Positions 1-64,000 of a DNA stretch of 64,000 nucleotides are shown piece by piece (within the stretch, counting starts at the first letter, position 1; every line of letters begins with the position of its first letter). Under the pieces are notes generated by a model. The model ran no database searches and had not been told where the DNA came from. It was given only the letters and a program-made list of their open reading frames with translations. Both the position numbers and the translations under genes were made by a program. The stretch is from Prochlorococcus marinus str. MIT 9313. GTDB lineage: Bacteria > Cyanobacteriota > Cyanobacteriia > PCC-6307 > Cyanobiaceae. The stretch is taken from assembly GCF_000011485.1 (NCBI RefSeq), contig NC_005071.1, positions 1,863,347-1,927,346 on the forward strand, in the 5' to 3' direction.

Positions 1-1026
1 CCCCATGATCTCTTTCATGCTGTGGCCGATACCGAATCTTGAGCGGTATACATGACCTCCAAACATCAAAAAGACCGCCCATGCCAAATGGTGATGAGCA
101 ACATCAGTACTCCATAGAGCACCAGTTACAGGATTCACTCCTCCGTTGTTGGTGAGAAAATCACTAAAGGCCCACCAATTAGCCGAGAAGAAATTCCCGA
201 CGCCTGAAGCAAGACCTGGATAAATCTGGCCAACGAGATCAGCGTTGTAGAGCTCGTGTGGCAGAGGGATATCCGCTGCAGTGGCGATGGTCTTGCCATC
301 AAGCACCATTGGAGTGCCTGCATCTATGGCATCCAAAAGGGCGTTGGTGGGGTTGGCCACATGGATCAAGTGACCTGTCCAACCAAGAGAGCCCAAGCCA
401 AACAGACCAATCTGATGGTGCTGAAGCATCGACTCAATCTTCTTAAACCACTCCAGCTTTGGAGCTGCTTTGTGGTAGTGGAAGATTCCGCCATGGAGTA
501 CCAGGGCAGCCATGATTAGGGCACCAGTTGCCAGAGCCATGAGCTCCGTCTCACTGGTGATGCCCCAGGCCCTCCACATTTGGAAAATGCCGGAGGTGAT
601 CTGAATGCCGTTAAAACCGGCACCCATATCAGCATTCATGATTTCTTGACCGACGATTGGCCAAACGACCTGCGCACTTGCTTTCACGTGCGTGGGGTCG
701 GCTAGCCAGCCGGAGTAGTTGGAGAAGCGGGCACCGTGGAAGAAGGCACCGCTCATCCAGATAAACACTATGGCCAAATGGCCGAAGTGCGCCGAAAAGA
801 TCTTCCGGCTGGTTTCTTCCAGATCCCCAATGTGGGTATCGAAGTCGTGGGCGTCAGCGTGGAGGTTCCAAATCCAGGTTGTGGAGTTTGGTCCTTTAGC
901 GAGGCTTTTCGAGAAAAATCCGGGTTGTTCGAATTTTTCAAAGTCGGCTGGAACGTGGTCCCGGTCGACTGGTTGATCGTAAATGGGCTTCGCTTTTTCC
1001 CCACGCTCTGGTGGGCTGATGGTCAT
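1..1026 (-). CDS. psaA: Photosystem I P700 apoprotein A1 (PsaA), 5' part only
   Basis: Large reaction-centre subunit of photosystem I in the thylakoid membrane; with PsaB it binds P700, chlorophylls and the early electron acceptors. Reading the minus strand from an ATG at 1026 gives 342 codons without a stop to the window edge, beginning [20 protein letters not shown]. Membrane helices rich in His are visible, for example around [22 protein letters not shown] and [20 protein letters not shown], as expected for chlorophyll ligands. PsaA is usually about 770 residues, so less than half is present and the C-terminal half with the FeS-X cysteines lies to the left, probably followed by psaB (inference from the usual order). 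Identification is secure. Confidence 0.97.
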
Positions 1027-1537
1027 CGAGAGGTTCCTCGAGGGACGGGATCGAGGTGGAGGTCCACCCCTTCGACAGGCCCATGGGCTTGCCGGGGCCC
1101 CGGAGACACCACCACCGAAGTGGTGCTGATACCGGGCGCCAGCACAAGTCGAAAGTCGAAACTCAGACTCACACTGGAGCTATGGGCCCCTACAAGGGGA
1201 CCGCTTCAAGCAGCATAAAGCTGAGCACCACTCACTACGACAGCAAGTAACAAATGTTCTATCCGCTCGCTAATCAGTGGGGGCCTGGCGTCTGCAGAAG
1301 GGCCACTGACAGAAGCGGATCATTAATACACGTAAGTTTACAACTCCAAAAGAAGCAAATTTTCAACGCTAATTAACATAAATCAATCAACTAATCCAAC
1401 ACTGCCGCCTTGCAAGGAGTTGCCACGCTTTTACCCACACCGGGTGGCTGCCCAGAATGACCAAATCTTGCCTCCCTCCAATGCCGCTTTCGAGCCGGCG
1501 TCAGCAATTCAATCTGTCGTTATGGCATGGGAAGGCC
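1027..1537. promoter_or_regulatory. Intergenic region upstream of psaA (divergent promoters)
   Basis: About 0.5 kb between the divergent psaA (minus) and the secreted repeat protein (plus). It must carry the psaA promoter and leader. On the minus strand a 6-bp stem CACCAC/GTGGTG closed by a TTCG tetraloop lies at 1110-1125, about 85 bases upstream of the psaA start, and could be a structured 5' UTR element. The part at 1320-1410 is AT-rich. No convincing protein-coding frame was seen; the short overlapping frames on both strands here look like chance. No -10/-35 pair is called. Confidence 0.5.
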
Positions 1538-3079
1538 ATGCGCCTATTGCAAGGCCTGGTGTTGGTTGTGCTGCTGAGCATCTCTGGGCTCTCTCCCGCA
1601 CAAGCCCTGCCAGGCTGGCCCTTTAACAACCAAAACAAGGAACGTTCAACAACGCAATCCTTACGCGTGCCAGCGCCAACTGGAACTCTGCAAGAGATTG
1701 CCCCACCAGGGGCAGTACAACAACTGCGAGAGCAACTCGCCAAGCATCACCCCCAACTGAGCCTGGAAAGCCCAACAGAAGGGACAGTGCTTAAGAAGGA
1801 TGGGAGCTGGGAGCTCTTGCTCAATTTGAAGGACTGGCCACTGACCAACGATCCAGAACTAGGCCTCGGTGCCCATGTTGTGGTGCAACTTGATGAGAAT
1901 CCACCACTCCGCATTAGCGAAGCAGATGGTGGCCAACTGCGTATTGCGATGGAAGGCCTGCAGCCTGGAAGTCACAGACTCAGCGCCTACGCCGCTTATC
2001 CATGGGGCGAAGCTGTAAAGGATCCCAAGGCCAGCCTGCAATGGCGGCTGCATCAGCTTCAACCTCTGAAAAAAACTCAACCGACAGAAGATGAGCCTTG
2101 GTTCGTCACCGTTAGCCCCTCAGAACTCAGCAACAGTGAACCCCTTCTATTGGACTGGTTGATCTGGAATGCTCCCATTCAGAACCTTAAAGAAGGCGAT
2201 GGCCGCTGGCGACTCCAAGTGAGTGTGAATGGTGAAAGTTTCCAAATCACTCACCAAGACGCCATTTGGATCAAGGGCCTGCCCTCAGGATCAGGCCCCA
2301 TTAGCGTTCAAACAGAGATGCTCGACGGCTTGGGCAAGCCAATTAATCCAGTATTCAACAACCAACTGAGGATTGTTCAGACCAGCGAAGCAGTCAAGCC
2401 AGTTTGGATGCAGGCAACGCTGACAAATCAGCAAGTAGCAAGGCTCTTAGGGGAACCCCAGCCAGAAGAAGACCAGCCTTTGGCTGATCAAACCCCTCAA
2501 GACAAATCAAAAGCCCCGCAAATCTCGATACTTGACAACGCATCAGAACCAAAACCTATCCAAGACGAACTTTCTGATCCGTCTGCAAAACAGGAGTTAG
2601 CGCTCTCCAGTGAACCCGAGACAGAGCTCGAGTCTGGAGCCGAACTAAAGCCAGAAGCCGAACCAGAATCTGATCTCAATCCAACCCCTGATCTAGAACC
2701 AAACCCTGATCCAGACTCTGCTCTCAAGCCAACTCCTGATCTAGAACCAAACCCTGATCCAGACTCTGCTCTCAAGCCAACTCCTGATCTAGAACCAAAT
2801 CCTGATCCAGACTCTGCTCTCGAGCCAACTCTTGATCTAGAACCAAACCCTGATCCAGACTCTGCTCTCAAGCCAACTCCTGATCTAGAACCAAATCCTG
2901 ATCCAGACTCTGCTCTCGAGCCAACTCCTGATCTAGAACCAAACCCTGATCCAGACTCTGCTCTCGAGCCAACTCCTGATCTAGAACCAAACGCCGAACT
3001 AGAGCCAAAACTCAAAGCAGACGCTGCCCAAGCCTCCCCAGCACCCAATTCCCAAACCCCTTGGCCAACCCTTGATTGA
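1538..3079 (+). CDS. Secreted protein with C-terminal Asp/Pro repeat tail
   Basis: Function not recognised. I chose the ATG at 1538, just before a clear signal peptide (MRLLQGLVLVVLLSISGLSP then AQA, probable cleavage before LPGW); the frame stays open to an ATG at 1457, which would add 27 unconvincing residues. The mature part (about residues 24-300) contains beta-rich segments such as GLGAHVVVQLDENPPLRI and LQPGSHRLSAYAAYPWGE, resembling Ig-like periplasmic or surface domains. After about residue 320 it becomes acidic and Pro-rich, with six 16-residue units of the type LEPNPDPDSALKPTPD and a Pro/Ala-rich end. A stiff, extended spacer to the cell wall or outer membrane is a reasonable guess. 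It is divergent from psaA and followed by cbiG-cobJ. Confidence 0.7.
   Translation: MRLLQGLVLVVLLSISGLSPAQALPGWPFNNQNKERSTTQSLRVPAPTGTLQEIAPPGAVQQLREQLAKHHPQLSLESPTEGTVLKKDGSWELLLNLKDWPLTNDPELGLGAHVVVQLDENPPLRISEADGGQLRIAMEGLQPGSHRLSAYAAYPWGEAVKDPKASLQWRLHQLQPLKKTQPTEDEPWFVTVSPSELSNSEPLLLDWLIWNAPIQNLKEGDGRWRLQVSVNGESFQITHQDAIWIKGLPSGSGPISVQTEMLDGLGKPINPVFNNQLRIVQTSEAVKPVWMQATLTNQQVARLLGEPQPEEDQPLADQTPQDKSKAPQISILDNASEPKPIQDELSDPSAKQELALSSEPETELESGAELKPEAEPESDLNPTPDLEPNPDPDSALKPTPDLEPNPDPDSALKPTPDLEPNPDPDSALEPTLDLEPNPDPDSALKPTPDLEPNPDPDSALEPTPDLEPNPDPDSALEPTPDLEPNAELEPKLKADAAQASPAPNSQTPWPTLD
2693..2980 (+). repeat. Six tandem 48-bp repeats inside the secreted protein gene
   Basis: Six direct, in-frame copies of a 48-base unit (16 codons, LEPNPDPDSALxPTxD) follow one another with only a few base differences, mainly Lys/Glu swaps at one codon and a Pro/Leu swap in the third unit. 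The near identity implies recent expansion, so copy number is likely to vary between strains by slippage or unequal crossing-over without breaking the frame. Confidence 0.9.
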
Positions 3080-3230
3080 TCCAAAAGCATGCTTTAACGC
3101 TCATGCCTAGATCAAATAAAAGGAAACAGCCTCCAACGTTCCCCTTGGCCAACCTGCCCTGACCCATCCCGACGCACCTAGCCCCGCTCTGCGCCTGGCT
3201 CTTGGTCTCTCTGTCAGCGCCTGGCCCCTT

Positions 3231-5009
3231 TTGCAAAGGCTTGCAAGACGCCACCAGGTGGATCAACTGGCCCTTACCCCGCGTGCAGCAAACACTCTCG
3301 AGGAAACACCTCAAAGCCTTGTAGTTGGCCCCGCCAGCGAAGTGCTGAGCAGAAACTGGCAGCCAAACGGGGTCTTGCTCATCGTGGGTGCTATCGGCGC
3401 CGTGACTCGCTTAATTGCTCCATTACTCATTGGGAAGGACAAAGATCCCGCCGTGATCGTCCTTGATGCCCATGGCAAACACGTCGTGCCATTGCTGGGC
3501 GGTCACCAGGCGGGCGCAGAACAACTTGCCATGGAACTGGCCGCAGAGCTAGGCGGCCATGCTGTACTCACCGGAGACGCCAATAGCCAAAACCGCTTGG
3601 CCCTCGATAGTTTTGGCAAAGGCTGGGGCTGGCGACGTAGCGGCAGCCGCGAGAACTGGAATCAGTTGATGCTGACCCAAGCCCAAGGGGGGAAGCTTTT
3701 GCTTCTGCAGCATTCTGGTGCGACGTTTTGGCAAACAACTGCTGCTGCACAAGACGTTTTTGATGCCAATGCCAATGCTGATCAGGCTCGGCCAGCCGAG
3801 CTAACCATCGGCCCACAAAGCAGCATGTCTTGCAGCTGGCATCCCGCCAGTCTATGGATTGGAATTGGCTGCGAACGCGACACAAGCCTGAGCCTGCTTG
3901 AGCGCGCCGTGGCAGCTGCCCTGGCAGAGGCAGGCCTTGCCCCAGAGGCAGTAGCAGGCCTTGCCAGCATTGACCGAAAGGCCGATGAAACCGCTCTGCT
4001 CGCTCTCGCGCAAGCAAAGGACTGGCCTGTGCGCTTCTTCAACGCTGATGCCCTCGCAGAAGTTGACGTACCCACACCTTCTGCTGTGGTAGCAAAAGCT
4101 ATGGGCACCTCTTCCGTGGCCGAAGCAGCAGCACTACTCGCAGCTAGCAACAAAAGCACTTTGCTGCTAACCAAACAGATTCACCACGCCCAAAACGCTG
4201 AACATGGTGCTACCACCATCGCCATCAGCGAAGCCAATCAACCTTTTGCACCCCAAAGAGGCGAATTGCATCTGATCGGAAGCGGTCCTGGAGATTTGGC
4301 CTTTCTCACCCACGATGCCCGTGCAGCACTAGCCCGCAGTGCCATATGGGTTGGATACGACCTCTACCTCGATCTACTGGAACCGTTGCGCCGCCCAGAT
4401 CAAGCCCGTCTGGACGGGCAACTCACTCGCGAACGGGATCGCTGCCTTAAGGCCCTGGAGCTAGCCCAACAGGGAGCTCGAGTCGCCTTGATCTCTTCAG
4501 GAGACAGTGGCATCTACGGCATGGCCGGCCTAGCCCTGGAACTATGGCTCACACAACCCCCTAGTGATCGGCCACAATTTCAGGTGCATCCAGGCCTCTC
4601 AGCCCTGCAATTAGCCGCCGCCAAGGTAGGTGCCCCTCTGATGCACGATTTCTGCAGCGTGAGTCTCAGCGATCGCCTCACTCCCTGGTCAAAGATTGAA
4701 ACCCGCCTGAAAAGTGCAGCCAGCGGAGATTTCGTGGTAGCCCTTTACAACCCACGCTCTCAAGAACGCGACTGGCAGCTGACGCGTGCCATTGAACTCT
4801 TGCTGGAGCATCGAGCCCCCAGCACGCCAGTGGTCGTAGCACGTCAACTTGGACGAGCGCAGGAAGACATACAGCTGCACACACTGCAGACGCTGCCAGT
4901 CAAAGAGATCGACATGCTCACGATTGTGCTAATCGGCAATAGCAGCAGTCGTTTGCAAGACAATCATGTGGTGACACCAAGGGGATACCCCGGAGCCGAA
5001 CTGGCTTGA
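3231..5009 (+). CDS. cobJ: Cobalamin biosynthesis CbiG-CobJ fusion (precorrin-3B C17-methyltransferase)
   Basis: Acts in the corrin ring-contraction steps of (pseudo)cobalamin synthesis. Residues about 30-120 match CbiG N-terminal (IGAVTRLIAPLL, VPLLGGHQAGAEQLA), about 200-310 the CbiG C-terminal domain (WIGIGCERDT), and about 345-590 the SAM-dependent methyltransferase CobJ/CbiH (HLIGSGPGDLAFLT; ISSGDSGIYGMAG; VVALYNPRSQERDWQL). CbiG-CobJ fusions are common in cyanobacteria. The start is uncertain: the first standard start codon in frame is TTG at 3231, yet the frame is open back to 3120 and that stretch reads like a continuation of the domain (PALRLALGLSVSAWPLLQRL), so translation may begin further up at a rare codon. 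It converges on crtL, leaving 65 bases between stops. Confidence 0.93.
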   Translation: MQRLARRHQVDQLALTPRAANTLEETPQSLVVGPASEVLSRNWQPNGVLLIVGAIGAVTRLIAPLLIGKDKDPAVIVLDAHGKHVVPLLGGHQAGAEQLAMELAAELGGHAVLTGDANSQNRLALDSFGKGWGWRRSGSRENWNQLMLTQAQGGKLLLLQHSGATFWQTTAAAQDVFDANANADQARPAELTIGPQSSMSCSWHPASLWIGIGCERDTSLSLLERAVAAALAEAGLAPEAVAGLASIDRKADETALLALAQAKDWPVRFFNADALAEVDVPTPSAVVAKAMGTSSVAEAAALLAASNKSTLLLTKQIHHAQNAEHGATTIAISEANQPFAPQRGELHLIGSGPGDLAFLTHDARAALARSAIWVGYDLYLDLLEPLRRPDQARLDGQLTRERDRCLKALELAQQGARVALISSGDSGIYGMAGLALELWLTQPPSDRPQFQVHPGLSALQLAAAKVGAPLMHDFCSVSLSDRLTPWSKIETRLKSAASGDFVVALYNPRSQERDWQLTRAIELLLEHRAPSTPVVVARQLGRAQEDIQLHTLQTLPVKEIDMLTIVLIGNSSSRLQDNHVVTPRGYPGAELA

Positions 5010-5074
5010 AAACATGTCAACTTCAATCAAGCTGAACGTTGTTTCAAGGCATCTCTGAATTGATAGGGCACTTT

Positions 5075-6355
5075 TTAGCGAGGCGGAAAAAGAAAGCGTG
5101 AAAGCAACTTCAGCTCCCGCCCCTGCATACCCATTAGACCCCAGCGAACACTCCAAGGGGCGCTAACAAACATGTTCACCATGGCAGCGACCAATTCCCG
5201 CAAGCTAAGAGTGTTGGTCAAAAAGCCGTACCATTCTTCGCTCGGCAAAGCAAAGAAACTGACAAAGAAATCACGCAGTTGGGGCTCTTTAAAACGCATC
5301 AGCTTCTCAAGGCCAAATTGATAAAGAGCATGCTTACGGCGCAACTCCTTGGGCCAAAGAGTCTCCCAACCTGCAGCCGCGAGCACCGCCGGCCCCGCCC
5401 CTGGATCGGCCATGGCTTCAGCCACAGCCTTTGCAACATAAGGTGCGCGGCGCAGCATGCTGCCCACCAAATAGCCCGAAGCAGGGTGCACCATCGCCGC
5501 CGAGCCGCCGAAACCAAGCAGCGGTTGCTGCCGGTCAGGCAGAGGCAAATTCATCGGCAGGAAATAACCAAGCTCCTCGTGCTGCAATTCAGTGATCGTT
5601 AAGCCTTGATGAGCCAATCGCCGCTCCAAGCGTGAACGCAGGGTTTCTAATGACACCGGAGGCGCGAGCCCTAGCGATGTTTCCTCTAAGAAGAAGCATC
5701 CCCCACCAAAGTCCATGGCATAAAGAAACGTGGGTGGCTCAGCTTTCTCCGCAGGGCTCAGATGATCACAGCGGTAGTCCATCAACACAAACTGGCCAGG
5801 CTCCACTGGGGGCTTATTGAAACGTCCCACCACGCCAAAGCAGGTCTGAACCGCCACCGGCCCATGATCTACATGACGCAGAAATACCGGCTTATAGCCA
5901 GTTGCATCAACCACCAAACGAGCTTGCAGCTCAACACCTTCGGCGGTGGTCACAGTACTAACGGTGGCATCAACAGCAAAATCAGTTGCAAGACCTTGAT
6001 GCCAAGTCAAACCAGCAGCTTCGCATTGCTGCAACCAATGTTCCTGGAGCTTGATCTTGTCGAATAGGCCGTAATCCCGATGATGAGGACTTGGCCGATT
6101 CTCGTCAGCATTGGGGTCAGAGGCGCCTGGGCCAAAAAAACTCACTGTGTTCGACCAGCGGTGCTCGAGCAGGTGCCCCATATCAAAGGCATCCACCTCT
6201 TCACCCCAAATGCCATAGGTATATGGCCATGGCTCGCGAGGATTGCCAACCGTCAGTGCTGAGACCTGTAAACCCTCCTTGCCCAAGGCTGCAGCAATGG
6301 CCAGGGCCGCCGGACCAGCACCAAGCACCAAGACATCCACCACTGCCTCTGTCAC
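5075..6355 (-). CDS. crtL: Lycopene cyclase (CrtL type, probably beta)
   Basis: FAD/NAD(P)-binding lycopene cyclase that closes the rings of lycopene to make beta-carotene, or alpha-carotene if the epsilon paralogue. The 426-residue protein opens with a Rossmann motif VLVLGAGPAALAIAAALGKE (residues about 8-27) and carries the plant/cyanobacterial CrtL signatures GIWGEEVDAFDM, LVVDATGYKP, FLYAMDFGGGCFFLEETSLG and GFGGSAAMVHPASGYLVGSM. Marine picocyanobacteria have two CrtL paralogues (beta and epsilon); the sequence looks more like the beta type but I cannot exclude the other by eye. Only the crtR hydroxylase at 57 kb also belongs to carotenoid synthesis in this window. Confidence 0.93.
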   Translation of the reverse strand: MTEAVVDVLVLGAGPAALAIAAALGKEGLQVSALTVGNPREPWPYTYGIWGEEVDAFDMGHLLEHRWSNTVSFFGPGASDPNADENRPSPHHRDYGLFDKIKLQEHWLQQCEAAGLTWHQGLATDFAVDATVSTVTTAEGVELQARLVVDATGYKPVFLRHVDHGPVAVQTCFGVVGRFNKPPVEPGQFVLMDYRCDHLSPAEKAEPPTFLYAMDFGGGCFFLEETSLGLAPPVSLETLRSRLERRLAHQGLTITELQHEELGYFLPMNLPLPDRQQPLLGFGGSAAMVHPASGYLVGSMLRRAPYVAKAVAEAMADPGAGPAVLAAAGWETLWPKELRRKHALYQFGLEKLMRFKEPQLRDFFVSFFALPSEEWYGFLTNTLSLRELVAAMVNMFVSAPWSVRWGLMGMQGRELKLLSRFLFPPR

Positions 6356-6564
6356 TGTCTCACCAGAACAATTGGTTGGGCATAAGCCACCAGCAAAGGC
6401 ATTAGTAGACAGCGATAGACGTTGTTGCTCTCGTCAACCACCACTGCCAGGGATCGTCTCTTAAAAAGAGACTACCGCCCCTGGCGATAGTGATTTAAAC
6501 GACATAGCTTTCTCGTGACGTTGCAACATCGTTTAAAGAGCAATCCTCTTGATACCGCAGGCGC

Positions 6565-6849
6565 TCAGCGACAAGGCTTCATAACATTGGTCATTGCGAT
6601 AGCCATTTGCTCATCCTTTGAGACGTATTCAATAGGAGTGTCAGACACAACAGCTTGAGCAGCACGATCCAGTGGATAGAGCCCCAATAGGCCACCCTTC
6701 CTAAAGGCTCCCAACCAATGCACCGACCACTCCACACGACAAGAAACAAGATAAATCGGCCGACCGTGGTCTACAGCCATGCGTGGATTTAGAACAAAAA
6801 GAACAGCCGCAAATGCCACTACGGCAAGCAAAATGACTGGCTTCATCAC
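6565..6849 (-). CDS. Small membrane-anchored hypothetical protein
   Basis: A 94-codon frame with one N-terminal hydrophobic helix (MMKPVILLAVVAFAAVLFVL) followed by a short soluble part rich in aromatic residues (SCRVEWSVHWLGAF). The two cysteines (SCR and the near-terminal PCR) might pair if the soluble part is periplasmic or lumenal. No family is recognised. It stands alone between crtL and tRNA-Pro on the same strand as both. Coding is supported by the signal-anchor-like start and reasonable codon use; function is unknown. Confidence 0.6.
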   Translation of the reverse strand: MMKPVILLAVVAFAAVLFVLNPRMAVDHGRPIYLVSCRVEWSVHWLGAFRKGGLLGLYPLDRAAQAVVSDTPIEYVSKDEQMAIAMTNVMKPCR

Positions 6850-7050
6850 TTCAAATTTCCCTTAAGCCTTGAACCTCCATTCCAAAAGTCAAGCAGCCTA
6901 CGCATGTTTTCCTTGACCTAGGCATTAATAATCCATCAATAGCCTTCCCAGGGTTTACTCATGCATCCCATTGGCAGGCCTTAAGAATGATCAGAGAACT
7001 AATTGATATCAATTGTCGAAGGGATTACCTCGGACTAAAGCAACGATCAA

Positions 7051-7124
7051 TCGGGATGACAGGATTCGAACCTGCGGCCCCTTCGTCCCGAACGAAGTGC
7101 GCTACCAAGCTGCGCTACATCCCG
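7051..7124 (-). tRNA. tRNA-Pro (anticodon CGG)
   Basis: The reverse complement folds as a full cloverleaf of 74 bases: acceptor CGGGATG/CATCCCG with discriminator A, D arm GCGC..AGCTTGGTAGCGC, anticodon arm CTTCG-TTCGGGA-CGAAG giving anticodon CGG, T arm GCAGG-TTCGAAT-CCTGT. It closely resembles bacterial tRNA-Pro(CGG). No CCA is encoded. Confidence 0.97.
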
Positions 7125-7191
7125 ATAGGCTCACTGTAGAAGGTGAAGTCGCCTGGAACTGCTGCTGCCAGTGGGTTCCTGAACTGCTCTC

Positions 7192-8076
7192 ATGACTGGA
7201 AAAGCCTTACTGAAACCCCACTGGTTGCGCGTCAAGGCTCCACAACAGCAACGCATCGGCGAGGTAGCCGAGCTGCTGAAGGGCCTCAATCTCAAGACGG
7301 TGTGTCAAGAAGCCAGCTGCCCGAATATCGGGGAGTGCTTCGCAGGAGGAACTGCCACCTTCTTGATCATGGGGCCGGGCTGCACCCGCGCTTGCCCTTA
7401 CTGCGACATCGACTTTGACAAAAGCCCACGCTCCCTAGACCCCACTGAGCCAGAGCGCCTAAGCGAAGCGGTGGCTCAGATGAACCTTCGTCATGTTGTC
7501 ATCACTTCAGTTAACCGTGATGACCTCAGCGACGGGGGAGCCAGTCAATTCGTCGCATGCATCGAGGCCATTCGCCAACGTTCTCCCCTAACCACAATTG
7601 AGCTGCTAATTCCTGATTTCAACGGCAATTGGGATGCCCTCGCCAAGGTAATGGGAGCAGCTCCGGAGGTGCTCAACCACAACATTGAGACCGTCCCCCG
7701 GCTCTACAAACGGGCTCGTCCACAAGCTGACTACATGCGATCTCTTGAGCTGTTGTATCAAGTGCGGCAAGGCTGGCCGAAGGTCTATAGCAAGTCCGGC
7801 CTGATGGTGGGGCTAGGTGAAACAGATGCTGAGGTAATTGAGGTCCTAGAGGATCTACGCCGTCACCGAGTCGACATAGTGACCATCGGCCAATACCTAT
7901 CGCCAAGCCCAAAACATCTTCCAGTCGATCGCTTTGTGACACCAGAACAGTTCGAATATTTCCGCTCTATGGGGGAAACTGAGCTGGGGTTCCTGCAAGT
8001 GGTTAGTACCCCTCTCACACGCAGCAGCTACCACGCCGGCGAGGTCCAGCGGCTGATGGCCGCCCACCCACGCTGA
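7192..8076 (+). CDS. lipA: Lipoyl synthase (LipA)
   Basis: Radical-SAM enzyme inserting two sulfur atoms into octanoyl groups on E2 and GcvH proteins to make the lipoyl cofactor. Both iron-sulfur cluster motifs are present: the auxiliary cluster [12 protein letters not shown] (residues about 38-49) and the radical-SAM CTRACPYCD (about 64-72); also [30 protein letters not shown] and the C-terminal [10 protein letters not shown] with the conserved serine. Length 294 matches the family. The ATG at 7192 is the start. Its stop lies three bases from the end of the convergent YCII-domain gene. Many cyanobacteria carry two lipA copies; only one is seen here. Confidence 0.97.
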
Positions 8077-8078
8077 AC

Positions 8079-8387
8079 TCAAGCCATGAGCTCCCCACAC
8101 AGAGGGATCCACTGCTGCAGATCCCATTTAACTAAACCCTCAACAATCATCGGGTCCTGTTCGACTAAGCGTTTGGCTGCTTCAAAGGAGTCTGCCTGCA
8201 GCACCAACAACCCTCCACCTCCTGGTCGTTGTTCAGCATCAACCAAAAAACCACTCGAAACCTTGACACCTTCGGAGCGCAAAACCTTGATCCATTCATG
8301 GTGGGCAGCTAAGTAAGTCTGCCGCTGCTCTGGCAAAAGGGTCAAAGTCTGCGCCGTAAACTTCTCGGTTTTGATAAACCAAGGCAT
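8079..8387 (-). CDS. YCII-domain (YciI-like) protein
   Basis: A 102-residue single-domain protein of the YCII/dimeric alpha-beta barrel family. Typical features are the N-terminal strand MPWFIKTEKF, the central HHEWIKVLRSEGV segment with the family's conserved His, GGGGLLVLQADSFEAAKRLVEQDP and the final IVEGLVKWDLQQWIPL. Substrate is unknown. It starts three bases after the stop of glsF on the same strand, so the two are probably co-transcribed, which might point to a role near nitrogen metabolism (inference). Confidence 0.85.
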   Translation of the reverse strand: MPWFIKTEKFTAQTLTLLPEQRQTYLAAHHEWIKVLRSEGVKVSSGFLVDAEQRPGGGGLLVLQADSFEAAKRLVEQDPMIVEGLVKWDLQQWIPLCGELMA

Positions 8388-8390
8388 TCA

Positions 8391-11300
8391 TCAGGCTGCA
8401 ACTTTCTCAAGCAAAGTTAAACCAACATTGACCTTTTCACTAGGTGGAACAAGCACCTTAAAAAGTGCTTTCCAACTGATCCAGTTGGCCAAAATCGCCT
8501 TGGCTTTTGTACTGCCGGTCTGCGCGAGATGGGCTTCGAGCAGTGTCTTGAGAATGGCTTCCTGCTCAATAGTGGTTAGCAAGCAGATCTCAACAATCTC
8601 TTTGTTGACCCGATCGCTCACCATTCCCTGCTCATCCAGCAGGAACGTCACACCACCGGTCATCCCTGCCCCAACATTGCGGCCAGTTGATCCCAACACC
8701 ACCACCACCCCACCGGTCATGTATTCACAGCAATGATCCCCCGCACCTTCAACAACAGCCTGCACACCGCTATTGCGCACAGCAAAACGCTCGCCAGCCC
8801 TACCTAAAGCAAACAACTCTCCACCGGTCGCGCCATACAGGCAAGTGTTGCCCAAAATCACCTGGCTGCCGCTTTGATCTGCACTCGAAGGTGGTACCAG
8901 TGTGATCCGACCACCATTCATGCCTTTACCGACATAATCATTGGCCTCACCCTCCAAGCGCACATTCACCCCCTGCAGCAGAAATGCCGCAAAACTCTGA
9001 CCGGCAGCCCCCTCAAAGGAGAGATCGAACTGACCTCGAAAACCTTTGTTGCCATGGCGTTCAGCTATCTCACCAGAAATCCGTGCACAAACGCTGCGAT
9101 CCGTGTTGACGATCGCGAGATTGCGGGCGATATGACCATGGCTATCGATCGCTGCCATCAGCTCGGCATCAGCAAGCAGCTGATCCTCGAGGATCGGTCC
9201 ATTGTCATGGGCCTTGGCGTCATGAATCAACCAAGCCCGATCAACGGCCCCCGGAATCGGATCCAACAAGCAAGAAAGATCAAGGGTTTGGGTCTTCACC
9301 AAGTTGAGGCTGCGAGGCTCAAGCAGCTCTGTGCGACCAATGAGATCCTCAAGCCGAGCCACACCGAGCACACTCATCAGCTGGCGCACCTCCTCAGCTA
9401 CAAACAGAAAGAAGTTGACAACATGCTCCGGGACACCTGGGAAGCGCTTGCGTAAGCCCTCCTGCTGGGTAGCAACCCCCACAGGACACTTGTTGGTATG
9501 ACAGACGCGAGCCATGATGCAGCCCTCGGCAATCATCGCGACTGAGCCGAAACCATATTCCTCAGCACCAAGCAAGGCGGCGATCACCACGTCCCAACCA
9601 GTCTTAAGACCACCATCAGCGCGCAATAACACACGATCACGCAAGCCATTTTCAAGCAGTGAACGGTGTACCTCGGTGAGACCTAACTCCCAAGGGCTTC
9701 CAGCGTGCTTAATCGAACTCAGAGGCGATGCGCCTGTACCACCGTCATGACCAGAGATCTGAATCACATCTGCCTTGGCCTTCGCCACTCCAGCAGCAAT
9801 CGTGCCAATGCCAATCTCAGCAACCAGCTTCACGCTCACCTTGGCAGCAGGGTGAACCTGATGCAGATCGTGAATCAACTGGGCCAAATCCTCAATTGAA
9901 TAGATGTCGTGATGGGGAGGTGGCGAGATCAGCGCCACACCAGCCTTGCTATTACGCAACTTGGCGATGTAAGGATCAACTTTTTGACCCGGCAACTGAC
10001 CTCCCTCACCAGGCTTTGCCCCTTGAGCCACCTTGATCTCAAGTTGCTTACCGCTCCGCAAATATTCCGGCGTCACACCAAAGCGACCAGAGGCGACCTG
10101 CTTAATCGCAGAGCAAGCCGTATCGCCATTGCGCAAACCCTTGATGCTGGGCAGGGTTTCTGAACGACTCTCAAGATCGACATCATCAAGGATCTTGAAT
10201 CGAGCTGGATCTTCTCCTCCTTCGCCACTGTTGCTCTTCCCACCGATACGGTTCATCGCCACGGCAAGCACCTCGTGAGCCTCGCGCGATAGGGCGCCAA
10301 GACTCATTCCACCAGTACAAAAACGTGCGCAAATGGATTCAACACTTTCAACCTGATCTAACGGGAGGGGTGTAGGGGCTAAGCGAAACGTCAGCAGGTC
10401 GCGCAGGGCAGTAGCAGGCCGATTCTCCAGCAGGTTCTTGTAGGTAGAGAAGTGGTCGTAGCCCGGCCCAGCCCTCACGGCCGCATGCAGGGCCTTAGAC
10501 ATGTCCGGAGTGTTGAGATGAAATTCACCGCCACTGCGATATTGCACAAAGCCCATGAACTCGAGCTTGGTGCGATCCAATTCAGGAAATGCCTTGGCAT
10601 GGAAGATGAGGGTCTCGCTAGCCAAGTCATTGAGACTGAGTCCAGCGACTCGACTGGTCGTGCCCTTAAAAGCCAGCTCAATTAAATCGGCACCGATACC
10701 AATCGCCTCAAAAATCTGAGCGCCGTGGTAACTAGCAAGTAAGGAAATACCGATCTTGGAGAGGATCTTGCGCAGGCCATCTTCCTGCGCCTTACGGACG
10801 TTGGCCTGGGCCTGATCAATGGTCAGCGCTGGCAATTTGCCGGTTTCAATCAGTTTCTGAGTACGAGGATGCTGCCACCAATGCCGCGTAGTCTCCCAAG
10901 TAAGCCAAGGGCACACAGCGCTAGCGCCATAGCCGATTAGACAGGCCAGATGATGGGTACTCCAGCACTGTGCCGTGTCGACCACCAAGGAAGCATTCAG
11001 CCGCAAACCCTGCTTCAGCAAGTGGTGATGCACTGCACCAACCGCTAGCAGCGGTGGAATGTAGGTGGTGCTAGCAACAACCCCGCGGTCGGAAAGCACC
11101 ACGATCTGGCTGCCATCGCGCACAGCATCCGCTGCTTCAACGCAGAGCCGTTTAAGAGAATCCCCCAAACCGCTAGGCCCATAATGAACGGGCAGCAAAG
11201 TGGAGAGTGTGGTCGTGGGAAACTCAAGCTGACCACAAGCTGCAAGTTCCGCCTCATTGAGAATCGGAGTCTCAAGATGAATCAACGAAGCCGCCGCTGC

Positions 11301-12974
11301 CTCAGGCTTGAGGGGAGAACCACGCTTTCCCAGATGCATCTCGAGACTCATCACCAACTTTTCCCGCAAGGGATCAATCGGCGGGTTCGTGACCTGCGCA
11401 AAGCGCTGTTTGAAGTAGTCGTATAGGAGGTGGGGCTTATCGGAGAGCACCGCCAATGGGATGTCATCACCCATGCAAAAAGTGGGTTCTTTGGCCCCAG
11501 CCGCCATTGAATCGATGATTAACTCCAAATCCTCAGCAGTGAAACCGAAGGCTGTCTGCTGCTGAAGCAGTTCCAGATCTCCCAGTTGAGAATCCTGCTG
11601 CCAAGACTTTTGACCAAGCTTGCAACGATTTTGACTGAGCCATTCGCCATAGGGATATCGGCCAGCAACCTCCTGCTTGACATCCCAATTGCGCAGCAAT
11701 CGACCCTTTTCAAGATCAACCGCCAACATCTGCCCAGGGCCAAGGCGTCCCTTCTCGATGATGCGGCTTTCCTCAAGCTCAACCACACCAGTTTCTGAAC
11801 CCATCACCACCAAGCCATCACTGGTGATGCAATAGCGGGCCGGGCGTAAGCCATTGCGATCGAGGCTGGCACCAACACTGCGACCATCTGAGAACACAAG
11901 CAAGGCTGGGCCATCCCAGGGCTCTTGCGTGCACGCGGAATACTCATAAAAAGCCTGAATTTCTGGCTTGTCAGCCAGCTCTGGCTGTTCCCGGAAGGCC
12001 TCAGGAACCAAGGTCAGCAAGCTGTCAACAATCGGGCGACCACTGCGTACAAGCAGCTCCAGAGTCGCGTCAAGGTTGGCGGAATCACTAAAAGCTGCAT
12101 TAACAACCGGTTTTAGATCAGCCGCATCAACACCCCAAACGCTATCTAGGTTGACTTCAGTGGCCCTAGCCCAATTCAGGTTGCCCAACAACGTATTGAT
12201 TTCACCGTTATGACCGAGCAAACGCATCGGCTGGGCGAGTGGCCAACGGGGCAACGTATTGGTGCTGAAGCGGCGGTGATAAACCGCAAAAGAAACCTCA
12301 AAGCGAGGGTCGCGGAGATCGGCATAAAACGCCGCAAGCACCTCGGAGCGCACCATGCCTTTGTAAACGACTGTGCGACTACTGAGTGACGCCACGTAGA
12401 GATCATTGGCATGCTCTCCCCAGGCCTGCCGAGCACGATCTCCGATACGCCGCCGCAATCGAAATAACAACGCCTCCAACGCATCACCTGGCTGAGATCC
12501 CTGCACCAGCCACTGCTCGATAACCGGCGCTGTATCACGGGCGAGGGGACCCAACACCGCCACATCCACAGGGACTTCTCGCCATCCTCTGGACCTGAGA
12601 CCAAGGGACTCGGCCTCCTGCTCGCAAAAGCAACGTGCTTCTGCGCGACGTGCAGCATCTCGAGGCATAAACAACATGCCCAGCCCACAAGGATGGTTTG
12701 CAGATTCCACTGCCGACCACACGGTCTCAAGATAGCTCCAGGGAATAGCGCAAAGCAGACCTGCTCCATCTCCGGAATCCGCATCACCTCCGCAACCACC
12801 ACGATGTTCCATGCAGTTCAGGGCCCGAAGTGCCTGCTGCAAAATCCAATTGCTAGCTACCCCATCAATTTGAGCCAAGAAACCAACGCCACATGCATCC
12901 TTTTCGCCAACCACGGCCGTAGGCGCGCTGCTGTCGCAATAGGGCCAATTGGAGCGACGGTGATCCTGAGACAT
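8391..12974 (-). CDS. glsF: Ferredoxin-dependent glutamate synthase (Fd-GOGAT)
   Basis: Makes two glutamates from glutamine and 2-oxoglutarate using reduced ferredoxin, closing the GS-GOGAT ammonium-assimilation cycle. The 1527 residues fit the large subunit or Fd-dependent form. An N-terminal propeptide of about 27 residues precedes the amidotransferase nucleophile Cys28 (KDACGVGFLAQ), then HNGEINTLLGN, the central domain, the FMN domain (GGKSNSGEGGED, VAQGAKPGEGGQLPG, ISGHDGGTGASP), the 3Fe-4S cysteines (CIMARVCHTNKCPVGVATQ) and the C-terminal beta-helix glutamate synthase domain (YVGKGMNGGRI, YMTGGVVVVLG). No small subunit is adjacent, as expected for the ferredoxin enzyme. Followed by the YCII gene. 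Confidence 0.97.
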   Translation of the reverse strand: MSQDHRRSNWPYCDSSAPTAVVGEKDACGVGFLAQIDGVASNWILQQALRALNCMEHRGGCGGDADSGDGAGLLCAIPWSYLETVWSAVESANHPCGLGMLFMPRDAARRAEARCFCEQEAESLGLRSRGWREVPVDVAVLGPLARDTAPVIEQWLVQGSQPGDALEALLFRLRRRIGDRARQAWGEHANDLYVASLSSRTVVYKGMVRSEVLAAFYADLRDPRFEVSFAVYHRRFSTNTLPRWPLAQPMRLLGHNGEINTLLGNLNWARATEVNLDSVWGVDAADLKPVVNAAFSDSANLDATLELLVRSGRPIVDSLLTLVPEAFREQPELADKPEIQAFYEYSACTQEPWDGPALLVFSDGRSVGASLDRNGLRPARYCITSDGLVVMGSETGVVELEESRIIEKGRLGPGQMLAVDLEKGRLLRNWDVKQEVAGRYPYGEWLSQNRCKLGQKSWQQDSQLGDLELLQQQTAFGFTAEDLELIIDSMAAGAKEPTFCMGDDIPLAVLSDKPHLLYDYFKQRFAQVTNPPIDPLREKLVMSLEMHLGKRGSPLKPEAAAASLIHLETPILNEAELAACGQLEFPTTTLSTLLPVHYGPSGLGDSLKRLCVEAADAVRDGSQIVVLSDRGVVASTTYIPPLLAVGAVHHHLLKQGLRLNASLVVDTAQCWSTHHLACLIGYGASAVCPWLTWETTRHWWQHPRTQKLIETGKLPALTIDQAQANVRKAQEDGLRKILSKIGISLLASYHGAQIFEAIGIGADLIELAFKGTTSRVAGLSLNDLASETLIFHAKAFPELDRTKLEFMGFVQYRSGGEFHLNTPDMSKALHAAVRAGPGYDHFSTYKNLLENRPATALRDLLTFRLAPTPLPLDQVESVESICARFCTGGMSLGALSREAHEVLAVAMNRIGGKSNSGEGGEDPARFKILDDVDLESRSETLPSIKGLRNGDTACSAIKQVASGRFGVTPEYLRSGKQLEIKVAQGAKPGEGGQLPGQKVDPYIAKLRNSKAGVALISPPPHHDIYSIEDLAQLIHDLHQVHPAAKVSVKLVAEIGIGTIAAGVAKAKADVIQISGHDGGTGASPLSSIKHAGSPWELGLTEVHRSLLENGLRDRVLLRADGGLKTGWDVVIAALLGAEEYGFGSVAMIAEGCIMARVCHTNKCPVGVATQQEGLRKRFPGVPEHVVNFFLFVAEEVRQLMSVLGVARLEDLIGRTELLEPRSLNLVKTQTLDLSCLLDPIPGAVDRAWLIHDAKAHDNGPILEDQLLADAELMAAIDSHGHIARNLAIVNTDRSVCARISGEIAERHGNKGFRGQFDLSFEGAAGQSFAAFLLQGVNVRLEGEANDYVGKGMNGGRITLVPPSSADQSGSQVILGNTCLYGATGGELFALGRAGERFAVRNSGVQAVVEGAGDHCCEYMTGGVVVVLGSTGRNVGAGMTGGVTFLLDEQGMVSDRVNKEIVEICLLTTIEQEAILKTLLEAHLAQTGSTKAKAILANWISWKALFKVLVPPSEKVNVGLTLLEKVAA

Positions 12975-13100
12975 AACCTTCAGCCAAACTATTTTCCTGC
13001 ACCGCAGTGGACTGCGTTCACAGTGAAAAGCTCAATCAGTGATCCTAGGCAGGCGCCCTCCTCTAAGACTTAGACGAATGAGAGGACTAGCGTCGAAATC

Positions 13101-14852
13101 ATGGTTTCTCCTCCTCCCCCACCTCCCACTGTTGAGGTAAGAGCCGCGAACTTATTTGTTGGTGATCGCCTCAACATCGATGGTCAGTTAATCGAGGCCC
13201 CTTGGCGCTGGAGAGGCCATAGGGATGGCACTGCAAACCAGCTCTGGCTTCCCCTGGATCTACTGGTCGGACGTTTTGGCTTCCGCAGGTCCACCCAGCC
13301 AAACGGACAGCAATTGCAATGGTATGGAAGCAAAGCCTCTCTGAAATCCCTCCCACAAATCACACTTCAAGATGAAGTGGCATTGAATGTGGCCGAATGG
13401 CTCACGACGACAGGAGTCAAGATCAAGCGGAAAAGCAAGACCCTTCACGTTGAACTGCCAACACCACGCCTCAAAGGTCTTCGGCAGGGCAAGGGCAGCA
13501 ATTCAAATCGTCTGGTGCTTGACCTAAGCGGTCCGGCGCTCGTGCAAAGCCTTGACAACAATCTCCTTCTTAATCTTCAGGCCACCGTCCAGCAGCGTAG
13601 GCAGATGAAGGCATTAGGCCTGATGCCCAAGCAGCAGCGCAATGGCCTAATGCTCATCGGTCAGGCAGAAGCCCTAAGCAGCCTCACCCTGGACAAACCC
13701 TGGCGCATTGTCTTGGACGGTATTGGCAAGCACAGCAACGCAACAAATCTGCGCTCACCACTGCTCAATCCATCCATCCAGGCCCTCATCCAGCGCGGCC
13801 TGATCTTCGACACAAAAGTGGTGAACGTTGGGGTCAAACCATTGCAAATCACCAGGGTCGGTACAAATCTGTCAAAGCAAGGTCTGCTCCTCAGGCCTCT
13901 GCCGCAAATTAACCATCAACAAGGCCTGCGTTTTCTCAACCACTTAGCCCAACCTGCAGACGCTCTGATCGCCATCAACGGGGGTTTCTTCAATCGAGTG
14001 CGCCAGTTGCCCCTAGGGGCCTTAAGACGAGATGGCAGATGGTTTTCAGGCCCCATCCTCAATCGAGGGGCAATCGGCTGGGGCCCTACAGGACATCTAT
14101 CCTTCGGCCGCCTGCAACTTCAACAAGAACTTCAAGGTTCTAAAGGGCAGAGATGGAATCTTGAAACCTTGAATAGTGGCTATGTGCAGCGAGGCCTGAG
14201 TCGTTACACCAGAGCCTGGGGGCCTATCTACCAAGCCCTCAGCGGAGAAGAAAAAGCAATGATGATCATCAATGGGCGAGTCGTACAGAGCTTCCAACAA
14301 GTGCAGCTGGCCCGGGGGGTTCCTCTGAGCAAGGATGGGGATCTGGTCGTAGCCAGAGGAGGCTTCCCTTTACCGGCGGCGACTGGTGAAACAGTGGTCA
14401 TAAGGATGAAAGCATCACATCCTCTTGGCGAACTGCCTCAAGTGCTTGGTGGTGGTCCATTGCTGCTGCAAAACGGGCGGGTGGTTCTGTCTGGAAGACA
14501 AGAAGGCTTCAGCCCAAGCTTTCTATCCCTTGCTGCTCCCCGCAGTGTGGTGGGCCAAGGTGGTGGCAAGCTCTGGCTACTCACTCTCAAAGGGGCCAGG
14601 GGCAGCGATCCAACCCTGCTGGAGACAAGCCTAGCCCTGCAACAACTGGGGATCAGAGACGGCCTGAACTTAGATGGAGGCAGTTCAACGTCCCTGTTGG
14701 TAGCGAATCAATTGGTTGTAACAGGTCGAGGCACACCCCCCAGAATCCACAACGGCCTTGGCCTCATTTTGCGCCACCACAAAGGCAATCCTAAAAAAGC
14801 TAATGAGCCTCATAAAAATGCCAGAGGTCAGGAGCGAATCGCCAACAAATAA
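13101..14852 (+). CDS. Phosphodiester glycosidase / NAGPA-domain protein
   Basis: A 583-residue protein whose C-terminal half (about residues 270-565) matches the phosphodiester glycosidase family related to the human uncovering enzyme: ALIAINGGFFNR, GALRRDGRWFSGP, NRGAIGWGP, LPQVLGGGPLLLQNGR, SRF-like APRSVVGQ and the terminal GLNLDGGSSTSLLV. The N-terminal part (about 10-180) looks like a beta-rich module related to copper-amine-oxidase-like or AMIN domains (QLWLPLDLLVGRFGF, RLVLDLSGP). No signal peptide is seen; the start after ATG 13101 is MVSPPPPPPTVEVRAANLFV, and an upstream start is not evident. Role in exopolysaccharide or cell-wall trimming is a guess. Divergent from glsF. Confidence 0.82.
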   Translation: MVSPPPPPPTVEVRAANLFVGDRLNIDGQLIEAPWRWRGHRDGTANQLWLPLDLLVGRFGFRRSTQPNGQQLQWYGSKASLKSLPQITLQDEVALNVAEWLTTTGVKIKRKSKTLHVELPTPRLKGLRQGKGSNSNRLVLDLSGPALVQSLDNNLLLNLQATVQQRRQMKALGLMPKQQRNGLMLIGQAEALSSLTLDKPWRIVLDGIGKHSNATNLRSPLLNPSIQALIQRGLIFDTKVVNVGVKPLQITRVGTNLSKQGLLLRPLPQINHQQGLRFLNHLAQPADALIAINGGFFNRVRQLPLGALRRDGRWFSGPILNRGAIGWGPTGHLSFGRLQLQQELQGSKGQRWNLETLNSGYVQRGLSRYTRAWGPIYQALSGEEKAMMIINGRVVQSFQQVQLARGVPLSKDGDLVVARGGFPLPAATGETVVIRMKASHPLGELPQVLGGGPLLLQNGRVVLSGRQEGFSPSFLSLAAPRSVVGQGGGKLWLLTLKGARGSDPTLLETSLALQQLGIRDGLNLDGGSSTSLLVANQLVVTGRGTPPRIHNGLGLILRHHKGNPKKANEPHKNARGQERIANK

Positions 14853-15085
14853 TTAACGAGATCAAGCTTGGCATCTCGCCCAACACAACAGAAGCACTGC
14901 AAGGGCCCATGCCTCCCTGATCACCACATCCTCCATCGCTTTTAAGATTAAATTTCAAATACGTATTGGTTGCAGAGCTGCTTTATTCGCAATCGATTCC
15001 GTCTGATCATCAATCAGGCAAGCCGAAACGGTATGGTGGTTGATTGTGGAATCAGGTCGGATCTCCGACCAAATGCCGACCTTCG

Positions 15086-15463
15086 ATGCCAACCATCCAA
15101 CAGCTGATCCGAACTGAGCGTCAGCACCTGACTCGCAAGACAAAATCTCCTGCGCTGCGCGCTTGTCCAGAGCGACGTGGTGTTTGCACACGGGTCTACA
15201 CCTCCACACCTAAAAAGCCCAACTCAGCCCTACGCAAAGTTGCGCGCGTGCGCCTTACCTCAGGTTTTGAGGTCACGGCCTACATCCCAGGCATCGGCCA
15301 CAACCTCCAGGAACACTCTGTGGTGCTCATCCGCGGCGGCAGAGTCAAAGATCTCCCTGGGGTGAGATATCACATCATCCGCGGAACTCTGGACACTGCA
15401 GGTGTCAAGGATCGCAGTCAATCCCGCTCAAAATACGGCGCCAAGGCGTCGAAGCAGGATTAA
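15086..15463 (+). CDS. rpsL: 30S ribosomal protein S12
   Basis: Decoding-centre protein of the small subunit. Begins [13 protein letters not shown] at 15086; a longer frame from 15044 adds 14 residues absent from the family. Conserved decoding-site segments are present ([44 protein letters not shown]), with the streptomycin-site lysines KPNSA and GRVKDLPG unaltered. First gene of the str operon. Confidence 0.97.
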
Positions 15464-15528
15464 AGAGCCTCTTCATTAATCTCTCTCCTTATTAGCTCTA
15501 CCTCCGCCTTCTCCACTCCTAACGGTCT

Positions 15529-15999
15529 ATGTCCCGCCGCAACGCAGCCGAAAAACGCCCAGTCCTGCCGGATCCCCAGTTCAACAACCGACTGGCCACG
15601 ATGATGATCTCTCGGCTGATGAAGCACGGCAAGAAGTCCACTGCACAACGCATCCTTGCCCAAGCCTTTGGCTTGATTAATGAGCGCACCGGTGGCGACC
15701 CGATAGAGCTCTTCGAAACAGCCGTAAAAAACGCCACGCCACTGGTGGAAGTAAGAGCCCGCCGTGTTGGTGGTGCCACATATCAGGTGCCGATGGAAGT
15801 ACGCCAGGAGCGAGGCACAGCAATGGCCCTGCGCTGGCTGGTGAACTTCTCTCGCGCCCGTAATGGCCGCAGCATGTCCCAAAAACTGGCTGCTGAACTA
15901 ATGGATGCCGCCAATGAAGCTGGCAGCGCCGTTCGCAAGCGAGAAGAAACCCACAAGATGGCAGAAGCGAACAAAGCTTTCGCCCACTATCGCTACTGA
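15529..15999 (+). CDS. rpsG: 30S ribosomal protein S7
   Basis: Primary 16S rRNA-binding protein of the small-subunit head. The 156 residues start [16 protein letters not shown] and contain [29 protein letters not shown] and the C-terminal [16 protein letters not shown]. Second gene of the str operon, 65 bases after rpsL. Confidence 0.97.
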
Positions 16000-16091
16000 A
16001 CATGGCCAAGCCCTGACGGCACTGAACCGTTCCAACGGCTGACCTGTAGAGTCGCACCCGCCTTTTAACGCCAAACCCCGGAGAGTTTCCT

Positions 16092-18167
16092 GTGGCTCGC
16101 GCCTTTCCCCTGGAACGCGTCAGAAATATCGGGATTGCCGCCCATATTGACGCCGGCAAAACCACCTGTACGGAACGCATCCTTTTCTATTCCGGTGTGG
16201 TTCACAAGATGGGCGAGGTGCATGACGGCGCCGCAGTCACCGACTGGATGGCTCAGGAGCGCGAGCGCGGAATCACCATTACAGCGGCTGCGATCTCGAC
16301 AACCTGGAACGATCACCGCATCAATATCATTGACACCCCAGGGCACGTTGACTTCACCATTGAAGTGGAGCGCTCGATGCGAGTGCTCGATGGTGTAATC
16401 GCCGTGTTTTGTGCGGTAGGTGGCGTGCAACCTCAATCAGAAACCGTCTGGCGGCAAGCCGATCGCTATTCCGTTCCACGGATGGTTTTTGTCAACAAAA
16501 TGGACCGCACCGGGGCCGACTTCCTCAAGGTTCACGGACAGATCAAGAATCGCCTCAAAGCCAACGCCATCCCAATCCAGCTGCCTATTGGTGCAGAGGG
16601 AGATCTCAGCGGCATTATTGACCTCGTTAAAAACAAAGCCTTTATTTATAAGGACGATCTCGGCAAGGAAATCGAAGAAACAGAGATCCCAGACCATATG
16701 AAAGAGATTGCAGCTGAATGGCGATCCAAGCTGATGGAATGTGTTGCTGAAACCGACGAAGAACTGATTGAAGTTTTTCTAGAGACAGAAGAACTAAGCG
16801 AAGCCCAACTTGCATCAGGCATTCGCGAAGGGGTTCTCAATCACGGCCTAGTACCTTTGCTGTGTGGATCTGCCTTCAAGAACAAGGGCGTTCAACTGCT
16901 ATTGGATGCAGTGGTGGACTACCTACCCGCTCCTGTTGATGTACCCCCGATTCAAGGTTTACTTCCCAATGGCAAGGAGGCAGTAAGGCCATCCGATGAC
17001 AACGCACCATTTAGTGCTTTGGCCTTCAAGGTGATGTCGGACCCCTACGGCAAGCTCACCTTCGTGCGTATGTATTCAGGGGTGCTCGAGAAAGGCAGTT
17101 ATGTGCTGAACTCCACGAAGAACGAGAAAGAACGAATTTCCCGACTGATCATTCTCAAGGCCGATGACCGTGAAGAGGTCGATGCACTACGCGCTGGAGA
17201 TCTCGGTGCTGTTCTAGGTCTGAAGAACACCACGACAGGCGACACCCTTTGCACGACTGACGATCCAATTGTTCTAGAAACCCTCTACATCCCCGAGCCA
17301 GTGATATCGGTGGCTGTTGAGCCCAAAACCAAGGGTGATATGGAAAAACTTTCCAAAGCCCTGCTTTCATTAGCGGAAGAGGATCCCACCTTCCGCGTCA
17401 GCACAGACCCTGAGACCAGTCAAACCGTGATTGCTGGTATGGGCGAACTCCACCTTGAAATTCTCGTGGATCGCATGCTGCGAGAATTCAAGGTGGAGGC
17501 CAACATCGGCGCTCCTCAGGTCTCCTACAGGGAAACCATTCGTGCCAGCTCTAAAGGCGAGGGCAAGTTTGCCCGTCAAACAGGTGGTAAAGGCCAATAC
17601 GGCCACGTAGTAATCGAAATGGAGCCAGGCGAACCTGGTTCTGGCTTTGAATTCGTGAACAAGATTGTCGGAGGCATCGTTCCCAAGGAATACATCAAGC
17701 CTGCCGAATCAGGCATGCGTGAAACATGCGAATCCGGCGTTATCGCTGGCTATCCGCTCATCGATGTGAAAGTCACCATGGTTGACGGGTCTTACCACGA
17801 TGTGGACTCATCCGAGATGGCTTTCAAAATCGCCGGATCGATGGCTTTCAAAGATGGCGTCAAGAAGTGCAATCCTGTGCTGCTTGAACCGATGATGAAG
17901 GTTGAGGTCGAGATCCCCGAGGATTTCCTCGGTGCGATCATCGGCGATCTGTCCTCCCGGCGAGGTCAGGTTGAAGGCCAGTCCATTGACGATGGACTCT
18001 CTAAAGTGCAGTCCAAAGTGCCTCTAGCCGAAATGTTCGGTTACGCCACCCAGCTCCGATCTATGACTCAGGGTCGGGGTATCTTCTCGATGGAGTTCAG
18101 CCATTACGAGGAAGTTCCTCGCAACGTTGCTGAAGCCATCATCTCCAAGAATCAGGGCAATTCCTGA
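16092..18167 (+). CDS. fusA: Elongation factor G
   Basis: GTPase driving ribosomal translocation and, with RRF, ribosome recycling. The start is GTG at 16092, six bases after a good ribosome-binding site (GGAGAG at 16080-16085). P-loop AHIDAGKT at residues 17-24, switch [10 protein letters not shown], guanine specificity NKMD, then domains II-V ([16 protein letters not shown]; the C-terminal RGQVEGQ and [14 protein letters not shown]). 691 residues, full length. Third gene of the str operon. Confidence 0.97.
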
Positions 18168-18209
18168 TCTCTATAACACCCACTTTCCACCCCCCGATTC
18201 TTTTACACA

Positions 18210-19409
18210 ATGGCTCGCGAGAAGTTTGAGAGGAACAAGCCTCACGTCAACATTGGCACCATCGGCCATGTCGACCACGGCAAAACAACCCTGACCGCAG
18301 CCATCACAAGTGTGCTTGCGAAAAAGGGTCAAGCCAAGGTGCAAGATTACGCCGAGATCGACGGCGCGCCTGAAGAGCGTGAGCGCGGTATCACGATCAA
18401 CACCGCTCACGTGGAATACGAAACCGATGGCCGTCACTATGCACACGTGGACTGCCCCGGCCACGCGGATTATGTCAAGAACATGATTACCGGTGCGGCC
18501 CAGATGGACGGCGCAATCCTTGTTTGCGCAGCAACCGATGGTCCCATGGCTCAAACCAAGGAGCACATCCTTCTTGCCAAGCAGGTGGGCGTGCCTGCAC
18601 TGGTTGTCGCTCTCAACAAATGCGACATGGTCGACGACGAGGAAATTATCGAACTCGTTGAAATGGAGATCCGTGAACTCCTGAGCAGCTACGACTTCCC
18701 TGGTGATGACATCCCCATAGTCCAAGTCTCTGGTCTCAAAGCCATTGAAGGTGAAGCTGAATGGGAAGCAAAGATCGATGAGTTAATGGAGGCAGTTGAT
18801 GCATCCATTCCAGAGCCCGAGCGAGAAATCGAAAAACCTTTCCTAATGGCCGTAGAGGACGTTTTCTCAATCACTGGTCGTGGCACGGTGGCCACCGGAC
18901 GAATCGAACGCGGCAAGGTCAAAAAAGGCGAAGAAATTGAAATTGTCGGCATTAGAGACAGCCGCAAGACCACCGTGACCGGTGTGGAAATGTTCCGTAA
19001 AGATCTTGACGAAGGCTTGGCTGGAGACAATTGCGGGCTCCTACTTCGCGGCATCGAGAAGGAAGACATCGAGCGTGGCATGGTCCTCGTCAAGCCAGGC
19101 TCAATTACACCTCACACTAAATTCGAGGGTCAGGTTTACGTCCTCAAAAAAGAAGAAGGTGGACGCCACACCCCCTTCTTCGCCGGATACCGTCCACAGT
19201 TCTACATCCGAACCACTGACGTGACGGGCCAAATTACCGCCTTCACAGCCGAAGACGGCTCCAATGTGGAGATGGTGATGCCAGGCGACAACATCAAAAT
19301 GACTGGTGAATTGATCTGCCCTGTGGCCATCGAACAGGGCATGCGCTTCGCCATTCGCGAAGGAGGCCGCACCATCGGTGCCGGAGTTGTCTCGAAGATC
19401 ATCGAATGA
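18210..19409 (+). CDS. tuf: Elongation factor Tu
   Basis: Delivers aminoacyl-tRNA to the ribosome. Starts [20 protein letters not shown]-loop GHVDHGKT at residues 19-26, switch [14 protein letters not shown]. Full length at 399 residues and only one copy seen. Forty-two bases separate it from fusA. Confidence 0.98.
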
Positions 19410-19410
19410 T

Positions 19411-19447
19411 CAAGAGTGGGATGATTGGGCCTTTGCCTGGTCATCCC
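19411..19447 (+). other. Stem-loop between tuf and rpsJ
   Basis: A 7-bp stem GGGATGA/TCATCCC (19418-19424 with 19441-19447) with a 16-base loop lies directly downstream of the tuf stop. No run of T follows, so it is more likely an mRNA processing or stability element than a full terminator; rpsJ begins 110 bases later. Confidence 0.4.
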
Positions 19448-19556
19448 TTAAATTCAAAGCTTCAGCCTGCATGAACGATCAACGTTCAATGCATCCCCAA
19501 AGAACCTCGACAATCCATCCCTAACCCCAATACAGGGAAAATCTCCTAAACCTTTC

Positions 19557-19877
19557 ATGTCCACGGCTATCGCTCAGCAGAAGATCCGCATCCGCCTTAA
19601 GGCTTTTGACCGTCGCATGTTGGATCTTTCCTGCGACAAAATCATTGAAACAGCCGACAACACTGCCGCGACGGCAATCGGCCCAATCCCTCTTCCCACC
19701 AAAAGGAAGATTTACTGCGTGCTTTGCTCCCCCCATGTGGACAAAGACTCACGGGAACACTTCGAAACTCGGACCCATCGACGCATCATCGATATCTACA
19801 ACCCGTCAGCAAAGACCATCGATGCCCTGATGAAACTCGACCTCCCAAGTGGTGTTGACATTGAAGTGAAACTCTGA
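19557..19877 (+). CDS. rpsJ: 30S ribosomal protein S10 (NusE)
   Basis: Head protein of the small subunit and antitermination factor partner of NusB. The 106 residues include [45 protein letters not shown] and [20 protein letters not shown]. In cyanobacteria rpsJ closes the str operon rather than opening the S10 operon, as here. Confidence 0.97.
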
Positions 19878-19935
19878 AGGTCTTCCAAGAAGTGTGCAGG
19901 CTAACTAGGCTTTTAATCTCTCTAGGGCATTATCT

Positions 19936-20598
19936 GTGACCGACCTGTCCGTCAGGGAGTTGCCTCTCTTCCCTCTGCCGGATGTCGTCTTATTCCCCCA
20001 AGAAGTGCTTCCACTGCACATTTTTGAGTCTCGTTACCGAATGATGCTTCAGAGTGTGCTTGAAAGTGATCGGCGTTTTGGTGTGCTGCGCTGGGATCCT
20101 CAAACAAAAACAATGGCGAATGTGGGATGTTGCGCAGAGATCCTGCAACACCAAACATCCAAAGACGGACGCAGCAATATCGTCACCCTTGGACAGCAGC
20201 GCTTCCGAGTGCTCGATGTGATTAGAGACGCCCCTTTCCGCACTGCCATGGTGAGCTGGATCGAGGATGACCAAATGGATAACCACAGCCAGCTAGAGGA
20301 GCTATCAATCAGCGTTGCAAAAGCCCTACACGATGTGGTGATGCTTACAGGCAAGCTCACAGATTCAGACATCACCATGCCGGATGACCTGCCTGATCTT
20401 CCTAGGGAACTCTCTTTCTGGATCGGAGCCCATCTCGGGGGACCTGTGGCTGAAGAGCAACAGGCACTACTGGAGCTCACAAGAACCAGCCATCGCCTGC
20501 AGCGTGAATACGAGATGCTTGACCACACCCGCCGTCAGCTTGCAGCAAGGACTGCACTCAAAGAAAGCCTCACCAACGTCGATCAAGCCAACAATTAA
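19936..20598 (+). CDS. LON substrate-binding domain protein
   Basis: A 220-residue stand-alone N-terminal LON domain (PUA-like) without ATPase or protease parts: LPLFPLPDVVLFPQEVLPLHIFE at residues 8-30, RYRMMLQ, RFGVLRWD, GQQRFRVLD. A C-terminal helical bundle follows. The start is GTG at 19936 (TDLSVRELPLFPL). It is conserved next to the str operon in marine picocyanobacteria as far as I recall, but its substrate is unknown. Its TAA overlaps the ATG of the methyltransferase by one base, indicating translational coupling. Confidence 0.88.
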   Translation: MTDLSVRELPLFPLPDVVLFPQEVLPLHIFESRYRMMLQSVLESDRRFGVLRWDPQTKTMANVGCCAEILQHQTSKDGRSNIVTLGQQRFRVLDVIRDAPFRTAMVSWIEDDQMDNHSQLEELSISVAKALHDVVMLTGKLTDSDITMPDDLPDLPRELSFWIGAHLGGPVAEEQQALLELTRTSHRLQREYEMLDHTRRQLAARTALKESLTNVDQANN

Positions 20599-21533
20599 TG
20601 GACCTTTGGGTGTGGATATTGATCCTGGCAGGGACAACCCTGACTTCTGCTGTAGTGATCTGGACCCAACGGGATCGACGATACAAATCAAGCGCCAGTG
20701 TTGCCTCTGCTTACGATGCCTGGACCAATGACCAGCTGCTCGAGCGGCTCTGGGGTGAACACGTCCACCTCGGCTATTACGGCAAACCTCCTAGCACCAG
20801 AGATTTCCGAGCCGCAAAGCAAGACTTCGTACATGAGCTCGTTCAATGGAGTGGACTGGCCCAACTCCCTCGAGGCTCCCGAGTACTTGACGTGGGCTGC
20901 GGTATTGGTGGTAGCGCAAGAATCCTGGCCCGGGATTACAACTTTGACGTGCTTGGCATCACCATCAGTCCAGCCCAGGTGAAACGAGCGTCTCAACTCA
21001 CTCCTGAGGGGATGACCTGCCAATTCCAGGTGATGGATGCCCTCGATTTAAAACTGGCCAACGGTAGCTTCGACGCTGTTTGGAGTGTGGAAGCAGGCCC
21101 CCACATGCCAGACAAGCAGCGCTATGCAGATGAACTGCTGCGTGTGCTGAGGCCAAAAGGTGTACTTGCGGTGGCCGATTGGAACCGCCGTGATTACGAA
21201 GATGGGGAGATGACCAGCCTTGAGCGATGGGTGATGCGTCAGCTACTCGACCAGTGGGCCCATCCGGAATTCGCCAGCATTAAAGGATTCCGCCGCAATT
21301 TGCTTCATAGCCCTTTTGCTTGCGGCACTGTCGAATCTGACGACTGGACAAGATCCATCCTGCCCTCCTGGAATGATTCGATTTTGGAGGGGTTTCGTCG
21401 TCCTGGAGCCGTGCTCGGGTTGGGTCCAGCCGCCTTGGTCAAGGGATTCAGAGAAATACCAACGATTTTGTTGATGCGCTGGGCTTTTGCCCACGGTCTG
21501 ATGCAATTCGGTGTCTTCCGCAGCCGCGACTGA
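20598..21533 (+). CDS. MPBQ/MSBQ-type methyltransferase
   Basis: SAM-dependent C-methyltransferase with an N-terminal membrane anchor (MDLWVWILILAGTTLTSAVVI). Motif I VLDVGCGIGGSARILARDY (about residues 95-113), followed by GITISPAQVKRA, VWSVEAGPHMPDKQRY and VLRPKGVLAVADWNRR. This arrangement matches cyanobacterial 2-methyl-6-phytylbenzoquinol methyltransferase (Synechocystis sll0418), which acts in tocopherol and plastoquinone synthesis. A sterol- or gamma-tocopherol-methyltransferase-like paralogue cannot be excluded. Start overlaps the preceding LON gene. Confidence 0.83.
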   Translation: MDLWVWILILAGTTLTSAVVIWTQRDRRYKSSASVASAYDAWTNDQLLERLWGEHVHLGYYGKPPSTRDFRAAKQDFVHELVQWSGLAQLPRGSRVLDVGCGIGGSARILARDYNFDVLGITISPAQVKRASQLTPEGMTCQFQVMDALDLKLANGSFDAVWSVEAGPHMPDKQRYADELLRVLRPKGVLAVADWNRRDYEDGEMTSLERWVMRQLLDQWAHPEFASIKGFRRNLLHSPFACGTVESDDWTRSILPSWNDSILEGFRRPGAVLGLGPAALVKGFREIPTILLMRWAFAHGLMQFGVFRSRD

Positions 21534-21535
21534 TC

Positions 21536-22378
21536 TCAATCGAGCTCCAAGTCGCTGCTGAGATAAGAGCCGAAATGCACAAGATGTTCACACAAAGGCT
21601 GCAAGGCCTCGATGAGCTGCTCAGATGCACCAATACCCCCATCCCTCAATTCCACATCCACAAAGAACACGTATTCACCTAGTTCTCGCTTCGAGGGACG
21701 CGACTCAATCCGACTCATATTGAACCCCAGTCGAGCCACACAAGTGAGTGCTTCGAGCAGGCTGCCCGGGGCGTTGGCATGCAGAGAGAATGCGAAGCTG
21801 GCCACATCCCCACGTTGCAGCGGTGTTCCCTGCCGTAACAACAGGAATCTGGTGCGATTGCCCGCGACATCGTTGATAGGAAAAGCCAGTTCTTTAAGGC
21901 CTCTTCCCTGGCCCGTAGGCCGAGAAGCGATCGCTGCCCGAAATCGACTATCTATAACCATGCTGGCCGCCTCGGCCGTAGAACTTGTAGGCAACTGCAG
22001 GGCATCAGGAAGATGATCAGCCAACCAGCCACTGCACTGAGCCAGAGCTTGGGGATGAGACAGGACTTCAGAGATGTCTTTGAATCCGCCACTGCTCAGT
22101 AGAGCATGACGAATCGGCAAAACCACTGCCCTAAGGATGCATAACTGCGGATGAGACCAAAGCGCATCCAAGCTGGCAGTTACACCACCCTCCACGGAAT
22201 TCTCCACCGGAACCACCGCCATTTCAGAGCGTTTAGTGGCCACATGCTCAACGACGGAACGCAGACCTATACAGGGCACCAGCTCAAAATTTGCTAATCC
22301 CTCAAGCTCCGCCAGAGCTTGAGCCGCTTGCTGACCATAGGTTCCCTCCGGTCCGAGGAAGGCCACGCGTATTGGCAT
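21536..22378 (-). CDS. pheA: Prephenate dehydratase
   Basis: Converts prephenate to phenylpyruvate in phenylalanine synthesis. I use the ATG at 22378 giving MPIRVAFLGPEGTYGQQAAQ (280 residues); the longer frame from 22483 adds 35 unrelated residues. Catalytic domain motifs VPVENSVEGGV and NRTRFLLL (the TRF motif) are visible, followed by a C-terminal ACT domain with GFNMSRIESRPSKRELGEY that would bind phenylalanine for feedback control. There is no fused chorismate mutase. Ends two bases from the convergent methyltransferase. Confidence 0.95.
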   Translation of the reverse strand: MPIRVAFLGPEGTYGQQAAQALAELEGLANFELVPCIGLRSVVEHVATKRSEMAVVPVENSVEGGVTASLDALWSHPQLCILRAVVLPIRHALLSSGGFKDISEVLSHPQALAQCSGWLADHLPDALQLPTSSTAEAASMVIDSRFRAAIASRPTGQGRGLKELAFPINDVAGNRTRFLLLRQGTPLQRGDVASFAFSLHANAPGSLLEALTCVARLGFNMSRIESRPSKRELGEYVFFVDVELRDGGIGASEQLIEALQPLCEHLVHFGSYLSSDLELD

Positions 22379-22411
22379 CAGAAGCGCATCGCAAGTGAGG
22401 TCGATAGGATC

Positions 22412-22996
22412 ATGACGCGTCAACCGCAAGCCATGCCTCTGGCTTTCCAAGCCTGCCAGAACCTCAATTTGCCGGTAAGGCAAAACACTGAGCGACTGCC
22501 TGCTTACCTGCTCGAGCAGGATAGGGTTCTGGCTGCTCTTCTGGAATGGGAAAAACTTACCCCACTAGGTGAGGGTCGCTTCAGCTACGCAGTGACCAGC
22601 CTGAACGTGTTTCAGCTGCAGATCAACCCAGTTGTCTCACTCAAAGTAGACAACTGTGACGGCAAACTCAGCATCCGCGCAACCGATAGCGAACTTAAAG
22701 GTCTAGATCTAGTGGATGACTTCGACCTCGGCCTGGAGGCCATCATGGAAGCCACCCCAAAGGGTCTTGAAGGGGAAGCTCTGCTATCTGTCAGCGTTAC
22801 TCCACCAGCACTGCTGAAGCTGATCCCCAAAGGGGTGTTGAAAAGCACCGGTCAATCAATTCTCAGCGGCATCCTGCTTGGCATCAAAACCCGTGTTGGC
22901 CAACAACTTGTCAAGGATTTCAGCCAATGGTGCCAAGAGACACCCATACGCTCAAGTGAGACTGCCATTAACAGCAAACAGCTTGGTGAGGAATGA
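22412..22996 (+). CDS. DUF1997 family protein
   Basis: Cyanobacterial and plastid family of unknown function. The frame extends to 22319, but that part overlaps pheA on the other strand; likely starts are ATG 22412 ([14 protein letters not shown]) or 22433 (MPLAFQA). The family pattern is seen in [45 protein letters not shown] and the C-terminal [20 protein letters not shown]. Predicted as a soluble beta-rich fold. Its 3' end overlaps the end of rnhB by 45 bases (convergent). Confidence 0.8.
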
Positions 22997-23554
22997 GCGA
23001 CGATGAAGCTCTGTAGGGCCTAAATCCAACAAGGCACGCCGGTGGATCGCCGTTCCATAGCCAACATGTCGCTCCAAACCGTAGCCATAGAAGCGACTAG
23101 CCAACCGCTTGATCAGCCCATCACGAGCCTGCTTGGCCAACACACTGGCTGCAGCGATGGCCGCACATTTGCTATCACCGCGCACCACGGTACGTTGTGG
23201 CCCCATCCAGAGGCGCAATGGCAACACGCCATCAACCAAGACAAGCTCCAACGGTGTAGGTAGCCGCTGCAATGCCCTCAGCATGGCAAGTTCCGTCGCT
23301 GAGCGAATGCCTAGAGCATCAATTTCGCGAGCCGAGGCCTGTCCAAGAGCCCAAGCCGTCGCGGCATCCTCAATCAGCGGCACTAAGCGAGCCCTGCGGC
23401 GAACAGTCAGTGCTTTGCTATCTGTTAACCCCTCAGCTAACAATTCGACTGCCGCAACTTCAGTGAGGACAACCGCTCCTGCAAACACAGGACCAAACCA
23501 GCAGCCCCGACCCACCTCATCAACTCCGGCGATGGATTCCGCCGAAGGGTCCAT
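22952..23554 (-). CDS. rnhB: Ribonuclease HII
   Basis: Removes RNA from RNA-DNA hybrids and single ribonucleotides from DNA. Motifs [21 protein letters not shown] (first catalytic Asp-Glu), [24 protein letters not shown] and the C-terminal [12 protein letters not shown] place the start at ATG 23554 ([10 protein letters not shown]), which begins one base after the rne stop and fits translational coupling; ATG 23608 inside rne would add 18 residues and is the alternative. Confidence 0.93.
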
Positions 23555-23555
23555 A

Positions 23556-25499
23556 TCAGCCTGCAGCTGAGGAGCGACGGCGGCGGCGGCGCGGATCCTC
23601 GGGTTCACTTTCCTGCGGCTCGGAAATTGAAGAAACGGTTTCTACAGAAGCGCTACTCGATGAATGATCAACCTCAAGAGGAGTGATTTGAACACTTAGA
23701 GGCTCATTCTTTGCGACAACCTTGGCTTGCTGGACAACGACCTCTGTGCCATTGGATGAAGGGGTTTCGACACTGGCTTCCGGAGCGCCACGGCCGGCCC
23801 CTCGAGCACCACCTCGTCCCCGACGCCGACGCCGATTGGAACTAGCTGAAAGCTGCTCACGAGCCTCCTCAAGGACAGACTCAGCATCTTCTCCAGGCCG
23901 AACCACGCGAACCAGAAAGTTGTCATTCTCTGGAGGTGGCTCAATCAAAAGCAAAGGGTTTAATCCAAGCCAAGCAAAAACCTCCTCCTGCCCTGAATTC
24001 ATTGGAACAGCAACCAATTCAGGTTCCTGGCGACGAATAACACCCTCAGACGAGCCCGAAGGCTCTTGTCTCTCAGGTTCAACAGACGTGGTTGACTCAA
24101 CTCCATTCGCCACACCAGAAGGAGGCGTATGTGCAGGCATCTCAACCGCACCAGAACGAATGCGCCCACCACGCCTACGGCGACCATTCCCGCCCTCACC
24201 TGGCACCTGCGCTTCAGCTCGAGCAGAGGCTGCTGATCTCACCAATCCAGTCGCCATAGCAAGTGGCTGTAGCAGATCTTTGCCAGGTAGTACCGCCACA
24301 TGGCCAAGACCACCACAGGCAGGACAAGCCCTGCCAAACAATTCATAAATGTTCTGCCCCTGACGCTTACGAGTGAGTTCCACCAGCCCCAGTTCAGTCA
24401 ACTGGGCAATCTGAGGACGAGCAGCATCATCGCGAACGGCTGCTGTGAAATGCTCCAGCAACTGCAACTGATCACGGCGCGACTCCATGTCGATGAAGTC
24501 GATGATGATCACACCGCCAATATTGCGAAGCTTCAGCTGGCGGGCAATCTCAATAGCTGCCTCACAATTGGTCCAGAGCACCGTCTGACGAGCATTGGCC
24601 GAACGAGTGAACGAGCCTGAATTGACATCAATAACAGTGAGTGCCTCCGTCGGCTCAATGATCACGTAGCCACCGGATGGCAGATCTACCCTGGGCTTGA
24701 GAGCATCGCGGATGGCAGCATTTACTCGGTAATGCTCAAGAAGTTCGGTGGATTCGTTATGGGCCTCAACTAATACATTTGGCCCTTCCTGGCCAAGGAA
24801 ACTGCTCACACGCTCAATGGCAGCGGCATCATTCACCACTACTCTCACAAGATCTGGACCGACGTGATCTCTCAAAACGCGATGAATGAAATCTTCATCG
24901 CGATTGAGCAGTACCGGTGGTAGAGCATTGTCTGCCGCCTGCTGGATCGCTTCCCATTGCCTAAGTAAAACCTCCAGATCATCAATCAGCAGATCTTCAC
25001 TAATGCCATCGGCCTCGGTGCGAATCAACAGGCCAGCACCCGGCGGCTTCACTAGTACGCCAAGTGCTCGCAAACGATTGCGTTCCCCTTCGGAATTAAT
25101 CCGGCGAGAGATGTTCACCCCCTGGCCATGGGGCTGCAGCACCAAGTAGCGACCAGGCAACGCCAGGTTGCCAGTAAGCCTTGGTCCCTTAGACCCTGTG
25201 GGCTCCTTCATCACCTGAACCAACACCTGCTGACGGGGCTCCAGCAGCTCGGTGATCCCTGCAGCACCCTTCTTCAAACGCAGAGGGCCCAGATCAGTGA
25301 CATGGATAAAACCATTTTTCTCACTTTCCCCAATATTCACAAAAGCGGCATCAATTCCCGGAAGAACGTTCTCGACCGTGCCGAGGTAGACATCTCCGAT
25401 CTGGTATCGACCCTGAGCAACGATCAACTCATCGACTCGCTCATCTGTGAGCAAGGCTGCGATGCGCAGCTGCTCAGAGATGACAATTTGCTGGGGCAT
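23556..25499 (-). CDS. rne: Ribonuclease E/G
   Basis: Endoribonuclease for mRNA decay and rRNA processing. ATG 25499 gives [20 protein letters not shown]; the frame is open to 25541 but those 14 residues are not family-like. S1 RNA-binding domain in the first 120 residues ([23 protein letters not shown]), catalytic aspartates in [12 protein letters not shown] and [13 protein letters not shown], and the zinc-link cysteines [10 protein letters not shown]. The C-terminal third is Arg- and Gly-rich ([14 protein letters not shown] and final RRRRRRSS), like the short cyanobacterial RNase E tail that binds RNA or polynucleotide phosphorylase (known in cyanobacteria). Confidence 0.95.
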
Positions 25500-25769
25500 A
25501 GAAAATAAATAGGGAGCCCTGCTGGACTCAGAACCGATCAATGGCCTGCCGGCTCAATGCATCGGGTGGAAAACGAATTAACAGCCAAAGGCCGTTGAAG
25601 AAGCAGACGGAGTCAAAAACTCCTATTGGTTATGTGTCTCACTGCTCCCGAACAGAGGGAACGGAATGAACGAGCAGCAAATAGCCTCGCTTTGCTCAGA
25701 ATTGGAGTGAAGAAGGCCGGGACGGACCAGTGGCAAAAATTGCCCCTGCATTCACGTCATATTTTGACT

Positions 25770-28436
25770 CTAACACTGCAGCAACTTGAGTTCCTGCCTT
25801 TGCACACCGCTCATGCGCAAGGGCTCACCCATCTGCTCTGCAAGCCAATGCTGCACCTGAACAGGTTTAAGGCTACGGCCCATCGAATCAATACTTGCCT
25901 CCAGACGCAGTTGAACGGCGTCTAAGCAAAGAGACTCACCTCCCTCTTCGCAACTGTTGCACAGTTGAAGTTCACGCAATGCTGGCCGGCAGTCTCGTTG
26001 ACGCGGCCGTCCCTTCTTATCAATGTCATGCCACAGCAGTTCATGAGCTTCCTTCAAGAACTCGACAGCTACTTGCCACTGATGCCACGTCGATGGCTTC
26101 TCAGACTCAATAGCCAAATCAAAGCGCCATGAGGCTGCAACCAGCAACTGAGAGAGACTGCTACCGCCTACAGGCACAGATTCCGCACTAAGCAAAGAGA
26201 GTCCCTTCGGCAAGGTGGCCTGAAGCTGCTGACGCATGGTCTCGGCCTCCACCGGCTCCACAAACTCGAGATCCATCCATTCCCCAAAGGCCTCTACCCC
26301 CAAAGGCAAAGCCAGAGCTATTTGCAAACGGGGCAGGGAATGAAACCCACCGCTGTAACTCACTGGCAAACCACTGCGCCGCAGTGCTCTTTCAAGCAGA
26401 CGCATGACATCCAGATGACTAAGAAGGGCCATCGAACCAGTTTTTGCGAATCGCAGACGGATGCGACAGGCTCGCTTCGTTAAAGGAGTTTTCTGAAGCT
26501 GCCGATCTGGCACAGGCGGCGGTGGCACCACCTCGTTGTGACCCATTTCAGAACCACAGACGCCACAACTGCTACAGCCTTCGAAAGAACAGTCAGGCAC
26601 CACCGTTGCCGTCAAGGCACGCTGCAGATCCTCTGCCAGCCAGCTCTTATCAATGCCCGTATCAATGTGATCCCACGGCAGAGACTGAGCGCAGAAGCTG
26701 CTCAGATCTTCGCGATTGAGGGCTGAGGTCGCTCCCCAGCTCCCTAACTCCAGATCCCTATATCGGCCCTCCAGCCCTGCAGCTGCAATAGCCCAGACCC
26801 AGGCCTCATAAGTGCGATCAAGGGCCTCGAACCAAGCATCCATGCCTCCACCCGCCCGCCAGGCTGCCTCGATCACCGACGAGAGACGACGATCACCGCG
26901 ACCGACAAAGTCCTCCATGGCGGAGAGGCGCACATCAGTGAAATTGACCTTTACGCCTCTGAGCGCCTGAAATGCCTTTTGCAGCTTTTGCTGACGTCGC
27001 TGCAGTTCTTGCGTAGATACGCTGTGCCACTGAAAAGGCGTATGTGGCTTTGGAGTGAAGTTACTAACCGTGATCTTCAGGTTCAATCGCCCAAGATCCC
27101 TGCACTGCTCCTGCAACATCTGACAGGTATCGGCAATGCCAAGCACATCCTCATCCGTTTCGCTCGGCAATCCGATCATGAAGTAGAGCTTGACCTTGCG
27201 AAAGCCGTTCTGCATCGCCGTGCGGATCCCCTGCAGCAGGTCGGCGTTCGTAAGACCTTTATTGACAACGTTCCTCAAGCGCTGACTGCCAGCCTCCGGC
27301 GCGAAGGTGAGAGCGGCCTGACGAGCACCGCCAACGATGTGAGCGATATCATCATCAAAGCGATCGACCCGTTGGCTGGGCAGCTGAAGGGTCACATTCT
27401 GATCAGCCAAACGATTTCGCAACTCCACACCAACCGCTGGCAGAGCCAAGTAATCGCTGCAACTGAGCGACAACAATGAAAAATCGCTATATCCCGTTCG
27501 CTTCATCCCATTGTGCACTGCTTCAATCACCGCCTCCGGATCAACATCCCGAGCTGGACGTGTGAGCATGCCGGGCTGGCAAAAACGACAACCACGAGTA
27601 CAACCGCGACGAATCTCCACCTTGAGTCGATCATGCACCGTTTCGATATGTGGAACCAAACCCATGGCGTAGTGAGGCATCGGCTTGGCCACCCGTCGCA
27701 GAATCTTGGCCGGCGCAGCAGGCTCCAAAGGAAGGATGGAGGTGCCATCAGGGCCTTGACCGTAAAGCGACGGCACGTAAACGCCAGGCACCTGAGCTAA
27801 GTCCTGCAAAAGGCTTGAGCGACTCAGTCCATTGGCCTTAGCGTCAGCCACTACCAAACCAATCTCAGGCAGCAGCTCTTCACCATCGCCAAGGGCTACA
27901 AAATCAAAAAAAGCGGCATAGGGCTCAGGGTTACTGGTAGCCGTTGGTCCGCCAGCAAAGATCAATGGTGGTGCTGCTAAATCATTCAGGGGCTGATCAC
28001 CACGATCGCTTGCCAACAAAGGAATCTCTGCCAGATCAAGCATCTCAAGGATGTTTGTGGCTCCAAGCTCATAACAGAGACTGAAGCCAAGGATGTCGAA
28101 GGCCTGGAGAGGACGGCGACTCTCCACCGCGAACAGAGGCTGCCGAAGATCCCGCAAGCGCTGGGCCAGGTCCTGAGCGGGAAGATAGGCCCTGTCACAA
28201 AGCTGACCTGGAACTGCGTTGAGAATCGAATAAAGAATGATGTGGCCCTGATTGCTCGCGCCCACCTCGTAGATCTCCGGGTAGGAGAGAGCCCAGCGCA
28301 CCCGAGAGGCCTGCCAATCACGAGGCTCCACCCCCAACTCATGGCCCATGTAACGGGCAGGGCGATTGATCCCGGCATTGACCAGGCTGTCGAAATCCAC
28401 CGGCTCCAGACGGGGTGAGGCGACGGTCATGGCCAA
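25770..28436 (-). CDS. Radical-SAM protein with B12-binding-like and DUF2344 domains
   Basis: An 888-residue protein of the TIGR03960 type. The N-terminal region resembles a B12-binding fold (RWALSYPEIYEVGASNQGH, DILGFSLCYELGATNIL). The radical-SAM core carries RRGCTRGCRFCQPG with the three cluster cysteines, then VDRFDDDIAHIVGG and LYFMIGLPSETDEDV. The C-terminus (about 670-870) is the DUF2344 domain (RIRLRFAKTGSMALLSHLDVMRLLERALRRSGLPVSYS), and between them lies a cysteine cluster CSFEGCSSCGVCG that may hold a second iron-sulfur centre. Found in many bacteria; substrate undefined, although tRNA or ribosome modification has been suggested for relatives. Confidence 0.85.
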   Translation of the reverse strand: MAMTVASPRLEPVDFDSLVNAGINRPARYMGHELGVEPRDWQASRVRWALSYPEIYEVGASNQGHIILYSILNAVPGQLCDRAYLPAQDLAQRLRDLRQPLFAVESRRPLQAFDILGFSLCYELGATNILEMLDLAEIPLLASDRGDQPLNDLAAPPLIFAGGPTATSNPEPYAAFFDFVALGDGEELLPEIGLVVADAKANGLSRSSLLQDLAQVPGVYVPSLYGQGPDGTSILPLEPAAPAKILRRVAKPMPHYAMGLVPHIETVHDRLKVEIRRGCTRGCRFCQPGMLTRPARDVDPEAVIEAVHNGMKRTGYSDFSLLSLSCSDYLALPAVGVELRNRLADQNVTLQLPSQRVDRFDDDIAHIVGGARQAALTFAPEAGSQRLRNVVNKGLTNADLLQGIRTAMQNGFRKVKLYFMIGLPSETDEDVLGIADTCQMLQEQCRDLGRLNLKITVSNFTPKPHTPFQWHSVSTQELQRRQQKLQKAFQALRGVKVNFTDVRLSAMEDFVGRGDRRLSSVIEAAWRAGGGMDAWFEALDRTYEAWVWAIAAAGLEGRYRDLELGSWGATSALNREDLSSFCAQSLPWDHIDTGIDKSWLAEDLQRALTATVVPDCSFEGCSSCGVCGSEMGHNEVVPPPPVPDRQLQKTPLTKRACRIRLRFAKTGSMALLSHLDVMRLLERALRRSGLPVSYSGGFHSLPRLQIALALPLGVEAFGEWMDLEFVEPVEAETMRQQLQATLPKGLSLLSAESVPVGGSSLSQLLVAASWRFDLAIESEKPSTWHQWQVAVEFLKEAHELLWHDIDKKGRPRQRDCRPALRELQLCNSCEEGGESLCLDAVQLRLEASIDSMGRSLKPVQVQHWLAEQMGEPLRMSGVQRQELKLLQC

Positions 28437-28538
28437 GAGGGCACTAATCCCATCGTATGGACAACGCTGGCCACCCCCCCGACACAGCGCAAGGCCCCGT
28501 GACGTAGCAAGATGCCTGCCAAGACTGCCAGCTCATCA

Positions 28539-29765
28539 GTGGTTCAGGTCAACAGCAACTACCTCAAACTCAAGGCGGGATATCTATTCCCCGAAATCGC
28601 CAGGCGGATCAAAAGCTTCAGTGAAGCCAACCCGGATGCTGCGCTCATCCGCCTCGGCATCGGCGATGTAACCGAACCTCTGCCACTGGCATGTAGAAAC
28701 GCGATGAAGGTAGCCATCGACGAGATGGGGACCAACACTGGCTTCCATGGCTATGGCCCTGAGCAGGGCTACGACTGGCTGCGCAAAGCGATCGCCAAGC
28801 ATGATTTCCAGACCAAAGGCTGTCAGATCAATGCCGAGGAGATCTTTGTCTCCGACGGATCGAAGTGCGACAGCAGCAACATCCTCGACATCCTTGGGAG
28901 CAGCAATCGCATCGCCGTTACAGATCCGGTTTATCCGGTCTATGTCGACAGCAACGTGATGGCGGGTCGCACCGGCGACGCCAATCAAAGCGGCCGCTAC
29001 GCAGGCCTGAGCTACCTGCCAATCAACGCCGAAAATGGGTTTGCAGCCAAGATCCCCTCCGAACCAGTCGATCTGATCTATCTGTGTTTCCCCAACAACC
29101 CCACCGGAGCGGTAGCCACAAGAGCCCAGCTCCAGGAGTGGGTGAACTATGCCCGCACCAACAGTGTCTTGATTTTGTTTGACGCTGCCTATGAGGCGTT
29201 CATCCAGAACCCCGACCTGCCGCATTCGATCTATGAGATCGAGGGCGCTCGCGAGTGTGCCATCGAATTCAGATCGTTCTCCAAGAATGCTGGATTCACC
29301 GGCACCCGTTGCGCCTTCACGGTGGTACCGAAAGGCTTGAAGGGCAAAAGCGACGATGGATCAGATGTGGAACTCTGGAATCTCTGGAACAGGCGCCAAA
29401 GCACCAAGTTCAACGGAGTCAGCTACATCATTCAGCGTGGCGCCGAAGCGGTTTACTCCGCCCAAGGCCAGGGAGAGATCAATGCGCTAGTGAGCTTCTA
29501 CATGAGAAACGCCGCCATCATCCGCAGGGAACTTACGGCCGCCGGGATCGAAGTGCATGGTGGTGAGCATGCGCCCTATGTGTGGCTGAAGACACCAGAC
29601 GACATGGATTCCTGGGGCTTCTTCGATCATCTGCTCCAAAATGCCCACGTGGTAGGCACCCCAGGCAGCGGTTTCGGTGCTGCAGGCGAAGGCTACTTCC
29701 GTCTCTCCGCCTTCAACAGTCGCGTCAATGTAGACGAAGCCATGCGTCGGATCCGTGCCCTCTGA
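28539..29765 (+). CDS. dapL: LL-diaminopimelate aminotransferase
   Basis: PLP enzyme converting tetrahydrodipicolinate directly to LL-diaminopimelate for lysine and peptidoglycan, the route used by cyanobacteria, plants and Chlamydia. I choose GTG 28539, giving a 408-residue protein starting (M)[20 protein letters not shown], the usual family start; ATG 28512 is nine codons upstream. Substrate and PLP motifs [35 protein letters not shown] and the PLP lysine in [16 protein letters not shown]. Confidence 0.96.
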
Positions 29766-29867
29766 GACCACAGAATCAATCCCCCGCCATTGAAGCTGGG
29801 ATTGCCCACCATCTGCACCATGGGTGAGCGGCCCACGTACATTGGAGCCGTCCCGATCGTCCTGGCC

Positions 29868-30182
29868 ATGGCGGTGAATGCCCCCAGCCCCACTCCCGGT
29901 GGTGCCGCCGTCCTCGAAAAGCAAACCGAGCGGATCCGCAAGCAATCGCCTCATTACAAGGTGCTTCTTCACAACGATCCGGTGAACTCCATGGAATACG
30001 TGGTGGTCACCCTCCAGCAGGTCGTACCCCAGCTAAGCGAGCAGGACGCCATGGCCGTGATGCTGGAAGCCCATAACACCGGCGTCGGGCTGGTGATCGT
30101 CTGCGACCTCGAACCAGCCGAGTTCTACTGCGAAACACTGAAAGCCAAGGGACTGACCAGCACACTGGAACAGGAAAGCTGA
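29868..30182 (+). CDS. clpS: ATP-dependent Clp protease adaptor ClpS
   Basis: Adaptor that hands N-degron substrates to ClpA/ClpC. Core motif YKVLLHNDPVNSMEYVV (residues about 28-44) with the N-degron pocket residues Asn-Asp, then MLEAHNTGVGLVIVC and ETLKAKGLTSTLE. ATG 29868 (MAVNAPSPTPGG) gives 104 residues; an earlier ATG at 29820 would add a 16-residue segment and cannot be ruled out. Downstream of dapL and immediately before the CPBP protease. Confidence 0.92.
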   Translation: MAVNAPSPTPGGAAVLEKQTERIRKQSPHYKVLLHNDPVNSMEYVVVTLQQVVPQLSEQDAMAVMLEAHNTGVGLVIVCDLEPAEFYCETLKAKGLTSTLEQES

Positions 30183-30238
30183 ACAGGTCTGGCCTACATC
30201 CGCTCTGGTCAGCATGGTTAAACCAACGTTGGCGCTGG

Positions 30239-31075
30239 TTGCCGACAGTGACCCTGATCCCCCTGCTCTACGGGTTGGGCTGGCTGATCATGCAACCAAC
30301 TGTCCTTTTCCTGCCAGGACTGCCGCTCCAATGGCGGGGCCTGCTGGGAACCCTCTGCAGTGCACTGCTGTTTCTAGTGCTACTGCCTGGCTGGGTTAGG
30401 GCCCGCTGGATCAGCCAACATCCATGGCGCAGCTTGGGCATCACTGGTGCAGACGTTGGCAACACCCTTGTGAAACCCCTGCTCCTCGGATTGGCCGGGG
30501 CAGGGGCCCTGCTGCTGCTAATCAGCGTGATCACGATCAGCGGCCATTGGGGCTACTGGCTAGGGGATCTCAACGCCGAGAAACAGCTCAATGCCATTCT
30601 GCTCTGCCTCGTCGTGGGCTTGCTGGAAGAGCTGCTATTCCGCGGATGGCTCTGGGGAGAGCTCAAGCTACTGATCGGAGCACGGCTGGCACTGCCCATT
30701 CAAGCCCTGATTTTCAGCCTGGTGCACACACGCTTTAACATTGGAATCTGGCCAATGCTCGGCCTGCTGAGCGGGCTGTTCCTACTGGGCCTGGTGCTGG
30801 CCATTCGCAGGCGCCTCGACCATGGCTCCCTCTGGGGATGTGTAGGACTGCACGGAGGTTTGGTGGGTGGCTGGTTTGCCCTCCAATCCGGCCTCATCCA
30901 ATTTTCCCCTCAGTCGCCACTTTGGCTCACCGGGCCAGCTGACAACCCCCTCGGTGGAGTGGTCGGCATCCTGGCGATGGCTTCCTTACTCGTCTATCAG
31001 CTCACGGCATTAGCCAAGGCCGCCCGCCCCATCACTGGAGCCCGTAGAGCCTCCTCCAAAGGCGCCACCCCGTAA
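30239..31075 (+). CDS. CPBP family intramembrane metalloprotease
   Basis: Multi-pass membrane protein of the CPBP/Abi (Rce1-like) family. Catalytic motifs are visible: EELLFRGW with paired glutamates, HTRFN, and H-GGLVGGWFA near the C-terminus, between hydrophobic helices. The only usable start in the frame is TTG 30239 (or GTG 30248); the frame is open upstream past the clpS stop and reads PLWSAWLNQRWRWLP, so the true N-terminus may be a little longer. The 3' end overlaps the convergent radical-SAM gene by 79 bases. Substrate unknown. Confidence 0.83.
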   Translation: MPTVTLIPLLYGLGWLIMQPTVLFLPGLPLQWRGLLGTLCSALLFLVLLPGWVRARWISQHPWRSLGITGADVGNTLVKPLLLGLAGAGALLLLISVITISGHWGYWLGDLNAEKQLNAILLCLVVGLLEELLFRGWLWGELKLLIGARLALPIQALIFSLVHTRFNIGIWPMLGLLSGLFLLGLVLAIRRRLDHGSLWGCVGLHGGLVGGWFALQSGLIQFSPQSPLWLTGPADNPLGGVVGILAMASLLVYQLTALAKAARPITGARRASSKGATP

Positions 31076-32613
31076 TCCCGCTCAAGCAAGGCCATCACGG
31101 TACGTCCGAAATTGCCAGGCTCAGTTTCAAAAGCCTCGAGACAGATTCTTCCGAAAATGCTTCCCATCGGTTCAGGGTTCCAGAGCAGCTTCCTAGCCGT
31201 CCAGGGCATCATGCTCATGGGGTTGTAGCCGGGCTGAATCAAACCCTGTTCAAAGCCGTACTGCTCCAAATGGGTGTGAGGTTGGAGGCCAATGAAGAAG
31301 ATGGCAGGCTCTACCTTGTCGGGCCCGAAAATCCGTTCCAGCTCGCGGTGATAGGCGATGGATTGACGAATCGTTTCCGGTCTTTCGTCAATCACGTTGA
31401 AGGAGTAGTTCACCGACACGTGTTGACGGAAGCCAGCGCGGACTAACAGCCGACAGTTCTCAAGCACAGTTCGCAGGTTGTACCCCATGCGCATCTTGCG
31501 CACGAGCTCCTGAGACCCTGAGGTAATGCCAATCTCGAAGTAACTCATGCCGGTTGCAACCATCAACTCCGCAAGCTCGGCATCAAGGTTGTCGGCACGG
31601 ATGTAGGCGGCCCAACGAATTCCATTGAGCCCTTCGGCCTGGATCGCCGTCAGAAGATTTTTGGCATCCTCAATGTATCGGCGGGCGGGGATGAACTGTG
31701 CATCGGTGAACCAAAAGCCACGTACGCCACGGTCATAAAGCTGGCGCATCTCCGCCACCACCTCTTTGACAGGATTGAGCCGTACCTGTTTCCCCTCCAC
31801 AACGGTGTAAACGCAATAGCAACAATTGTGGGGACAGCCCCGCTTGGTCTGTACACCGACGTAGAAGTCACCACCCTCTAGGTACCAATTCAACTGAGGC
31901 CATATCGATGAGATGTAGTCGTAATCGCAGGCGGATTTAGGACGACTTTCAGGCTGCTCATGAATCAGACCAGCTCGTACTGGCTCACCCACCACAAAAC
32001 AGCGTTGATCACTCAGGGAAACGCCGCGCAGCAAATTCTCCAACAGGAGCTCCCCTTCCCCCACCGACACGATGGTGCCCTTCGGCAAAGAGCGACCAAG
32101 TTGCTCATAGAACACACTCACTGCACCACCACCCAAAACAGCCCGGGCATGGCTGGCATAGCGACGAGCAGCTAGCAGCCCATGTCGCACAAGTCGCTGA
32201 TTGCGCCAGAGCTCTCCGTAATGGCTTTTCATCAACAACAATCCACCGAAGGCGCCCCGGAGGCGTCGCAAAGGATTGCTTGCATAAAACACCTCAAAGG
32301 AGTGCTGCAGTGGATTGCCAGTGCGGCCATCTACCGGTGCATAGATCTGGATATCTCTCCAAGAAAAAACCAGCAGGGTGGGGCGAAACTGATCAATCGT
32401 GGCCAACAACACCCGTTCAACATCCAGCACAGGCAAAGCAGCCAAATCCAAAATCCGTTGAGGAAGATCCGGGAAACACTTGTGCAGGTGATCGGCCAGG
32501 TAAATCGGCCCAATTGGAAAGATGGGATTGCAGGGCAACCTCACCAGCAGCACACGCTCCTCTACCTGCGAGGAAAATCCTCTAGAAACCTCAAAGGATG
32601 AAGCGGAACCCAT
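30997..32613 (-). CDS. B12-binding-domain radical-SAM protein
   Basis: A 538-residue Fe-S oxidoreductase. The N-terminal 200 residues look like a degenerate cobalamin-binding domain (ERVLLVRLPCNPIFPIGPIYLA; LLVFSWRDIQIY; VLGGGAVSVF; VSVGEGELLLENLL). The radical-SAM core has KRGCPHNCCYCVYTVVEG (cluster CxxxCxxC), GFWFTDAQFIP, YFEIGITSGSQE. This architecture belongs to the BchE/HpnP-like superfamily, but the substrate cannot be told. Cyanobacterial homologues are widespread in picocyanobacteria. Convergent with the CPBP gene. Confidence 0.82.
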   Translation of the reverse strand: MGSASSFEVSRGFSSQVEERVLLVRLPCNPIFPIGPIYLADHLHKCFPDLPQRILDLAALPVLDVERVLLATIDQFRPTLLVFSWRDIQIYAPVDGRTGNPLQHSFEVFYASNPLRRLRGAFGGLLLMKSHYGELWRNQRLVRHGLLAARRYASHARAVLGGGAVSVFYEQLGRSLPKGTIVSVGEGELLLENLLRGVSLSDQRCFVVGEPVRAGLIHEQPESRPKSACDYDYISSIWPQLNWYLEGGDFYVGVQTKRGCPHNCCYCVYTVVEGKQVRLNPVKEVVAEMRQLYDRGVRGFWFTDAQFIPARRYIEDAKNLLTAIQAEGLNGIRWAAYIRADNLDAELAELMVATGMSYFEIGITSGSQELVRKMRMGYNLRTVLENCRLLVRAGFRQHVSVNYSFNVIDERPETIRQSIAYHRELERIFGPDKVEPAIFFIGLQPHTHLEQYGFEQGLIQPGYNPMSMMPWTARKLLWNPEPMGSIFGRICLEAFETEPGNFGRTVMALLERDYGVAPLEEALRAPVMGRAALANAVS

Positions 32614-32798
32614 TGGTCAAGAGCGCAGGATCTCAGCGATTGCTCAAGCTGAAAGCGACGCTAACAATGACTGCGCTTCTCCCAAGCGCTAATCAGTCAA
32701 GCCGTTGTCTCTGAAACTCCCGGCATCAATTGAAGATGAGCAAAGCAAGCTCCCCGCTGCGCAGCGACTAATTACTCTCTAATAAGAATGAGTTCTTG

Positions 32799-33887
32799 AT
32801 GGGCAGCAGCTTTGGGGATCTATTCCGAATCAGCACCTTCGGTGAATCTCATGGAGGGGGCGTGGGAGTCATCGTGGAAGGCTGCCCACCAAGGCTTGAG
32901 CTTGACCTACAGAAGATTCAGGCCGAGCTAGATCGACGCAAACCTGGCCAAAGCAAGATCAGTACACCCCGCAAGGAAGAAGATCAAGTCGAAATCCTCA
33001 GCGGTCTGCTCAACAACACAACCCTTGGGACACCAATCGCCATGGTGGTGCGCAACAAGGATCACAAGCCTGGCGACTACAAGGAGATGAATGTTGCATT
33101 TCGGCCTTCCCATGCCGATGCCACCTATCAGGCGAAGTACGGCATCCAAGCTCGAAGCGGTGGAGGGCGAGCCTCCGCAAGAGAGACGATTGCGCGGGTA
33201 GCCGCTGGAGCGATTGCCAAGCAATTACTGACCAAAGCCCATAACACCGAAGTACTGGCATGGGTCAAACGCATTCACACCCTGGAGGCCGAAATCAATG
33301 CCCAAGACGTCAGCATTGATGACGTAGAAGCAAACATCGTGCGTTGCCCGAACCAAGTCATGGCAGCGCAAATGGTGGAGCGTATTGAAGCCATCAGCCG
33401 TGAAGGCGACTCATGCGGTGGTGTGATCGAGTGTGTTGTCCGCAATGCCCCAATGGGTCTGGGGATGCCTGTGTTTGACAAGCTTGAGGCAGACCTCGCC
33501 AAGGCCGTGATGTCACTACCTGCCAGCAAGGGCTTTGAGATCGGCTCGGGTTTTGGCGGCACCCTGCTAAAAGGCAGCGAGCACAACGACGCTTTCCTCC
33601 CCAGCAATGATGGTCGCCTACGAACAGCCACCAACAACTCTGGTGGCATCCAGGGAGGGATCACTAACGGTGAATCGATCGTGATCCGAGTGGCGTTCAA
33701 GCCAACAGCCACCATCCGCAAAGATCAACAAACAATTGACGCTGATGGCAACACCACGACACTGTCTGCCAAAGGTCGTCATGATCCCTGCGTGCTGCCT
33801 AGGGCCGTACCGATAGTTGAAGCCATGGTGTCCCTTGTACTCGCTGATCACCTCTTACGCCAACAAGGACAGTGCAGTCTCTGGTAA
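32799..33887 (+). CDS. aroC: Chorismate synthase
   Basis: Last step of the shikimate pathway, EPSP to chorismate, using reduced FMN. ATG 32799 gives 362 residues beginning [20 protein letters not shown]; a TTG one codon earlier is not needed. Signatures [36 protein letters not shown] and [18 protein letters not shown], and the FMN-binding HPGDYK-like HKPGDYKEM. Stands alone between two divergent or convergent neighbours. Confidence 0.96.
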
Positions 33888-34215
33888 AGCAAATCTGCGC
33901 CTACCTAGACCAAGCAATGATTCCCCCTTCACAAGGTCCTACTACTCAATCATCATCGACAAATAGTTAAAGCATGCGCTGCCAATGGCGCTCTTCCCTC
34001 GTGATGCTGCTGATTCACGAGCCATGGAGCCATGATCGCCACAGCAGAATTGCCTTAATCACCAGCGGGATCGCTACTGCCAAACCACTGGCTCGACAAT
34101 TAAAAAGGCCTCTTAGTACGACTGGCAAAACCGTTGGTTTTTACCCATTCGCCCGAGGCCTTAAAAAACGAAACGGAGGCACTGGACCAACCAGTCACCT
34201 CCAAGCATCAAGTGC
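33888..34215. other. Intergenic region between aroC and the histone-like gene
   Basis: About 330 bases between convergent ends. Apart from the long hairpin at 34102-34168 (listed separately) I see no gene; plus-strand frames here continue into the antisense of the Lys/Ala-repeat gene and are not credible. Confidence 0.5.
34102..34168 (-). terminator. Probable terminator of the histone-like gene
   Basis: On the minus strand AAGGCCTC pairs with GAGGCCTT (34155-34162 with 34105-34112), with an inner hairpin (ACC..GGTTTTGCC region) in the loop, followed by TTTTTAATTG. It lies 48 bases beyond the stop of the Lys/Ala-repeat gene. The loop is long for a standard intrinsic terminator, but the T runs on both sides would allow action in either direction. 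Confidence 0.55.
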
Positions 34216-35037
34216 TCATTTGAGCGCTAATGGAACGCTACCGTTGGCGCCAACCGCCGAGCTAACGACAGAGGTCCCGAGACGACCAGCGGCCTTCGCC
34301 ATGCGTTTTGCTACAGACGTGGAGGCAACAAGACTTTTGCTCCCACTAGCTTTGCGTGCACGACGAGCTGGTCGCGACGTGCCAACTGATGTGCTGGAAG
34401 ACTTCTTCGCGGAGGCCTTGGCAGCAGAGGTTTTCTTCGCGGGGGCTTTAACAGCAGAGGCTTTCTTTGCAGGGGCTTTAACAGCAGAGGCTTTCTTTGC
34501 AGGGGCTTTAGCAGCAGAGGCTTTCTTTGCAGGGGCTTTGGCGGCAGAGGCTTTCTTTGCAGGGGCTTTGGTCGTCGAAGCCTTCCTTGCAGAGGCTTTG
34601 GTCGTCGAAGCCTTCCTTGCAGAGGCTTTGGTCGTCGAAGCCTTCCTTGCGGGGGCTTTGGTCGTCGAAGCTTTAGTCGTACTGGATTTCTCTGCGGACT
34701 TTCCACTAGACACCTTCTTTGCAGGAGTCTTACTCGGTGATTTACCTGGACCTCGACTGCGATGAGTCAGCACCATGGCCCACTCATCAGCAGTGAGATT
34801 TGAAGGCTTGCTGCCATGTGTATTGGCAAGCTTGGCAGCCTTTTCGATGTCCTTGATCAAATTGGTCCAGGAAGTCGCAAAGCGCTTGTCGGACTGAGAC
34901 TTGGCACCGCTTTCAACCAAGGTTTCCACCACTCCAGCTGCACTGACCTTCTTACGGCGACGATTAAAGATCTCCTTCTGAAGCTGTGCGATCAAAGCAT
35001 CGGCTTTAACGCTTAGCTTGATGGTTAGCTGAGACAT
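34216..35037 (-). CDS. Histone H1-like Lys/Ala-repeat protein
   Basis: A 273-residue, very basic protein. ATG 35037 gives MSQLTIKLSVKADALIAQLQ; the frame runs on to 35088 but that part is not convincing. The N-terminal ~90 residues form a small helical or ribbon-helix-like domain (KADALIAQLQKEIFNRRRKKVSAAGVVETLVESGAK; LTADEWAMVLTHRSRG). From about residue 100 there are around a dozen 10-residue units of the type AKKASAAKAP/ARKASTTKA, like the C-terminal domain of histone H1 or bacterial AlgP/Hc1. It may bind DNA or RNA and act as a nucleoid protein (inference). Ends SVPLALK. Confidence 0.75.
   Translation of the reverse strand: MSQLTIKLSVKADALIAQLQKEIFNRRRKKVSAAGVVETLVESGAKSQSDKRFATSWTNLIKDIEKAAKLANTHGSKPSNLTADEWAMVLTHRSRGPGKSPSKTPAKKVSSGKSAEKSSTTKASTTKAPARKASTTKASARKASTTKASARKASTTKAPAKKASAAKAPAKKASAAKAPAKKASAVKAPAKKASAVKAPAKKTSAAKASAKKSSSTSVGTSRPARRARKASGSKSLVASTSVAKRMAKAAGRLGTSVVSSAVGANGSVPLALK
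34425..34725 (-). repeat. Tandem 30-bp repeats coding for Lys/Ala decapeptides
   Basis: About ten 30-base direct repeats fall into at least two subtypes: the AAxKASTTKA type toward the N-terminal side (34570-34690) and the AKKASAAKAP type (34430-34570). Adjacent copies are nearly identical, implying local expansion and likely length variation between strains. Confidence 0.85.
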
Positions 35038-35098
35038 TGAAGAATAAATAGCTATCTTATATGTAGCATCTCGATCGAATGTCAACAAATAGTCGAAG

Positions 35099-35785
35099 TT
35101 AAGCTGTCGTTGCTGGAGGCTTCAAATAAGCCTGCAATGCAGGGTCAAGTTGCCCCTGTTGAACCAGCCCACGCCCAAGGGCAACAGCGTCATACCCCGC
35201 ATTAAGCCAGGGGATGAAGTCTTGAACCGTAAGCCCACCAGCGGCAATCACAAAGGGCAAAGCCTCCATCGGTCCAGCCAACTGACGCCAGTAATCAACC
35301 CCCAAAACTGATGCAGGGAACAACTTAACGAGCCGGCATCCACAACGGTAAGCCTGCTGAATCTCAGTGGGAGTGAACACCCCAGGCACAAGGAGCTGAT
35401 GCATTTCCCGCGCCTTCTGATGAAGGTCGGGATCCCAATATGAAGTCATGGCATAAGCAAGGCCTAGCTCTGCCACAGACTGCAAGGCTTCTGGACAGCT
35501 AATAGAGGCTGCTCCCAGGCAGAGCCCTGCAAAGCACTTCTGCACCTCCTTCATCAAAGACATCCAACCAGGATGAGGAGACCAGGCCAGCTCCACATGC
35601 CGAACTCCGAGAAGATGCAACTGCTCGAAAACCGCAAACAAAGAAGCTCTAGAGCTAGATCCCTCAAGATCGTCGTGCTCGCTACGCAATACCACAACCA
35701 AAGGCTGGGCCCGTAGTGAGGCTATCAAGATCTCTTGCCTATCAAGCCAGAGGCAATCACCAGAGCGCTCAGACGTATTCGGCAA
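35099..35785 (-). CDS. eda: KDPG/KHG aldolase (Eda)
   Basis: Class I aldolase of the Entner-Doudoroff pathway: 2-keto-3-deoxy-6-phosphogluconate to pyruvate and glyceraldehyde 3-phosphate. Visible features are the catalytic Glu in [10 protein letters not shown], the LVVVLR strand with its Arg, [25 protein letters not shown] with the Schiff-base lysine, and the phosphate site VIAAGGLT. 228 residues. Its start overlaps the 3' end of ftsH by 17 bases, so the two are co-transcribed. Confidence 0.92.
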
Positions 35786-37616
35786 CCCTTACATCGCGTC
35801 GGATCAACAATTCCTGCAAATCCTGAGCATCAAGTGTTTCCTTCTCTACAAGCAAATCAGCCAACTCATCAAGAACAGAACGATTCTCGATCAATACTTT
35901 GGTGGCACGCTTGTAAGCCACATCAACAAGATCAGAGACCTCTGCATCGATAATTGCTGCAGTGTCTTCAGAGAAATCGCGTTCAGAGGCGATGTCACGG
36001 CCAAGAAACATCCCTCCCTGAGACCGCCCCAAGGCGACCGGACCAAGCTTGTCGCTCATCCCAAACCTCGTCACCATCTGCCTGGCGACCTGAGCGACCT
36101 GTTGAAGGTCATTTGATGCACCAGTGGTCACCTCGTCTTCGCCATAGACGATTTCTTCTGCAACTCGACCACCAAGAGCGACAGCCATCTGGTTCTGCAA
36201 ATAAGCCCTGGAATAGAGACCCGACTCCATCCTCTCCTCACTCGGGGTGAAGAATGTGAGACCACCCGCCTGACCACGAGGAATGATGGAAATCTTCTGC
36301 ACCGAGTCGTAATCAGGCATAAGGGCTCCTACCAGGGCATGACCAGACTCGTGATAAGCAACCAGTCGCTTACGCCGTTCACTCATGACACGATCCTTCT
36401 TCTCAGGACCAACCATGACTCGCTCAATGGCGTCGCTAATCTCGTCATTGCTTACTTCTGTGAGCTCACGACGCGCTGCGAGGATTGCCGCTTCATTGAG
36501 CAAGTTGGCAAGATCAGCCCCTGTGAAGCCTGGTGTGCGCCGCGCCACTTTGTCGAGATCAACATCCTTGGACAGGGTCTTATCGCGGGCATGCACATTG
36601 AGGATCTGCAGGCGACCGGTGTAATCAGGGCGCTCCACAACAACCTGTCGATCAAATCGACCAGGGCGCATCAACGCCGAATCGAGCACATCAGGTCGAT
36701 TGGTGGCCGCCACGATGATGATGCCGGTATTGCCCTCGAAACCATCCATTTCAGTAAGCAGCTGGTTAAGAGTCTGCTCACGTTCATCGTTGCCACCGCC
36801 AAGACCAGCCCCCCGCTGCCGACCCACCGCATCAATTTCATCAATGAAAACAATGCAAGGAGCGTTCTTCTTGGCCTGCTCAAATAGGTCCCGGACTCGA
36901 CTGGCACCAACCCCAACAAACATCTCGACAAACTCCGAGCCTGAGATCGAGAAGAACGGCACCGCCGCTTCACCTGCCACTGCTTTGGCAAGCAGTGTTT
37001 TGCCAGTTCCGGGAGGGCCTACAAGCAGAACACCTTTGGGGATTTTTGCGCCAACAGCAGTAAATCGATCAGGGTTTTTGAGAAAGTCAACGACTTCGGT
37101 AAGTTCAAGCTTTGCCCCTTCGATCCCAGCAACATCACTAAAGGTGACCTGAGTGGACGGCTCCATCTGAACTCTGGCCTTGCTCTTACCAAAATTCATT
37201 GCAGGGTTACCACCGCCACCACCACTCTGAGAACGTCGGAAGAGAAAGAAAAGTCCACCCAATAACAACAAGGGGAATATCAAACTTCCGGCGGCCTGTT
37301 GCCAAGCACCTGCCTGACGGGTTGGTTGAACAGCAATATCAACGTTGTGATCCGTTAACAACTTCAAAAGATCCTTGTCAGGGGCAAGGTTGACATCCGC
37401 GCGTCGACCATCGCTTTCAACAACCTGAGCGGTGGCCTGGTCTGGGGAGATCAGCACACGACTCACTTGGTTGTCCTGAACTGCTTCAACAAATTCGCTG
37501 TAGCGGAGAGTCTCCCGCTCAGTCGTGCCAGGTTTGCCGAGGAAAGCCGTGCCGACCACGACCACCACGACCACCAGAAGAACGTAAAGACCTACGTTGC
37601 GCCAGCGTTTATCCAA
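35769..37616 (-). CDS. ftsH: ATP-dependent zinc metalloprotease FtsH
   Basis: Membrane-bound AAA+ protease that degrades damaged thylakoid proteins such as D1 in cyanobacteria. Two N-terminal helices ([38 protein letters not shown]), Walker A GPPGTGKT at 200-207, Walker [15 protein letters not shown] with RPGRFDR, zinc site HESGH at 422-426. 615 residues, full length. One of several FtsH paralogues expected; which one is not decidable here. Followed by overlapping eda. Confidence 0.96.
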
Positions 37617-37661
37617 GATTCTCCTGCCTGTAATGAAAGAATGTTATTCGGGCTAAGGGAA

Positions 37662-38834
37662 TCACGTGGCTCTCAGCACCTCAACCACGCTACGGAAGGC
37701 GAACCACTCAGGGATCTCCTCGCCACTTCTCAACATCTTGCGAAACTGCGTACCGCTGAGCTTCTTGACATGTAATCCACGAGCCTCGGCATGCTCAGCA
37801 GTGACGTAGCCCTCCTCTTCAGTGAAAACAAGATTCAACGAGGGTACCGTTTCCATTGCCAGCTCTACTGCACATTCCTGTGCAAAGTTCTGCGCGTCGT
37901 AAGGGCCATAGAAGTCATCGCCGCTAAGGGAGGACTTACATCCGGCCATGTCACGACCAATGATGAAATGGGTACATCCATAATTGCGGCGAATAATCAT
38001 GTGTTGCAGGGCTTCGCGCGGACCTGCCATATGCATGGCATAGGGAAGATAGGCCCAGCGAATGCGGGGATTATCTACCTCCGCAGCCAACCGCTCATAG
38101 GTCTGAAAACGTACCCCGCCAGGGATATCATCCTCCTGAGTTGGTCCACAGGTGGGATGCACTAGCACAACTGCGTTCTCGCTCACATTGCTGGCATGCA
38201 AGGCTCGCGTAAACAACTCGTAGTGAGCACGATGAATAGGATTGCGACACTGAAAGGCAACAACGTCCTCCCCGGCAGGAAGTTCCGCCCGAACCTGAGC
38301 AGGGCTCTTGCAAGGGAAAATACGCTTGGGCAACTCCAAACCCTGCAAGGTGCCCCCGAGATAAAAGCGCTTGCGTTCCGTGGCAATCATGCGCACAGCG
38401 GGATGTTCTAGAGAGGTGGTGCCATAGCAACCTTTGGCTTCCACAACCTTGTCGGGCTCCCATTTGTCCTCGACTTGGAGAACTGCCAAATCCTGACCCT
38501 TGTAACTCAGCAACACCCGATCACCGATCGCTACATCCTCTCGATCGGTATCCATCACGATTGGCAGGCCGAAAAGATAGCCGGAAAGAGTGCGATGGCC
38601 TGCAACAACAGCGTCGTAATCACCCTGGTGCATAAAGCCCCGCTCAGGCGAAAAGCCTCCACCGACAAGCAACTCCAGATCGCAAGCATTGCGATCTGAA
38701 CACTCCAACACATAGTTGGCACTGGCCTTGACAGCTTCTTGCTGATCAGTAGCCACCATCAAATCCACCAGTTTCCCTCCATAGGGGGCGATCACGCCTG
38801 GAGACTGGGCAGATGCAGAGGGACTGGCAATCAT
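37662..38834 (-). CDS. sat: Sulfate adenylyltransferase (ATP sulfurylase)
   Basis: Activates sulfate to APS, first step of assimilatory sulfate reduction. Single-domain form of 390 residues with FQCRNPIHRAHYE (the QxRNPxHxxH motif), HPTCGPTQEDDIPG, NYGCTHFIIGRDMAGCKSS. No fused APS kinase. Lies downstream of psbO on the same strand but is separated by a strong hairpin terminator. Confidence 0.96.
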   Translation of the reverse strand: MIASPSASAQSPGVIAPYGGKLVDLMVATDQQEAVKASANYVLECSDRNACDLELLVGGGFSPERGFMHQGDYDAVVAGHRTLSGYLFGLPIVMDTDREDVAIGDRVLLSYKGQDLAVLQVEDKWEPDKVVEAKGCYGTTSLEHPAVRMIATERKRFYLGGTLQGLELPKRIFPCKSPAQVRAELPAGEDVVAFQCRNPIHRAHYELFTRALHASNVSENAVVLVHPTCGPTQEDDIPGGVRFQTYERLAAEVDNPRIRWAYLPYAMHMAGPREALQHMIIRRNYGCTHFIIGRDMAGCKSSLSGDDFYGPYDAQNFAQECAVELAMETVPSLNLVFTEEEGYVTAEHAEARGLHVKKLSGTQFRKMLRSGEEIPEWFAFRSVVEVLRAT

Positions 38835-38910
38835 GACAAGCCTGAGGATGCCGGGAGATTCTCCCAGACGGCTGGTTTTGATCAGCTAAGACCAGACGCA
38901 ACTAAATCAT

Positions 38911-38943
38911 GGTCAAAAAAAGGGGCCCATAGGCCCCCTTGAA
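38911..38943 (-). terminator. Intrinsic terminator after psbO
   Basis: On the minus strand GGGGGCC-TATG-GGCCCC is followed directly by seven T (complement of 38916-38922). It sits about 50 bases past the psbO stop and before sat, so psbO is probably transcribed as a single-gene unit. Confidence 0.88.
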
Positions 38944-38988
38944 AAATCTTCAGTTGATTGGGATTAGGAACGATGAGAAGTCTTCTAA

Positions 38989-39828
38989 TCAGCCCTTACG
39001 GCCATAGAGGACTCCAGAGATCTTGAGATCACGAGCTTCCTTAGAACCCATGTCTGTATCAGCAGTCTGTAATGCGACGAAGGTGCCAGCAAATTCATTA
39101 GAGCCAGCGTCAACACTATCGACAGAGAGGGTGATTTGACCCTTGCCATCGATATAGCGCTTGACGTTTTCAGTCTGGAGATCCTTGTCATCACCCCCCA
39201 ATGCAACGAGGCCTTGGGCATAGTCAACACCTGTAGTCAAAGCGCGACTTTTGGGATCAAGGAAGTTACTGGTGCGATAACTAGGTGTCCTTGTTGTGCC
39301 TTTGAACTCAGTACCAACAGAGATTGAAGAACTGTTGGAATCCACCTGCATGTCTTTAGCTGAGAAGACAAAAGGCACTTCCTCACCATTAGGAGCGAGG
39401 ACGGTAATTAATTGAAAGTCAATACCACCCTTTTCAGCGAAGGCGCCAGAACTAGAAATGTCTCCGAAAACCTGCTCAATAGTGGTGTTATTGGATGGGC
39501 TGATGATCTTTGTTTTAGCGAAATCAGCTTTTTTGCGCTTTGTAGGAGCAACCTTCACAAGCACCTCAGTCGGTTGCAAGCAAATGTCGCTGAGAGTATC
39601 GCCAGAACCAATGCTGATGGATCCACTTGAACCCGCGGCGATGGTTGGGCAATCGTTTGCTCTACCGGTATTAACGATGTTGCCAAAACGTGCATTAGAG
39701 CGTTCATTGCCAACAACGAAATCGCTATCGCCCGCGCCATCTGTGATTGCGGCGGACACACTGCTTGGGGCAGATACAAAGGTGAGACAGAAAGCCAGCA
39801 CCAGGGCCAGCAAAGGACGAAACAGCAT
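38989..39828 (-). CDS. psbO: Photosystem II manganese-stabilizing protein PsbO
   Basis: Lumenal extrinsic protein stabilising the oxygen-evolving cluster. ATG 39828 gives MLFRPLLALVLAFCLTFVSA, a clear signal peptide ending near SVSA-A; the frame runs on to 39900 without plausible coding. The disulphide cysteines (NDCPT and DICLQP), EKGGIDFQLITVLAPNGEEVPF, SYRTSNFLDPKSR and KGQITLSVDSVD identify it. The stretch between the signal peptide and NTGRANDCP (GAGDSDFVVGNERSNARF) differs from the usual LTYDEIRG sequence and may be lineage-specific. Confidence 0.94.
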   Translation of the reverse strand: MLFRPLLALVLAFCLTFVSAPSSVSAAITDGAGDSDFVVGNERSNARFGNIVNTGRANDCPTIAAGSSGSISIGSGDTLSDICLQPTEVLVKVAPTKRKKADFAKTKIISPSNNTTIEQVFGDISSSGAFAEKGGIDFQLITVLAPNGEEVPFVFSAKDMQVDSNSSSISVGTEFKGTTRTPSYRTSNFLDPKSRALTTGVDYAQGLVALGGDDKDLQTENVKRYIDGKGQITLSVDSVDAGSNEFAGTFVALQTADTDMGSKEARDLKISGVLYGRKG

Positions 39829-39959
39829 GGGAAGAAGCCGAAAGGCCAGATAACTGCGGGATGAACCGCCCAAAATGATCGTTTGGATCCTACAGGGCAC
39901 AAATAGGCGTTACGGCTAGCTTCTTCCACCTCTCAACAACCCGTCGCTTACCGAGGTCA

Positions 39960-40262
39960 GTGACCACCCACAGCGAAGACGCCATAAAAGGCCGTATAGC
40001 CCCACTGATAGCTGAACTACGACAGGTGGCCGATGAGCTCAAACAGGCAGAGAGCCTGCTGCCATTACTGCGGGAGATTGAAACGATCCATCTCGATATC
40101 CAGGAAGGTCCCTTTCGCCAAAGCTTGCCGGAAGATCTTCAAGACCTTTACACCCTGCTTCAGACCATGAAGAAAAGCGGAGGCTGGCCATATATCCCAA
40201 GGCTGCAACTGCGCACTTTCATCGATCTACTTGGTCAAGATGGCGCCGAAATCACGACCTGA
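39960..40262 (+). CDS. Conserved hypothetical small helical protein
   Basis: 100 codons from GTG 39960 (TTHSEDAIKGRIAPLIAELRQV). Highly helical and charged, with a coiled-coil-like heptad pattern (LIAELRQVADELKQAESLLPLLREIE) then WPYIPRLQLRTFIDLLG. No known domain. Divergent from psbO; its end overlaps coaBC by 28 bases. Codon use looks like neighbours, so I regard it as real. Confidence 0.68.
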   Translation: MTTHSEDAIKGRIAPLIAELRQVADELKQAESLLPLLREIETIHLDIQEGPFRQSLPEDLQDLYTLLQTMKKSGGWPYIPRLQLRTFIDLLGQDGAEITT

Positions 40263-41521
40263 ACCTCCAAAATGGCATCAAGCAACTGATGCGCCAATGC
40301 CAGCTTGGACGTAACAGGTAAAGAACGGATGCTGCCATCGGCAGCAAGCAACCAACCACCATTGAAATCCTCCTCAAAACCCTGACCTGGGCGATCAATC
40401 GGATTCGCCATCAGCAGATCACAGCCTTTGCGAAGACGCTTTTCCTCACCAAGCTGCTGAATCTGAGCTTCATTACCAGTTAGTGCAGCAAAACCAAGCA
40501 GAACCTGACCAACTGGTCGCCTTAAAACGAGCTCAGCGAGAAGGTCAGGGACTTGCTCCCAGCCCTGAGAAAAAGACTGAAGCAAGCAATCCTTCGAAAG
40601 TTTCTCAGTCTGAGCAGGGTTAACCCGACGAACGTCCGCAACCGCCGCCGCCATCGCCACTGCATCTGCTTTGGACTGCAGCTGCGCCAGCATGTTCTGC
40701 ATCTCATCTGCGCTGGTCACTGGATAGGCCGCCAACCCCTCCAACCAAGCAACAGGTAATTTCAAAGGACCATGCACCAAATCAACCTGTGCTCCGCGTA
40801 GCCGAGCTGCCTGCGCCAGCAACACCCCCATGCGGCCGCTGCTGCGATTGATCAACAGCCTGGCTGGATCCAAAACCTCCACTGTCGATCCAGCGGTCAC
40901 CAACAACCTTCGCCCTTGCCAATCGCGTTGCAGCCTGCCTGTCTCATCAGCCTGCAAAAGCCCACTAACAACAGCCAGCTCAATCAACTTCGGATCGACC
41001 ATGCGGCCATCCCCGATCCGATCACAGGCCAGCAGCCCAGATTCAGGGGCCAATGGCAGCACTCTTCGATCAGTCTGCAACTCTTGCCAGTTCCTCCTCA
41101 CGGCAGGGTTGGACCACATGGCAGTGTTCATTGCTGCCGCTGCAAGCACCGGCCGTTCACAGGCCAGCAACAAACTTGCCAGAAGCCCCTCTGCAAGCCC
41201 ATGTGACCAACGGGCAAGACTCGTTGCACTTAAAGGAGCGACAATGACAAGCTCAGCCCATTCAGCCAGGGCCACATGTAAAGGACGAGGCTCGCTCGAA
41301 TTCCATTGATCCTCATCCTGGTAGCAGCGATGCCTACTAAGACTGGCAAGAGCAACAGGGCTGACTAGACGAGCAGCACTAGGCGTCACAAGACAGCGCA
41401 CCTCAGCGCCGGCCTTGATCAGAGCACTCACCAGCAATGGTGTTTTAACAGCCGCGATACTGCCAGTGACTGCTACAAGCAGACGGCGACCCATAAGAGG
41501 GCGTGCCGCCTCAATCTTCAT
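40235..41521 (-). CDS. coaBC: Phosphopantothenoylcysteine decarboxylase/synthetase
   Basis: Bifunctional enzyme of coenzyme A synthesis. The N-terminal CoaC flavoprotein (about residues 10-180) shows VAVTGSIAAVKTP, APLSATSLARWSHGLAEGLL and AAAMNTAMWSNPAV with the ligand-binding Asn; the C-terminal CoaB part (about 200-400) shows LLVTAGSTVEVLDPARLLINRSSGRMG and AVAMAAAVADVR. 428 residues. Its start lies just inside the 3' end of the DUF2555 gene (11-base overlap). Confidence 0.95.
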   Translation of the reverse strand: MKIEAARPLMGRRLLVAVTGSIAAVKTPLLVSALIKAGAEVRCLVTPSAARLVSPVALASLSRHRCYQDEDQWNSSEPRPLHVALAEWAELVIVAPLSATSLARWSHGLAEGLLASLLLACERPVLAAAAMNTAMWSNPAVRRNWQELQTDRRVLPLAPESGLLACDRIGDGRMVDPKLIELAVVSGLLQADETGRLQRDWQGRRLLVTAGSTVEVLDPARLLINRSSGRMGVLLAQAARLRGAQVDLVHGPLKLPVAWLEGLAAYPVTSADEMQNMLAQLQSKADAVAMAAAVADVRRVNPAQTEKLSKDCLLQSFSQGWEQVPDLLAELVLRRPVGQVLLGFAALTGNEAQIQQLGEEKRLRKGCDLLMANPIDRPGQGFEEDFNGGWLLAADGSIRSLPVTSKLALAHQLLDAILEVQVVISAPS

Positions 41522-41750
41522 CGAAGGGTTCCTGATCGATCAGATGCACGTATGGAGCTGTCAGCTCAGGGCGATGAATCGCCAAAGCCCGCAATAGATG
41601 CCAATCGCCCAACCCGGCAAAGGGCGTGGGGTAATCGTCATCTTCAAGACGCCTAGCCAGTACAGCAGTTGCCTCATCATCAAAGGCCTCAAGACGTTCT
41701 GGAGTAATCGCACCAGCAATATCAATGGAAAGCACCTTGGAGTTCCGCAT
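41511..41750 (-). CDS. DUF2555 family protein
   Basis: A 79-residue acidic protein restricted to cyanobacteria. Recognised by AGAITPERLEAFDDEATAVLARRLEDDDYPTPFAGLGDWHLLRALA. Function unknown (a family member in Synechocystis has been linked with phycobilisome regulation, but I would not transfer that). Upstream of and overlapping coaBC. Confidence 0.85.
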   Translation of the reverse strand: MRNSKVLSIDIAGAITPERLEAFDDEATAVLARRLEDDDYPTPFAGLGDWHLLRALAIHRPELTAPYVHLIDQEPFDED

Positions 41751-41808
41751 GGAGTTTGCTCAATCAAGGAGCAGCTTCATTCTGCCTGGACGCTAGGTTC
41801 CTGCCGCT

Positions 41809-41881
41809 GGGGAATTAGCTCAGTTGGTAGAGCGCTGTGATCGCACCGCAGAGGTCAGGGGTTCGAATCCCCTATTCTCCA
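41809..41881 (+). tRNA. tRNA-Ala (anticodon CGC)
   Basis: Full cloverleaf of 73 bases: acceptor GGGGAAT/ATTCTCC with the G3:U70 wobble pair that specifies alanine, D arm GCTC..GAGC, anticodon arm CTGTG-ATCGCAC-CGCAG giving anticodon CGC, T arm AGGGG-TTCGAAT-CCCCT, discriminator A. CCA not encoded. Position 32 is A, slightly unusual. Confidence 0.95.
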
Positions 41882-41955
41882 TTCAGGTCTCAACAAGATC
41901 GATTGCTATAGAGAAGCTTGTCAGATGCAAATCCGCTTAGGCAAGTCTTAAGGCC

Positions 41956-42192
41956 ATGGAGTTTCCTCTTCGAAGTATCCGTAAGCACAAACATCAGATC
42001 CTGATTGGACTGACAGGTCTTGTCACGATGACCGTGATCACACGTCCTTCAGCCCTACTCACATTTGCCTTAATTGCCCTTGCAGGAAATATGACATGCG
42101 GACACCAGCACTCTTTGACAGTCCATGCGTTAAAAGAGAGTGAAGAAGGATCTGGTCCTCAATGTCGCAATCAAAACGTGAACAGGTGGTGA
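41956..42192 (+). CDS. Small membrane protein, hypothetical
   Basis: 78 codons from ATG 41956, with two hydrophobic segments (ILIGLTGLVTMTVITRP; ALLTFALIALAGNMTCG). No family known to me. Its 3' end overlaps the next small gene by 31 bases, typical for coupled genes. Coding is likely but not certain. Confidence 0.55.
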   Translation: MEFPLRSIRKHKHQILIGLTGLVTMTVITRPSALLTFALIALAGNMTCGHQHSLTVHALKESEEGSGPQCRNQNVNRW

Positions 42193-42362
42193 GTCATCTT
42201 CGCTACATCCGCCAAGAGCTACGAGAAATGCACCAAGGAGTCATGGAAGATGGCCTTCTCCCCGAAGCAGGTGAGGTGCGTGGAGTCATGGCACAGATGG
42301 AGGCTCTGCTTGAGCTGCTCGAAGGCAAGTCATCGCGTAAAGCCAAAGCCGAAGCCAGTTAA
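42162..42362 (+). CDS. Small hypothetical helical protein
   Basis: 66 residues, MSQSKREQVVSHLRYIRQEL followed by two acidic/hydrophobic helices (MAQMEALLELLEG) and a basic end. Cyanobacteria-type small protein of unknown role; the upstream coding overlap and regular helix pattern support reality. Confidence 0.62.
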   Translation: MSQSKREQVVSHLRYIRQELREMHQGVMEDGLLPEAGEVRGVMAQMEALLELLEGKSSRKAKAEAS

Positions 42363-42529
42363 TCGCCCAGATCACTTGCCAAACTCTGCCTAGAAAGCTT
42401 TTTCATTCAAATCCACTAACTATTGGAGAGAATGAAGACACACACTCTATAAGTGTTGCAAAAGGGTCTGGCAGGATTCCAGGCTGGGTGATGGGGTTCA
42501 ACTCAATCCAGCCCTGCCAGTTTTTACTT

Positions 42530-42871
42530 ATGCCCCAACAACTTCAGTTCACTCGCTTTCAACGCAGTGTTGGTCAAGCAGGAGAGCGCCTGGAATTTTG
42601 GGCTGTGAACCCATGGCGGAGAAGCTCATTGTTTGTGATCGTTTTATTAATAACCTTTCTGTTAGGCAGCTCAGTTGGAACGATCAGTGGCGCTTTAGAC
42701 CTCATGGACCCCATCGGAGCCCTTCTCACTGTAGTGATTTGGGAAATGATGGTGAGATTACGGCGCCAGTGGCCTGCTCCCAAGCGGGCCGTTCTGGCAC
42801 GTCAATTATTAGACATGGCAAGGATTGGTCTGCTTTACGGCCTGCTCCTAGAAGGCTTCAAGTTGTTGTGA
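42530..42871 (+). CDS. DUF565 / Ycf20-like membrane protein
   Basis: Member of the Ycf20 (DUF565) family found in cyanobacteria and plastids; an Arabidopsis relative affects non-photochemical quenching. The ATG at 42530 gives MPQQLQFTRFQRSVGQ; the frame continues to 42488. Two hydrophobic helices (SLFVIVLLITFLLGSSVGTISG; LMDPIGALLTVVIWEMMVRL) and a third weaker one (LDMARIGLLYGLLLEGFKLL) fit the family. Confidence 0.85.
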   Translation: MPQQLQFTRFQRSVGQAGERLEFWAVNPWRRSSLFVIVLLITFLLGSSVGTISGALDLMDPIGALLTVVIWEMMVRLRRQWPAPKRAVLARQLLDMARIGLLYGLLLEGFKLL

Positions 42872-42950
42872 TGTTCGTGAGAAACATGACCTCAAAGGGA
42901 ATTGCCAACATGCTCCATATCCGTCTGGCAAAACCATTATCAGAGGGAGT

Positions 42951-44462
42951 ATGGGCAAAGACCACTTCTTCCTCGAATTAGAGCCACCAGAAGAACGCCT
43001 GCGCCGTGCACCCCATGTTGTGATCATTGGTGGTGGGTTTGCAGGAGTGCGTGCTTGCAAAGCTCTCGCCAATACAGAGGTGCGCGTCACTCTGATCGAC
43101 AAAAGAAATTTCAACCTCTTCCAACCCCTCCTCTACCAAGTCGCTACAGGCCTTGTCTCCAAAGGAGATGTAGCCACCCCCCTGCGCCAATTGATTGGCA
43201 GGCAATTCAATGTGCAAGTTCTGCTCGGTGAAGTCACCCAGCTCAATCCGCAAGACAAACAGATCGTTTTCAATAACAAAAGCTTGAGTTACGACTACCT
43301 CGTGCTCGCCACCGGCTCTGGCAGCACCTACTTCGGGCATGAGGAATGGCGCAGCTTTGCTCCACCGATGAAAATCCTTGAGCACGCCGAAGAAATCCGG
43401 CGTCGACTCCTGATGGCGATGGAACAGGCCGAACAGACACCCGACCCCAACGCCCGTCAATTCCTACAGCGCGTCGTGATTGTGGGTGCAGGGCCCACTG
43501 GCTGCGAGATGGCAGGAGCCGTATCTGAGTTAATGCGCAATGCCATGCGCCGTGAATTCAAACAACTCAATCCTGACCAAACCAAGATCTACTTGGTTGA
43601 TCCTGGCGTAAGGGTGCTGCGCGCCATGCCTGAAATGTTGTCGAAATCAGCCCGCACGACTCTCGAATCACTAGGTGTAGAAATAGTTTTCAAAGGCAGG
43701 GTGCAATCCATGCAACCCGGCGAGGTGATGATTAGCACCCCGAATGGTGATCAGTGTATTCAGGCCGCAACCGTGATCTGGACCGCTGGCGTGCGTCCTT
43801 CGCACCTGGGCCGCAATTTGGCCGACTCGATCGGTTGTGAACTCGACAAGGGGGGGCGAGTCGTTGTGGAACCAGACTTCTCTGTTGCCGGCCATCCCGA
43901 AATCCGAGTCGTTGGAGACCTCTGTTCCTATAGGCACACAACCAATCAGAACCCCCTCCCTGGCATGGCCGGCCCAGCTACGCAAGCAGGCGGATTTGTG
44001 GGCAAAGACATCGCTGCATTAGTGAGTGGGTCATCCCGGCCAACATTCAACTGGTTTGATTTCGGCAGCATGGCGGTTCTTGATCGTGTGGCAGCGGTGG
44101 CAGATCTGCGTGGCTTCAAATTCTCAGGAGGGATTGGCTGGATGTGCTGGGCTCTTGCCCACTTGGCCTTCATGCCCAACCCGGAGAACCGCATCACGCT
44201 GCTTTTTAAGTGGTTAGTCGCCGTGGTGTCTCAACAACGCTCATCGATGCTGCTCACGGGAATGCCCAGCCAGCACATCGACATTGATGCCCCAGATGCT
44301 CATTTCCCAATGCAGCCTGGTTTAGGCCCCTCAATCGCAGCACCGGACGCAGCACTACAAGCCGCCATGAAGTACTACAGCACTCAGATCGCAGGCATAG
44401 CTCCTCAGCCGATGGCTTCTAAGGAAGGATCTGGGGAAGACTCAAAAGCTGCCATCAAATAA
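42951..44462 (+). CDS. ndbB: Type II NADH dehydrogenase
   Basis: Single-subunit, non-proton-pumping NAD(P)H:quinone oxidoreductase on the membrane surface, or a relative acting on prenylquinones. FAD-binding [19 protein letters not shown] at residues 20-38, second Rossmann [20 protein letters not shown], quinone-region [15 protein letters not shown]-terminal FAD motif [10 protein letters not shown] and [10 protein letters not shown]. 503 residues. In cyanobacteria one such paralogue (NdbB) acts in vitamin K1 synthesis; I cannot decide the subtype. Its 3' end overlaps pyrB by 58 bases. Confidence 0.88.
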
Positions 44463-45451
44463 AGCAAGGCCATGCGGATAGGAATGCCATTGCGCACCTG
44501 CTCTTCGACAAGACTGATGGAGTGATCATCCAGTAATGATCCACCCAACTCAACCCCTCTGTTCACAGGCCCAGGATGGAGCAGAGGTACAGGCTTCCCG
44601 CATAACTTCAGGCGCTCGTGGGTGAGCCCATAATCACGATGAAAGCGGTTTAGATCAGTAAGCAAATGCTGATGCATCCTTTCCTTCTGCAACCTCAAAG
44701 TCATCACCGCATCCGCACCAGGCAACGCCTCCTCAAGGGTTCGCACCACCTCCACACAACCACGATGTAGAACAGGGTCATGGGCCTGACCAGGAGGTGG
44801 CGCCTCGACAAAAGCGACAAAATCTTGAGGGACCAGGCTCGGCGGACCACACAACACAACATCAGCACCGCAAGCAGTGAGTGCCCAAAGATTGGATCGC
44901 GCCACGCGCGAGTGAAGGACATCTCCAACGATCACGATCCTTCGGCCTTGTATGGCTTCAGGCAGAGGGTGATCCGGATCAAAATGATGGGCGAGAGTGT
45001 AGAGATCAAGCAATCCCTGGCTGGGATGGCTATGCAACCCATCGCCACCATTGAGCACGGCCGTGCGTTCGCCTGAACGATCTAAAGCACACGCAAGTTG
45101 TTCGGGAACACTGGTCGACCCATGACGCACCACCAGCACATCAGCGCCCATTGCGACATAGGTGCGTGCTGTATCAAGCAAAGTCTCTCCCTTGCTGAGG
45201 GAACTGCTAGCTGGAGTGAAACTCTGCACATCAGCCGAAAGACGACGGGCCGCCAACTCAAAGCTGCTTCGGGTACGCGTACTGGGCTCAAAAAACAACG
45301 TTGCCACCAAACGCCCCTGCAACGCCGGCAACTTGCGTGCACCCGTGACTGGCATGGAGCGGAAGCGATGCGCTAACTCCAGAACAGAGCTGTAATCCTC
45401 AAGGGAGAAGCTGGCCAGATCAAGGATGTGACGATGAGACCAGCCGCTCAT
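44405..45451 (-). CDS. pyrB: Aspartate carbamoyltransferase catalytic chain
   Basis: Second step of pyrimidine synthesis: carbamoyl phosphate plus aspartate. Carbamoyl-phosphate loop [42 protein letters not shown]-like [34 protein letters not shown]. 348 residues. Its ATG overlaps the stop of the glycosylase gene as ATGA, so the two are co-transcribed. Confidence 0.95.
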
Positions 45452-46155
45452 TGGCCATCACTGGCAACAGGAGCCCAGGCTTGTTGCAAAGGCGGCGTGC
45501 GATCTCCCTTGGCACGGCGACTAATACTGCGACAGTTCTTGAGATACCAACGCCAAGGAAGATCCTGTCCTTGAGAGATACCGATCCTGGTTGTGCTCAC
45601 AATCGTTGGCGTACCGAAGGTAGCCGGCCTAGTTGCCAGCCACACGTCATTCTCTCCTGTAACGGCTGCTCTGTCATGGGAGGGATCCAAACCAAAACGA
45701 CGCGCCAATAAAGCGGGCCCCGCTGCTACGCGTTCCGGTTCATCCGGAAGTGCAATCGCCCTCAACAAAACACCATTGGCCCATTCGGCACGATCGGTGA
45801 CCACATTCACGCAGTGGTGAATGCCATAGCTCACATACACATAAAACCGCCCTGGCTCACCAAACAGCGTTTCGTTCTGCGGCGAACGCCTGCGGTAGCC
45901 GTGGCAGGCAGGTTCATCCTGGGAATACGCCTCCGTTTCCACAATCACGCCCCAAAGCAAACTTCCATCCTCTTGGCGTTTCGCCAACCTGCAGCCCACC
46001 AGCTCAGGTCCCACCACCTCTGCAGGGCGGCAGAAGAAGGATTGAGATAGAGCTGGGAAATCCTTGGCGATGCGGTGGGTGGCTATGGGCGTGGCTGGAA
46101 CAACAACCTTCTTCGCCCAAGTCTGACAAGGCTGCTTGCAGAAGAGACAATGCAA
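45448..46155 (-). CDS. mpg: 3-methyladenine DNA glycosylase (AAG/MPG type)
   Basis: Base-excision repair of alkylated and deaminated purines. Family motifs [37 protein letters not shown] with the catalytic Glu region, [35 protein letters not shown] and [15 protein letters not shown]. 235 residues; the N-terminus from ATG 46155 ([10 protein letters not shown], three cysteines in ten residues) is longer than the core and may be misplaced, but no better start is visible. Marks the left border of the TPR region. Confidence 0.88.
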
Positions 46156-46180
46156 TGAACGAAGCCCTTGCTCTGATGTC

Positions 46181-47116
46181 AGAAGCGACGGAAACTCATA
46201 AGGCGACCTGAGTTGTAGAGGCGTCTTGCATTGACGATGCCCTTCTCCAGTAGCTATCTGTAGCTCCCACCAACAAACAACCTTCAGAGGAGGAAAAATT
46301 CGCAGACTTTCCTGGTTTGCGGTTTGGTTTCTGGCTTATGCGTAGCCAGCCTCAGCGGGAATCCAATAGGGATTGACATCAGACTTCTGCATACCCTTAT
46401 TTATTTTGTCCTGCAGAATCTCAATTGACTTATCGACACACTGATCAATAGACCAGCCGCAATCATGTGGCAGAGGAGTCAACGAAAAAGAGAGCACATG
46501 CCTTACACCTTTCTTTGGACTTACCCCTCGATGCAGAACCCTGGAAGGGCAAAACCACACACCTGATCCTGCATGATCTGGAGAGAAAGTGTAATGGTCG
46601 GGATCCAACGTGGCAGGATCAAGACCTAGGTCTTTTACCGATCCTTTTACTCGATCAGCATATGACTCACGCTGCCAAATAAAACCCATATAATCTGTTT
46701 CCTCTGACAATCTTCTAGATAGAGACGTATCAACAAATTCCGTAGCCCCACCCTCTTCTCGCTGAGAATTAAGGTAAATCATTAATTTTGGGGTCCAAAC
46801 ATTATAATGATTGTCGTAATGCCATGCATCAGAGATAGCCTGATCATCAGGTCCCTTGGCAAAGTAAATACAATTCCATACCAAGTGTGGAAAATCAGTG
46901 TGTTTAAATATTTTCCCCAAGACAGAACCTAAGACGCCCTTCTCAGATACCGCACGGATCAACGCTGCACTCATCGCATTGGCACCCTCAAACCCATTTA
47001 CAAACTCAGCACATAAATCTTCTGGCAATATCTCATCTTCTACCAGATACCCATTTCGATACAAGTGCTTTTCATTTGCCCTATCACCTTCTCCTTTCAA
47101 AAACAAAGGAGGAAAA
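46181..47116 (-). repeat. Long direct repeat A, copy 1
   Basis: 936 bases that recur at 48296-49231, shifted by exactly 2115. Reading by eye I find only two differences (46683/48798 and 46728/48843). It contains the whole C-terminal oxygenase part of TPR gene 1, its stop, and 155 bases beyond, including a fragment of a decayed gene. Confidence 0.93.
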
Positions 47117-48003
47117 AGTTGAGGCTGAATTTTTCTCACAGTTTCGTATGCAGAAAACGGCGCAGAAGCACCAGAAAGGGCAGTCATCTCCACATCCTCC
47201 AAAAGGTTTAATACCCTCCTGTGATACCAGTCAAAAACTAAATCACAGAGAGAAAAAGACAGCAAGGTTGAATCTTCCATTGCATTTACTGTAGAAAGAG
47301 CAGAAACGATTTGCCGTGCAGCCTCAAACTCTCCCGCTTCCTTCAATACTAAGCCCAAAGCAAAATACACATCCGCAAAATCTGGCTTCAACTCGATCGC
47401 TTTTCGATAACTCGCAATCGCTTCCTCAACCTTTCCCTCTTCCTTCAATACCAAGCCCAAAGCAAAATACGCAGCTTCAAAATCGGGCTTCAAATCGATC
47501 GCATTCCGATAACTTGCTTTCGCTTCTGAATACTTTTCTTGCTCCTTAAAAGTATTGCCGAGATTCAACCATGCTCCTGCAAGCCCAGGCTGCATCGAGA
47601 CAACACGCCTCAAGACAATCTCTGAATACTCAAAGCGCTCAACTTCCTTCAGGCAGATACCCAAGTTATTCAGCGCTTCTGGAGACTCAGCCCTCAAACC
47701 AAGTGTCTTCTCATAACAAGAGATTGCCTCATCCCACCTCTCAGAATCTTTAAATACATTTCCAAGGTTGTAGATGGCATCAGGATTATCCGGCTGCAGC
47801 GAAATTGCCCTACTTAAGAAGTCAATCCCTTCATCAAATCTCTTCTTCTCACGCTTAATAGAACCACAGAAGTTAAGCGCATAAAAGTTATTAACATCAA
47901 CAGCAAGCACTTGCTGATAAATCGCTTCTGCCTTATCCAGCTCACCCTGCTTATGCAATGCAACCGCAGCCTGCAGCTGCTGCATGATCTCCTCTTGATT
48001 CAC
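46336..48003 (-). CDS. TPR protein with Fe/2OG-type oxygenase domain (gene 1)
   Basis: 555 residues from a GTG start at 48003. Residues about 1-265 are TPR units (34-residue pattern AIASYRKAIELKPDFADVYFALGLVLKEAGEF), a protein-interaction scaffold. About 300-545 is a double-stranded beta-helix oxygenase-like domain: DAWHYDNHYNVWTP with metal ligands His395 and Asp397 (HxD), and VLHRGVSPKKGVRHVLSFS with distal His491 and the co-substrate Arg. Probably an iron- and 2-oxoglutarate-dependent hydroxylase; substrate unknown. A weak ribosome-binding site (GGA) precedes the GTG. The 3' module is almost identical to gene 2, while the TPR half is diverged. Confidence 0.82.
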   Translation of the reverse strand: MNQEEIMQQLQAAVALHKQGELDKAEAIYQQVLAVDVNNFYALNFCGSIKREKKRFDEGIDFLSRAISLQPDNPDAIYNLGNVFKDSERWDEAISCYEKTLGLRAESPEALNNLGICLKEVERFEYSEIVLRRVVSMQPGLAGAWLNLGNTFKEQEKYSEAKASYRNAIDLKPDFEAAYFALGLVLKEEGKVEEAIASYRKAIELKPDFADVYFALGLVLKEAGEFEAARQIVSALSTVNAMEDSTLLSFSLCDLVFDWYHRRVLNLLEDVEMTALSGASAPFSAYETVRKIQPQLFPPLFLKGEGDRANEKHLYRNGYLVEDEILPEDLCAEFVNGFEGANAMSAALIRAVSEKGVLGSVLGKIFKHTDFPHLVWNCIYFAKGPDDQAISDAWHYDNHYNVWTPKLMIYLNSQREEGGATEFVDTSLSRRLSEETDYMGFIWQRESYADRVKGSVKDLGLDPATLDPDHYTFSPDHAGSGVWFCPSRVLHRGVSPKKGVRHVLSFSLTPLPHDCGWSIDQCVDKSIEILQDKINKGMQKSDVNPYWIPAEAGYA

Positions 48004-48450
48004 CAGGCATTTCCAACTTCATGCCATTTTACGGCCACTTCTTGCCACGCCTCACTACCTGACACCCCTATCCCAATCAATCCAATAAATCCTGCTCCAG
48101 ATGATTGAGGGAATAAGTCCTTTAATCAGGTATAAAGATCAGGAAACTCTCGACATCCCCTAAGGAGCACGTTTCTAGGTTGCGATCGACATGACTACTA
48201 AAGCGGCCTGAGATGCCCTCTGGATCAGGAGAGAGAAGCCTGCTGCACTTACGTATCCCATCCCAGCTCGTCCAGCAAATCCTTCATCACCGAGTAGAAG
48301 CGACGGAAACTCATAAGGCGACCTGAGTTGTAGAGGCGTCTTGCATTGACGATGCCCTTCTCCAGTAGCTATCTGTAGCTCCCACCAACAAACAACCTTC
48401 AGAGGAGGAAAAATTCGCAGACTTTCCTGGTTTGCGGTTTGGTTTCTGGC
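48004..48450. other. Spacer between TPR genes 1 and 2
   Basis: About 450 bases. The first ~90 bases (the leader of gene 1) resemble the leaders of genes 2 and 3 (shared CACCAGGCA, ATTTTACG, ACTTCxTGCC and TCACTxCCTGA blocks), supporting common ancestry. The middle shows no gene. The right part holds the gene remnant at 48249-48368 and the start of repeat A copy 2 at 48296. Confidence 0.6.
48249..48368 (-). pseudogene. C-terminal remnant of a lost gene
   Basis: The minus strand from 48368 to a TAA at 48249 reads [18 protein letters not shown], then MSFRRFYSVMKDLLDELGWD and T, a well-formed protein C-terminus, but in-frame stops lie just upstream (TAG at 48369-48371 and a TGA further on) and there is no start. 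The corresponding place after TPR gene 1 carries the same sequence only as far as ...MSFRRF, where the repeat breaks (46181). I read this as the tail of a decayed gene that was carried along when the region was duplicated. The parent protein is not recognised. Confidence 0.6.
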
Positions 48451-49231
48451 TTATGCGTAGCCAGCCTCAGCGGGAATCCAATAGGGATTGACATCAGACT
48501 TCTGCATACCCTTATTTATTTTGTCCTGCAGAATCTCAATTGACTTATCGACACACTGATCAATAGACCAGCCGCAATCATGTGGCAGAGGAGTCAACGA
48601 AAAAGAGAGCACATGCCTTACACCTTTCTTTGGACTTACCCCTCGATGCAGAACCCTGGAAGGGCAAAACCACACACCTGATCCTGCATGATCTGGAGAG
48701 AAAGTGTAATGGTCGGGATCCAACGTGGCAGGATCAAGACCTAGGTCTTTTACCGATCCTTTTACTCGATCAGCATATGACTCACGCTGCCAAATAAGAC
48801 CCATATAATCTGTTTCCTCTGACAATCTTCTAGATAGAGACGCATCAACAAATTCCGTAGCCCCACCCTCTTCTCGCTGAGAATTAAGGTAAATCATTAA
48901 TTTTGGGGTCCAAACATTATAATGATTGTCGTAATGCCATGCATCAGAGATAGCCTGATCATCAGGTCCCTTGGCAAAGTAAATACAATTCCATACCAAG
49001 TGTGGAAAATCAGTGTGTTTAAATATTTTCCCCAAGACAGAACCTAAGACGCCCTTCTCAGATACCGCACGGATCAACGCTGCACTCATCGCATTGGCAC
49101 CCTCAAACCCATTTACAAACTCAGCACATAAATCTTCTGGCAATATCTCATCTTCTACCAGATACCCATTTCGATACAAGTGCTTTTCATTTGCCCTATC
49201 ACCTTCTCCTTTCAAAAACAAAGGAGGAAAA
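48296..49231 (-). repeat. Long direct repeat A, copy 2
   Basis: Second copy of the 936-base repeat (see 46181-47116). It holds the oxygenase module of TPR gene 2 and its downstream flank. The boundary on the high-coordinate side is sharp: identity ends at AGGAGGAAAA and the next bases differ completely. Confidence 0.93.
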
Positions 49232-50526
49232 TGCCAAGCATCGACTGTTTTAACAACCTCGAAGGCAGAGAATGGCTTAAAGCCATAAAAAAGAGAAGCA
49301 CTCTCCACTTCCAACGAAAGATTCAATACCTTCCTTTGATGCCAATCCAAAACCAAATTACTGGAGGAGGTAACCAGCAAAGATGATTCCTCAATTACAT
49401 TCAAATTATAGAGAGCAGAAACGATTTGCCGTGCCTCCTCAACCTCTCCCTCATCATTCAACACTGTGCCCAGATTCAAATAAGCATCCACAAAGTCAGG
49501 CTTCAACTCGATCGCCTTCCGATAACTCGCAATCGCTTCCTCGACGTCTCCCTCCTCTTTCAAGATATTGCCTAAATTCAAATACGCATCCGCAAAGTCT
49601 GGCTTCAAATCGATCGCTGTCCGATAACTAGCTTTCGCTTCCTCTGCTTCTCCATGATCTTTGAATACATGCCCTAAATTCAAATACGCATCCGCAAAAT
49701 CTGGCTTCAAATCGATCGCTTTCCGATAACTAGCTTTCGCCTCCTCAAACTCTCCATTCTCTTTCAATACAATCCCTAATCCAAAATACGCAGCTTCAAA
49801 ATCGGGCCTCAACTCAATCGCATTCCGACAACTTGCGATCGCTTCCTCAACCTTTCCCTCCTTTTTAAGAGCACTTGCAAAGTTGAGGTGCAGCTCTGGA
49901 GACTCAGGCGCGAGAAGCAGAGCAAAACGATATTGCTCTAAAGCAGCGTTGTACTCATACTTATCCTCCAACAACTTGCCATAGTTAATTCTTAGATTCA
50001 CATCTTGAGGGCTTGCTTCTATTGCTTTAGAAAATATCTCTTCAGATTCATCCAGCTTCTCTTCGTCAGCTAAGAGTGCTCCAAGGATGCTTGCCGCACC
50101 AGCATGAGCAGCATTGAGTTGCAAAGTATTCCTATACGCCTGCTTGGCCTCTTGGACATTCCCAATCTCCCTTAGAGCATTTCCAAAACAAAACCAAGAT
50201 TCTGGAATCTGCTGATTCCGCTGCAATGACTGCTGAAAGATACGAGCAGCTTCCTCATGCTGGCCAACCATGACAAGGATATTCCCCAGATTTATAAACG
50301 GGATCGGAGTACTATCATCTTCTCGAATAGAAGCCTGTATTAAATCAAAAGCTTGTTGCAGATTTCCACGATCTTTATAAATACAGCCAAGAAGATGCAA
50401 TGAATTAGGTTCCTTGGGATTCACTGAAAGGATCTGTATACAAATAGCCTCAGCAGCATCAAGATCCTTACTCTGATATGCCTTCACTGCTGCCTGCTGC
50501 TGCTGGATGATTTCTTCTGGATTCAC
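48451..50526 (-). CDS. TPR protein with Fe/2OG-type oxygenase domain (gene 2)
   Basis: 691 residues from GTG 50526, preceded at seven bases by a strong ribosome-binding site (AGGAG). Residues about 1-400 hold around eleven TPR units; about 430-685 is the oxygenase domain with metal ligands His531, Asp533 and His627. Against gene 1 the oxygenase part differs only by Thr/Ala and Phe/Leu; against gene 3 the first ~270 residues differ by a single Ser/Ala seen at NSLHLLG/NALHLLG. The protein is therefore a chimera of the two neighbours. Likely a TPR-targeted hydroxylase; substrate unknown. Confidence 0.83.
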   Translation of the reverse strand: MNPEEIIQQQQAAVKAYQSKDLDAAEAICIQILSVNPKEPNSLHLLGCIYKDRGNLQQAFDLIQASIREDDSTPIPFINLGNILVMVGQHEEAARIFQQSLQRNQQIPESWFCFGNALREIGNVQEAKQAYRNTLQLNAAHAGAASILGALLADEEKLDESEEIFSKAIEASPQDVNLRINYGKLLEDKYEYNAALEQYRFALLLAPESPELHLNFASALKKEGKVEEAIASCRNAIELRPDFEAAYFGLGIVLKENGEFEEAKASYRKAIDLKPDFADAYLNLGHVFKDHGEAEEAKASYRTAIDLKPDFADAYLNLGNILKEEGDVEEAIASYRKAIELKPDFVDAYLNLGTVLNDEGEVEEARQIVSALYNLNVIEESSLLVTSSSNLVLDWHQRKVLNLSLEVESASLFYGFKPFSAFEVVKTVDAWHFPPLFLKGEGDRANEKHLYRNGYLVEDEILPEDLCAEFVNGFEGANAMSAALIRAVSEKGVLGSVLGKIFKHTDFPHLVWNCIYFAKGPDDQAISDAWHYDNHYNVWTPKLMIYLNSQREEGGATEFVDASLSRRLSEETDYMGLIWQRESYADRVKGSVKDLGLDPATLDPDHYTFSPDHAGSGVWFCPSRVLHRGVSPKKGVRHVLSFSLTPLPHDCGWSIDQCVDKSIEILQDKINKGMQKSDVNPYWIPAEAGYA

Positions 50527-50615
50527 CAGGCAGCTCCTGCTTCTTACTATTTTACGACAACTTCATGCCTTGCATCACTTCCTGATGGTCTAGCAACACC
50601 TTCAACGACAGATAC
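49497..50615 (-). repeat. Long direct repeat B, copy 1
   Basis: About 1.12 kb matching 52098-53216 at a shift of 2601, covering the 5' leader (89 bases), the GTG start and the first nine to ten TPR units of gene 2. Differences are few except around 49640-49680, where one TPR linker differs (gene 2 reads LGHVFKDHGEAEEA, gene 3 LGNILKENGEFEEA). Confidence 0.88.
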
Positions 50616-50637
50616 ATCTCTAATGAGAGACAAGAAA

Positions 50638-53127
50638 TCATTGAAATTTCAGAGAGACGGGAATAAAAGATACTGAAGATATATCCGACAAATCAGCATC
50701 TCCCACAAATGTCAGGAAGCGACCAATAGACTCTTTTGCAAAATCAACAACAATCCTTCGCTCGTCAAAAACCACTGCCTGCAGAGCATTAATCTGGCAA
50801 CCATCAATCTCAAACTCCATTACAGGAGAGACGCTGGCTTCGCTTTTCAACGTAATGATGGCACGATCCAAAACAACAGAGGAACCTAGATCGAATGAAA
50901 TACGAATAATACATTCATTTACATTCGACTGCCATTGCAATAATCCATGCACTGAGAGGCGAGCATAAACAAGTGGAAGCTTATTCTCACGATATACCCC
51001 AAAGGCTTGCACGTCTCGAATACACAACTCATCTAACTCGACAGGGTAAGATTTAAGATCCTGATGACGTGACTGAATATTGAGCAGCAACTGAGAAAGA
51101 AGGAGAGTTTTAATCTGATCGCTTAAATCACCTTCCTCAGGCAAATGGACATCATCCGTTAACCATTTGCGCCGAGTCTCCAAGAGACCAGGATCCACCA
51201 AAAGACGATGCAATGAAAAGAAATATATTCCATACCTTAGGCAACACTCATTAAGACAATCGTTAAAATGTTTTGCCGCAAAGTTTCGATGCTCTTCAAG
51301 ACCAAAAGAATTAAACTGTGAGCCACTTCCATAAGGACCGCAAACAATAACGGGAAAGCCCTTATTCTTTATTTTAAGTACAAAGTCAAAGTAAGCCTGT
51401 GCAGAATTAGTTGCCACTTCCTTGATTGATTTTTGCTGAAGATATGCTTGCTTTACAATATGGGCTCGACAGTCAATTTCCCCAAAACACAGCAAGATTG
51501 CACTTGAATCAGAGTCGAGCCCTACAAGCTTCTCCTCGACGCGGCTACCTCCTCCACTGGAAGATTTCTCGCTAGCCAATTTAAACGCAGTAGCAGGACC
51601 AACATAATTAACTGAGACGCCTGGAATACCCTTAAAGGCATTAACGTGAGAGTCCCCAAAGGCAACAATCTCAGAAGCTTCTATTATTAACAGAATTTCT
51701 TCGATTAGATTGCTTTTTGGATTGACTCCTTCCAATACCTTGTCAGGCACTCTGCCTTCCAATGCTCTAAAAAGCTGGACGTAATCAACCAGATTAAATT
51801 CATTAGCCCTCGAGGAGAAGTATTGAATAGCCTCTTCTCTCCTATCAGCCTGAAAAAAGGCATGCCCTATTGATTGACGTGCATTGTAGTGGTTGTCGTC
51901 AACATCGAGGCACTGTTTCAAAGCAATCAAAGCACTGTCATGGTCTCCAGAATGACTATTCACTAAAAACAACTGATAATATGCCTCGGAAAAATCAGGC
52001 TTCAAATCAATCGCCTTCCGATAACTCGCAATCGCTTGCCCGACATCTCCCTTATCTTTCAAGATATTGCCTAAATTCAAATACGCATCCGCAAAGTCAG
52101 GCTTCAACTCGATCGCCTTCCGATAACTCGCAATCGCTTCCTCGACGTCTCCCTCCTCTTTCAAGATATTGCCTAAATTCAAATACGCATCCGCAAAGTC
52201 TGGCTTCAAATCGATCGCTGTCCGATAACTAGCTTTCGCTTCCTCAAACTCTCCATTCTCTTTCAAGATGTTTCCTAAGTTCAAATACGCATCCGCAAAA
52301 TCTGGCTTCAAATCGATCGCTTTCCGATAACTAGCTTTCGCCTCCTCAAACTCTCCATTCTCTTTCAATACAATCCCTAATCCAAAATACGCAGCTTCAA
52401 AATCGGGCCTCAACTCAATCGCATTCCGACAACTTGCGATCGCTTCCTCAACCTTTCCCTCCTTTTTAAGAGCACTTGCAAAGTTGAGGTGCAGCTCTGG
52501 AGACTCAGGCGCGAGAAGCAGAGCAAAACGATATTGCTCTAAAGCAGCGTTGTACTCATACTTATCCTCCAACAACTTGCCATAGTTAATTCTTAGATTC
52601 ACATCTTGAGGGCTTGCTTCTATTGCTTTAGAAAATATCTCTTCAGATTCATCCAGCTTCTCTTCGTCAGCTAAGAGTGCTCCAAGGATGCTTGCCGCAC
52701 CAGCATGAGCAGCATTGAGTTGCAAAGTATTCCTATACGCCTGCTTGGCCTCTTGGACATTCCCAATCTCCCTTAGAGCATTTCCAAAACAAAACCAAGA
52801 TTCTGGAATCTGCTGATTCCGCTGCAATGACTGCTGAAAGATACGAGCAGCTTCCTCATGCTGGCCAACCATGACAAGGATATTCCCCAGATTTATAAAC
52901 GGGATCGGAGTACTATCATCTTCTCGAATAGAAGCCTGTATTAAATCAAAAGCTTGTTGCAGATTTCCACGATCTTTATAAATACAGCCAAGAAGATGCA
53001 ATGCATTAGGTTCCTTGGGATTCACTGAAAGGATCTGTATACAAATAGCCTCAGCAGCATCAAGATCCTTGCTCTGATATGCCTTCACTGCTGCCTGCTG
53101 CTGCTGGATGATTTCTTCTGGATTCAC
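50638..53127 (-). CDS. TPR protein with SGNH-hydrolase-like C-terminus (gene 3)
   Basis: 829 residues from GTG 53127 behind the same AGGAG site as gene 2. Residues about 1-430 are around twelve TPR units. About 480-690 resembles an SGNH/GDSL esterase fold: IVAFGDSHVNAF with Ser493, FGEIDCR (550-555, block III position), and DDVHL with Asp658 and His661 as the DxxH pair. The last ~130 residues look like a beta-sandwich (VYARLSVHGLLQW; RIVVDFAKESIGRFLTFVG). Such proteins often remove or add acyl groups on glycans, but activity is inferred. The 5' part is a near copy of gene 2. Confidence 0.8.
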   Translation of the reverse strand: MNPEEIIQQQQAAVKAYQSKDLDAAEAICIQILSVNPKEPNALHLLGCIYKDRGNLQQAFDLIQASIREDDSTPIPFINLGNILVMVGQHEEAARIFQQSLQRNQQIPESWFCFGNALREIGNVQEAKQAYRNTLQLNAAHAGAASILGALLADEEKLDESEEIFSKAIEASPQDVNLRINYGKLLEDKYEYNAALEQYRFALLLAPESPELHLNFASALKKEGKVEEAIASCRNAIELRPDFEAAYFGLGIVLKENGEFEEAKASYRKAIDLKPDFADAYLNLGNILKENGEFEEAKASYRTAIDLKPDFADAYLNLGNILKEEGDVEEAIASYRKAIELKPDFADAYLNLGNILKDKGDVGQAIASYRKAIDLKPDFSEAYYQLFLVNSHSGDHDSALIALKQCLDVDDNHYNARQSIGHAFFQADRREEAIQYFSSRANEFNLVDYVQLFRALEGRVPDKVLEGVNPKSNLIEEILLIIEASEIVAFGDSHVNAFKGIPGVSVNYVGPATAFKLASEKSSSGGGSRVEEKLVGLDSDSSAILLCFGEIDCRAHIVKQAYLQQKSIKEVATNSAQAYFDFVLKIKNKGFPVIVCGPYGSGSQFNSFGLEEHRNFAAKHFNDCLNECCLRYGIYFFSLHRLLVDPGLLETRRKWLTDDVHLPEEGDLSDQIKTLLLSQLLLNIQSRHQDLKSYPVELDELCIRDVQAFGVYRENKLPLVYARLSVHGLLQWQSNVNECIIRISFDLGSSVVLDRAIITLKSEASVSPVMEFEIDGCQINALQAVVFDERRIVVDFAKESIGRFLTFVGDADLSDISSVSFIPVSLKFQ

Positions 53128-53216
53128 CAGGCAGCTCCTGCTTCTTACTATTTTACGACAACTTCATACCTTGCATCACTTCCTGATGGTCTAGCAACAC
53201 CTTCACCGACAGATAC
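52098..53216 (-). repeat. Long direct repeat B, copy 2
   Basis: Partner of 49497-50615, covering the 5' leader and N-terminal TPR part of gene 3. Single-base differences seen include the codon for Ser/Ala near 53005/50404 and a few in the leader (CATGCC/CATACC, CAACGAC/CACCGAC). Confidence 0.88.
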
Positions 53217-54310
53217 TCCTCCGCAGATGCATAAGGTTTGTGCTACAGGATCTACTTCGCCTGAACCTCTAGTTGTCGATTATTGATCTTCAGTATCGAG
53301 GCTTCTTTAGCAAATGACAGCTGATTGCATCAGCTTTTTGTAATACTGTAACAACGCTTGCTTATAGCAACCTGACTTACTCATCTTTGTCTTTTTCATC
53401 AGCTCTTCCTCCAGACGATGAAAGCAGGACTTCTCTCTCTGATTAAAAGAGATATTACTTATTGGTGTTTCCATCATTACCTTCCTGTCTAATTAAATGA
53501 TGTAGCCTTATTGGGATCAGAATCGAGATGGCGAGTAGAAGCAATCTGAGATGACAAGCCAAAGCACATTTAAAAGCTGCTTTTCTTATACCTTGAGCAA
53601 GATTTCATCAGACTCGATCCTTAATTTATTTAGGCTCCACACAGTTTCCATAGAGATCATAATCATTCAGGTCCTCTTTCACATCTTTTCAAGACTCTTA
53701 GAGAATTTAATTCTCAAAGGTCAGATTCTATGTATAGGAATTTTAGTTTTTGCTATTCAATCAGCAAATATTCCTGACATTCTCAGAATCTCTTACCCTC
53801 TACTCTATACAGATGAGTTGGAAGGCTTGACTGAGGGTCAGAAGAATGAGAGTAATGCTGCGTCATGTTGCACTGAGTATAACCCGATTACTTGCTGATT
53901 GGTGATGATTCTCCTTCCGTTTCCTACTCAAAGCCACTGCAGTTAAAGGGGCTTTTATTTCTTCAATCACGCCCATAACTCCGCATACAAGCTTCCAATA
54001 CCTAGTACTATTAACCGCAAACCAGGTGCAATTTTCACTTATCCAGGCACTCAACCCATCCACAAAAAATGCAAGGCACAGCAAATAAAGACTAAGCATA
54101 TTTTGCCCTACATTTACTCATATTCCCTCAACCAATTCACCAAAGGCTTCTCTCCCTATTGCCATCACGGATGCCATTGGCTCATCTAAATCTCACCGCA
54201 ACCTGATGCCACTCTTCTGGGATTTTATTGAGCCGAATGTCAAAGGCAAACGGCAGCTGTTGCTGTCCTGGTGCAACTCTCTCCTATCGCTTCTATTTCT
54301 TCTGGAAGAA
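53217..54310. other. AT-rich spacer between TPR gene 3 and the DUF481 gene
   Basis: About 1.1 kb of low-GC DNA. It contains the 56-codon small gene at 53307-53477. Two further frames are weak: 53551-53898 (+, 115 codons, Ile/Leu/Ser-rich with one hydrophobic stretch) and 53863-54099 (-, 78 codons, one N-terminal hydrophobic helix MLSLYLLCLAFFVDG, with AGGG a few bases upstream). At 54150-54355 the plus strand has a stop-free run reading HRNLMPLFWDFIEPNVKGKR with no good start, which could be a gene relic. None is strong enough for its own entry. Confidence 0.45.
53307..53477 (-). CDS. Small basic helical protein, possibly ribbon-helix-helix-like
   Basis: A 56-codon frame too short for most screens: MMETPISNISFNQREKSCFH, then RLEEELMKKTKMSKSGCYKQ and ALLQYYKKLMQSAVIC. 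An AGGAAGG ribosome-binding site lies two to five bases before the two tandem ATG codons. The middle (helix, KTKMSKS turn, helix KQALLQYYKKL) looks like the helix-turn-helix part of small DNA-binding or antitoxin-like proteins. No partner toxin is seen nearby. Fold and function are inference. Confidence 0.5.
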   Translation of the reverse strand: MMETPISNISFNQREKSCFHRLEEELMKKTKMSKSGCYKQALLQYYKKLMQSAVIC

Positions 54311-55312
54311 TTAAAACTCTGTACCGAGTTTAAAGTTGAACGTATTGTCGATAGCGGGTGAATGAAGAGCACTATAAATTGAACGCGCCACTAAAGACAT
54401 ATAGAATTTAGAGTCTTTTGAAGGGAAAAACTTTAGCGTACCACTCAAATCATTTCCTGCCGCCATGCCATTAACGAATGATCCTGTCAATTGATTTTTA
54501 ATTGACAGGCGAAATTTATTATTCACATCCCATTCTATAGCAGCCCCGATTGTTCCAGATGGAATGATCTCACCGCAGTATTTTCCCAATGCAATTCCAT
54601 CCGAAACGTAATCACCTGTGCTGCAACCAGAGCCGCCATCAAACCAGATCAGAGAAGGACCTAAAGAGACTCTTAAAGATAATTTCTTATGGTCTAAAAC
54701 CTTATAGCCAACACCAACTGAAAAAACATTCGTGTTAACGCCAACATCATTTAGTGCATTGTAAGTGTAATCCGTTGAGGCATATGCACTCCATTTAGTA
54801 GAAGATAAAATTCTGTCATAGCGAATAGAGAATGCGCCTTGATTGGTATCAATCGTTGACACACTTTCAGCATCTACACTCTTATCAAAGTCAAAGCTCG
54901 CCGAAGCATTCAACTCATGATTCGTTCCCTTAAAACGAGTGGAAGCTGAAATAGCATAACCAAATGACAAATCATCTCCCGTATTCGATCCGTCAATGCC
55001 TACGTCAACCGAGCTGAGCCATCGCGATGGAATGGGCTCTAGTTTAATCAAAGAGGCATCAATCTCAATACGGCCAAAATAAGGACTAAGCAGGACTTTG
55101 ACCTTATTGCTACTTTCTTCTGGCAAGTACTCGCCACTGACCACATCTCCGTTAATCAGTTTAAATGTAAGATTTTCAGCTCGTACATATTGAGGGGCGA
55201 TCATTGTGCCAATGGCAACAAAAGTACAAACCCTCTTAGCCAGCAAGGATGAAAGATAGGTCAAAGATGGGGCAATAGCACGATCAATACTATAAACGAA
55301 AACACCTCTCAC
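54311..55312 (-). CDS. DUF481 outer-membrane beta-barrel protein
   Basis: 333 residues. An N-terminal hydrophobic export segment (LLAKRVCTFVAIGTMIAPQYVRA, cleavage likely after VRA) precedes a short SH3-like part (FKLINGDVVSGEYLPEESS) and a barrel of alternating strands (AYASTDYTYNALNDVGVNTNVFSVGVGYKV; LSLRVSLGPSLIWF) ending in a terminal Phe (FNFKLGTEF), the outer-membrane insertion signal. Matches the YdiY/DUF481 family. The real start may be an internal codon nearer the signal peptide. Lower GC than the core genes. Confidence 0.78.
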   Translation of the reverse strand: MRGVFVYSIDRAIAPSLTYLSSLLAKRVCTFVAIGTMIAPQYVRAENLTFKLINGDVVSGEYLPEESSNKVKVLLSPYFGRIEIDASLIKLEPIPSRWLSSVDVGIDGSNTGDDLSFGYAISASTRFKGTNHELNASASFDFDKSVDAESVSTIDTNQGAFSIRYDRILSSTKWSAYASTDYTYNALNDVGVNTNVFSVGVGYKVLDHKKLSLRVSLGPSLIWFDGGSGCSTGDYVSDGIALGKYCGEIIPSGTIGAAIEWDVNNKFRLSIKNQLTGSFVNGMAAGNDLSGTLKFFPSKDSKFYMSLVARSIYSALHSPAIDNTFNFKLGTEF

Positions 55313-55897
55313 GTAAGCCTTCTAAGCCAAAAGACTAGCCCTTATATAGTCAATTAATATGTTCACTGTCAGCCCATAATCTGAGCCCACTCCTGCAGCG
55401 ATCTGAATTAGATTCAGAAGAATTGTCCTTAAATATTCAACTAAAATCACAAGCAACAGGCCACAGCATGGCAAATAAACCTGGAACAAACCATTCCAAT
55501 CAAGAACTCATGCATCACCATTGCAAGAGAGGCCCCCTTGGTCAAAGTGAACCAATGAGGGCAAACGCTCTTGAGCCATCAACTAACGAAAGACTCCATA
55601 ACTTCACAATCTGCGGTGAAAGCTCTGATTCCCTCTCTTACCGTTGATTAACATCGCCAACACCTTCCTCTAAAGCTTGAATCTCTGATCGATCCGTTTC
55701 CTTGAACAACTAAGCCAAGATTTTTACGCCCTACAGGCAGCTTGAAAAGCATCAGCAACTAAAGCGTTCTCTGATTGAGCTACACATTTTTTTGCTTGGC
55801 CGCCATGCTGTTGTTCAGAACCCATGTTCTGCAACAACAAAGCCATTGGTTCAACAGCAGCACCCAATAATCCCTCGTCAAAGCATCCCTCCCCATC
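55313..55897. other. Intergenic region before the creatininase gene
   Basis: About 585 bases. A plus-strand frame at 55423-55647 (74 codons, polar) has no family and no convincing ribosome-binding site. On the minus strand 55724-55846 could encode about 40 residues (MALLLQNMGSEQQHGGQAKK...), Gln/Ala-rich with a stop-free extension upstream, but without clear support. No promoter is called. Confidence 0.4.
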
Positions 55898-56686
55898 ATG
55901 TCCTCCACCCTGCCCAGCGCCGTCAGCAGCGTCAACGCCATTCGCCTAGCCCTGCGTAGCTGGCCAGAAGTGGACGACTATCTGAACCATTGCAAAGGCG
56001 TGATCCTGCCACTTGGCTCCACCGAACAACATGGACCCACTGGCGCAATTGGCACCGATGCACTCACCGCTGAAGCATTAGCTCTTGAAGTCGGCCGTCG
56101 CACAGGGGTGCTTGTCACACCGACCCAAGCCTTCGGGATGGCTGAACACCATCTTGGTTTCGCCGGAACGATGAGCTTAAAACCCGCCACTTTGCTCGCA
56201 TTGATCCACGATCTCGTGATATCCCTTGCCAACCATGGCTTCGAGCGGATCTTTGTGATCAACGGGCATGGCGGCAATGTCGCCACCACTAAAGCCGCCT
56301 TTGCCCAGGCCTACAGCAGCGCCATCAGCAACGACCTGCCCGTAGCATCCAAACTGAGATGCAAACTGGCCAACTGGTTTATGGCGGGCTCTGTCTTTCA
56401 CGCAGCCAGAGAGTTATATGGCGACCAAGAAGGCCAGCACGCCACTCCCAGCGAAATTGCTCTCACCTTGCACATAGAACCCAGTCTGCTAAGCAAACAG
56501 CGGCCTCTACCGGAGCCAGCCCCTGCAGGACCGATCCACGGCCCGGAGGATTTCCGCCGACGGCATCCGGATGGCCGCATGGGCTCAAACCCCTATCTCG
56601 CTAAGCCAGAGCATGGTGCCTCATTACTAGAGACAGCGGCTACCGCGTTGAGCGAAGATCTAACAAGCTTCCTTACCGCAGCATGA
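55898..56686 (+). CDS. Creatininase-family amidohydrolase
   Basis: Metal-dependent amidohydrolase fold of the creatininase/MftE/FAPy-deformylase superfamily. Metal-ligand motifs are visible: [27 protein letters not shown] (Glu and His, residues about 37-61; Asp in GTDA), [17 protein letters not shown], and Glu in [15 protein letters not shown]. 262 residues. The true substrate in cyanobacteria is unknown. Its TGA overlaps the ATG of gatC (ATGA), implying coupling. Confidence 0.87.
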
Positions 56687-56976
56687 GCAAGATCACCGCC
56701 AAAGACGTACGCAAAGTGGCCCAGCTAGCTCGCCTAGACCTGCCAGATGATCAAATCGCGACCTATACAGAGCAGCTAGAGAGAATCCTTGCTTACGTGG
56801 CCCAGCTTGAAGAAATTGATACCACGAACGTAAAACCCACCACGCGAGCAGTAGAAGTGGTGAATGTGACGCGTACTGACGAGGTCTCTGAGACACCAGT
56901 ACGCGAAGAACTTCTAAATCTTGCCCCTCAACGGGAAGGCGACTTCTTCAGAGTGCCAAAAATTTTGGCCGAATAA
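56683..56976 (+). CDS. gatC: Aspartyl/glutamyl-tRNA amidotransferase subunit C
   Basis: Small subunit of GatCAB, which converts Glu-tRNA(Gln) to Gln-tRNA(Gln). 97 residues: [20 protein letters not shown], the family pattern [20 protein letters not shown] and the C-terminal [14 protein letters not shown]. Its stop is immediately followed by the crtR stop on the other strand. Confidence 0.95.
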
Positions 56977-58017
56977 TCAACGTTTCTTGGGTTCTGGCAA
57001 GACAGCAGTGCGATGCAACAAACCAATCCAACGTCGCCGCCAGCGGCGGCTGGGAATCAATTTGGCTAGTGGACGCATCTTGCTACGACGTGTTGTATGG
57101 CTACGGACACCCAAAACAATGTCATAGAGAAAATTAAATCCATCGGATCTGCTTTCAAAAAATCCGAGTCGCTGAGGTGATCCCCTGGCATCCAATAGAG
57201 GTTTTGTTGCTTCGTAGGCCGGCTTATACTCAAACCAGGGAATAGAAGGCCATAAATGATGAACAAGATGATAATTCTGACCCATAATTAACCAATTCAT
57301 CATCCTGCTTGGATACACTCTGGCGTTATGCCAACGGTCTCTTGCAGTAAAGGGACGATGGGGTAAATAGTCAAAGAAAAGGCCCAGGGTGACCCCAACC
57401 ATTAAGGCAGGGCCAAACCAACAATTATAAACAAAATTCATGAAGTCAAAATGAAGACCAGCGATCACAATGGAAACAAACAAACCGCGCTCAAGCCCCC
57501 ACTGCATCAGCTCAAAGCGACGCCATAAGCGTCGTTGAAAGAAGAAATATTCATGATAGAAAAACCGCGGCGCAATCAACCAAAGCGGGCCAAAAGTGCT
57601 GACAATGTGATCCGGATCATTGTTGGGGTCATTCACATGTGAGTGATGCTGAAGGTGCACTCTTGTGAACACAGGAAAACTAAAGCCCAGCAAAATTGCT
57701 GAACCATGACCCATGAACTGATTAATCCAAGGATTCGGATGAGCCGCCTTATGACAAGCGTCATGGATCACAGTGCCTTCCATATGCAAGGCGAAAAACG
57801 CCAATGCCACCAGAACTTGCAAAGGCCAATCACCAAAACACCACTGCCAAATCGTTAGAGCCGCCAAGCCATAACCACCCAAAAACAATCCCACCGTGGG
57901 ATTCCAAGGGGAAGGCGGATCAAGGTACTCCTTCGGCACCGTTAGCTGTTGAGAGGCCGACTTGGAGCTGGCTTCAGCCTCAACAGGATCCGGGTTGGAG
58001 AGTACCTGAGTCATCAA
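56977..58017 (-). CDS. crtR: Beta-carotene hydroxylase CrtR
   Basis: Membrane di-iron hydroxylase that makes zeaxanthin from beta-carotene. Histidine boxes HDACHKAAH, HLQHHSHVND and HLVHHLWP are all present in the fatty-acid-desaturase-like arrangement, between hydrophobic helices (WQWCFGDWPLQVLVALAFFALHMEG). 346 residues. The last ~50 residues are basic (TTRRSKMRPLAKLIPSRRWRRR). Functionally linked with crtL at 5 kb. Confidence 0.95.
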   Translation of the reverse strand: MMTQVLSNPDPVEAEASSKSASQQLTVPKEYLDPPSPWNPTVGLFLGGYGLAALTIWQWCFGDWPLQVLVALAFFALHMEGTVIHDACHKAAHPNPWINQFMGHGSAILLGFSFPVFTRVHLQHHSHVNDPNNDPDHIVSTFGPLWLIAPRFFYHEYFFFQRRLWRRFELMQWGLERGLFVSIVIAGLHFDFMNFVYNCWFGPALMVGVTLGLFFDYLPHRPFTARDRWHNARVYPSRMMNWLIMGQNYHLVHHLWPSIPWFEYKPAYEATKPLLDARGSPQRLGFFESRSDGFNFLYDIVLGVRSHTTRRSKMRPLAKLIPSRRWRRRWIGLLHRTAVLPEPKKR

Positions 58018-58029
58018 ATGGAAACATAA

Positions 58030-58055
58030 CCCCTGATCAAACCAGGGGCTTTAAA
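58030..58055 (-). terminator. Hairpin between tRNA-Leu and crtR
   Basis: CCCCTG/CAGGGG 6-bp stem with a 7-base loop at 58030-58048, just downstream of tRNA-Leu on the minus strand. Only a short T-rich run follows, so a weak terminator or a processing site. Confidence 0.4.
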
Positions 58056-58060
58056 AAGGA

Positions 58061-58142
58061 TGCCCACCGGGGGACTTGAACCCCCACGACCTAAGCCACT
58101 GGTACCTAAAACCAGCGCGTCTACCAATTCCGCCAGATGGGC
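58061..58142 (-). tRNA. tRNA-Leu (anticodon TAG)
   Basis: An 82-base class II tRNA on the minus strand: acceptor GCCCATC/GGTGGGC, D arm GGCGGAATTGGTAGACGC typical of leucine tRNAs, anticodon arm CTGGT-TTTAGGT-ACCAG giving TAG, a long variable arm, T arm GGGGG-TTCAAGT-CCCCC and discriminator A. CCA is not encoded. Confidence 0.96.
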
Positions 58143-58187
58143 ACGTACTGAACTCTAAACACCACTCCAGAATGGGCCTACACCGTT

Positions 58188-59366
58188 GTGCCAAAGATGC
58201 TGGCCACCCTCCTCGGGGAGTTCTCTCTCCTGTTCGGCCTGGCAGTACTCCTGCTACCGCTGCTTGCCACTGAACTCAGTCGCCCCCGTGACGGGCTGTG
58301 GGGAGTTGTGGTGCTCATGCTGGGGCTTGGGCTGATCACCAGCAGCGGTCGCTTGCAGGGCCCCCCAATGCTGGCAGTGATCTGTGGCGCACTACTCGTG
58401 AGCAGGCTCGGGGTGGAAGTCGCCCAAAACCGCTGGCAGCAACTAAGTTCGGATGATCAGCAAGGGCTGATTTCTCGGGAACGATGGACCACCAGCCTCA
58501 AGCAACTAGGCGCCTCTATCGCAAACCTGAGCAGCACCCTCAAAGGATTGATGGAACGGCTGCGGCCAAAACCCAACGCAGACCAAGACTCAGCTTTGTC
58601 CAACGAGATCACATCAGCGGAGGGATCTGAACCCAGCCCTGAATCAGGAGGAAGCCCTGAACCTCTCACCACTGAGAGTTTCAAAGAACTGTTTGCCTCA
58701 CTGGCAAGCATCGGTGACAGGCTCAACGGGTTGATCGAACGGGTGCGGCCAAAAGCAAACTCAAGCAAGAAAAAATGGGTGCGGCCTGAACCAACCGCCG
58801 ACCAAGACGCAGCACGAGCTGTTGAGCAACAGCCATCTACAAGCCAACCTTCATCAGCAAATCAACAAGCCGCCAACACTCCCCCAGCGGTGTCAACCGA
58901 GGCGGCAGCAGCCGATCAAGCAAAAACCAACTCTGAGCCTAAAGAAAGTTCTACGGCTCAAACCAATACCAGCCTCAAGACATCGGTAGCCCCCAATCAG
59001 ACCGCTGAGCAACGATCAGAAGATCAGCAACCCGCTAAGAGCAACCAAACTATTGACGTTGGCAAAACTGACTCCCCTAAGGACTCAACACACCCTGAAG
59101 CAAAGGTTCAAGAACGCCCAGAGCCGAAAGCAAGCCAGCAGCAGACTTCAACGCCACAGCAAACGTTTGACCAACAGCCAACTGAGACTCAACAGCCATC
59201 TCAAGCCCAACAGCCCAAAGACATCCTTAAGGTGGCTCCCGCCAAGGCCCCAAGAGATAGCGAGCCATACACAACTTCAGACACTAAAGACATTCAAGAG
59301 ACACCAGCGGTAAAAACTGAATCGACACAGCCTTCCATTGATAATTTCTCCTGCTGCAGCGACACC
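58188..59366 (+). CDS. ycf66: Ycf66-like membrane segment with low-complexity linker, in frame with ileS
   Basis: About 390 codons with no stop before ileS. Start is GTG 58188 or, better, ATG 58197 ([20 protein letters not shown]). Residues about 1-85 have two to three hydrophobic helices and the Ycf66 pattern ([42 protein letters not shown]). Two related helices follow ([19 protein letters not shown] and [15 protein letters not shown], an internal duplication), then about 190 residues rich in Gln, Ser, Thr and Pro. Normally Ycf66 is a separate protein; here the frame runs into the synthetase. It may be a fusion, or a gene whose stop was lost by mutation or sequence error. Confidence 0.7.
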
Positions 59367-62273
59367 GTGACCCAGGGAAAACAACCGGATGGTGTTGCAC
59401 GAACCTCTTACAAGGACACTCTCAACCTCCTACAGACCAGCTTTGGCATGCGCGCCAATGCAAGCCAACGAGAACCAGAGTTACAAGAGTTCTGGAAGCA
59501 ACAAGGCATTGATTTAGAGCTTGGCCTGAACAATCAGGGCCAAAACTTCACCCTTCATGACGGGCCGCCCTACGCCAATGGAGCCCTGCATATGGGCCAT
59601 GCCCTCAACAAGGTGCTGAAAGACATCATCAACAAGCATCAAATCCTGCGTGGCCGTCAAGTGCGTTTCGTGCCCGGTTGGGACTGCCACGGCCTTCCGA
59701 TCGAACTGAAGGTGTTGCAGAACCTCAATCAAGAGCAGCGCGAAGCACTCACACCACTGAAATTGCGCAAGAAAGCTGCAGCCTTTGCACGCAAGCAAGT
59801 GGACAGCCAAATGGCAGGCTTCCGCCGCTGGGGCATCTGGGCCGACTGGGAGCATCCCTACCTAACGCTCCAGAAGGAATACGAAGCCGCCCAAATCCAA
59901 GTGTTCGGCAAGATGTTTCAAAAGGGATACATCTATCGGGGACTCAAGCCGGTGCACTGGAGTCCCAGCTCCCGTACAGCCCTTGCTGAAGCGGAGTTGG
60001 AATATCCAGACGGTCACACCAGCCCAAGTGTCTACGTTGCTTTTCCAGCAGCGAAGCTGCCCGAGAAATTACGCACATCTCTTGGCAATCAGGGCCTAGA
60101 GCTGCCGAATAACGGCCTCGAACTCGGCCAGGCTCTGCAAATTGCAATCTGGACCACCACCCCCTGGACTCTGCCCGCCAACCTTGCGGTTTCGGTCAAC
60201 GAGAAACTCGACTACTCCTTTGCAGTTGACAACCAAGGTCGACTACTCCTAGTGGCCGCTGAATTGTTGCCATCGTTACGCGACACCCTCGCGCTGGAAC
60301 TCACAGCTCGCGCCACGGTCAAGGGAGCCCTTCTTGCAGGTCTCATCTACAAACACCCACTACTGGATCGAGACAGTCCAATCGTGATCGGCGGTGAATA
60401 CATCACCACCGAATCGGGAACTGGTCTTGTGCACACGGCCCCAGGCCATGGTGTCGACGACTTCAACACAGGTCAAAAGCACGACCTGGGCATGCTCTGC
60501 CCAGTAGACGAAAGCGGAACAATGACAAGCGAGGCGGGTCCATTCGCTGGTCTCAACGTGCTCAAAGACGCCAACCCCACCATCATTGCGGCACTTGAGG
60601 AAAGAGGTGCTCTGCTGAAGCACGAACCCTATGCCCACCGCTACCCCTATGACTGGCGAACAAAGAAACCCACCATTTTTCGCGCCACAGAGCAATGGTT
60701 TGCCTCTGTCGAAGGCTTCCGCAATGAAGCATTGACAGCCATCAACAGCGTGGAGTGGCTACCAGCCTCGGGCCGCAATCGCATGGAAGCGATGGTGCGA
60801 GAACGGGGCGACTGGTGTATTTCCAGACAACGCACTTGGGGCGTACCGATTCCAGTGTTCTACGAGCGAGAAGGTAATGAGGTGCTGTTGAACGACGAGA
60901 CCCTTGCTCATGTCAAGGCCCTGATAACAGAACATGGTGCCGACGTGTGGTGGGAACGCAATGAAGTCGAGCTTTTGCCACCGGCCTATGCCGCAGAAGC
61001 TGAACGATGGCGTAAAGGAACCGACACGATGGACGTATGGTTTGACTCGGGCTCGAGTTGGGCGGCTGTTGCCAGTCAACAAGAGGGCCTCGCCTACCCT
61101 ACTGAGCTGTACCTAGAAGGCTCTGACCAACACAGGGGCTGGTTTCAGTCTTCTTTGCTGACCTCCGTAGCCATCAACAGCCAAGCTCCCTATCGGCAGG
61201 TGCTCACCCATGGCTTCGCCCTCGATGAGAAGGGCCGAAAAATGAGCAAATCACTAGGGAATGTCGTCGATCCAGCGGTGATTATCGACGGTGGCAAAAA
61301 CCAGAAACAAGAACCTCCCTACGGCGCCGACGTTCTGCGCCTATGGGTGAGCTCTGTTGATTACTCCGCCGATGTTCCGATCGGAGCCAGCATTCTGCGT
61401 CAGATCGCAGATGTGTATCGCAAGGTGCGTAACACGTCCCGCTATCTGCTGGGAAACCTGCACGACTTCGATCCCGAGCGCGACGCGATTCCCGTGCCAG
61501 AACTACCCCTACTCGATCGCTGGATGCTGCAACGCACAGCTGAGGTCATGGATGAGATCTCAACGGCCTTTGATCGCTACGAGTTCTATCGCTTCTTCCA
61601 GTTACTCCAGAGCTACTGCGTGGTCGACCTATCGAACTTCTACCTCGATATTGCCAAGGACCGGCTCTATGTGAGCTCACCATCCGAACGTCGCCGACGC
61701 AGCTGTCAAACGGCGATGGCTCTCATCATTGAGCGTTTAGCTGGGGCCATTTCCCCAGTGCTATGTCATATGGCGGAAGACATCTGGCAGAACCTGCCCT
61801 ACTCCGTAGCGGAAGACTCTGTCTTTCGTAGGGGATGGCCCACGGTCCCAGAGACCTGGCGAGACCCCTCAATGATGGCGCCAATGCACCAGCTACGTGA
61901 ACTGCGCAGCGCCGTGAACCGCGTTCTAGAAGACTGCCGAAGCCAAGGAGAGCTGGGTGCGGCACTTGAAGCAGCTGTCCGTTTGGAAGCGCACAGCGAA
62001 GCGCTCCAGGAAGCACTCGACTGGCTCAGGCAGCAAGGAGATCCCGATGTGGATGGATTGCGCGACTGGTTGCTGGTATCTCACTTACAAGTAGGTGGTG
62101 AACCATGGGCAGAACTACTGGCAAGTCAGGACAACGCCTTAGCGACGATCGAGGTTGCCAGGGCTCGCGGTAGCAAATGCGAACGCTGTTGGCACTACGA
62201 AACTGATGTCGGCCAGCACACGACACATCCCACCCTTTGCGGACGCTGCGTGGGCGTGCTCGAACATCAATAA
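59367..62273 (+). CDS. ileS: Isoleucyl-tRNA synthetase
   Basis: Charges tRNA-Ile and edits valine. If translation starts at GTG 59367 ([20 protein letters not shown]) the protein has 968 residues, the usual size. HIGH motif [10 protein letters not shown] (HMGH at 75-78), editing domain with [14 protein letters not shown] and [21 protein letters not shown] motif [10 protein letters not shown] (625-629), C-terminal zinc cysteines CERCWHYE...CGRC. No strong ribosome-binding site lies before the GTG, so expression may depend on the upstream frame. An alternative is a continuous 1361-residue protein from 58188. Confidence 0.95.
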
Positions 62274-62310
62274 AAAAAAAAGGGGGGGGGGCTCCACGAC
62301 AGCCCCCCCA
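62271..62310 (-). terminator. Strong hairpin beside A10/G10 tracts
   Basis: Right after the ileS stop the plus strand has ten A and ten G, then CTCCACGACAG and seven C. G7CT pairs with AGC7 (9 bp, 7-base loop). On the minus strand the stem is followed by three C and ten T, giving a good intrinsic terminator for the leftward 62542-62763 gene. For ileS there is no T run. The homopolymers are also weak points for sequencing and replication slippage. Confidence 0.7.
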
Positions 62311-62541
62311 TCCATCACAACCATGTCACCACCAATGTCATCAGCACTGAGCCTTTGCGTCACTAGCGATATCCAGAGGCTTATCCAAGTCAATGCGGTG
62401 ATGACATCAGCTCACAAGCAGCACACACGCATCCAGAACGGCAGTCATTGAACATTCTGCTTGAAAAAGCAAAACTCAAAGCATCGAAAGGGTGCCAAAA
62501 AATCATTCAATCGCGCAGTGGATTCAATGATCAAGCCTCCA

Positions 62542-62763
62542 TCAAAAAGCTCCAGTAGCAGAATCCGGCAATGGCATAGGGTCAACGTCAGGCAAACCAG
62601 ATAGAAAAGATGTCTCTTCTTTGCTCGCCTGCTCTAAAAGGCCTGCATTCGAATTTGTATTAGCTTCTGCGGAAGGTGATCCACAGATAACCGCAGCAAT
62701 ACAAATTGCAGCAATCAGCGTAAAGAACTTGTCGGTAATCAGCTCGGCTTTGTCGAATGTCAT
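62542..62763 (-). CDS. Small exported or membrane-anchored hypothetical protein
   Basis: 73 residues with a membrane helix or signal peptide (FFTLIAAICIAAVICGSPSA, then EANTNSNAG) and an acidic, Pro-rich end (GLPDVDPMPLPDSATGAF). AGGA precedes the ATG by three bases. Function unknown; its transcript should end at the hairpin at 62271-62310. Confidence 0.62.
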   Translation of the reverse strand: MTFDKAELITDKFFTLIAAICIAAVICGSPSAEANTNSNAGLLEQASKEETSFLSGLPDVDPMPLPDSATGAF

Positions 62764-62900
62764 TGTCCTGATTTGGTTGTGAGGACAACCTGTCCTCGAT
62801 GCACATAGCTTCTCTGCAAGTTCTCTGTGTTGTGTTGACGCGCCGCAAGACCTGAGGTGATTTTGCTCACAGCTCCTCTATCGCATCAAAGGCAATAGGG

Positions 62901-63512
62901 TCAGAATTCACCAGCAACCCGACCCTGACGGGGAAGTCGCACCAGGAGCCACTGCAGCAAGCCCACGACATAAGCCACCAAGGCCACATAACCAATAAAT
63001 GCGGCGACCGCTTCGGTCCACTGTCCACCGAAAACGAAATCGAACAGTCGCTCCGCAACCCGATGCAACCCCTGCGGAGCCTCAAGCCAGACGCGACAAT
63101 TAGCCCCTGCAACGTCCTTGACGCAAGCAAGACTGGTTGACGCCATAGCCGCGGCCATTAGACCGAATCCGCTCAGAGCCCAGCGCCAAATACGCACCGT
63201 TAATGGCAGAGGCCGCCAGGGGGGTAAATCGGCAAGCTCCTCATTAAGGTCTACCCAAAACCAAACTGAAGCCACCATCAACAAGGGTGCCAAAAAGGTC
63301 GTCAGATAACCAATAGGCCTTTGATCGGTCAGCAACAGCACGCTGATGGCTAGCAAACTGGCAATCTTCCAATAGATGGTCAGTAAACGCACCATCGAAG
63401 CCTCCCGACGCACCGAAGCCCAGATCAACAAAACAAATGGCAGGCCCAGTGCAAACATTGCCGCAAGGCGGTAGGTCAGCCAGACCAGAGTGCGATAGGG
63501 GAGTTCAGGCAC
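62901..63512 (-). CDS. DUF3177 family membrane protein
   Basis: 203 residues with about five hydrophobic helices (LAAMFALGLPFVLLIWASV; IASLLAISVLLLTDQRP; FLAPLLMVASVWFWVDL; GLMAAAMASTSLACV; AFIGYVALVAYVVGLLQWLLV). Matches the cyanobacterial DUF3177 family; function unknown. The central loop between helices has two cysteines (ACVKDVAGANCRVW) that may be lumenal or periplasmic. Divergent from the FIST gene. Confidence 0.85.
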   Translation of the reverse strand: MPELPYRTLVWLTYRLAAMFALGLPFVLLIWASVRREASMVRLLTIYWKIASLLAISVLLLTDQRPIGYLTTFLAPLLMVASVWFWVDLNEELADLPPWRPLPLTVRIWRWALSGFGLMAAAMASTSLACVKDVAGANCRVWLEAPQGLHRVAERLFDFVFGGQWTEAVAAFIGYVALVAYVVGLLQWLLVRLPRQGRVAGEF

Positions 63513-63582
63513 TTAGGAGGTTCGTGAAGGCGTCATTATCAATGCTGGCCTGAGTTCCGTCAGTGTTGTTAGGGTCCAATTC

Positions 63583-64000
63583 ATGGAGCCCTTCTCTCCG
63601 CTCAATTGGTTCAGACGCAGCTCATCCCAGGCCAGCTGCCGAACGGCATTGTCCAGCCAACCTTCCCTTGAAGCTGCGGTTAACGAGGTGGCGGCAGCCC
63701 TGGCGGGGGGCAGCTCGGCCGATCTAGCACTCGTCTTTGCCTCCACCCACTACGCCAGCGATCTACAGCGATTGCTGCCTTTATTGCAGCGTCGACTGAA
63801 AGCAACCCACTGGTTGGGGTGTGCCGGTGGAGGCGTGATTGGCACCACAGCCAAAGGGAATGCCTCAGAGCTCGAAAAAGAACCTGCTCTCAGCATCACC
63901 ATGCTGCAGCTGCCAGGAGCCATTCTCAAGCCCTTCTACCTTGAAACCCAGTCATTACCAGACCTAGATGGACCAGCTCAGCACTGGCAAGAATGGGTTG
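63583..64000 (+). CDS. FIST-domain protein, 5' part only
   Basis: From ATG 63583 the frame is open to the window end (139 codons): MEPFSPLNWFRRSSSQASCR, then DLALVFASTHYASDLQRLLP, ATHWLGCAGGGVIG and EPALSITMLQLPGAIL. This matches the N-terminal FIST domain, a predicted small-molecule sensor. Full FIST proteins have about 400 residues, so two thirds lie to the right. Confidence 0.83.
   Translation, partial: MEPFSPLNWFRRSSSQASCRTALSSQPSLEAAVNEVAAALAGGSSADLALVFASTHYASDLQRLLPLLQRRLKATHWLGCAGGGVIGTTAKGNASELEKEPALSITMLQLPGAILKPFYLETQSLPDLDGPAQHWQEWV

Follow-up and report, generated by a model that had tools for sequence, protein, structure and literature searches.

Probable exchange of tailoring enzymes behind conserved TPR heads at a variable site beside MPG in Prochlorococcus marinus MIT 9313

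Introduction

Three neighbouring genes of Prochlorococcus marinus str. MIT 9313, arranged in tandem on the minus strand and each opening with a GTG start, join N-terminal TPR repeats to enzyme-like C-terminal domains, and they raise the question of how such parts come to be combined and what the combination may serve. They lie in a window of 64,000 nucleotides, by which the whole stretch of DNA analysed is meant (contig NC_005071.1, positions 1,863,347 to 1,927,346), within an insert of low GC content (43% vs 54% for the remaining window). TPR-enzyme fusions are already known; the new part is the replacement of the tail under an apparently orthologous head, an exchange that is not described in the open-licence papers searched. 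The best explanation of the locus is that the interval beside the MPG gene is a variable site whose genes are built of two exchangeable parts: a head, i.e., the predicted N-terminal TPR superhelix (types A and B), and a tail, i.e., the putative C-terminal tailoring enzyme. It is probable, in our judgement, that TPR docking heads have been re-armed here with different tailoring enzymes via recombination at the TPR repeats; the exchange of parts is well supported, and its function is a reasoned guess.

Organization of the locus

The features of the site, all on the minus strand, are as follows.

45448..46155, minus: MPG (methylpurine-DNA glycosylase), conserved left flank of the site
46336..48003, minus: gene 1 (555 aa), type-A TPR head (7 units) and 2OG-Fe(II) oxygenase-like tail
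46181..47116, minus: 3' module, copy of gene 1 (oxygenase domain and 155 bp past the stop); 2 mismatches in 936
47494..48003, minus: type-A head, gene 1 codons 1-170; its G163 counterpart lies in the same interval with another tail
48451..50526, minus: gene 2 (691 aa), type-B TPR head (11 units) and the oxygenase tail of gene 1
48296..49231, minus: 3' module, copy of gene 2; pairs with 46181-47116
49232..49490, minus: private middle of gene 2 (last TPR unit and linker), diverged from genes 1 and 3
49491..50615, minus: 5' module, copy of gene 2 (leader, GTG, codons 1-345); 17 mismatches in 1,125
49645..49678, minus: 34-bp mismatch patch within one TPR unit, with 13 of the 17 mismatches of the 5' module
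50638..53127, minus: gene 3 (829 aa), type-B TPR head (13 units) and SGNH-fold tail
50638..51873, minus: tail region of gene 3, predicted SGNH fold (GDSH, GEID, DDVHL) and low-confidence C-terminal beta-rich part
52092..53216, minus: 5' module, copy of gene 3; pairs with 49491-50615
52501..53127, minus: type-B head, gene 3 codons 1-209; related heads occur at other loci, in G163 and G011
53128..53216, minus: leader of gene 3, with a copy upstream of gene 2
53307..53474, minus: small ORF (55 aa) upstream of gene 3; its G163 counterpart is upstream of the MPG-side TPR gene
54311..55312, minus: DUF481 gene, right side of the site, present in G003 too

The TPR units were counted by eye in a strict 34-residue phase from codon 1, and the N-terminal parts that hold them exceed the Pfam gathering score (e.g., TPR_1 130, 163 and 199 bits vs a cut-off of 27.8). 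The resulting 7, 11 and 13 units per gene agree with the "about ten" that an earlier note, made from the sequence alone, had given for the 5' module of genes 2 and 3. A Pfam search with the small ORF returned no match.

Mosaic structure of gene 2

The 3' ends of genes 1 and 2 agree at 934 of 936 positions, the stretch beyond the stop codon included, and no synonymous difference is present among the 169.7 sites of the oxygenase module (gene 1 codons 297-555). Upstream of this module the identity falls to 301/409 (47117-47525), and dS amounts to 0.55 over the TPR end (codons 171-239) and 0.70 over the linker (codons 240-295). The 5' ends of genes 2 and 3, in turn, are identical at 1,108 of 1,125 positions, with leaders matching at 87/89 (50527-50615 vs 53128-53216) and a single synonymous difference in 180.3 sites over head codons 1-280. 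For the 34-bp patch no donor was found within 46000-54000 (best other match 35/46).

The earlier note had described both near-identical modules, which the alignments bear out, and had taken gene 2 for a chimera of its neighbours. Both ends do match the neighbours, but the 259 bp between the two shared blocks have diverged from gene 1 and gene 3 alike, and a simple fusion is rejected on this ground. Since this middle is private and the dS of the linker is high, gene 2 is an older TPR-oxygenase paralogue of gene 1 that was overwritten at both ends by two recent exchanges. Recombination at TPR repeats, which had also been proposed, accounts for part of the picture: the 5' breakpoint (codon 346 of gene 2) is inside a TPR unit and the junctions between genomes described below fall in or at the end of such units, but the 3' breakpoint (codon 432) stands at the start of the oxygenase domain, outside the TPRs.

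Near-identical blocks of this kind might be misjoined repeats, given that 936 and 1,125 bp exceed a typical Sanger read. An assembly artefact is nevertheless hardly credible when the genome assembly is a single contig of 2,410,873 bases, each block copy has flanks of its own, gene 2 has its own middle, and two TPR-enzyme genes occupy the same interval in G163, another genome of the family.

The two tails

In the tail of genes 1 and 2, the HxD...H iron triad and the distal Arg (H114, D116, H210, R220) are invariant in 5/5 aligned sequences, two of which are the near-identical window copies. The structural model, of modest confidence (pLDDT 67), adopts a double-stranded beta-helix, and each of the 50 matches listed by VIA-align 2 is a 2OG-type enzyme (best Z 13.5, rmsd 3.6, 187 aligned). 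The domain stays below the Pfam gathering score (TauD 16.1 vs 27 bits) and falls in no named Pfam subfamily; AspH was matched neither by Pfam, nor by PDB sequence, nor among the 50 structural matches listed. An Asp at the iron site marks a hydroxylase rather than a halogenase, and because an Asp stands there the tail looks like a hydroxylase. Its relatives are rare, with 3/300 genomes of the family and 5/386 of the phylum, the source genome being counted in both; the remaining four of the phylum matched over short stretches only, covering 36 to 154 positions of the model (best E 4.2e-6). The search of genome contigs yielded three loci in two genomes. The homologues in G011, whose genus entered this search with one genome, are without a TPR head. 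In G002 an oxygenase-domain relative (L043 3858-6014) is fused to a GSCFA domain (E 1.1e-35), and a further ORF of glycosyltransferase look lies near it.

The C-terminus of gene 3, called SGNH-like in the earlier note, does have a predicted SGNH fold and is unrelated to the oxygenase tail. Of the conserved blocks of SGNH/GDSL hydrolases, the block I serine (GDS) and the DxxH of block V (G73, S75, H76, D240, H243) are invariant in all 15 sequences of an alignment of 14 ORFs of other genomes and window gene 3, where the motifs read GDSH and DDVHL. The Asn of block III (GxND) is missing, with GEID or GEVD instead, and the tail is classed by its SGNH fold rather than among the classical members; it also stays below the Pfam cut-off (Lipase_GDSL_2 19.1 vs 32.9 bits). 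The core model is good (pLDDT averaging 81-98 per block of ten residues between 61 and 270) and forms the three-layer fold (Z 14.2, rmsd 2.9, 165 aligned to 4rw0_A in VIA-align 2), and the beta-rich part that follows, about 140 residues long, is modelled with low confidence. Among SGNH/GDSL carbohydrate esterases, the predicted fold resembles a sialate O-acetylesterase (7pzh_FFF, Z 13.6, rmsd 3.0, 170 aligned) and the PatB O-acetyltransferase (8tlb, Z 12.6, rmsd 3.7, 182 aligned), with which the tail has in common the GDS serine and the DxxH dyad; it differs from them in the replaced block III Asn, in an alignment identity of 14-17% and in its fusion to TPRs. The labels hydroxylase and esterase given earlier are in keeping with the predicted folds, except that the block III Asn is missing from the second tail.

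Relatives of the SGNH tail are present in 25/300 family genomes, including the source genome. From the 34 matches, one of them in the source genome, 26 ORFs from 29 loci of other genomes were examined, and TPRs precede the tail in 23/26: a home-made HMM recognized them in 16/26, and Pfam in 7/7 of those missed that it was applied to, three ORFs with fewer than 100 residues before the tail being left out of the Pfam check. Viral contigs hold 69 loci with relatives (L144-L212). Where the frame is open, 16/18 are stand-alone ORFs of 196-246 codons, and the GDSH and the E/D of the GEID motif are kept in 15/15 aligned sequences, taken from 21 inspected loci of the 69 (three had stops in the match and three were left out by choice). 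The predicted SGNH-like class is common to viral contigs and TPR proteins.

Head A and the exchange seen in G163

The type-A head (query: gene 1 codons 1-168) was searched in 300 genomes of the family. Scores were 366 bits in the source genome, 282 in G163, 239 in G002 (with three stops), 151 in G016 and 128 and 109 in G163 again, clear of generic TPRs, the next score being 88 bits. Matches to head A occur in 294/300 genomes; with TPR genes so general in the family, certain pairings of head and tail may go back to separate, ancient fusions.

In the MPG-flanking interval of G163, the head is 130/170 (76%) identical to that of gene 1, and the tail is an unrelated sulfotransferase-like domain. 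MPG, pyrB and ndh are kept in the same order beside the TPR genes there, and the proteins are 76% (MPG), 77% (PyrB) and 77% (NDH) identical. Because the head has diverged like these flanking proteins, it is best read as a putative orthologue of the gene 1 head that descended with the locus, and the equal divergence of head and flanks cleanly shows one exchange. This gene is separated from MPG by an integrase and by another TPR gene, whose A-type head is more distant (42-46%). Homology to the G163 proteins extends to codon ~238 for type A and ~374 for type B, both ends of TPR units. Across 31 genomes of G163's genus, scores of at least 295 bits were found only in G163, whose own genes were part of the profile, and the next other genome reached 106 bits. 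Altogether, head A and its relatives bear the oxygenase in the source genome, sulfotransferase-like tails in three genes of G163 and a Methyltransf_25 domain (E 9.1e-13) in G016.

The same interval of G002 contains a decayed gene, with a head A of 69% identity and three stops and, 160 bp on, the remnant of an SGNH tail (35%, three stops). The flanks are 94-98% identical and the head only 69%; decay would explain this divergence, and so would a different A-type head. G002 and G011 carry AG- names, which we take to denote single-cell genomes, and the stops in G002 could for this reason be errors. G163 is the only genome in which the head is as close as the flanks and the tail is another.

These data bear on a plainer account, in which tandem duplication and gene conversion among paralogues made the mosaic, the TPRs being recombination-sticky and the enzymes carried along by chance with no functional meaning. 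TPR arrays are abundant and repetitive, conversion alone accounts for the homogenisation of genes 1 and 2, and the decayed gene of G002 indicates that such a gene can be dispensable. What this account leaves unexplained is why, in the same interval, a head as close as its flanks (76%) should carry an unrelated tail, and why heads are repeatedly paired with tailoring enzymes, and we regard it as unlikely.

Head B and the recurrence of tail classes

With the type-B head (query: gene 3 codons 1-209), scores of 447 and 446 bits were followed by 254 in G163 and 187 in G011, and the next was 91. Both relatives are at other loci than the MPG site: that of G163 (58-59%) has a methyltransferase-like tail (a weak TIGR04325 match of 19.6 bits vs a cut-off of 80, and no Pfam match), and that of G011 (48-49%) an SGNH tail. 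Since G011 joins a type-B head to an SGNH tail, the sequences suggest that the pairing found in gene 3 is old. The tails are unrelated between classes (scores of 27-46 vs a shuffled maximum of 53) and score 231-1415 within classes. Sequence comparison thus shows the close relatives of one head bearing unrelated tails in different genomes, and one tail class on different heads; the cassette-like pairing of TPR regions with different enzymes, suggested earlier from the window, is backed more strongly by these relatives than by the window itself.

TPR-sulfotransferase fusions are known elsewhere (e.g., L044 7650-9629, Sulfotransfer_3 E 1.1e-23), but the G163 tails, unlike these, match no Pfam or NCBIfam family themselves. 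Their label is based on a relative in G079 (E 9.0e-16) that barely attains the Sulfotransfer_2 cut-off (22.5 bits, cut-off 22) and on a presumed sulfotransferase motif. Tails of this class were found in 15/141 genomes. G079 has a TPR-SGNH gene near a TPR-sulfotransferase-like gene, plus a TylF-like TPR-methyltransferase; the heads of the SGNH and methyltransferase genes are 76% identical in DNA over 546 bp at a tail score of 31, and the head of the sulfotransferase-like gene is weakly shared (71/194 and 49/121 residues). In G069 a TPR-SGNH gene is likewise near a TPR-sulfotransferase-like gene, the two heads being 65% identical in DNA over 508 bp, and a PhyH oxygenase is present as well. Some 50 bp of the leader sequence preceding the start codon are alike among the TPR-enzyme genes, least so in G011, G016 and one G163 gene, and the core of the gene 3 leader resembles those of G163 genes. 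The stretch 53087-53720, which includes the small ORF, is 72% identical in DNA to the stretch upstream of the MPG-side gene of G163, a gene with an A-type head.

Proposed mechanism and possible targets

The exchange would proceed by homologous recombination or gene conversion, for which the 102-bp TPR repeats and the shared leader would provide the homology. The head would dock a common partner, for which a polypeptide or a surface-glycan carrier is the likeliest candidate, and the tail would modify it by hydroxylation, O-deacylation or acyl transfer, sulfation or methylation. An Asn stands at the OGT-type ladder position in 3/7, 6/11 and 6/13 units of genes 1, 2 and 3. O-GlcNAc transferase (OGT) provides the best non-engineered PDB sequence matches of gene 1 (residues 19-231, E 1.3e-59); unlike OGT, the window genes have no GT41 catalytic match, their tails being an oxygenase and an SGNH fold. 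Because of the ladder position, of the resemblance to OGT and of substrate binding by the AspH TPR, docking of a polypeptide or glycan carrier is the favoured reading by analogy. Surface glycans or proteins, as the earlier note had it, may be the target. According to PMC6817910, it is the TPR domain of AspH that holds the substrate, and the oxygenase deprived of it fails to hydroxylate the target; replacement of a tail would then bring new chemistry to the same target. As in AspH and the TPR-containing prolyl 3-/4-hydroxylases, the TPRs of genes 1 and 2 are N-terminal to a 2OG-Fe(II) oxygenase, and P3H1 chains are among the Foldseek matches. Those enzymes, in contrast, are eukaryotic and of the ER, the window head type also bears unrelated enzymes, and the window oxygenase domain has no Pfam family above the cut-off. 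The abundance of TPRs in low-light strains has been linked instead to photosystem II assembly (PMC11357015).

A more specific possibility is that the head binds a ribosomal precursor peptide, which the tail modifies. A Nif11-leader (prochlorosin-type) precursor lies at the site in G003, a TOMM maturase pair, i.e., a SagB-family dehydrogenase and a SagD-family cyclodehydratase, both above cut-offs, adjoins the TPR-sulfotransferase-like genes in G163 (L115 1769-5474), and the resemblance to OGT would also fit. Island neighbours may be accidental, though; the neighbours of these tail classes in G068, where one gene has an SGNH tail and another a sulfotransferase-like tail, are nucleotide-sugar-type genes, and two glycosyltransferase genes are near the other TPR pair of G163, and we give this reading little credence. 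The resemblance to prochlorosins, which combine a constant leader with a variable core, lies in a constant targeting part with a variable active part, in the same organisms and in the G003 site; prochlorosins are peptide substrates, whereas here whole enzymes vary, and the comparison is an analogy only.

Returning to re-armed docking heads, a stronger form of that reading would have a few TPR heads with fixed targets persist across picocyanobacterial genera, one of them at the MPG-side site, while recombination between TPR repeats replaces the tails time after time. One target, be it a surface glycoprotein, a glycan carrier or a precursor peptide, would then undergo hydroxylation, deacylation, sulfation or methylation depending on the lineage. 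This broader form is conceivable but rather doubtful. The site shows enzyme swaps behind a conserved head, which touches on the origin of strain-specific picocyanobacterial chemistry, and poses the question whether head A has the same partner with the oxygenase of the source genome as with the sulfotransferase-like tail of G163. If the reading is true, small genomes use arrays of repeats as places where domains are replaced by recombination.

Other contents of the site

The site comparison covers G002, G003 and G163; G001 and G004, with which the genus is complete, gave no MPG match. The site has low GC in all four genomes that include it (source, G002, G003, G163). In G002 it holds, in addition to the decayed head-A/SGNH gene, a carbamoyltransferase and an SGNH-like gene; in G003 the Nif11-leader precursor, a partial MPG copy and DUF481, with no TPR gene among ORFs of at least 90 aa; and in G163 two TPR-sulfotransferase-like genes around a phage-type integrase. 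Three other origins were rejected. For a tRNA-targeted island, the three tRNAs of the window (7050, 41808, 58058) are not at the insert edges; for a phage origin, neither tail was matched by phage records and no oxygenase relative was found in viral contigs; for a defence system, PADLOC gave weak generic TPR or PrimPol-type matches only.

Where the repeat of genes 2 and 1 ends, the minus strand (about 48250-48330) encodes a short peptide-like stretch that spans the boundary, FRRFYSVMKDLLDELGWD, which had no match among the 14 loci compared and is perhaps the remnant of another gene. To the right of gene 3, a non-coding remnant (53919-54310) of transposase-like look is 71-83% identical in DNA to L037, L039 and L040 of the source genome, where the copies sit beside Nif11-leader (prochlorosin-type) precursor genes; Pfam gave no convincing match for the transposase-like fragment. 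The remnant also occurs at the MPG site of G003 (L042 4293-5685). L037 and L039 contain a fragment of the MPG 5' end too, and L040 only a short piece, and dispersed prochlorosin cassettes may have originated from the MPG flank. An association between lanthipeptide genes and TnpA-REP transposases is cited in PMC10783134. In G163, 132 bp lying upstream of the first TPR gene (L115 6365-6496) recur at 84% identity at 13279-13410, inside the MPG gene located after the second TPR gene, in its 5' part; here too a portion of the MPG 5' end adjoins a gene of the island.
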